Positions 1 to 36,145 of a DNA stretch of 36,145 nucleotides are shown piece after piece. Each line of letters opens with the position of its first letter. The first letter of the stretch is position 1. The notes under the pieces were generated by a model. It made no database searches, was not told the origin of the DNA, and worked only from the letters and a program-made list of their open reading frames with translations. The stretch is from the NCBI GenBank assembly GCA_025924355.1, contig JAICEE010000004.1:1-36145 (forward strand). Direction: 5' to 3'. The DNA comes from Nitrososphaera sp. GTDB lineage: Archaea > Thermoproteota > Nitrososphaeria > Nitrososphaerales > Nitrososphaeraceae. The position numbers were made by a program, and so were the translations under genes.

Positions 1-115
1 CCGTGAGTACATCGACATCAAGGCTCTTTAACATGGCAAACGCGTTAGGATGAATTTGAAATCCCTTACTGGTTGCATAAGATAAGGCGTTGGAAACTTC
101 ATTTTGCAAAGCCAA
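1..115 (-). CDS. 5' end of a CDS cut by the window edge; possibly DNA polymerase D small subunit (DP1) N-terminus
   Basis: Minus-strand frame reads LALQNEVSNALSYATSKGFQIHPNAFAMLKSLDVDVLT from TTG at 115; resembles archaeal DP1 N-termini ('LSYA.SKGFQIHP.A'). No ATG in frame; only ~38 codons visible. Confidence 0.4.
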   Translation of the reverse strand, partial: MALQNEVSNALSYATSKGFQIHPNAFAMLKSLDVDVLT

Positions 116-338
116 TGCAGTAGGCCATTTTGATGTCGAAGATCCTCCTTAATTAGATTTCTGTCATCATAGTTTTATCTTAGAAGCGCACATTATCTCT
201 ATTGTTGAAGAAATTCTGCGGCAGATGCAAGAAAGTGCTGCCTGCCGGCGCTAGGTATCTACTGTGTGAAAATTGTCACAGGCAAGTAGTGATGACAGAA
301 GAGGACCGAGAATTCTACGAAAACTCACGCTTACACTA

Positions 339-1997
339 CTAGATTTTTCTTCTTGTTGTCTTACTACTGCCTGTTCGCTTCCTTCTTCTTGTAGTAGTAG
401 TTGTTGTGCTCTTGCGCTCAGATAAAGTTCCGCTCTTCCCAAGCTCCTCTGGAAGCTCAGGTGGCGCTTTCAACTCGTGGGTCTCCATATCTCCAGGTTC
501 GACTACAGGGACATTAACTGAGTCCTTCAACCTCTCAGCAAAGTCTCGACGTGCAACCACTAAAGTGCGCTGCTGGTCAATCAGCTTTATAAAGCCAGTG
601 TAGATCTGCACCTGATCCGCATACGTCCTTGTTCTTATCTCAGACAGCACATCCTCAAATGAATCTGCAAACCTCATTGCAAGGTCACCCATTCTCGATA
701 TTGCCTCTCCGTCCATTTCCGCACGCTTTTCTGCGGCGGTTTCTTGTGCTTGTTTAGCTTTCTTCTTCGCAACTTTGGTCCCTGCCACTATCATCTCTTT
801 GAGCTCTGCAAGTGCACTCTTCATCTTCTTTGATATTTCTGACTCTGTGTCGATATATCCTTCTGGCCTTGACACAGAAGTCGTTTCAGGTCTCGGCACT
901 GTTGCAAGCTGCCTTCCTTCTTCCATTATTGAGTCCGCAGTTCCGCTCTTCTTTTCAATCTCTAACTGCTCTGAAGCTGCCGCCTGTATTTCTTGTACTG
1001 AAGCTCTTAAAGCTCTGCCCTCCGGCATTGGCGCATCTCTGTGAGTTCTGTATCGGAACAGCAGATCTTCGTTTGCAATGACAGAAGCCCCTGCTGTAGA
1101 TATCTCCGATTTTGGAATATCAAACCTTATTGAACTATCTGTGTCGCTGAACACGACAATAACCTCATCTGTTTCCTTTGCAACACGTCCTATAGGACGA
1201 TTATTCACGACTACTGTTTTGTTAAAGAAGCCCGTTGGATACTTGCCCTCATAGCTACCAAGATCAGTCTCTGTAGATGATTGCTTCGACTCTTTTTCAA
1301 ATTTCATCATGTTCTCTACACTCAGTCCTGCTTCTGTACTGCTCTGAGCTGCTCCCATTTTCTCTTTGGCTGTTTCAGCTCCTGTTTGAGCCAAATCTTT
1401 GATCCGGCTTGCTGCTTGCTTAGCTGCTCCTTCTACGTCAACATTCATTACGGCTTCACCTGCATCACTCATCTTTTCCTTGACTGCCTTGGAAGCCTGT
1501 CCCAACTCATAACCGACAGAGGTCTTGACCTCAGTAGCAGCATCTCTAACCTTTTCCTCCACTATCGTTGGCTTTCTCTCTTCTATTGGAAGAGTCGGCT
1601 CCTCAGGGACATCTCCTGCATTTTCTCGTATTTCTTGTACTGAAGCTCTTAAAGCTCTGCCCTCCGGCATTGGCGCATCTCTGTCAACTGCATACTGCTC
1701 AAGCGGCTCCCCTATCATTACAGAACCTCCTGAAAGCGTAATCTTCGATTTGGGGATGTCAAACCGTAAATTACCCGAATCGCTAAAAACCACAATCTTG
1801 TCATCTGTTTCCTTTGCAACACGTCCCATCGCCTGCTCGTTTACAATCACTGTCTTATTGAACAGGTCCTTTGGATACTTGCCCTCATAGCTACCCAGAT
1901 CAGTCTCTGTAGGCGCATCTTTCTCCATTGCAAAGCAAGCGGCTATACAGGATAAAACGGATATGAGAAAATAGAGTAGAAGAAAGTTAAATGCCAA
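339..1997 (-). CDS. Secreted or membrane-anchored protein with two PRC-barrel-like repeats and a basic Thr/Arg-rich C-terminus
   Basis: 552-aa ORF; hydrophobic N-terminus; two copies of 'TDLGSYEGKYP..FNKTV.VN...GRVAKETD..IVVFSD....RFDIPKS.I' each followed by 'RDAPMPEGRALRASVQEI'. Confidence 0.8.
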   Translation of the reverse strand: MAFNFLLLYFLISVLSCIAACFAMEKDAPTETDLGSYEGKYPKDLFNKTVIVNEQAMGRVAKETDDKIVVFSDSGNLRFDIPKSKITLSGGSVMIGEPLEQYAVDRDAPMPEGRALRASVQEIRENAGDVPEEPTLPIEERKPTIVEEKVRDAATEVKTSVGYELGQASKAVKEKMSDAGEAVMNVDVEGAAKQAASRIKDLAQTGAETAKEKMGAAQSSTEAGLSVENMMKFEKESKQSSTETDLGSYEGKYPTGFFNKTVVVNNRPIGRVAKETDEVIVVFSDTDSSIRFDIPKSEISTAGASVIANEDLLFRYRTHRDAPMPEGRALRASVQEIQAAASEQLEIEKKSGTADSIMEEGRQLATVPRPETTSVSRPEGYIDTESEISKKMKSALAELKEMIVAGTKVAKKKAKQAQETAAEKRAEMDGEAISRMGDLAMRFADSFEDVLSEIRTRTYADQVQIYTGFIKLIDQQRTLVVARRDFAERLKDSVNVPVVEPGDMETHELKAPPELPEELGKSGTLSERKSTTTTTTRRRKRTGSSKTTRRKI

Positions 1998-2029
1998 GAT
2001 TATAATTGACGTGACACATTTTTTCTGCT

Positions 2030-2476
2030 GTGGAGATACAACACTCCTCTAGTCCAAAGGTGGCTATAGGCCTTTCATTCTGTGCTCTTGCTATGTTGTA
2101 CTCTGTAATGCTGGTTGGGGTTTACATTAGTTCCTCGAACGAGGGGCTCTCCTGCACTGAATGGCCACTGTGTCCAAACGGCTTTGGCCTGCCTTCAGAG
2201 AGGCATTTCTTTGAGCATTATCATAGAATGATGGTGGTAATAACGGCTGGCTTTATCTTTGCTAATGCCGTATACTCATTCAAAAAATTCAAGTCAGCGC
2301 GAAAAACTGCAATCATTGCGGCAATAGTCGTGTCAGTGCAGATAATACTTGGCATGCTGGTGGTTACTACCCGCCTTGAGCCCTTTCTCGTCGCAAGTCA
2401 TCTGTCAACTGGTATCCTGCTTTTTGCCATGACACTCATGACCTTCCTAGCATCGTATAAGCTAAGGCGTCAATAG
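2030..2476 (+). CDS. ctaA: Compact CtaA/COX15-like heme A synthase (about 4 TM)
   Basis: 148 aa; SCTEWPLCPNG motif, EHYHRMM, HLSTG histidine motif and hydrophobic segments, typical of half-length archaeal CtaA. Confidence 0.75.
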   Translation: MEIQHSSSPKVAIGLSFCALAMLYSVMLVGVYISSSNEGLSCTEWPLCPNGFGLPSERHFFEHYHRMMVVITAGFIFANAVYSFKKFKSARKTAIIAAIVVSVQIILGMLVVTTRLEPFLVASHLSTGILLFAMTLMTFLASYKLRRQ

Positions 2477-2555
2477 ACACATTCAAGATGTATGGTGACC
2501 TGATGAAAAAGAGTCACTGTATACAAGCGAGCCTTCCGCAAGTTCCGAGCAGCAA

Positions 2556-2738
2556 TCACGAATAGTCGTTAAAAATGCTATTTATGTGCGACAAGAGGTC
2601 GTTGCGCAGCTGAATCACTTTAGCACGCTTGTCGCCATCCAAATCAGTCGTCAGTAAAGCGTCAAGTCCTTCTACTATATACTTAATGTTTGGCAGCGTC
2701 AGCAGGACTTTTCCTTCATCTTGATTCTTGCTTGCCAT
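2556..2738 (-). CDS. Small conserved-looking hypothetical protein
   Basis: 60-aa ORF with balanced helical composition in its own intergenic slot; divergent from 2851 gene. Confidence 0.55.
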   Translation of the reverse strand: MASKNQDEGKVLLTLPNIKYIVEGLDALLTTDLDGDKRAKVIQLRNDLLSHINSIFNDYS

Positions 2739-2850
2739 TACTCCTCTTGTATATTATTGACGGCGGTCATTATTATTATTCTCGCTGGAAGCTTTGTGCA
2801 AATACAAATAATAGTATATATCTAATGTTCATGACCAAAGCTCATCGTAT

Positions 2851-3783
2851 ATGGCTGAGAGCCAGCAGCAGACTATAATTAACTTGTACAATTCAGGCAT
2901 ATCCCCAGAGATAATTGCATTTCAGCTCGACATCCGCCCTGAAGATGTCGACAAGGTAATCCAAAGCATAAATGAAACAGATAGACCCGCCAAGCAGGCA
3001 CCTGAATCTGGGCTCTTGGCATCTTTCTACCTCGATGCCGTAGTCGACCTTGACAAGGCGATCAAGATGGCCCAGCAGAGAGTATGGAAGGCGCTTAAGG
3101 TCGAATCCAAGTTCGATCTCTCTACTGAAGAAACGTATGAAATTCTTGCCAAATACTCTAAGTCAAAGGTTATGCTCGTAATCCTCCACATAGACCTTGT
3201 CGGCTCCACCAGACTGTCGTCTGATCTGCCGACTGATAGGCTCGCTGCCATAATCCAAGCGTTCACACAGGAAATGTCGATTACAATATCGGCGTATGGC
3301 GGTTATGTATTGAAATATGTGGGAGACGCCATCATGGCGTTTTTCCTTGCAACCGGTGACAAGTATCTGCCATGCATTAATGCAGTCAACTGTGCCCACT
3401 CTATGATCAAGATAATCCGGGAAGGTATAAACCCGATCTTGAATCAGTACGACTATGCTGAAATGAATGTCCGAGTTGGCATAGACCTAGGTGAAAATGT
3501 CGTGGTACAATATGGATGGGATAGCTTCAACGTAGACGGCAAAAAGTTCAAAAGACCTCATTTTGACATCTTGGGCCACACCATCAATATTGCAACGAAA
3601 ATGACGTCACTTGGTAAGCCTGACCAGATAGTGATAGGTCAGATGGTCTATGATGTCCTAGATGATCGACAAAAATCAACATTTCACCGGCTTCAGATAA
3701 GCGCTGATGTATGGGGCTATATGAGTGACTACTCCGGTGGCATTTATCCCCTTTATGGTACAGATGGTGCTTATATGCATTAA
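2851..3783 (+). CDS. N-terminal HTH-like domain fused to class III adenylate/guanylate cyclase catalytic domain
   Basis: HIDLVGSTRLS (metal Asp), GGYVLKYVGDAIMAFF (Lys and metal Asp), DILGHTINIATKM; N-terminus 'QQQTIINLYNSGISPEIIAFQLDIRPEDVDKVI' is HTH-like. Confidence 0.85.
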   Translation: MAESQQQTIINLYNSGISPEIIAFQLDIRPEDVDKVIQSINETDRPAKQAPESGLLASFYLDAVVDLDKAIKMAQQRVWKALKVESKFDLSTEETYEILAKYSKSKVMLVILHIDLVGSTRLSSDLPTDRLAAIIQAFTQEMSITISAYGGYVLKYVGDAIMAFFLATGDKYLPCINAVNCAHSMIKIIREGINPILNQYDYAEMNVRVGIDLGENVVVQYGWDSFNVDGKKFKRPHFDILGHTINIATKMTSLGKPDQIVIGQMVYDVLDDRQKSTFHRLQISADVWGYMSDYSGGIYPLYGTDGAYMH

Positions 3784-3823
3784 GTATATATCAGAAAAAA
3801 ACACACATTATTACCATCATTAG

Positions 3824-4345
3824 ATGCACTCCATAGAATATGAGGACTCTTTTGTCAAAATTGCTGGCTTGATCGGAGGCGAGGAGTACCTCAAGGTTGC
3901 CCGCGCCCTCTTGAACACCAAGGACGTGACAGACGAGGAGATTGCAAGCGCAACAGGGCTAAAGATAAACATCGTACGCAAGGTTCTATATGACATGTTT
4001 GGTAAGGCACTGATAACTGGCATCCGCGTCAAAGACGAAAAGAAAGGCTGGTTCGTCTACCGCTGGCGCGCCAAGCAGGATCAGGTTGACAATTTCATTG
4101 ACAATCAGAAGAAAAAGATCCTTGACCGGCTCCACAATCGCCTTGAATATGAAGAATCAACAGAGTTTTATCACTGCGGCAACCGTGACTGTCCGCGGGT
4201 GAAATTTGACGTAGCAGTTGAATTGTTTTTCAAGTGTCCTAACTGCAAAGGCTCACTCAACATGATAGACAATACCAAGATCAAGGAAGCGCTGCGTCAC
4301 AAGATAGGCCAGGTAACTACTGATATCAATTCAAATAAAAAGTAG
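3824..4345 (+). CDS. tfe: Transcription initiation factor TFE, alpha subunit
   Basis: 173 aa; winged-helix N-terminus (VTDEEIASATGLKINIVRKVLYDMFGKALI) plus zinc ribbon (CGNRDCPRVKF...CPNCKGSL). Confidence 0.85.
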   Translation: MHSIEYEDSFVKIAGLIGGEEYLKVARALLNTKDVTDEEIASATGLKINIVRKVLYDMFGKALITGIRVKDEKKGWFVYRWRAKQDQVDNFIDNQKKKILDRLHNRLEYEESTEFYHCGNRDCPRVKFDVAVELFFKCPNCKGSLNMIDNTKIKEALRHKIGQVTTDINSNKK

Positions 4346-4508
4346 ATTTTTGTGCTACGTGCCTTAACAGCATTCTATACAAATCTCGAACGACACAATA
4401 ATAATAATCTGTGTATATAATTATAATTCTGTCTTCTAACTTTTTGCAGAAGAAATGACCTCTTTTGAAGTAGCACTTCCAATGCGGATGCAATGCATAC
4501 CTCTTAGT

Positions 4509-4525
4509 TTTGGCTTGAAGCCAAA
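4509..4525. terminator. Perfect 8-bp-arm hairpin between convergent genes
   Basis: TTTGGCTT-G-AAGCCAAA lies between the 3' ends of tfe (+) and the UDG gene (-). Confidence 0.4.
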
Positions 4526-4544
4526 TGAATGGTTATATTGTCCT

Positions 4545-5231
4545 CTATCCATAAGAACCTAAAATAGATCTTGCCTTTTTGAAAATATCGAGCCACATCT
4601 GCCATGTCAGCTTGCCAGTGTTAGTATTCTGCCTGCTTGGATGATATGAGGCAAGTAGCACCTTACCGTTTATATCATAGCTCGCCCCATGGCTGAACCT
4701 GAGCCTTCTCACTCCTGCTGCTCGACAGTAAGCATCAAATCCAATCTTGCCTAGCATGATAATGACTTTAGTATTATCCAAAATCTGCAGCTCTGTAACA
4801 AGATATTGAGAGCAGTTCGCCAGCTCGGTTGGCAGTGGCTTGTTATCTGGTGGTGCACATCTAATTGCCGCAGTAATGTAGGCATCCTTGAGTACAAGTC
4901 CATCATCCTTTGATCTGCTGGTCGGCATGTTTGCAAATCCTGACTCATACATGGCCCTTGCAAGCCAGTCTCCTGAGCCATCACCTGTAAACATCCTTCC
5001 TGTCCTGTTGCCGCCATGTGCTGCTGGTGCAAGCCCGACTATCAGTAGCCGCGCATTTGGATCACCCCAGCTTGGCAGAGGCCGCGCCCAATACTCTTCG
5101 CGCGCAAACCTCTTGACTTTTTCTTGGCCAATCTGCCTGATATGCTGTAATAATCTTGGACAGCGGGTGCACCCAATCACTTTGTAGTTTAGCCAGTGCA
5201 GTTTGTCACAGCTCATAGACAACATTAGCAA
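4545..5231 (-). CDS. Family 5 uracil-DNA glycosylase (UDGb), Fe-S type
   Basis: GCTRCPRL, LLIVGLAPAAHGGNRTGRMFTGDGSG, IRCAPPDNKPLPTELANC motifs. Confidence 0.9.
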   Translation of the reverse strand: MLMLSMSCDKLHWLNYKVIGCTRCPRLLQHIRQIGQEKVKRFAREEYWARPLPSWGDPNARLLIVGLAPAAHGGNRTGRMFTGDGSGDWLARAMYESGFANMPTSRSKDDGLVLKDAYITAAIRCAPPDNKPLPTELANCSQYLVTELQILDNTKVIIMLGKIGFDAYCRAAGVRRLRFSHGASYDINGKVLLASYHPSRQNTNTGKLTWQMWLDIFKKARSILGSYG

Positions 5232-5293
5232 ATAAGCACATGTTATTAGAAAATCTTTTTATCACCCATTAAGTGCTTGTTTAACGTTTGTCT

Positions 5294-5599
5294 ATGAACA
5301 TTAGTGCTAGCGACGACTTGACATGGATCGCCGGATCTGTGGTATTGAGCGACAACCCTCATCAACAGCTAAAATATTGTAGGAAAAAGTTCGGGATCAG
5401 GCAGGCAGACCTTGCAAGGCATATGGGCCTCACACCATCCGTCCTAAGTGACTATGAGAAGGGCCGCAGGCCGTCGCCAGGAGTCAAGTTCATAAAGCGC
5501 TACCTGCTTGCACTCTACGAATTGGCTAAGTCAAATGGAAAGTCCATCGAACAAGTGGTGCCAACGCCAGTTTCCAGTGTACATATAAACCAGCCATAG
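5294..5599 (+). CDS. XRE-family helix-turn-helix regulator
   Basis: LKYCRKKFGIRQADLARHMGLTPSVLSDYEKGRRPSPGVKFIKRYL; ATG at 5294 preferred over track TTG at 5288. Confidence 0.85.
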   Translation: MNISASDDLTWIAGSVVLSDNPHQQLKYCRKKFGIRQADLARHMGLTPSVLSDYEKGRRPSPGVKFIKRYLLALYELAKSNGKSIEQVVPTPVSSVHINQP

Positions 5600-5613
5600 C
5601 AAGACTCTTACAT

Positions 5614-5790
5614 ATGCCTCTCATTATAGTGTCAATGTTTCCGGGTAGAACCCCTGAGCAGAAGGATGAGTTTGCCAAAGCCATCACCAATGCAGCGGTT
5701 CAGATATTGAACACTAAATCAGAGCACGTGATCGTAGTCTTTGATGAGAAACCCAAGGAAAATTGGTTCCAGTCCGGCAGGCCTCTCTAG
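5614..5790 (+). CDS. 4-oxalocrotonate tautomerase family protein (58 aa; not in ORF track)
   Basis: Own translation: MPLIIVSMFPGRTPEQKDEFAKAITNAAVQILNTKSEHVIVVFDEKPKENWFQSGRPL*; Pro-2 plus canonical 4-OT layout. Confidence 0.9.
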   Translation: MPLIIVSMFPGRTPEQKDEFAKAITNAAVQILNTKSEHVIVVFDEKPKENWFQSGRPL

Positions 5791-5832
5791 TGTAGCAAAC
5801 TATTTTTATTTTTATCATCTTCTCTGTAATGA

Positions 5833-6642
5833 TTGAAGAAAATAGCAGTAGTACAAATGCGCTCATCTGAAGACAAGCAGGAAAACCTGAAAAAATCTAT
5901 TGATTTTATAGATGAAGCGGCTGGCAAGAATGCACACCTCGTCTGTTTTCCAGAATTCCAGATGGCCTTTTCACCCCGTAGCCAATCTGCAAACCAGCTG
6001 GCTAGAATTGCCGAAACGGTCAAGGGCAACTTTGTTTTGACACTTACAGCGGCTGCAAAGAAAAACAGAATCGGCGTTGTAGTCACTATTTATGAGAAAA
6101 GCAGCAAGCCACCGCATGTTTATGATACTGCTGTAATCATAAGTGAGAGAGGTGTAATAACATCGGTATACCGCAAGCTGCACCTTTACGATGCCCTTGG
6201 GTTCAAGGAATCTACAAAGCTGATGCGCGGTAAATCAATCGTCAAGCCTGACAAGACACCTGTTGGCATTGCAGGACTTTTGATCTGCTATGATTTGCGC
6301 TTTCCCGAGCTGTCAAGAATATTGACAGTTAAAGGTGCAGATGTGCTCATTGCACCATCTGCTTGGGTTGCAGGGGAGATGAAAGAAGAGCACTGGCAGA
6401 CGATGATCAAGGCAAGGGCTATTGAAAACGGCTCCTACATAGTTGCCCCTGACCAAGTAGGCAATATTTATTGCGGCAAGAGCATGGTAGTAGATCCATT
6501 TGGTATGGTGCTTCTGGATATGGGTAAGCGGGAAGATATGGAAATAGTTGATATCGATAAGAAGCGTATACACCAAGTCCGCAGCTCATTGCCGCTGTTA
6601 AAGAACCGTAGGACAGACATTTACACTCTCTCTCATAAATAA
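5833..6642 (+). CDS. Carbon-nitrogen hydrolase (nitrilase superfamily)
   Basis: E-K-C triad contexts: LVCFPEFQM, YRKLHLYDALG, GLLICYDLRFPEL. Confidence 0.9.
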   Translation: MKKIAVVQMRSSEDKQENLKKSIDFIDEAAGKNAHLVCFPEFQMAFSPRSQSANQLARIAETVKGNFVLTLTAAAKKNRIGVVVTIYEKSSKPPHVYDTAVIISERGVITSVYRKLHLYDALGFKESTKLMRGKSIVKPDKTPVGIAGLLICYDLRFPELSRILTVKGADVLIAPSAWVAGEMKEEHWQTMIKARAIENGSYIVAPDQVGNIYCGKSMVVDPFGMVLLDMGKREDMEIVDIDKKRIHQVRSSLPLLKNRRTDIYTLSHK

Positions 6643-6734
6643 AAAAGAGGCAAGTGATTTCTACCAAATAGAAGTAGCAGCATGTAGATGTTCCTCCCAT
6701 ATATAAGTAAATGGAGAGGGTGTAGAACTATATT

Positions 6735-8789
6735 TTATGTTGTGCCCCGCTTTTTTGAAAGACAATGAATGTTTGTGCAAATTCTCCACTGCTTTGTGCC
6801 TCGAGCAAAAACAACTCCTATCAACGGCCAGCTGCACTCTAGACATGCTTTGCCTGTAATTCTAATTGAGCCCTTTTGTGGCAGCGGCGCAGTTGCCTTG
6901 CAACCCATGGCATAATTCGAACATCCAACAAAGCGCTTTTGTGTAGTGCGCGACCGGATTATGCAAAGCTGCCCCTTCTTACACAGTGGACACTGACCAA
7001 GCGCTGCAGCTTGTGCAATGTCTGCTGATACAGCACCATTTATCTGAGCCCCGATATCAGCTTCTTTTTCTATGATTGAGGCCAGCGACTCTAACAGTCT
7101 ATCTATTCCCTGCTCAATTACCGACATGCTGTACGCTGATCCTTGCTCCACATTTGCAAGCTGCTCTTCCATTAACCTTGTCATGTTTGTAGAAACTATA
7201 CTTGGTGCAAACTCTCTCATTGAATCAATGACCGCAAAACCTAGGTCCGTTACCTCTAGCCCGCCCTTGCATGCTGCCAAGTAATTCCGCTTGAATAGAG
7301 TTGATATTATGTCAGCTCTTGTCGCCTTGGTTCCTATTTTTTCCTGCTCCATCTTAGCAAGCATGCTTGCCTGATTATAGCGGTAAGGCGGCTGAGTGAA
7401 TTCCTCTTCCATTACTATGTCCAAATTTCTCAGCAGGTCCCCCTTGCGGAGTTTCGGAAGCTTGCGCTGATTAAACCTGACATAAGGTTTGTAGAGCACC
7501 ATCCAGCCTTCGTAGGTTAGCGTCGTGCCTCCTGCCTTGAAGATGTATCCGCTTACGTCGATTGTGACATTTATGTGTCGGCTGACTGCTGGATCGCCAA
7601 ATGCCGCAAGGAATCTCCTCACTATGAGATCGTATACCCTGAATTCAAGGCCGCTTAGTTTCTGACGTGGTGCAACGCCGGTTGGGTAGATAGCAGGGTG
7701 CGCCGGATCTGTCATTCGACCTTCATTTGGCACAAGTTTCTCCTTTGAGAGGAGCATCGATACCAATTGACTATATTTTTTGCCGATCTTTGAAAGGCCA
7801 GAAATTATTTTATCATATCCTATGGAAGATGGAAGTTTTTGGCTTGAGGTGCGCGGGTATGAGATCAATGCCTGCAAATACAATTTTTCCGCTATTGTAA
7901 GTGTATGGCCTGGGCTAAGCTTGAACAGGCTATATGCTTCTCGCTGGAGGTCACCGATATTGAATGGCACTGGCGAGGGCAGCACCGATTCCTTGTCGCT
8001 AATGTTGTTTACAGTTCCGTTTCTGCCTACGCAGGCATCTATGATTGCCTTAGCTTCTGTAGGCTTCTCCACTTTTGGCTTTTCATACTGCGCAGAAAAT
8101 ATCTGTCCGTCTTTGTCAAACTGTGCAGTTATTATCCAATAGGGATCTGGTATGTGCAACCTGATCTCGATCTCTCTGTTTACTGCAAAGGCAAGCGTCG
8201 GTCCCTGTACTCTCCCAATCGAGAGATTGCGATATCTACCGATGCTCTTAAACGACTTAATGAGTGCTCTTGAGAGGTTCACTCCGTAAATGAAATCGAG
8301 CATGTGACGCGACCTGCCTGCCTCTGCGAGCCCGCAGTTTGGCTTGGCCAGATTGGCAAACGACTCTCTTATCTCTTCGTCAGTTAGTGTTGAAAAGTTA
8401 GCTCTTGATGCTTCTGCATATTTCTCACCACATGCATACTGTAAGATACTATAGCCTATCACTTCTCCTTCTTGGTCATAGTCACACGCGTGCACGAATG
8501 ATGAAGCATCTTTAGCTAGCTTGGAAATAGCATTGATGGCTCTGATCACTTGCGGGTTCTTGGCAACAGGCGCCCACTCCAAGTCAAACACAGGGTATAC
8601 GCTTCTGTTCTTGGTGACATCGATTAGGCCATACAGGTGTCCGAGCGCTGTGCATATTTTATAGTGGGCCGCACTATTTTTTACCTCAAAGATAGGAATT
8701 CCACTGGACCTCGACTCCGTTGGCTCGCCAAGCGCCTGAGCTATTCTCCTTGCAGCCGCAGGTTTTTCACAGACGACAAGGGTGTACAA
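6735..8789 (-). CDS. topA: DNA topoisomerase I (type IA, archaeal) with C-terminal zinc fingers
   Basis: VVCEKPAAARRIAQALG, HACDYDQEGEVIG, SIGRVQGPTLAF, LISYPRTSSQ, and CPLCKKGQ...C C-terminal region. Confidence 0.93.
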   Translation of the reverse strand: MYTLVVCEKPAAARRIAQALGEPTESRSSGIPIFEVKNSAAHYKICTALGHLYGLIDVTKNRSVYPVFDLEWAPVAKNPQVIRAINAISKLAKDASSFVHACDYDQEGEVIGYSILQYACGEKYAEASRANFSTLTDEEIRESFANLAKPNCGLAEAGRSRHMLDFIYGVNLSRALIKSFKSIGRYRNLSIGRVQGPTLAFAVNREIEIRLHIPDPYWIITAQFDKDGQIFSAQYEKPKVEKPTEAKAIIDACVGRNGTVNNISDKESVLPSPVPFNIGDLQREAYSLFKLSPGHTLTIAEKLYLQALISYPRTSSQKLPSSIGYDKIISGLSKIGKKYSQLVSMLLSKEKLVPNEGRMTDPAHPAIYPTGVAPRQKLSGLEFRVYDLIVRRFLAAFGDPAVSRHINVTIDVSGYIFKAGGTTLTYEGWMVLYKPYVRFNQRKLPKLRKGDLLRNLDIVMEEEFTQPPYRYNQASMLAKMEQEKIGTKATRADIISTLFKRNYLAACKGGLEVTDLGFAVIDSMREFAPSIVSTNMTRLMEEQLANVEQGSAYSMSVIEQGIDRLLESLASIIEKEADIGAQINGAVSADIAQAAALGQCPLCKKGQLCIIRSRTTQKRFVGCSNYAMGCKATAPLPQKGSIRITGKACLECSWPLIGVVFARGTKQWRICTNIHCLSKKRGTT

Positions 8790-9156
8790 GAACTAGGTGA
8801 ATTTTTGTATGGACAAACATGTATATCAGTATTCCTCAGCCTTGATATGGCTAAATACGTTCTAAGTAGTGGTCATATGCATTGCAACCAAGATAGCAAG
8901 AATGACAATTAACAAGTAATATGAATGAGAATGAAAGCGGATCCTGGCAACATAACACATGGTGCCCAAATCCATATAATTTTTCTTTATACTGCCAGGA
9001 CCATTACGGCACTTGCTGTAATAGCACAACAATGTCGCCAATGTTTAAAAAGGTTTCAGTTATTGTGGATGAATATCTTGTTCAAAAAAATAGATATAAT
9101 TTTGAAAAAATAAAAAAGTGAGGTTCTTGTAGACTTTGTCTTTGTGTGGTCAGGTA

Positions 9157-10284
9157 TTACCTGCAGAGTCCGCCTGGAAGGCTGGTTCCACAGTTATTAT
9201 TGTCTCCGAAGCTGTTTTGGTTCACGTTTGTGGGCATTCCGTCGGCATTGTTCACATCAGCTGTCTCGTGGCCGAATACTGTGTTGTAATCTATGTGGTT
9301 GCGTTGGCTCATTGGATCTAGGTATATGCCACTAGCTCCGTTGCCATACATGTTGTTTGCAGCTACGACATTATCAGAGCTGCCCAGAAGGAGAATTCCT
9401 TGTTCCAAGTTAGCAACTATCTGATTAAACGCCGTAACTCCTCCGTTGCTTGCGTCTGATACTACTGCAATTCCGTTATTGGTGATAGTATTTCTACTGA
9501 CTTCGGTTCCTTCTGAACTAGCTACCACTGCACCTATTTCGTTGTTTACCAATTGCACATCTGTGAGTGCTCCTCCTGAACTTCCTAGGAATGTGACTCC
9601 TCTGCTAAAGCCAGCTATTTCTCCAAGACCTGCTATGGCAACATTGTCTGCATTTGCAACCAGTATTCCGCTACTGCCATCATAATCCGTTGTTTGTCTT
9701 GCTGTGCTGACTGGTCTTATATCTTCTGCATCGCCACCCTCGCTGTTAGAGTTTGCTGCTGTTGGATTTTCTGCATCGCCTCCCTCGCTGTTAGAGTTTG
9801 CTGCATCGCCTCCCTCGCTGTTAGAGTTTGCTGTTGTTGGATTTTCTGCACCGCCACCCTGAGGGCCAGTTATTGAATAGCCATTAAGGTTGATGGTTAT
9901 ACCGCTTGCACCCACAATAAGTCCATCTCCGTTATCACAATTAAGATCTGATGTTAGTGTCACATCTTGTGTTACGACCTGTCCGCATGATGCTATTCCA
10001 CTGTTTGGTTGTAGACCTAGTCTTTCACTTGCAGCACCCGCAGCACCATTACCATTGTCGTTAGCTGAATTACTGTCCTCTCCCTCGGTTTGCTCTTGAT
10101 TATTGTCTTCCTGTGTCACGACCTCATTATTGTCTTCATTATTGTCTTCCTGTGTCTGCTGTTCTTGGGCTTCTTGTTCGTCTGTTCCTTGTGCTTGCGC
10201 CATCATAGGAAATGTTGTTGCACTTAACACTGCAAGTATGCTCACAGCTACTGCAGTGTAGAACGCTATGGATTTGGGCTCCAT
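9157..10284 (-). CDS. Secreted right-handed beta-helix (NosD/CASH-like) protein with internal tandem repeat
   Basis: Signal peptide; SCGQVVTQDVTLTSDLNCDNGDGLIVGASGITINLNGYSITG; repeated parallel-strand pattern; NSNSEGGDAENPTA repeats. Confidence 0.8.
   Translation of the reverse strand: MEPKSIAFYTAVAVSILAVLSATTFPMMAQAQGTDEQEAQEQQTQEDNNEDNNEVVTQEDNNQEQTEGEDSNSANDNGNGAAGAASERLGLQPNSGIASCGQVVTQDVTLTSDLNCDNGDGLIVGASGITINLNGYSITGPQGGGAENPTTANSNSEGGDAANSNSEGGDAENPTAANSNSEGGDAEDIRPVSTARQTTDYDGSSGILVANADNVAIAGLGEIAGFSRGVTFLGSSGGALTDVQLVNNEIGAVVASSEGTEVSRNTITNNGIAVVSDASNGGVTAFNQIVANLEQGILLLGSSDNVVAANNMYGNGASGIYLDPMSQRNHIDYNTVFGHETADVNNADGMPTNVNQNSFGDNNNCGTSLPGGLCR
9725..9860. repeat. Intragenic tandem repeat encoding GGDAENPT(A/T)ANSNSE units
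   Basis: Plus strand carries three copies of ctgcatcgcc(a/t)ccctcgctgttagagtttgctg; units of 45, 30 and 45 bp by protein alignment. Confidence 0.85.
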
Positions 10285-10307
10285 TGAGATGAAAACCTAT
10301 AATAAAG

Positions 10308-10316
10308 TATTTATAG
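10308..10316 (-). promoter_or_regulatory. TATA box of the secreted beta-helix gene, implying a leaderless transcript
   Basis: CTATAAATA on the minus strand, centred about 28 nt upstream of ATG at 10284. Confidence 0.55.
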
Positions 10317-10540
10317 AATGGGTAATGCCGTACCCTGACTTTTTGCCAGTAATTTCGAATATGTTTCTAGGACAGATCTCTGAATGTTCCTCTATATGAT
10401 ATTACAGAAATAAGGATCTCTGTGTAGTTGAGGACGCTAGGATGTATGGTATAAAGGAAAATTGACAAAATATTCGAATCTTTAACAGTATGGCAGTTAT
10501 CATTGTGCTAGGGATTGTCGTTCGGAAGTAGAGAAAATCA

Positions 10541-10903
10541 ATGGCCAATAACGTTAGCATTTCAAAAAGTACTTCTAATCGTGATAGAATTGATATTATC
10601 ACATCCATTCTTGATGCCTCAAACGGTGGGGCAACTAGGAGAAGAATATTGCTCGTATCCGGTCTTTCCAGTAATCAGTTCAAAAGGTACCTTTCCATGT
10701 TGATAGAGAATGATTATATCAGGATGGAAATTCAAGAGAGGAGTAAAGGAACCGCAATCTATAGAACTACAGGCAAAGGAATTGCTTTATTGCGTGTATA
10801 CCAACGTATCAGAGATCTGTTATCCCCAGATACTGCAACTAACAATTGGTTCGTTGACTATAGATCCAGCATTCCTATGTGGCACAACATGCAGAAAAAG
10901 TGA
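10541..10903 (+). CDS. Archaeal winged-helix regulator (HTH_45-like)
   Basis: RIDIITSILDASNGGATRRRILLVSGLSSNQFKRYLSMLIENDYIRM...YRTTGKGIALL. Confidence 0.8.
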   Translation: MANNVSISKSTSNRDRIDIITSILDASNGGATRRRILLVSGLSSNQFKRYLSMLIENDYIRMEIQERSKGTAIYRTTGKGIALLRVYQRIRDLLSPDTATNNWFVDYRSSIPMWHNMQKK

Positions 10904-11346
10904 GAAGATCAAAGCGATAAACAAGAAAGAATGAGAATCTTAGAGAGTTTGAGATAAAGGGAATAGGATGATAGCAGCTATCTCTCTCTTTCTTAAGAAA
11001 AATGCGAATATGGCTTTTGACACTATTTCTTACACGTGTTAGAAATCGAACAAAAATCTTTTGGACGACTTTAGATGTGTGTCACGCCCGATCATTCAAT
11101 CAAGACTTGACATCATCGATAACCCTGGTGAGCATACAAAAAATTTTCTGCCCAAGATAAAATAGCCATATAATTTAGCTTATGAATTAAATACAAGGAT
11201 AAAATCATTATAAGACCTTCTTGTTTATAATCTCTAATTTCATCTACTACTCACTTGTGCATATAAAAGGCATCCTTAATTTTATGGAAGAAATATCGTA
11301 GGAATGGAAATACCCATTTCATATATCCCGCTAAAAGCATAGTTTT

Positions 11347-12537
11347 TTGGGGAGCATGCAACGGCTGGTCAGGCATAGAACGTCTATGCTTGCGGTAATA
11401 TTAGCAGTATTAGTTGCATTATCATCCACATTAATGATGCTAATTACTATGGGACAACGGGAAGAAACACCAGTACAACAGGAAGCAAACTTGCAGGATG
11501 ATAAGCAATTAATTGCGAGCACAGATGCTAAAGGTAAAGCTCATTTTGGACTCGGCATTCTGAATCCTATAGAGCATAGGATTATCTCCCTTACAAATAG
11601 CAAAGAGAGCAAAGCTAATGCTACGTTTACCACAGCCACTGCAAATAGTATTACAATTAGCAAAGCTAATGCTACGTTTACCACAGCCACTGCAAATAGT
11701 ATTACAAATAACAACGACGACAATGACAACAAGGCTAATGCTAATGGTAATGCTAATACTCGCAATACGGGCAGGATGGAAGAAATTAAGAAGAATAACG
11801 AGGTTACTGACAACGCCAAGCCAAATACTTTTGTAAATTCTAAAAATAACCCTACAACAATTGCATCCTGCGGTCAGGTAATAACTAAAGATGTTATACT
11901 GTTAAAAGATATTGAATGTCCAGGAGTTGGGATGATTGTAGGCACAGATGGAATAACCATAAACCTCAATAATCATAGATTATCTTTGGCTAATACTACA
12001 GACATATCAAGCATTCCAAAAGTAGAAGAGATCGGAATACTGGTTCCAGGTCAAAAGAATATTACAATCAGCGGACCTGGTGTTATCACGGGTTTTGATA
12101 AGGCTATTGAATTTGCCGGGAGTGGAAGAAGTTATGTATTTGATCTTAAATTAATAGATAACAATATAGGCGTATCATTAAAAGCCTCCGATAAAATTAC
12201 AATCTATAGAAGCTTTATTGAAGGAAATACAATCGGCATAGCATCTCAATCAAGTAAGGATGCTTTGATCGTAAGTAATTATGTATCACAAAATACTAAT
12301 GAAGGAATTGTGCTTATGGATTCTAATAACTTCATAATAGGTACTAACAGTTTAATTGGAAACGGCAATATTGGAATGTTCTTAGATGTAAGTAGCTTCA
12401 ATAATACGATATCCTCTAACAATATCCTCAACCATGCTGTTGATGTTAGTAATGCGGATGGAATACCAATTCACATATCGATGAATGAATATCTTCAAAA
12501 TAGTTGTGGTAAAGCCCTTCCTGACGGAATATGCTAG
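11347..12537 (+). CDS. Secreted right-handed beta-helix protein, paralog of 9157-10284
   Basis: N-terminal hydrophobic segment; SCGQVITKDVILLKDIECPGVGMIVGTDGITINLNNHRL aligns to the paralog; start TTG/ATG region near 11356 also possible. Confidence 0.78.
   Translation: MGSMQRLVRHRTSMLAVILAVLVALSSTLMMLITMGQREETPVQQEANLQDDKQLIASTDAKGKAHFGLGILNPIEHRIISLTNSKESKANATFTTATANSITISKANATFTTATANSITNNNDDNDNKANANGNANTRNTGRMEEIKKNNEVTDNAKPNTFVNSKNNPTTIASCGQVITKDVILLKDIECPGVGMIVGTDGITINLNNHRLSLANTTDISSIPKVEEIGILVPGQKNITISGPGVITGFDKAIEFAGSGRSYVFDLKLIDNNIGVSLKASDKITIYRSFIEGNTIGIASQSSKDALIVSNYVSQNTNEGIVLMDSNNFIIGTNSLIGNGNIGMFLDVSSFNNTISSNNILNHAVDVSNADGIPIHISMNEYLQNSCGKALPDGIC
11608..11709 (+). repeat. Two tandem 51-bp units encoding SKANATFTTATANSIT(I/N)
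   Basis: agcaaagctaatgctacgtttaccacagccactgcaaatagtattacaa occurs identically (49 bp) at 11608 and 11659. Confidence 0.92.
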
Positions 12538-12668
12538 AGAAAATTCAATTACCAGACATTATATGGCTTTATAGTATCAGCACCGCTTGTTATGATTGAG
12601 TTGCTTTTTATAAAGTGGTTTTTCTGCTGAATATTTTCATTCGTAGAACCTATTATTGTGCCTCATCT

Positions 12669-12731
12669 AAAAGCCCTTACCCCGGCCAGAATAAAAGTCC
12701 AAAAAAGGACTACCTAGGTGAAAAGGCTTTT
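12669..12731. terminator. Nested hairpin between convergent genes
   Basis: Outer AAAAGCC (12669-12675)/GGCTTTT (12725-12731); inner AGTCC-AAAAAA-GGACT (12696-12711). Confidence 0.4.
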
Positions 12732-12732
12732 G

Positions 12733-12981
12733 TCATATCTCTTCATCTAGCTCTTCGAAGGCGCCGGCCTTAGATATCTCGTGAAGACGCATGGCGACCA
12801 TCCTTCTGTACTCTTTCATATTGAGTATGCCTTTTTCATCTAGCATCTCTACAAGGGTTGTAAGCCGGGCGCTTAGCTCTTCAGTTTCATTCAGCTCCTT
12901 GCCTGTTATCTTTTTTGGCTCTACCAAGTCGTCACCCTCAGCGCCATGCTCCCGGTGACGACCTTTCTCCTTGCTTGGCAT
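12733..12981 (-). CDS. Small charged hypothetical protein
   Basis: 82 aa, coherent helical composition (ELNETEELSARLTTLVEMLDEKGILNMKEYRRMVAMRLHEI). Confidence 0.65.
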   Translation of the reverse strand: MPSKEKGRHREHGAEGDDLVEPKKITGKELNETEELSARLTTLVEMLDEKGILNMKEYRRMVAMRLHEISKAGAFEELDEEI

Positions 12982-13425
12982 TTACGGGTCAGATATATGA
13001 GCCGCAAGTATTTAATTGTCAATTGAGCAACAAGAGCCTCCCAGTTAATGTTATCATCTTGTTGCGTGAACCTTTTGATTTGAGATTAACCGCAATGTAG
13101 AAATGATGTTATCTTCTTTTTAGCGCCAACTTGGTGCAAAAAAGACCTAGGTGTACTCCAGTTCAAACTCTCATGCACGGCATTTATAAGATAATTTTGG
13201 ATCTAGCACCTATTTGCAATAACCCCCATTACTACCAGCTACTAGCATATGCCGATCTTGCTAGCTCTGTCGACAAAAGCCTCATTGTGTGGTATCTGTA
13301 AAAAACCCTATTACACATCTTCTCAAGGTCGCTTGGAGAAGACAAATCCCCCTAATCCAAAAAGATAGGCATTATGACTATTCTCTTAAACGTTATATCT
13401 TTGCATTGTTTTTGTAGCGTATAAC

Positions 13426-13794
13426 GTGTCAGCTGATCCTGCAGTCAGGGAGCTAGAGTGGTACCTGCGTGACCACCTATTTAGGCAATCACACGTTGGC
13501 AAGACCTCATTTAGAAGAGAATTCCTGCCGCAGGAAATGGTGACCCTTTATCTACGATACAGAAACTCCGATCCTGACCAGCTATCAAACATCCTGACCT
13601 CTGTGATTGAAATCCTAACTGCAAGAAAGGTTGTAAGGCAGGATCGCAATGAGCTGAAGCTGCTAGGCCGGATGACACGACTGCAATGCGTAAAATGTTT
13701 CTATGTCAATTACCTAACAGAGGTTGAGCCTAGGGCGTGCCTCCGGTGCCAGCACAGTGAACTACAAGACTTTCCAAATAAGAAAGCGGCATAA
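13426..13794 (+). CDS. Zinc-ribbon hypothetical protein
   Basis: 122 aa from GTG; C-terminal CVKC...CLRC pairs after a helical domain. Confidence 0.7.
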   Translation: MSADPAVRELEWYLRDHLFRQSHVGKTSFRREFLPQEMVTLYLRYRNSDPDQLSNILTSVIEILTARKVVRQDRNELKLLGRMTRLQCVKCFYVNYLTEVEPRACLRCQHSELQDFPNKKAA

Positions 13795-14050
13795 ACCTCT
13801 CGACCTCGCTAATAACTATCTTTTGCTGTAGCCTGAACTTGGGTATTTGAATAATAATTTGACTGTGTCGCAGCAAAGAAATAATTGAATTGAAACGCTG
13901 TTTAGGATGTTTTGGTTTACAATTCTTTCCGGAGGTATTTATCTTTAATTATAGAAGAATTTCTTTAGATTTTTTGGTTCACTCATGTAGGACTAAGGTC
14001 TGATGGTCTAGAAAGCTTGATATGAACTTCAGCAAGGCCTTCTAAGTGTA

Positions 14051-15370
14051 GTGCAGCTGCAAAGCAGGAAAAAGTGGACAGTCAACGGCACATCAAGAAT
14101 AAAGCCAGCCCAAGAGACTTTGAAGAAGGTGATGCCCGTATCAAAAAAGATAGGTGTCACCAGACTTGCCGATATTACTGACATGGATGTCCTGCGTATC
14201 CCAAATTATTCTGCGGTATTACCCGGCACTGAGGACTATATCTGGGTCTACAGCGGCAAGGGCCCGACAAAGGAGCACGCAATGGCAAGCGCACTAATGG
14301 AAAGTATTGAGCGCTACTCTTCCCTGCCGTCAGGCTGGCGGGGCAAATTTGTCAGGTCGAGCTATTCTGAGTTGTCTCAGACCTACAAGGTGTTGCATCC
14401 TGACAAGATAGTAGAGCCAGTAAGGTTTCTGTACTGCACTGACATGATAATGGACTGGCTACCTGGCTATGACCTTGTGAATAGCGAGGAAATAATGGTG
14501 CCTGCATCCATTGCATTGTTTCGATACACGCCACCTCCGCCGGCTGTCAATCCGTTTGCATACTTTCATACAAACGGACTTGCATCCGGCAATGTAATGG
14601 AAGAGGCAGTCTGTCATGCCCTATGCGAGCTAATAGAGCGAGATGCAATGAGCCTGGCAGACCTACGGGCAAGCGCTATCCCGTTCCATATCTTGCGCAC
14701 AATTGTACAGTCCCTAAATGCTGTGGCATTTTCAGTGTCCCCTATTTTAGCTGACAAATTTGTAGATGACCCAAGCATATTTCCTGATGTCGACATTTCA
14801 GAAATTGACTTTGGGCCTGTCAAAAACTTAGTCGAAAAGTTCAAACAAGCAGGCATTTCGCTTATGGTAAAGGATATTACCTCCGACATTGGCATTCCGA
14901 CATTTAATGCAAGCAGTGTAGAGTGGATCAGCCACGACTACGGCTACCTTGCAGAGGGACATGGGACACATCCTGATGCAAGGATAGCCCTCCTCCGCGC
15001 AATTACAGAAGTATCACAGACAAGGGCTGCAAACATTCAGGGCGCAAGAGATGATCTGCGGAAGATCAAGTATAGCGATGAGAACACCGATGATAGACGC
15101 GCTTGGCAGTTTATGCCCTCAACAAAAAAGATCAAATTCCCAGAAGTACCGACATTCTTTAACGAAGATATTCTCGACGATATCAATTTGATCCTCTTAC
15201 GCCTAGAGAGTGTAGGATTGAATCAGGTAATAATCGTCAACCTAACAAATCCGGACATTGGAATTCCAGTGGTCAGGGCAATAGTGCCAGGCCTTGAGAC
15301 CTTCAAGATAACAAAGTCAGTTATGGGCATGCGAGCAAGGGCGTGTTTTAAGCAATGGGCAAGCCGATAA
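14051..15370 (+). CDS. ycaO: YcaO-domain protein (ATP-dependent peptide backbone modification enzyme)
   Basis: ASALMESIERYSSLPSGWRG, CHALCELIERDAMSL, AEGHGTHPDARIALLRAITEVSQTRAANIQGARDD motifs. Confidence 0.92.
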   Translation: MQLQSRKKWTVNGTSRIKPAQETLKKVMPVSKKIGVTRLADITDMDVLRIPNYSAVLPGTEDYIWVYSGKGPTKEHAMASALMESIERYSSLPSGWRGKFVRSSYSELSQTYKVLHPDKIVEPVRFLYCTDMIMDWLPGYDLVNSEEIMVPASIALFRYTPPPPAVNPFAYFHTNGLASGNVMEEAVCHALCELIERDAMSLADLRASAIPFHILRTIVQSLNAVAFSVSPILADKFVDDPSIFPDVDISEIDFGPVKNLVEKFKQAGISLMVKDITSDIGIPTFNASSVEWISHDYGYLAEGHGTHPDARIALLRAITEVSQTRAANIQGARDDLRKIKYSDENTDDRRAWQFMPSTKKIKFPEVPTFFNEDILDDINLILLRLESVGLNQVIIVNLTNPDIGIPVVRAIVPGLETFKITKSVMGMRARACFKQWASR

Positions 15371-16047
15371 TATTTCTAGGGCCATCGCTGCGCCATGAAA
15401 AGGCGCGGAAAATCTTTGACGCAGACTACAGACCACCTGCAAGAAAAGGAGACTTTTTGCGGCTGGCTGCAGATCTTGCTGCAGTAGAGATGACAGTCGG
15501 GTTTGTCGATGGTGTGTTCCTGCAGGACTATCCTCCCACTCCGATTGAAGTGTACCATCTGGCAAGAAAGAATGGTGTGCTATTAGCTGGTGCAGCAAGC
15601 CTAGGTGCATTGAGGGCAGTCGAGCTTGAAAAGTTTGGCATGGTGGGAATTGGCAAGATATTTCAACTCTACAAGATGGGCAAGCTTTATGCAGACGACG
15701 AAGTGGCAGTCACATTTGCCTCGGAAGAGGGTAACTATCAGTTACAATCTGAGGCTATGATAGACATACGGTATAACCTCTACCTTGCACACAAAAAAGA
15801 AGTCATTAGCGAAAAGACAAAAAATGTGCTTGTCAAACTGGCAAAAGAGATTTACTTTCCCCACCGAAAATATACTTACATTCTCGAGGAAGCAAAGAAT
15901 AGGTATCCTGTGCTTGAAAGCGAGATCAACTCTTTTGGCAGCTATATTAGGTCAAATAGAAAGAGCCTCAAGGAGATAGATGCAATAAAACTTGTAAAAT
16001 ACCTTAAGGAGCGCTACGACTCCACTAGCACTATTTCGATGCGATAG
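15355..16047 (+). CDS. tfuA: TfuA-domain protein
   Basis: IFLGPSLRHEKARKIFDADYRPPARKGDFLRLA...VGFVDGVFLQDYPPTPIEVYHLARKNGVLLAGAASLGALRAVEL; overlaps ycaO by 16 nt. Confidence 0.92.
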   Translation: MGKPIIFLGPSLRHEKARKIFDADYRPPARKGDFLRLAADLAAVEMTVGFVDGVFLQDYPPTPIEVYHLARKNGVLLAGAASLGALRAVELEKFGMVGIGKIFQLYKMGKLYADDEVAVTFASEEGNYQLQSEAMIDIRYNLYLAHKKEVISEKTKNVLVKLAKEIYFPHRKYTYILEEAKNRYPVLESEINSFGSYIRSNRKSLKEIDAIKLVKYLKERYDSTSTISMR

Positions 16048-16405
16048 CTACATTTATCTGATTGACGAGGTTTGATATGCTGACAGGCTTTCTGATAAAC
16101 GCCTTGATATCTATTGTGGGAAACATCTTTCTGAACTCTTCATAATAGATCTGAAACGCGGTCAGAAAGCAGACCTTAACGCCTGTGTCCCTTTTCTTCA
16201 ACTGTCTGTACAGGTCAAAGCCGTTTATCCTAGGCATTCGGATATCAATTATCATAAGGTCATAATACATAGGTTGGAAGCTCGCAAGGGCGGCCTGCGG
16301 ATCGTTGAAGGTGTCCACTGTAAAGCCATAGCGCTCAAGGCCCTTCTTAAGGACATTGGTAATGTCAGGTTCATCATCCACTACGGCTATCCTTTTCATG
16401 AACAC
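16031..16405 (-). CDS. Stand-alone response regulator receiver domain
   Basis: VVDDEPD, LMIIDIRMPRINGFDL, FIRKPVS; start probably second Met (MKRIAVVDD). Confidence 0.9.
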   Translation of the reverse strand: MFMKRIAVVDDEPDITNVLKKGLERYGFTVDTFNDPQAALASFQPMYYDLMIIDIRMPRINGFDLYRQLKKRDTGVKVCFLTAFQIYYEEFRKMFPTIDIKAFIRKPVSISNLVNQINVAIASK

Positions 16406-16501
16406 ATAAAATTTTTGGAGGCACTATTTTAATTCAATGGTTCCCTTTTTTATCTCCAATAGATATATTCTTAAACTGTCTCCTCTTTCCTCTAAAGGAT
16501 A

Positions 16502-17062
16502 GTGAAGATCTACACCAAGACAGGAGACAAGGGTGAGACTAGGCTTATCGGTGGCAAGCATGCAAACAAGGCTGATCCGCGCATAACTGCTTATGGGGAA
16601 GTTGACGAGCTAAACTCTAGTATCGGTCTTGCAATCTCCTTTCTGCGCTCAAGAGACGATCTACTTTCGGATGTAGCAGATATCTTGAAGCAAGTGCAGA
16701 ATGACCTTTTTGTTCTCGGCTCAGATCTTGCCGACCCTTCCTGGCCTCAGGCCAATAGCGAGACGCCGCGCACTAGCGAAAAAATGGCGTCTGCGCTAGA
16801 GCCAATCATCGACAGGATCGAGTCGGAGCTTGAATCGATCACATTTTTTATCCTGCCTGGAGGAAGCATAGAGGCATCACTTTTACATCTTAGTAGGGGA
16901 GTTGCACGCCGAGCAGAGAGAGCTGTCGTATCGCTCTCAAAGAGCCAACCATTAAACCCTGCAATAATAGTCTACCTTAACAGGCTATCTGATCTTCTCT
17001 TTGTGACAGCTCGACTTGCCAACAAGAGACTGGGCATGCAAGACCTCCCTTGGAGAAGGTAA
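16502..17062 (+). CDS. Cob(I)yrinic acid a,c-diamide adenosyltransferase, PduO type
   Basis: KIYTKTGDKGETRLIGG, YGEVDELNSSIGLA, HLSRGVARRAERAVV, YLNRLSDLLFVTAR. Confidence 0.93.
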   Translation: MKIYTKTGDKGETRLIGGKHANKADPRITAYGEVDELNSSIGLAISFLRSRDDLLSDVADILKQVQNDLFVLGSDLADPSWPQANSETPRTSEKMASALEPIIDRIESELESITFFILPGGSIEASLLHLSRGVARRAERAVVSLSKSQPLNPAIIVYLNRLSDLLFVTARLANKRLGMQDLPWRR

Positions 17063-17140
17063 TTTGTCACTATTCTGACAGCAATTGCAATAAAAGACTA
17101 ACATTAAAATAGCTAAAGCTTGACTGCCAAGTTATAGCCT

Positions 17141-17317
17141 GTGGGCCAAATCTATAATGTATTGATAATATTGGCCATCACTTTGTTGATGGCGGTGACG
17201 ACAACAATGCTTGCATATTTTGTCGACCTGTTGCCGCAGGTGGTTAATGGCAATGTGGCACTGATAGCATCTAATAATACCTCAATCACCGGTAGTGAGG
17301 CAGCTCAAGACAATTAG
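17141..17317 (+). CDS. Small single-TM membrane protein (58 aa; not in ORF track)
   Basis: GTG start: MGQIYNVLIILAITLLMAVTTTMLAYFVDLLPQVVNGNVALIASNNTSITGSEAAQDN*; TM helix followed by N-x-S/T containing tail. Confidence 0.55.
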   Translation: MGQIYNVLIILAITLLMAVTTTMLAYFVDLLPQVVNGNVALIASNNTSITGSEAAQDN

Positions 17318-17353
17318 CTTTAAAGTTAGGTAACTCATTCTCATGCATTAAGC

Positions 17354-17488
17354 ATGGCTAGTGAAAAGGATAGTGTCAGTTGCCCCTACTGCGCATCAAG
17401 GTTCGACAGCAAAGAAGAGCTTTCAAAGCATATAGACAGGATACACCATGGCTCAGGCCTTCTTCAAGGCGACACGAGAAAATGGTAG
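17354..17488 (+). CDS. 44-aa single C2H2 zinc-finger protein (not in ORF track)
   Basis: MASEKDSVSCPYCASRFDSKEELSKHIDRIHHGSGLLQGDTRKW*; C-x2-C-x12-H-x4-H. Confidence 0.8.
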   Translation: MASEKDSVSCPYCASRFDSKEELSKHIDRIHHGSGLLQGDTRKW

Positions 17489-18042
17489 TAGATGACCTGT
17501 CTCTTTTTTTTCATTCTGTTTTGGAGCTTAAATCTATCAAGCGCGCCGGCTGGGTCTCAAAGGTCCAAGTTGAAGACGCAGAGTCCGTTGCAGATCATAC
17601 ATTTTCAATGGCAACCATGGCTATGCTTTTGTCAGACATGCTGGGCTTTGATACGCACAAAGTAATCAAGATGGTTCTCATGCATGATCTTGCAGAGTCA
17701 ATAGTGGGCGACTACATGCCCGGCGATGTTACTGCTCGGCAAAAATTAGCCAAAGAGAAAAAGGCAATGAAATTCATCTTGTCTGGTCTTCCCAAAGGTG
17801 TAAGAGAAGAGTATGAAGAGATCTGGCTTGAATATCTGCATAATAGGACCGAAATTGCGAGATTTGTCCACAGGATGGATAAGCTGGAGATGGCGCTGCA
17901 GGCTAATCAGTATGCAAAGCAGGGATACGCAGACAAATTGCTGGCTCCTTTCTTTGAATCTGCAAATACAGCCCTTGGTGATGCAGGCGACATTGTAAGT
18001 GAAATCCTAAAATCTTTAAGGCCGGCATCAGACAAGAAATAA
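17482..18042 (+). CDS. HD-domain phosphohydrolase (YfbR/HDDC2-like)
   Basis: VEDAESVADHTFSMATMAMLL...MHDLAESIVGDY; ATG at 17482 overlaps the upstream C2H2 stop and is more plausible than track start 17380. Confidence 0.88.
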   Translation: MVVDDLSLFFHSVLELKSIKRAGWVSKVQVEDAESVADHTFSMATMAMLLSDMLGFDTHKVIKMVLMHDLAESIVGDYMPGDVTARQKLAKEKKAMKFILSGLPKGVREEYEEIWLEYLHNRTEIARFVHRMDKLEMALQANQYAKQGYADKLLAPFFESANTALGDAGDIVSEILKSLRPASDKK

Positions 18043-18368
18043 TGATGCAGTATTTCATGGCCCTCAAGATAGGGGAAAAACGTGTAAAAGCTGCACAAGA
18101 GTTGCTGACACACTATGCAGGCCATGCCTTACCTGCCCTTGCCCTCAAAGACAATAAAAACAATATCTGGGAGCCTGTAGGAGAAGAGATACTTTACGCC
18201 GTGGTCAAGGAGGACGCTGGCTACATGATTGCCTTTTGCGATAGCAAGGGCATTGCAAAATCAATTGCGCAGTGGTTTTCAGAAGATTTAAAGAATGAGA
18301 TTATCACGAAGATTAAGGCGGAGCAAAATATGCAGGAATACTTTGGGAAGCTATCACTTCCTATCTAG
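18042..18368 (+). CDS. Hypothetical protein, translationally coupled to the HD gene
   Basis: 108 aa; stop and start overlap (TAATG at 18040-18044). Confidence 0.7.
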   Translation: MMQYFMALKIGEKRVKAAQELLTHYAGHALPALALKDNKNNIWEPVGEEILYAVVKEDAGYMIAFCDSKGIAKSIAQWFSEDLKNEIITKIKAEQNMQEYFGKLSLPI

Positions 18369-18807
18369 CCCAGTTCATCATCAATTTTTTGCTGTTGTCT
18401 CTGTCTATGGTCCGACTACCTCTCTCTAACAGTAAATGAAGAAGGGTGCCGATCAGTAATAGCAAAAGTAACTTACCCGAATGCAGCCAGACCGATAATG
18501 AATATTATGATCCAACCGCAAGAAATGCAACTGATTGCAAAATTATTACCTTATCTATCTTTGTGTTTTTAGAAAAGAATACACAAACCTATCTCATGGA
18601 TAGTCAGATTAGGTTAGTTTTACTCTATTCTATGATACATATACATAAGCAGTCAATAGTGCTGACTGCTATGATGAACCCAATCACTGAAATGCGATTA
18701 TTACTATTTTACTCAATAGATCATCGGTCAAATAGTGAATAATAGTAATAATAAACGCTGTGACAAGACTACACGTGCGGATATGGCTTTTATACCGAAA
18801 TAAGCTT

Positions 18808-20076
18808 ATGAGCATAACCTTGGCAGACAGGTTTGAGCAGGAAATAGAGACAAGGGGACATCTTATCGATTCGATGATACTGACAAGAATATTTGATGGT
18901 ATCATGGATCTTCGAGGCGACTTTCAGGTGCTCGAGTTCACCGTAGGTAAGAGAAAAAGCGATCCAAGTTACGCCCGGCTGCTTGTAAAGGGGAAAAGTA
19001 AGGAACACCTTGAAAGCATACTTGAACAGGTATACAGAGAAGGCGCTCAACCTGTGTCAGTGCAGGAGGTGAAACTAGAGCCTGCCCCAAAGGATATGGT
19101 GATGCCGGATGACTTTTATAGCACCACAAACAACACAACACAAGTTTACTATGGCAATCAATGGATAGATGTCCATAATATGATGATGGACAAGTGCATT
19201 GCAGTGGACATCAAGCGCAAGACAGCCGAGTGTAAGATGGTGCGCGACATTGTCAAAGGTGACATGATAGTTGTAGGTGAGCAGGGCGTCAAGATAATCC
19301 CACAGGAGCGCCCCCGGGAAGGCATAGATATTTTCCAGTTCATGAGCAGCGCAAGTTCTAGCGAGCGCCCCACGCAGCACATTGCCCGAAAAGTTGCAAC
19401 CGATATTTACAATACAAGGAAGGAAGGAGGTAAGATAATTGTAGTGTCAGGGCCGGTGCTTGTACACTCTGGTGCAGTTGAAGCACTCGCCTCGTTAATC
19501 AGGATGGGATACGTTGATGGCCTTCTTGCAGGCAACGCGCTGGCTGTGCATGATGTTGAAAATGCATTGCTTGGTACTTCGCTTGGCATGCGTGTGAACA
19601 ATGGCACACTTGCAGTTAGAGGACACCGGAACCATATGCAGGCCATCAACGAGGTTTTCAAAGCTGGAGGACTCAAGGCACTGGTTGAAAAAAGAATCCT
19701 AAAAAGTGGAGTGATGTATGAATGCATAAAGAACCATGTGCCCTTTGTACTCGCAGGCTCTATACGTGACGACGGTCCTCTACCTGACGTAGTTACAGAC
19801 GCTGTTGAGGCACAACGTAAGTACAAGGAAGTGATTAAGGGAGCCAGACTAGTGCTGATGTTATCCACGATGCTACATTCTATTGCAGTGGGAAACATGC
19901 TATCTGCCTCAGTCAAGGTAGTGGCAGTTGATATTAGCCAGCCTGTGGTGACTAAGCTCATCGATAGAGGAACTGCTCAGGCAATTGGTATTGTAACGGA
20001 CGTGGGAGCATTCCTACCTATAGTTGTAGAGCACATAAAGGATATTGCTGCAGTCGAAGAAAAAAGTAACGACTAA
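18808..20076 (+). CDS. TIGR00300-family LOR/SDH-like protein (archaeal ornithine cyclodeaminase-like)
   Basis: From ATG 18808: MSITLADRFEQEIETRGHLIDSMILTRIFD..., FQVLEFTVGKRKSDPSYARLLV, GNALAVHDVENALLGTSLG, RGHRNHMQAINEVFKAGG. Confidence 0.82.
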   Translation: MSITLADRFEQEIETRGHLIDSMILTRIFDGIMDLRGDFQVLEFTVGKRKSDPSYARLLVKGKSKEHLESILEQVYREGAQPVSVQEVKLEPAPKDMVMPDDFYSTTNNTTQVYYGNQWIDVHNMMMDKCIAVDIKRKTAECKMVRDIVKGDMIVVGEQGVKIIPQERPREGIDIFQFMSSASSSERPTQHIARKVATDIYNTRKEGGKIIVVSGPVLVHSGAVEALASLIRMGYVDGLLAGNALAVHDVENALLGTSLGMRVNNGTLAVRGHRNHMQAINEVFKAGGLKALVEKRILKSGVMYECIKNHVPFVLAGSIRDDGPLPDVVTDAVEAQRKYKEVIKGARLVLMLSTMLHSIAVGNMLSASVKVVAVDISQPVVTKLIDRGTAQAIGIVTDVGAFLPIVVEHIKDIAAVEEKSND

Positions 20077-20218
20077 AATGAGTAAGGCTGAATATGTGTT
20101 CCCTCCCCTTATCCTCTTTGCAGAATACAAGAAAGCGCTATAACGGTCATCAAGAACTCTCTAGTAGAGACTCAATCAACAATTCATTATTATTAGAGTA
20201 CATGTGCAGTAGCGGAGT

Positions 20219-22174
20219 ATGCCCCATCCAATCCTGTCAATAAGCCTCGTATTGATACTTTTATTTGCATTAGGACATAATTTTGCAGTCGCCCAAGAAG
20301 CTGAGATTACAGGGCTAAGGCCTTCTGTAAATGACACCAGTCTTACAGTTGAGCAAGTTGCCGGCGGACTGATATCTCCGACCACGATGGCTTTCTTAGA
20401 TGAAGACACCATATTAGTGCTTGAAAAAGACAATGGCACAGTACGGGTGATCGAAGATGGAGAGCTTCAGCCGGAGCCACTCCTTGACGTCGCAGTTGCA
20501 AATGACGGCGAAAGAGGAATGCTGGGCGCTGCTGTCTCAAGGGAAAATGATACAACTACCTACGTCTTTTTGTACTTCACTGAATCTGGCGGAGGGGTTG
20601 ACGGTGATGATACGCAGGGAGTGCCCCCTGCAGGCAATCGCCTGTACAGGTATGAGCTGCAGGGAAACCAACTTGTGAATCCAACACTCTTGCTTGATCT
20701 GCCCGCCCTCCCAGGACCACGCTACAATGGCGGACCCATACTTATTGGTCCAGACAACAATGTCTATGTCATCATAGGCGATGTCGGAGGTCATACTACC
20801 GTGGTGCAGAATTTTGAAAACGGTCCAGGGCCAGATGGGACAAGTGGGATACTGAGGGTCGGTAAAAATGGAGAGGTTCCTGAGCCTATCATCGGAACTG
20901 GCGCCCTTGACAAATACTACTTTGCATACGGGATGCGCAGCAGCCATGGCATGGACTTTGATCCTATGACAGGCGTACTGTGGAATACTGAGAACGGCGC
21001 ACCTTTTGTGGATGAGATCAACTTGGTCAATGCCGGCTTTAACAGCGGATGGAAAATAGTGCAAGGAATGGTGCCATCAGACTACAACCTGACAGATCTT
21101 GTAATGTTTAACGAAGAGACTCACTATAGCAATCCCGAGTTTACATGGACAGAGCCAGTCAACCCAACAGCACTTGAATTCCTCAATTCAAGTGCACTCG
21201 GGCAACAGTATGAAAACGATATGTTTGTAGGCGACACCAACGATGGAACAATCTATCGCTTTCATCTAAATGAAAACAGGTCTGCATTTGTTCTTGAAGG
21301 TGCGCTGGGCGACACAGTAGCAAATACTCCTGAAGAAGCAGAGAATGCTATCTTTGGTACAGGCTTTGGAGGCATAACTGACATTAAGACAGGCCCTGAT
21401 GGCTACCTGTACATCCTGTCATTTGTAGATGGCACACTATTCCGAGTCGTTCCTGCTCCCGATGTGCTACGACCAAATGCAATAGTAGAAGGAGGTACTT
21501 CTGACTTGACTATCACAGCAGCGGATCTCTCAGGCCATACAATAACAGGAGTGTATATTGTTATTGAAGCAACCAACGGAACCACTCTAATGGAAGGACA
21601 CGCTCCGCTGACATTTACTGGAACTAGTGGATCTACATACAGTGTTACAGTACCTGTTCTAGGCAACATGAAATTTGACCGGTGGGATAATGGAGTTACA
21701 GACAGAACAAGATCGATAATTCTTGACGAAGGTGATACTACCATTACAGCATACCTAGATGTTGAATCAACATCTGCTAATGCTACAATAGATTCGCGCA
21801 CCATCATCATACAGAGGTTTGCCGATATTGTAGACCAAGATAATTGCTTTGATGCAGAGGATGCAGGCAGGCTGTATATGGTTATTGGCAATGTAGTACG
21901 GAACATGTTTAGCGAAAGGGAAGGAGGCAGTAACCAGCTGCAACAGGAGATAGATAGGCTTGTTCAAGATTGTCAAGTCGTTAACACTGGCCCCGATGAA
22001 CTCAACCCAGGCAACCCTGCTGATACCCCAGAGCCAAGTGAATCAAACAGCGAGGAAGGTGGCGGTGGTGGTGATGAAGAAGAAGAAGAAGGAGGTGGCG
22101 GTGGTGGTGATGAAGAAGAAGGAGGTGGCGGTGGTGGTGATGAAGAAGAAGAAGGAGGTGAGGAGGAGGAGTAG
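20219..22174 (+). CDS. Secreted PQQ-dependent glucose/sorbosone dehydrogenase-like protein with acidic Gly-rich tail
   Basis: Signal peptide; GGLISPTTMAFLDEDTILVLEKDNGTVRVI, YGMRSSHGMDFDPMTGVLWNTENG, GFGGITDIKTGPDGYLYILSF. Confidence 0.85.
   Translation: MPHPILSISLVLILLFALGHNFAVAQEAEITGLRPSVNDTSLTVEQVAGGLISPTTMAFLDEDTILVLEKDNGTVRVIEDGELQPEPLLDVAVANDGERGMLGAAVSRENDTTTYVFLYFTESGGGVDGDDTQGVPPAGNRLYRYELQGNQLVNPTLLLDLPALPGPRYNGGPILIGPDNNVYVIIGDVGGHTTVVQNFENGPGPDGTSGILRVGKNGEVPEPIIGTGALDKYYFAYGMRSSHGMDFDPMTGVLWNTENGAPFVDEINLVNAGFNSGWKIVQGMVPSDYNLTDLVMFNEETHYSNPEFTWTEPVNPTALEFLNSSALGQQYENDMFVGDTNDGTIYRFHLNENRSAFVLEGALGDTVANTPEEAENAIFGTGFGGITDIKTGPDGYLYILSFVDGTLFRVVPAPDVLRPNAIVEGGTSDLTITAADLSGHTITGVYIVIEATNGTTLMEGHAPLTFTGTSGSTYSVTVPVLGNMKFDRWDNGVTDRTRSIILDEGDTTITAYLDVESTSANATIDSRTIIIQRFADIVDQDNCFDAEDAGRLYMVIGNVVRNMFSEREGGSNQLQQEIDRLVQDCQVVNTGPDELNPGNPADTPEPSESNSEEGGGGGDEEEEEGGGGGGDEEEGGGGGGDEEEEGGEEEE
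22054..22174 (+). repeat. Intragenic minisatellite encoding GGGGGDEEE units
   Basis: Three copies of core ggtggcggtggtggtgatgaagaagaa with variable numbers of GAA codons between them. Confidence 0.92.
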
Positions 22175-22199
22175 AGATGACAGCAATCGTGAGTAGTAT

Positions 22200-23660
22200 C
22201 TAGCCCTCTTTCAACTTTTTCTGTATCATCTCTAGTGCCGCCTTTGGGTCTGCCTTGCCTTTTGTGATCTTCATCACCTTGCCAAGCAAAAAGTTTGCAA
22301 CATTGGTATTGCGTCTTGCATCCTGAACGGCTGCCGGCTCCATCTGGAAGACTGACTGAACTGCCTGAGCCAGCACACTCACATCATCAATTCTGCTGGC
22401 ATGCATCCTTTTTGCCAATGCAGAAGGCATCTCGCCTGTTCTTACTATTTGACCAAGGATTTGCTTTGCAGTGGCTCTGTTTATTATATCTTGATCGACT
22501 AATCTTGCGAGATCAGCGATATGCTCTGGCCCTACCTTGAGGCCTGCAAACAGCGAATACTCTTCTTTTTCTTCTTCTTTTTTATGTCGTTCGTCTATAA
22601 AGCTCATAAGATCAGTCACTATCCAGTTGGCTATCTCTTTTGGTGACAAGTATATCCTAAGAGTGGACTCGAAAAAGTCAGCAAGCTCCTTGTTCCCTAT
22701 TAGCACTTGTGCAATGTGGGCTGACAAGCCATATTTTGACATAAAACGCTCCTTGCGGGTGTCTGGAAGCTCTGGCATCGATTGCTTGATAAATGAAACA
22801 AACTCGCTTCCAAGCATTACTAGGGGAATGTCCGGCTCTGGGAAGTAGCGGTAATCTTGCTCCTCTTCTTTTGCCCTAGATTCTTTTGTTACTTTTCTTG
22901 CATCGTCCCAGTGACGAGTCTCTGACCTGACTTGAATCTCGCGGGACGTCATCGTTCTCTGTCTTGTGATTTCATAGCGCAATGCCTTTTCTACATCCGC
23001 AAATGAGCTGATGTTCTTTATCTCTACCTTATTACCGCCATCAATCGATACATTTGCATCGCAGCGCACAGATCCTTCAAGCTTTGTGTCGCATATACCA
23101 AGGTGCTCTATTATCGAAGTTATCTTATCAAGGAATATCCGCACATCCTTTGGGTCAGCGAAGTCAGGCTCTGTCACTATCTCAACAAGTGGGACGCCGG
23201 CTCTGTTGTAATCGATCAAGACATAAACGCTGGTATCTATACTACCGCTCGCATAGACAAGTCTGCCAGGATCTTCTTCCAGCTGCACACGTCTTATTCT
23301 TGCGTCCTTGTCATTATCGTACTCGAGCTTGCCGTCTACACCAATGCTCGTTATACTATATGCGTTGTACTGTGTAAGCTGAAAGTTTTTGGGCAAATCA
23401 GGGTAAAAGTAGTTCTTGCGGTAGAATGCTATTTCATCTGGAAACTTGCAGCCAAGCGCAAGAGTGATCATTGCGGCAAACTCGACAGTCTTTTGGTTCA
23501 AAAGTGGTAATGTTCCCGGCAATCCCGCACATATAGGGCAGATGTTTGAGTTTGGAGCTTTTCCCCTGTAGTCCGAACTGCATCTGCAGAATAACTTGCT
23601 CTTGGCGCCTGTGAGCTGACAATGAATTTCAAGCCCTATCTTTGTAGTAGTGGTAGTCAT
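22200..23660 (-). CDS. gatB: Asp-tRNA(Asn)/Glu-tRNA(Gln) amidotransferase subunit B
   Basis: KIGLEIHCQLTGAKSKLFCRCS, CPICAGLPGTLPLLN, EGSVRCDANVSI, C-terminal GatB/YqeY tail. Confidence 0.96.
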   Translation of the reverse strand: MTTTTTKIGLEIHCQLTGAKSKLFCRCSSDYRGKAPNSNICPICAGLPGTLPLLNQKTVEFAAMITLALGCKFPDEIAFYRKNYFYPDLPKNFQLTQYNAYSITSIGVDGKLEYDNDKDARIRRVQLEEDPGRLVYASGSIDTSVYVLIDYNRAGVPLVEIVTEPDFADPKDVRIFLDKITSIIEHLGICDTKLEGSVRCDANVSIDGGNKVEIKNISSFADVEKALRYEITRQRTMTSREIQVRSETRHWDDARKVTKESRAKEEEQDYRYFPEPDIPLVMLGSEFVSFIKQSMPELPDTRKERFMSKYGLSAHIAQVLIGNKELADFFESTLRIYLSPKEIANWIVTDLMSFIDERHKKEEEKEEYSLFAGLKVGPEHIADLARLVDQDIINRATAKQILGQIVRTGEMPSALAKRMHASRIDDVSVLAQAVQSVFQMEPAAVQDARRNTNVANFLLGKVMKITKGKADPKAALEMIQKKLKEG

Positions 23661-25102
23661 TACAGCTCAGGGCTCCTTTGCACTTTTGCAGCTTGCTCAA
23701 ACAAATATGCTACATCAAGCATAGTCTGTTCGGCAAATTGGTCTGCCATTATCTGCAAGCCCACAGGCAAACCGTCCACAAAACCGGCAGGAACCGATAT
23801 TGCAGGTATGCCAGTGAGGTTTGCTATAACTGTGTCAATGTCGACAAGATACATCTTGAGCGGATCGTCTATTTTTTCGCCTATTTTGAAGGGAAGTATG
23901 GGCATGGTAGGTCCTATCAAGACATCATACTTCTTGAAAAGGGTCTCCATCTCCCGCTTTAGAAGCGAGCGCACCTGGTGTGCCTTCAGATAATACTTAC
24001 CGTAATATCCTGAAGAGAGCACATACGATCCAACAATTATCCTCCTCTTTGCCTCATCCCCAAAGTTGCTGCGTGCTCTAGCAAAATAGCTGTTCCATTC
24101 GTAGCCTTCGGGGTTCATATCAAAGCCGTAGCGGATGTTATCGTAACGTGCGAGATTGCTACTTGCTTCTGCGGATGCGATCGTATAGTAGGAGGCAAGC
24201 GCATACTGGACTGACGGAAGAGACACTTCTTCGCACTCGCAGTCCTGCTTCTCCAGTGTGTCTGCGGCTTTGTAGATCATCTTGGATACCCCAGGCTCTG
24301 CACCTTCAGTGAATTCCCTGATAAGACCTACGCGTAATCCTTTTCTTTCTTGTAGTGAATATGTAGGTTTGCTGCTATTTGTCGTGGTGTGATCGTTTTC
24401 ATCGAACCCGGCAATCACATTTAGAATCGAAACTACGTCGGATACTGTTCTACCAACGGGTCCTATCTGCTCTAGGCTATTTGCATAGGAAACAAGCCCA
24501 AATCTGCTCACAAGGCCGTATGTGGGCTTGAGTCCAACTACTGAGCAAAAACTGGCAGGACATCTGACTGAGCCTCCGGTGTCTGAACCAAGCGATACAG
24601 CACATTCAAGGGCAGCCACACTTGCTGCGCTTCCCCCTGACGAGCCACCCGAGACCCTGCTGATATCCCATGGGTTTCTAGTGGGGCCATGTCGGCTAAA
24701 CTCTGTAGTAGAACCCATTGCAAACTCATCAAGGTTTGCCTTGCCAATTATAATTGCACCGGCAGCCATCAGTTGCTTGATCACTGTTGCATCGTATGCC
24801 GGGACATAACTTTCAAGCATCTTTGAGGCGCATGTAGTTTTCATCCCTCTTGTGCAAATATTGTCCTTGATGCTCAATGCGACTCCTGCAAGCGAGCCAC
24901 TTTGCTCGCCGTCTCTGATCTTTTTATCCAACCTGCGCGCTCTATCCAGCGCTTCTTCCTTGTTGAGTATGAGAAAGGCGTTTACCTTGGGTTCTACCTT
25001 TTCGATCCTTTCAAAGAGTTGGAAGATATATTCCTCTGCAGAAAATTCCTTGTTTTTGATGCCTGGGACTACCTGCGCGGCGTCAAGGGTATGGAGCGAC
25101 AA
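23660..25102 (-). CDS. gatA: Asp-tRNA(Asn)/Glu-tRNA(Gln) amidotransferase subunit A
   Basis: SIKDNICTRGMKTTCASKML, GSSGGSAASVAALECAVSLGSDTGGSVRCPASFC amidase signature. Confidence 0.96.
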   Translation of the reverse strand: MSLHTLDAAQVVPGIKNKEFSAEEYIFQLFERIEKVEPKVNAFLILNKEEALDRARRLDKKIRDGEQSGSLAGVALSIKDNICTRGMKTTCASKMLESYVPAYDATVIKQLMAAGAIIIGKANLDEFAMGSTTEFSRHGPTRNPWDISRVSGGSSGGSAASVAALECAVSLGSDTGGSVRCPASFCSVVGLKPTYGLVSRFGLVSYANSLEQIGPVGRTVSDVVSILNVIAGFDENDHTTTNSSKPTYSLQERKGLRVGLIREFTEGAEPGVSKMIYKAADTLEKQDCECEEVSLPSVQYALASYYTIASAEASSNLARYDNIRYGFDMNPEGYEWNSYFARARSNFGDEAKRRIIVGSYVLSSGYYGKYYLKAHQVRSLLKREMETLFKKYDVLIGPTMPILPFKIGEKIDDPLKMYLVDIDTVIANLTGIPAISVPAGFVDGLPVGLQIMADQFAEQTMLDVAYLFEQAAKVQRSPEL

Positions 25103-25103
25103 T

Positions 25104-25376
25104 TCAGACCATCCTTGGTCCCTTCACAAAGCCGTCTTTCCTGTATCCTGTTCCGAGCACAGCATCTTCGAAATTCTCCGGAGTATCTTTCCGAAGTTCT
25201 GAAAATTTCTTTTTCACGGCTATTGGTTTGACCTGCTCAAGTGGTATTGTGTCCAGCTTGTTCAAGTAGTTGATTATCTCTTCTATCTGTGTGGTATAGC
25301 GCTGTAGCTCTGCATCTGAAATCTCGAGCTTTGCAAGCCACCCAAGATGCTTTACTTCTTCTCTTGTAACTACCAT
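25104..25376 (-). CDS. gatC: Asp-tRNA(Asn)/Glu-tRNA(Gln) amidotransferase subunit C
   Basis: EEVKHLGWLAKLEISDAELQRYTTQIEEIINYLNKLDTI; position directly before gatA. Confidence 0.93.
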   Translation of the reverse strand: MVVTREEVKHLGWLAKLEISDAELQRYTTQIEEIINYLNKLDTIPLEQVKPIAVKKKFSELRKDTPENFEDAVLGTGYRKDGFVKGPRMV

Positions 25377-25383
25377 ATTATTA

Positions 25384-26724
25384 TCATGGCGCCAGCCTAT
25401 CTATGTCTCTTGGATAAAGTGTGACGTCGCGGATATTTTCGACTTTTGTTAATGCCATTATGAGTCGCTCAAGGCCAAGACCAAAGCCGGCATGAGGTGG
25501 AACTCCGTAATCAAATACCCGTAGATGGTAGTCAAACGCTTCAGGCTTCAGACCCTGCTTTGCCATGCGCTCCACCAGCTTATCTTTGTGGTTTATTCTG
25601 GTGCTGCCTGATGAAACTTCAAGTCCTTCACACATTAAGTCAAATGACTCGCATATCCTGTTGTCTGCAGCGCTTGGCTTGATATAGAACGGTTTGGTCG
25701 AAGTTGGCCAGTCAATTATGAAGTAAAATTCATTGAGATGTTCATGCAGTATGCTCTTCATAATCTGTGGCGAAATGTCGTCTCCCCACTGTATGCGCTC
25801 GCCAGCCTTCTGCAGTCTATCAATGATGTCAGAATAATTGTACTTTGAAAACGGTAGCTCCATGGACGGTAGTTGAAGTTGTAAATACTCCAGATCATCT
25901 TGATTCTTTTCTTTTACTGTATCTACAATCTTTAATATCATCCTCTCAAGCAGCGACATGATATCATTATAGTCAACAAATGCACGCTCGACATCGATTG
26001 AAATTGCCTCTGATAAATGTCTGTTGGTGCGGGAAGGCTCTGCACGAAAAATGGGTCCTATCTCAAATACGCTTTCAAATGCCATTGTTAACTGTTCTTT
26101 GTATAGCTGAGGGCTCTGTGCAAGGAACGCTTCTCTGTCATAATAGAATATCGGAAAAAGTGCTGCACCTCCTTCTGTTGCAGTAGCTATCATCTTAGGC
26201 GTATTCACTTCAATAAATTTCTGCTCTGAGAGGAATGACCTGACTGAATTGAGCACAGTCTGACGTATCCGAAATATCGATCCAAGATAATTTCTCCGCA
26301 GATCTACTGCACGAAGATCAAGCCTAGTATCAAGGCCTACAGCTGACATCCTGCTCTGAACAAGGAAAGGAGCCGCCTTTCTTGCCATTGAAAATACCCT
26401 GATCTCAATTGGCACTATTTCAGCCCCATTTGGAACCTTTTCCTGCGGCCTCACCTTGCCGCGCACACCAATAGAACTGTGCTCCTTGACCTCTTTGGCA
26501 AGATGGAAAAGTGAATCACTGCATTCACGCTTCTTTACTGTAATCTGGATTTCACCGTACATATCCCTTAATATGATAAACTGTATGTTGCCGTGATCTC
26601 TTATACTGGCAACCCAGCCCATGATAATCACTTCGCCGTCGCCTCCTATAGAGAGGGCTATTTCCTTGGAATAGTGAGTTCTTCGCCAATTTCTAAGATC
26701 TTCTTCCTGCAGCAACTCGTCCAA
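25384..26724 (-). CDS. aspS: Aspartyl-tRNA synthetase, archaeal type, probably non-discriminating
   Basis: GWVASIRDHGNIQFIILRD, FIEVNTPKMIATATEGGAALFPI, FDYGVPPHAGFGLGLERLIM. Confidence 0.95.
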   Translation of the reverse strand: MDELLQEEDLRNWRRTHYSKEIALSIGGDGEVIIMGWVASIRDHGNIQFIILRDMYGEIQITVKKRECSDSLFHLAKEVKEHSSIGVRGKVRPQEKVPNGAEIVPIEIRVFSMARKAAPFLVQSRMSAVGLDTRLDLRAVDLRRNYLGSIFRIRQTVLNSVRSFLSEQKFIEVNTPKMIATATEGGAALFPIFYYDREAFLAQSPQLYKEQLTMAFESVFEIGPIFRAEPSRTNRHLSEAISIDVERAFVDYNDIMSLLERMILKIVDTVKEKNQDDLEYLQLQLPSMELPFSKYNYSDIIDRLQKAGERIQWGDDISPQIMKSILHEHLNEFYFIIDWPTSTKPFYIKPSAADNRICESFDLMCEGLEVSSGSTRINHKDKLVERMAKQGLKPEAFDYHLRVFDYGVPPHAGFGLGLERLIMALTKVENIRDVTLYPRDIDRLAP

Positions 26725-26827
26725 TTAAACAGGGGTATATCGAAGAGGTTAATTTAACCTTATCAGAATCAGTGTGCACATATGTGTGATAGTAATAGTG
26801 ATGGCTAGCAACAATGGAATTGGTATG

Positions 26828-27775
26828 TTAGCCCAAGATTTCTCTTGCAATACTGTCGAGCACTCTGCTGAGGGCTTGCTTTTTGATAAAACCCGTCACA
26901 AAGTGAGGTTTGCCTCCGCCACGGCCATCTGCGTCAGCAAATTGCTTAAATATATTGTTTAAGTCAATCCCTTCCATTTTTTCATTGCGAGCGAAAACTA
27001 TGTTTGCTCTTTCATCAGAGATGTTCGCAAGAAGGACTAGAGTATTTGGATTGATAATTATTTCACCTGCAAATTCTTGAAGTTGATCATCTGACAGGTT
27101 TTCAAATATCCCTTTTAGAAGCGTTACGCTACCAATTGTGACCGGCTGTATACCTGCTAGCTTTTCTCGGCTAAGCGTTTTTAACTTTCTAGCATTGATC
27201 TCATTTTCAAATCTGAGCTTTTGTACAGTGTTTTCAACAGTGTTAACGTTGGCTCTAAGTTCATTGCAGACTCGTAATAGCTTGGACGACAAAGCGACAG
27301 CTGTATCTTTGGCTTTGCGGCCAACCACAAAGTCAACTTCGTATTCACTTCCACTTTTTGACAGGCGTGTAACTAGGAAAAAGTCGCATTCTTGCAGGTT
27401 GCTGACATGCTCCATAGCGCAAGCCGCCACATCATGATTTTCGATCTCTACCACTTTAACCTCAGATGGTACTGCTGCTGTTATTCTTTCCTCATTTGCG
27501 CGCAAATCAGGTATCTCGCGCTTTGCTTCTTCAAGCGACGAAAATACACGTGTCGTTACTCTGCGACCCTTGGCAATAAGTGAATTCACTTCTGCTTCAG
27601 CCTTGATCACGGCATCAAGATCAAGCTTGGGGATCAGAATGAAGGCCGTGTTGTAGCCAGAGCCTTTGTGCTCCACTTTTCTGACCTTCAAGGTCTGGCC
27701 GAGCAGTTTTTGTAACGATCCAATGAATGCGTGCTCTGCAGTGTGAGCTAGCCTATTGTCATTTAGTGAAACAAT
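26828..27775 (-). CDS. AlaX-like alanyl-tRNA editing protein with DHHA1 domain; start uncertain
   Basis: Track ORF begins at TTG 27691, but the same frame continues upstream as IVSLNDNRLAHTAEHAFIGSLQKLLGQT, containing the HxxxH motif that pairs with CAMEH; DHHA1-like GRGGGKPHFVTG. 5' end given as ATT codon at 27775 (hypothetical start). Confidence 0.82.
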   Translation of the reverse strand: MVSLNDNRLAHTAEHAFIGSLQKLLGQTLKVRKVEHKGSGYNTAFILIPKLDLDAVIKAEAEVNSLIAKGRRVTTRVFSSLEEAKREIPDLRANEERITAAVPSEVKVVEIENHDVAACAMEHVSNLQECDFFLVTRLSKSGSEYEVDFVVGRKAKDTAVALSSKLLRVCNELRANVNTVENTVQKLRFENEINARKLKTLSREKLAGIQPVTIGSVTLLKGIFENLSDDQLQEFAGEIIINPNTLVLLANISDERANIVFARNEKMEGIDLNNIFKQFADADGRGGGKPHFVTGFIKKQALSRVLDSIAREILG

Positions 27776-27850
27776 AGAGATGTAGTCCTAGCTTCAGCTA
27801 TAAATGCTATTGAGAAGAAATTTTAATCTCCTGTAGTTAACTGGGAGCTA

Positions 27851-28909
27851 TTGACTAGAAAGGCTGCTGCTACTGGCAATAAACTCACAATTGCTACGCT
27901 TGGCTCCCATTGTTCACTACAAGTTCTCAAGGGTGCGAAGGATGAAGGTTTTAGGACACTGCTTGTGTGCGAGAAACGTCGGCTGGGACTATACTCAAGG
28001 TTTGAGTTTATTGATGAAATTGTCGAGGTTAGCAGTTTTGCTGAGATCCTCGGGGATGCGTGTCGCAACCGTCTCAAGCGGGCAGGCTCCGTGCTGATTC
28101 CCCATGGTACTCTGATATCTCAGATGAAAAGCGACGAAATTGAGAAGATAGACACACCTGTATTTGGCAACAAGTGGATATTAAGGTGGGAGGCGAACAG
28201 AGATCTCAAAGAAAAGCTGATGAAAGAGGCAGGCCTGAAGACTCCCCAGGCCGTCAGATCGAAAAATGAGATCAAGGGGTTATGCATTGTGAAGTTACAC
28301 GGGGCCGCCGGTGGGCGTGGCTATTACCTTGCATGGAATCGCGAGAGCTTTGAAGAAGGTGCGAGACGGCTCATTGATCAAAAGATAATCAGAGGAGAAA
28401 GTGATCTGTATATTCAGGAATTCATCAGAGGTGTGCCAGTCTATTTGCAGTATTTCTATTCTCCTATAACTAAAGAACTTGAGCTGCTGGGAATAGACCG
28501 GCGATATGAATCAGATATTGACGGCATCGGTAGGATCCCTGCAAAGCAGCAGCTTGGCGCCGGCAGCATCGAGCCGTCGTACACTGTCGTGGGAAACATA
28601 CCGCTTGTTCTGCGTGAATCATTGCTAGAAGAAGTATACAAGCTAGGCGAAAACTTTGTACATGCTGCAGAGCAGTTAGTGCCACCAGGGATGCCTGGAC
28701 CATTCTGCCTTGAAGGAGTATATGACAACGAAGGCAAATTCACAACCTTTGAATTTTCTGCAAGGATCGTGGCTGGGACGAACCTCTACCTTGATGGTTC
28801 ACCTTACTCTGGACTGTTATATGACGAGCCCATGAGCATGGGGAGAAGGATAGCACGTGAAGTAAAGGTAGCAAAGAAAAAAGGGAAGCTGGATAAGGTA
28901 GTAACTTAA
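27851..28909 (+). CDS. purP: Formate-dependent FAICAR synthetase-like protein (PurP family)
   Basis: TIATLGSHCSLQVLKGAKDEGFRTLLVC, GAAGGRGYYLAWN, IQEFIRGVPVYLQYFYSP, LLGIDRRYESDIDGIGRIPA, GPFCLEGV. Confidence 0.92.
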   Translation: MTRKAAATGNKLTIATLGSHCSLQVLKGAKDEGFRTLLVCEKRRLGLYSRFEFIDEIVEVSSFAEILGDACRNRLKRAGSVLIPHGTLISQMKSDEIEKIDTPVFGNKWILRWEANRDLKEKLMKEAGLKTPQAVRSKNEIKGLCIVKLHGAAGGRGYYLAWNRESFEEGARRLIDQKIIRGESDLYIQEFIRGVPVYLQYFYSPITKELELLGIDRRYESDIDGIGRIPAKQQLGAGSIEPSYTVVGNIPLVLRESLLEEVYKLGENFVHAAEQLVPPGMPGPFCLEGVYDNEGKFTTFEFSARIVAGTNLYLDGSPYSGLLYDEPMSMGRRIAREVKVAKKKGKLDKVVT

Positions 28910-29139
28910 GGAGTTTCTTATGAAAACAATAGGGTGAGTATCAAGAAAAGATACTTGTTTTATTGTGAGGAAAAATTTTGATTCCGAGGCTGAGGTCCAT
29001 GAACTGTCAGAAAGAAGATCGTATAAGATTGAAAGGAAGATCGCTGCTATACTGTATCCAGTAAGTACTGCAACAATACATCAAATAATGTACTGCACTT
29101 TTGTATTCAAATGAATAGCGGAATACTTTTGTGCATTCC

Positions 29140-29410
29140 CCCCGGATGTGGGGAGTAGTGACAATAGCAGGAGAAGAAGAGGAAGCAGCAGGAGAGGAAG
29201 AAGGATAAAAGTATCCGCAAATATTACAACAACAACAACGACAAACGCAACTGACTCCAATGCAGCGGCGGTAGTAACAGCAACACCAATTCCCCCTGCA
29301 GAGACATGACAAGAAAATGCAACGACAAACGCAACTGAGGAAGACTAACAACAATAGCAACAAACAACTGTAATACCCACACCGTTGCTGAATGACAAGA
29401 GTAAGCAATT
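29140..29410 (+). pseudogene. Possible decayed gene for a Thr/Asn-rich secreted-protein segment
   Basis: Plus frame: IKVSANITTTTTTNATDSNAAAVVTATPIPPAET*QENATTNATEED*QQ*QQTTVIPTPLLNDKSKQLE; a 19-bp direct repeat (caacgacaaacgcaactga) recurs in frame 84 bp apart. Confidence 0.4.
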
Positions 29411-29615
29411 AGAAGTTTTTCGCTTGTGTAGCCTTCTTTTTTATTTTATTGAAAAGATATGTAGCTCCCTGCTAAATTAGGTAAAAGTTAAGTGCTATCG
29501 GATTTAGCCACAGATAGACAGAAGGCAGCAGTGGAGTCTCATTATGGGTTTGTAAAACAAACAATGTGCTTCATTAACGCACCTAAATAATATGCACTTG
29601 ACCACACCTTGAGTA

Positions 29616-30443
29616 TTGCCGTGCAAAGCTTTAAAGCGCATCGATGAGCTCCCAAGTTTTGTGCAAGACATCAAGCTGGTTTATTCTACCGCTGACCGGC
29701 CAAAGCTCAACTCACCACATCTTATCTGCGGATTTCCTGGTAGCGGTTATGTTGGCAAGCTTGCAGTTGATCATCTTATACAAGAACTGCATGCAAGTCA
29801 CCTAGTTGACATTTATTCCAGCTCTTTCCCGCCACAGATCATGATAAAGCCTGACGGCACAGCTGACCTAATGAAGAACAGTATCTTTTGGTGGCATGGT
29901 GATGGAGCTGACCTGTTGTTGCTAACAGGCGACTCGCAGCCAGCCAACCCTGACTCGGAATATGCTCTAGCAGAAGAAGTGCTTGGTTTGGCGGAGCGAT
30001 TTGGCACGCAGCAGGTGTTTACGCTTGCAGCATACATCACCGGCGTCTTTGTCGACAAGCCGAAGATCTTTGGTACGGCCACAGACCCTGAAACAGTCAA
30101 AGTCCTTTTATCAAATAACATATCGATAATGGATAGTGGAAGCATCACAGGGATGAATGGCCTTATCATCGGCATAGCAAAGTTGCGCAATATGAAGGGA
30201 GTATGTCTGCTTGGAGAGACATCTGGCTATGTGGTAGATGGTAAGGCATCCAAAGCAGTGCTTGAAACCCTTCTTCAGATAGTTAATGTCAGAGTTGACA
30301 TGGCAAACTTGGACAAGCGCGCAAAAGACACTGAAATGTTGATCCAGACAATAGAGCAGCAGATGCTTGCAGCAAAAGGCGGCAGGCAGTTTGAAGGCCA
30401 GCAGCCGCCTCAAAAGCCCCGCGACACTGGTTATATTAGCTAG
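29616..30443 (+). CDS. PAC2-family (proteasome assembly chaperone-like) protein
   Basis: LICGFPGSGYVGKLAVDHLIQEL, LLLLTGDSQP, TLAAYITGVF, GLIIGIAKLRNMKGVCLLGETSGY. Confidence 0.85.
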   Translation: MPCKALKRIDELPSFVQDIKLVYSTADRPKLNSPHLICGFPGSGYVGKLAVDHLIQELHASHLVDIYSSSFPPQIMIKPDGTADLMKNSIFWWHGDGADLLLLTGDSQPANPDSEYALAEEVLGLAERFGTQQVFTLAAYITGVFVDKPKIFGTATDPETVKVLLSNNISIMDSGSITGMNGLIIGIAKLRNMKGVCLLGETSGYVVDGKASKAVLETLLQIVNVRVDMANLDKRAKDTEMLIQTIEQQMLAAKGGRQFEGQQPPQKPRDTGYIS

Positions 30444-30727
30444 ACTTTTTTTAGGCTACCGAACTTTCCAACATTGACGCTGTCTTCGCCCTTGAATGTG
30501 TTGATATAGCCATTCTCTATCGAAACTGTGTCGCCGGGCTGGATCTTGTTTATGTCGTCGCCCCACAATGAAAGCTTAATGCTCCCCGTTTCGTCTGAAA
30601 TTCTTGCGTCAGCCACTGTATTTGTGCCTCCCGCCTTAAGGTTGACTGTGCGAGGCTCACCCACGCTTACTACTTTGCCTGTGACGCTTACGTTGCGCAT
30701 TCCCGACTTCAGCTCGCCTATCTTCAT
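30440..30727 (-). CDS. Single OB-fold nucleic-acid-binding protein (RPA/SSB-like)
   Basis: VSVTGKVVSVGEPRTVNLKAGGTNTVADARISDETGSIKLSLWGDDINKIQPGDTVSIENGYI. Confidence 0.85.
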   Translation of the reverse strand: MKIGELKSGMRNVSVTGKVVSVGEPRTVNLKAGGTNTVADARISDETGSIKLSLWGDDINKIQPGDTVSIENGYINTFKGEDSVNVGKFGSLKKV

Positions 30728-30764
30728 ATATTTTCTGCTAAAGCTGCATCTGATAATAAATGTT

Positions 30765-30911
30765 TTACATAGCAGCTACAATAAGCGAATGTCCACAATC
30801 GGTGCAAACTAACTTTATCCCAGCCATCGTCTTTTCCCGTACCTCATGAACTGTCTTTGAATGGCACTTTATGCACAACCTTGAAACAGTCTCTGGCTTA
30901 GGCATCAGCAT
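30765..30911 (-). CDS. 48-aa zinc-ribbon protein (not in ORF track)
   Basis: Own translation: MLMPKPETVSRLCIKCHSKTVHEVREKTMAGIKLVCTDCGHSLIVAAM*; CxxC...CxxC. Confidence 0.8.
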   Translation of the reverse strand: MLMPKPETVSRLCIKCHSKTVHEVREKTMAGIKLVCTDCGHSLIVAAM

Positions 30912-30935
30912 ATTGTACTGGCACCAAGCAAATTT

Positions 30936-30972
30936 AACCTTATTTCACCTGCCGCAACTATGAAATAAGGTT
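30936..30972. promoter_or_regulatory. Perfect 12-bp inverted repeat in the divergent promoter region
   Basis: AACCTTATTTCA (30936-30947), 13-bp spacer, TGAAATAAGGTT (30961-30972). Confidence 0.6.
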
Positions 30973-30993
30973 TTACAGGCAAGACGAATGAGC

Positions 30994-31145
30994 GGAGGGG
31001 TAGCGAAGCCTGGTCAAACGCGCAGGACTCAAGATCGGATTTCCGTGGCACCATTTCTTCTCGCAACACATATGGAGAGATAAAAAAAGCGAGATGAGTG
31101 ATCCCGTCCCTTAGGGGTTCGTGGGTTCGAATCCCACCCCCTCCA
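30994..31145 (+). tRNA. tRNA-Leu(CAA) with 67-nt intron (31034-31100)
   Basis: Acceptor GGAGGGG/CCCCTCC, D arm GCG..CGC, anticodon loop CTCAAGA, variable arm CCC-TTA-GGG, T arm GTGGG-TTCGAAT-CCCAC; BHB motif with CTCA/TGAG central helix. Confidence 0.93.
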
Positions 31146-31455
31146 CCTGATCCTTTTTGCATAGAATGCCCTAGTCATAATATATATACACACACAAAAA
31201 TTGTGTGCCATCACCTCAAACATAAGCTCAGTCTGAAAACGTAAAATCGATCCTAACTTAATCTGCCAATCTCTGCTTTAAGTTCACATACATTATCTTT
31301 CTTCTTCTCTTAACCTTTTACAAACTATCAGATGTCTATATCATATAACAATTTGATACGACATATTTCTTTCTTTCATTCAGTAATTCATTACATGTTT
31401 TGCTGAACTAAGCAAAACACAAAATTCAAATTATTTTTGCATACATAAATGTCCT

Positions 31456-31947
31456 GTGGCTCGCAAGTCGACAGTGCTGATACCGGTAATAGTTGCTGCT
31501 TTTGCTGTAGGCGCCCTTGGCATAGTATTTGTCCCGCCTGAGATCAGAGACAAGAATACCGCCTTTCCAAAAGGCACAGTCAGAATAGACCAAGATGTCA
31601 TAACGGTCGAAATTGCAGAGACTGCCGCTGAACAGCAAAGATGGCTTACATTTAGGCAGGACAGGCTACCATTTGACACTGCCATGCTGATCAAGCATGA
31701 GGAGCCTGACCTCTACGAGATATGGATGCTCAACATAGAATACAACCTAGACTTGATATGGTTTGACGAAAATGGTAATGTAGTATACATAAAAGAGAAT
31801 GTACCTCCATGTAGTAACGTAGTTGAGACAGTGAGTTGCACCTACAAGACCACAAAGCCAGCATTGTACCTTATGGCCGCAAGTGCAGGTTTCATAGACA
31901 TCCACAACATTGCTATCGGTTCCAAGATGACAACAATCTCTGTTTAG
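31456..31947 (+). CDS. DUF192-family secreted or membrane protein
   Basis: N-terminal TM; VEIAETAAEQQRWLTFRQDRLPFDTAMLI...YEIWMLNIEYNLDLIWFDENGNVVYIKENVPPC. Confidence 0.85.
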   Translation: MARKSTVLIPVIVAAFAVGALGIVFVPPEIRDKNTAFPKGTVRIDQDVITVEIAETAAEQQRWLTFRQDRLPFDTAMLIKHEEPDLYEIWMLNIEYNLDLIWFDENGNVVYIKENVPPCSNVVETVSCTYKTTKPALYLMAASAGFIDIHNIAIGSKMTTISV

Positions 31948-31979
31948 CTTAATTAGACGGCTAAGCTAACACGCAGGAT

Positions 31980-32432
31980 GTGTTGAACTTTGTCCTTGCG
32001 GACAGACACGCACGGCCTCTCTTAAAAAGAGAAATCTCACAGCTACTTGCCCGGCCAAACATATTGAGAATAGCATACCTAGATGAAAGAGGCGATCCGA
32101 TCGCACATCCAGTATGGTACTATTACAACGGAGGCAAGTTTCTGGTTGCAACAGATAGAGTAGGCAAGAAAGCAAAGGTGCTTCAAAAAAACCCAGTTGT
32201 TTACTTTCTTGTCGACGAAAGCTCCCGTGAAAATGGCACACTTGGATTAAGGGGCAAGGGGATCGCAAGAGTGATCGATGACCCTCTGTATGCTACAAGG
32301 GTGACCAGAAGCAATGTGAAGAGGTATTTGGGCAAGCTGCAGAGCAAAACTGCAAAGGGCATACTTGCTATGGGTCCAGATTCTTGCGTTATTGAAATCA
32401 CTCCATTGTATCTAGCCACTTGGAAGTTCTAA
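31980..32432 (+). CDS. Pyridoxamine 5'-phosphate oxidase-like flavin/F420-binding protein
   Basis: [61 protein letters not shown] start probable. Confidence 0.8.
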
Positions 32433-34387
32433 GAATTGGCCATCTTTTTGAGATCTTCATATGCCTGTCTGACTTCGTCAATAGCCGCCTCGTCTTCAAG
32501 CGTGGTGATGTCGCCGATCTTGTCTCCGCTTGCAATGGATTTTAACAGTCTCCTCATTATCTTGCCGCTACGTGTCTTGGGCAGCTTGCTAACAAAATAC
32601 ACCTCACCTGGCGCTGCTATAGGCCCAAGCGTGCTTCGAACGTGGGCGACCACTTCTTTACGCAGGTTTTCAGAGTCTGAAAAGCCTTCCTTTAGCACTA
32701 AGAATGCGATTATCGACTCCCCTTTTGTCTCGTCAGGCTTACTGGTCACCGCGGCTTCTGCAATGGCTTTATGTGAGACAAATGCACTTTCCAGCTCCAT
32801 CGTGCCAAGCCGATGGCCGGCCACCTTAAGTACATCATCTGCCCTGCCAAGGAGCCACAGATAGCCATCCTCGTCCACTAGTGCATAGTCACCGGCATAG
32901 TATAGGCCAGGGAATTTGGTCCAGTAAGTCTGCCGGTATTTTTCATCGTCGCCCCAGAGGCTCAAGAACATTCCTGGCCACGGCTTACGAATAACAATAT
33001 AGCCTCTTGTTCCTGGCCCCACTGGCTTGCCAGTTTCATCAACTACTACTGCATCAACTCCAGGGACCGGAAACGTAGCTGAGCCGGGCTTCATTGGGAT
33101 GGTTTCGACTCCAGTACACATGCTAAGCATTGTCCCTCCAGTCTCTGTTTGCCACCAAGTGTCAACTATAGGGCAATTCTCATTGCCAATCCTCTTGAAG
33201 TACCACATCCATACTTTAGGGTTAATGGGCTCACCCACTGTCCCAAGCAGCCGGAGTGACGACAGATCAAATGAGTTTGACACTACGCCGTCATCGTCGT
33301 ACTTCATGTACATGCGGAGTGCGGTTGGTGTTGTATACAGTATAGTAGCACCATGCTTTTCAACAATTGCCCAATACCTGTTGGGCTTTGGAAAGTCAGG
33401 CGCTCCTTCATACATTATCTCTGTTATACCATGCATCAGAGGTGCATAGACGATATAGCTATGACCTGTGACCCATCCGATATCTGCAGTACAGAAAAAG
33501 ATGTCTTGTTTTGTAAAGTCAAAGACCCAGTTGGCAGTAGCATAGAGATGCGTAAGGTAGCCCCCCGTCCCATGCATTACACCCTTGGGCTTGCCAGTCG
33601 TTCCAGAAGTATAGAGAATGTAAAGGGGATGAGTGCTTTCAACTGGCTCCGGCGGGCAGTATAGCTGAGCATCCTCTATCAACTCATGCCACCAGAGATC
33701 CTTTGGTCCGCTATTGACCTTATTTCCGACGCGCTTGAGCACTACCACATGTTCTACTGAGGGCAAGGATAGAAGTGACTCATCAACCACTTTTTTTAGC
33801 TCTACTATCTTGCCTTTTCTTATGCCACCGTCTGCAGTTATGATGACTTTAGATTTGGCATCACTTGCTCTGCCAATAAGCGCCTGTGCAGAAAAGCCAG
33901 AAAATACTACTGAATGAATAGCACCAATCCTTGCACAAGCAAGCATTGCAATAGGCAGCTCTGGCACCATAGGCATATATATAGTGACGCGGTCACCTTT
34001 GTTGACGCCTAAGCCCTTTAGAACATTTGCAAACTTGTTCACCTGACGATATAATTGAAAATAGGAAAGTGTCCTCGTCTCTCCACTCTCGCTTTCCCAA
34101 ATTATTGCGGCCTTGTTTTTAGTGTCAGTGTTGATGTGCCTGTCAAGACAGTTTACAGATGCATTGAGATTACCCCCGACAAACCATCTTGCAAAGGGAG
34201 GGTTCCACTCAAGGATGTGATTCCATTCTTTAAACCATATCAAATTTCTGGCCTGATCTGCCCAGAACTTGTCCGGCTCTTCCAGCGCTTCTTTTGAAAT
34301 TTTCTCAAGGCGCTTACCTGTTCTGACACTTACTTTCATCGTGCCGCTCTCCTCGCTATTCTCATATAGTTTTGAAGAATTCGACAA
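32429..34387 (-). CDS. acs: AMP-forming acetyl/acyl-CoA synthetase
   Basis: [86 protein letters not shown]. Confidence 0.93.
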
Positions 34388-34527
34388 ACATTGTGATAAA
34401 ACTAATACTTATCTTTAAAGTACTTGTTCAAATTTCGATTAGCATTAAAGTAGAAGGCATTCAGAATTTTCTTATTAAAGAGTCAATCGATATATTAAAA
34501 ATCAAGAAAAATCACTTCTATAATAGT

Positions 34528-34788
34528 TTGAAGTATAGAAGCAGAACAGAAATAGTAGCAATGATCCTAGAGGCAGCGAATGGCGGAGCAACTAAGACAA
34601 AAATCATGTATAAAGCTTTTCTGAGCTATGCACAACTAAGAGAATACCTCGCTGTCTTGATCGAAAACGGCCTGCTCGAATACATGGAGGGAACACAGAC
34701 GTACAAGACAACTGCAAAAGGGCTTAACTTCCTGAAGATGCATAGTGAGATTGGGGAGCTTTTACAGACAAGCGTCAGAGAACGCTAA
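34528..34788 (+). CDS. Archaeal winged-helix regulator (HTH_45-like)
   Basis: From TTG 34528: KYRSRTEIVAMILEAANGGATKTKIMYKAFLSYAQLREYLAVLIENGLLEYMEGTQTYKTTAKGLNFL; the track ORF start 34372 adds an unrelated AT-rich extension. Confidence 0.78.
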   Translation: MKYRSRTEIVAMILEAANGGATKTKIMYKAFLSYAQLREYLAVLIENGLLEYMEGTQTYKTTAKGLNFLKMHSEIGELLQTSVRER

Positions 34789-34860
34789 GAAGCTGCCCAT
34801 CTAAATTTTTTAGAAAAGAAGAACTGACCGGACACAGAGTGTGTGTGCCCGGCGCTACAA

Positions 34861-35691
34861 TTATTTTGTTATTACTTGGTTGAGCCAGTTTGTCTCCGAG
34901 TGCTCCACGCCGTCGTTAGAAGACACAGGGGCATCATTACCCTTTTCTTCTTTTTCCTCTGAGCTTGCTGCGCTCACTTGTACAACAGAAACCACTTCTG
35001 CAGGCTGGCCTGGTTCCTGTTCAGCTGGCTTTTCTTCCTCTTCTTCCTTGGTTGGTGGAGTAGCATCTGCCGAAGAGCTACTAGTAGTTGTAATGATATT
35101 TTCTAGTGTCTGAGTTGTCAACTTTTCTTTTACATTGCTTATCTCCGCCCTTTCGTTGTTTATATGCTCTATTAGCTCGTCTGTCTGAACCTTGACCTGC
35201 TGGTACGTCTCTTCCTTCATTTCGTTACTTCTGAACTGGAGTTTTGCATCAAACAGGACTGCCTTGATGTTCTTAGCTTCTGAGTCAAGTTCTGCCAATC
35301 TTGCGTTCAGTTTGTCATTTACCTGCTTTCCAGTTTCATCAAGTTCATGCAGCTTCTTCTCATATTTGATATATACTAGCTCTGCATCTTCCTTCATAGA
35401 ATCATTCTCAGAGAGAATATCCTGAAGTGCTTTTATTCTCTTAAGCGTGAGGGACTTTTGCCTCAGCAACCTCTGTGCGTCAAGCCTCCATCTAGGTATA
35501 AAGAAGACGTATTCTCCTTGGATAACTAGCTGCTCGTAAGGCAGTTGCTTTAGACCGGCAGAACCGCAATCAACTCCGACAGCTTCTATTTCGCCATCGT
35601 TTTCTGTTATTATGCCGACTGCTCTCCCGATGTAAGTACCATATATGTCCTTAACTTGCTTGCCTACAAATCCGAGCTTTTCTTCGCTCAT
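34861..35691 (-). CDS. PRC-barrel plus coiled-coil protein, CdvA-like (archaeal cell division)
   Basis: N-terminal PRC-barrel (GKQVKDIYGTYIGRAVGIITENDGEIEAVGVDCG), central coiled coil, acidic linker, short C-terminal peptide NWLNQVITK. Confidence 0.65.
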   Translation of the reverse strand: MSEEKLGFVGKQVKDIYGTYIGRAVGIITENDGEIEAVGVDCGSAGLKQLPYEQLVIQGEYVFFIPRWRLDAQRLLRQKSLTLKRIKALQDILSENDSMKEDAELVYIKYEKKLHELDETGKQVNDKLNARLAELDSEAKNIKAVLFDAKLQFRSNEMKEETYQQVKVQTDELIEHINNERAEISNVKEKLTTQTLENIITTTSSSSADATPPTKEEEEEKPAEQEPGQPAEVVSVVQVSAASSEEKEEKGNDAPVSSNDGVEHSETNWLNQVITK

Positions 35692-35891
35692 GTGAATAGT
35701 TGAGCAAAGATTGTATAATGATAACGGTGTTAAAACAGTTCGATAAAATAGTGGAATTAATCATGCCAGCTAGTTTAGATGATTTTCTTTATAATGTTTT
35801 AGTTGCTTTTAGTAGGATATTTTTAGTAAGGACTCAACATTTTTGAAGTCGCTCTTTCACATTCTTTTATTGGTCATGTGTACATATCTCC

Positions 35892-36145
35892 ATGTTTGAC
35901 AGCAATGTCTTTCTAGACCGTTTTACTGAAGAGGAAAAGTCAATTCTTAAAACCCACTTCTCTAATGTAGACGGGCAAGTATTTGCTATAACCACCCCAA
36001 GACAGGTAGATAGGGGTGCTCTAATGTCACGCTATTCCCGCACAGACAAAACTATGCGAAGAGTATTTTTAGATGAGTTTGCAAAGAATCCAAATAGGGG
36101 AGAAGAATTTTATAGACGAGTCCTTCTTGAATATGGGGATGACTC
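35892..36145 (+). CDS. thyX: FAD-dependent thymidylate synthase-like protein, truncated by window edge
   Basis: Own translation: [84 protein letters not shown]..., ThyX-like 'EYGDDS'. Confidence 0.65.

Follow-up and report, generated by a model that had tools for sequence, protein, structure and literature searches.

A small conserved protein resembling NHLP leaders as the probable partner of YcaO-TfuA in AOA

The YcaO-TfuA pair of ammonia-oxidizing archaea (AOA) from soil and hot springs, a relative of the machine that adds sulfur to the key enzyme of methanogens, is accompanied by a gene for a protein of about 58 residues with similarity to the NHLP (nitrile-hydratase-leader) clan, and a functional partnership between this small protein and the pair is strongly supported. 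YcaO enzymes catalyze the ATP-dependent activation of backbone amides, and the known members of the NHLP clan are leaders of RiPP precursors. No substrate has been named for the AOA YcaO-TfuA pair, which has been on record since 2017; one definite candidate, single-copy and conserved in the family, now makes the question directly testable. Eight thaumarchaeal TfuA clusters have been counted, with no substrate named (PMC8120280), and we found no report in the open-licence literature that links the AOA pair to an NHLP protein. The preliminary description of this DNA saw no adjacent precursor and proposed an unlinked cellular target; the reading of an arbitrary target without a precursor is superseded by the specific partner described here.

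Results

The sequence analyzed here (the window) is a stretch of 36,145 nucleotides from Nitrososphaera sp. It carries ycaO at positions 14051-15370 and tfuA at 15355-16047, both on the forward strand; the first, with a GTG start, encodes an ATP-dependent amide-activating enzyme of 439 residues from the McrA-type lineage, and the second, with an ATG start, a TfuA partner protein of 230 residues. The reading frames overlap by 16 nt (15355-15370, forward strand). The preliminary description had the coordinates, strand and overlap right, and the pair is genuine and belongs to a non-methanogen. YcaO matches its Pfam family over the full length of the model (PF02624, positions 1-325 of 325, 263 bits), and TfuA covers 118 of the 119 positions of PF07812 (126.3 bits against a cut-off of 30), placing both in their respective families. 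Against the equivalog models of the methanogen system the scores stay below the cut-offs, at 286.6 bits for YcaO (TIGR03266, cut-off 365) and 199.6 bits for TfuA (NF033432, cut-off 235.2). For YcaO the nearest solved structure is MJ1094 (6pe3, E 1.8e-41); for TfuA it is that of a TfuA protein, 6xp8 (E 5.9e-29).

Fourteen residues around the YcaO ATP/Mg site (G69, K70, G71, S80, E84, E87, N181, E185, E193, E196, R197, R316, E320 and Q323) are identical in AOA, mcrA-positive archaea and bacteria, and the site is therefore not degenerate; degeneracy there is one of the findings that the preliminary description would have counted against its hypothesis. The domain search of the window's YcaO returned the YcaO domain alone, with no RRE domain recognized. 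It is the one YcaO of its genome (G000; 72 contigs totaling 0.99 Mb, with a completeness of 66%).

In the window's family YcaO was found in 68 of 70 genomes, including all 37 of those that are at least 90% complete, and YcaO-TfuA is a core gene pair of this family. Within the class, TfuA was found in 33 of 200 genomes, all from families f1, f3 and f5; the genomes of f2, which is probably Nitrosopumilaceae-like, gave no TfuA match. Archaeal amoA occurs in all tested f1, f3 and f5 genomes except the incomplete genome of the window itself. None of the 200 genomes of the class carries mcrA (PF02745), nor does the window's own genome at 66% completeness, in agreement with the preliminary description, and McrA was accordingly rejected as the substrate of the pair. 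Elsewhere in the phylum, for which we used a sample of 300 genomes, TfuA occurs in families f20 and f49, and mcrA is found in 26 of 26 of those genomes.

In a YcaO tree made by a quick method, the 27 AOA sequences form one clade (SH-aLRT 100) that is sister to the mcrA-positive clade (89); the root is provisional given this method and the long branches of the bacterial outgroup. The placement is consistent with that of Nayak et al. (2017), in which the AOA homologs fall within the methanogen YcaO clade (PMC5589413).

Other ycaO-like sequences were seen in the course of this survey. Second ycaO paralogs, 50-60% identical to that of the window, lie in seven loci (L192 9489-10889, L193 9128-10516, L194 9402-10961, L195 641-2071, L196 1533-2951, L197 503-1885 and L198 615-2033) with neither tfuA nor the small gene nearby. 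Most of them sit amid several copies of an unannotated family of 200-320-residue proteins with the motif YGEWxxxWWQWxxSIPKxxNP and no Pfam match, which are possibly their dedicated substrates. In one Nitrosocosmicus MAG, ycaO is split over three frames (L052/L199 8446-9786), where the frameshifts may be an assembly error. Weak YcaO matches (25-31% identity) inside frames of 436-836 residues in Nitrososphaeraceae (G115:C67, G140:C128, G231:C326 and G212:C198) are possibly cyclodehydratase-like proteins.

When the ORFs around ycaO were clustered, the gene for the ~58-residue protein proved to be its only recurrent neighbor across genera; other conserved neighbors were rejected as partners, since none recurs in all genera. 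A profile built from this small gene found it divergent to ycaO in all 53 loci in which both were seen together, the kind of linkage shown by RiPP precursors, with start-to-start distances mostly of 50-360 nt and of up to ~1.6 kb in five Nitrosocaldaceae loci. Outside the window's genus (g1) and a genus near it (g3), it lies upstream of ycaO in every locus whose contig extends more than 346 bp upstream, and the adjacency is constant while the flanking genes vary by genus. Yet in g1 and g3 the small gene is present away from ycaO, at a distance of ~1 Mb in complete genomes of the window's genus. In the genome of the window itself it lies outside the window on contig C69 (G000:C69:2627-2800, minus strand), starts from TTG and encodes MESQQKEAEIISEVLLKAASEPEFRNELIKDPDIILEQYDVSPSAKLIIRRSIIDLTQ. 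This leader-like gene calls for a revision of the view that the pair has no obvious substrate. What stands of the unlinked cellular target that had been proposed is the unlinked partner; an arbitrary cellular protein ceases to be the simplest candidate beside a 58-residue NHLP-like protein whose gene is linked to ycaO in other genera and is distributed over the class together with the pair.

The gap upstream of ycaO in the window (13795-14050) lacks the divergent small gene of other genera. No convincing precursor-like ORF was found in it, and searching all six frames of the whole window with the profile of the NHLP-like small protein gave no match, so the absence of an adjacent precursor from the window holds; a nearby precursor peptide, which the preliminary description had named as evidence against its hypothesis, has its likeness beside ycaO in the relatives instead. 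On the far side of the gap, positions 13426-13794 encode a 122-residue protein with a C-terminal CxxC...CxxC arrangement (zinc-ribbon-like) and no Pfam match. It adjoins ycaO in 15 loci, all within the window's genus, and was rejected as the partner of the pair because of this restriction. Further upstream, two paralogous NosD/beta-helix secreted proteins (9157-10284 and 11347-12537), one of them with tandem repeats of the KANATFTTATANSIT type, flank a winged-helix gene (PF14947).

The small gene is present in 32 of the 33 TfuA-positive genomes of the class, with E values of 1e-20 or near. The single exception, G185, has a short contig that stops ~365 bp upstream of ycaO. Among the 167 TfuA-negative genomes of the class it was detected in none (best E 0.0015), and it is likewise missing from all 26 mcrA-positive, TfuA-positive genomes outside AOA, so that the small gene and mcrA are mutually exclusive among TfuA-positive genomes. 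Its profile also gave weak matches in TfuA-negative genomes of this class and, beyond it, in the phylum at large (best 5.6e-7, in G469); most of these are partial and lie within longer frames, and they were treated as other proteins. A search of plasmids gave no match. These counts are phylogenetically clustered and not independent, since they correspond to roughly a single gain and a single loss of pair and small gene together, and the conserved linkage is therefore the stronger argument.

The small gene is a real gene under strong purifying selection, with dN/dS of 0.02-0.15 within the genus. Its start codon is TTG in most Nitrososphaeraceae and ATG in the Nitrosocaldaceae line, and the two roughly coincide in the alignment. 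Most members have a TATATA box around -30, as leaderless archaeal transcripts do, and the transcript of the small gene is probably leaderless too. Of the processing features of a RiPP, neither a GG site nor a conserved protease was found, and no separate core follows the leader fold. The C-terminus extends ~16-20 residues past the NHLP unit, with conservation lowest over the final ten residues. Most of the conserved positions belong to the NHLP fold, leaving no conspicuous modification site.

Assignment of the small protein to the NHLP clan appears justified by several mutually agreeing matches, each below threshold. With hmmscan, every member tested matched NHLP-clan models of NCBIfam (NF038399, best 5.6e-6; TIGR03793, best 6.6e-5), and Pfam gave PF14407 (best 6.5e-4); all of these, PF14407 included, are under the curated cut-offs, with up to 22.7 against 50.9 bits for TIGR03793 and up to 26.3 against 40 bits for NF038399. 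Searched against PDB sequences, the small-protein profile matched nitrile hydratase alpha at 3.3e-8 and two NHLP leaders, 9cjx (0.003) and 8tb1 (0.039). In the opposite direction, the unmodified leader_NHLP model (TIGR03793) finds the small gene in nine of nine genomes with YcaO-TfuA and nothing in three f2 genomes, with one additional weak match in G136. That complete Nitrososphaera genome encodes a different, 92-residue NHLP-like protein (L159 4621-4896, G136:C1:387716). AlphaFold2 predicts a helical small protein (pLDDT 86; helices 3-20, 22-30, 32-37 and 43-57). The best Foldseek match to this model is the LigA domain of DesB (probability 0.94, rmsd 1.6 over 42 residues, E not significant at 0.66), and the NHLP structure 8tb1 ranks ninth (probability 0.44, TMq 0.56, E not significant at 3.0).

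Discussion

On balance, we think it somewhat probable that the pair installs thioamides, was kept in AOA and was redirected from McrA to the 58-residue NHLP-like protein, which it would recognize and most likely thioamidate. Computation shows that the enzymes are intact, that the small gene co-occurs with them and keeps a conserved divergent linkage, that it is under purifying selection and encodes an NHLP-type sequence with a plausible fold, and that mcrA is absent. TfuA partners are linked to thioamidation both in McrA and in RiPPs of the thiovarsolin type (PMC5589413, PMC6511847), and a folded NHLP leader is bound by a YcaO via protein-protein contacts (PMC12455567). In the proposed mechanism, YcaO would activate a backbone amide at the expense of ATP and sulfur would be delivered with TfuA. 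The pair, retained in AOA of the Nitrososphaeraceae and Nitrosocaldaceae lines, would have shifted from McrA to a folded helical protein that it recognizes as bacterial YcaO enzymes do NHLP leaders. We infer that the two would interact physically, with the small protein as the substrate and a thioamide as the modification, most likely placed near the C-terminus; the product may be either a stable small protein that carries the thioamide or a short thioamidated peptide released by cleavage.

Five Nitrosocaldaceae loci (L092-L096; for example, L094 6522-9750) have, after ycaO-tfuA and in the same orientation, two oligopeptide (Opp)-type ABC permease genes and in most cases a thioredoxin-fold gene; a gene resembling sodium bile acid symporters lies upstream. 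The permease and thioredoxin-fold genes would suit a peptide product; the arrangement was not seen in other genera. ThiS-family proteins occur in 12 of 12 genomes tested, three of them without the pair, and are thus uninformative; the check for a sulfur-donor gene co-occurring with the pair, proposed in the preliminary description, identified no dedicated carrier in this way.

More tentatively, the pair could make a universal peptide-derived thioamide compound of soil and thermophilic ammonia oxidizers, similar to a cofactor or metal binder (cf. PQQ and mycofactocin), from this core-less protein; that would be a housekeeping archaeal thioamidated RiPP made by former McrA-modifying enzymes, a possibility we regard as rather less than even. 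If the redirection from McrA to the small protein is correct, it would illustrate how an enzyme pair can exchange a metabolic enzyme for a leader-type small protein as its target, and Archaea would have a core thioamidated product.

Instead of being modified itself, the small protein could serve as an adaptor or as a docking subunit, in effect a leader in trans that steers or stimulates YcaO-TfuA towards another cellular protein. Such a role would fit NHLP folds that work by protein-protein contacts (PMC12455567), a bare leader-type fold without a core, and a gene that is tightly coupled to the pair yet tolerates unlinking without loss. The neighborhoods examined, however, contain no second conserved partner gene. 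We also know of no NHLP leader that acts naturally in trans, and we consider this role possible but doubtful.

That the pair thioamidates a conserved, unlinked housekeeping protein, the small protein being incidental or merely regulatory, seems improbable to us. There is precedent in the action of E. coli YcaO on uL16 (PMC13063428), and the AOA pair is single-copy, universally kept and vertically inherited. However, with the E. coli-type model NF040716 the window's YcaO reaches no more than 37.7 bits (cut-off 700), and it has a pI of 6.3, against the acidic 4.4 of the uL16-modifying YcaOs (PMC13063428), which rules out that type. The consistently divergent linkage of the small gene with ycaO, and their joint absence, argue against a merely incidental protein.

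The YcaO superfamily forms azolines, amidines and thioamides, and the pair might place either of the first two on the small protein. This is very unlikely, as TfuA partners go with thioamidation in McrA and thiovarsolins (PMC5589413, PMC6511847) and MJ1094, the nearest solved relative of the window's YcaO, comes from a methanogen that contains thioglycine (PMC5589413). A functionless, decaying relic of methanogenic ancestry, suggested by the sister position to the mcrA-linked clade and the loss of mcrA, is already contradicted by the complete retention of YcaO in good genomes of the family, the invariant motif residues and the strong purifying selection on the small gene.

Comparison with known systems

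Among the closest known systems is the YcaO-TfuA pair that modifies the McrA glycine in methanogens (TIGR03266/NF033432), which the AOA pair resembles in its enzymes, gene order and overlap and to which it is related as a sister clade. The AOA pair differs in falling under both equivalog cut-offs, in lacking mcrA in its genomes and in having as its partner the 58-residue NHLP-like protein, absent from the mcrA-positive genomes tested.

In bacterial thioamidated RiPP clusters (thiovarsolin, network 7), YcaO-TfuA also lies beside a small leader-type gene (PMC6511847), whereas the AOA pair is archaeal, single-copy and family-universal, has neither core peptide nor dedicated cluster, and is unlinked from the small gene in Nitrososphaera. 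Some precursors of the actinobacterial TfuA clusters (network 7) have nitrile-hydratase-type domains (PMC6511847), and in Rhizobium beringeri (L208) a Nif11-type leader gene adjoins the pair. MprE/MprC, an NHLP leader with its YcaO cyclodehydratase, is similar in that a YcaO acts on a folded leader resembling nitrile hydratase; unlike the window's YcaO, MprC has an RRE domain, which binds the NHLP, and it makes azolines, and unlike the AOA small protein, MprE has a long leader and a separate core (PMC12455567). The Os1348 and Franean1_4349 small peptides (NF038399, PF14407) are the best-scoring short NHLP families for the AOA protein, which, being below their curated cut-offs, would form a diverged archaeal branch. 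Finally, E. coli YcaO acts on the ribosomal protein uL16, a folded conserved protein, as proposed for AOA, but it does so without TfuA and belongs to an acidic, distant YcaO type (PMC13063428).
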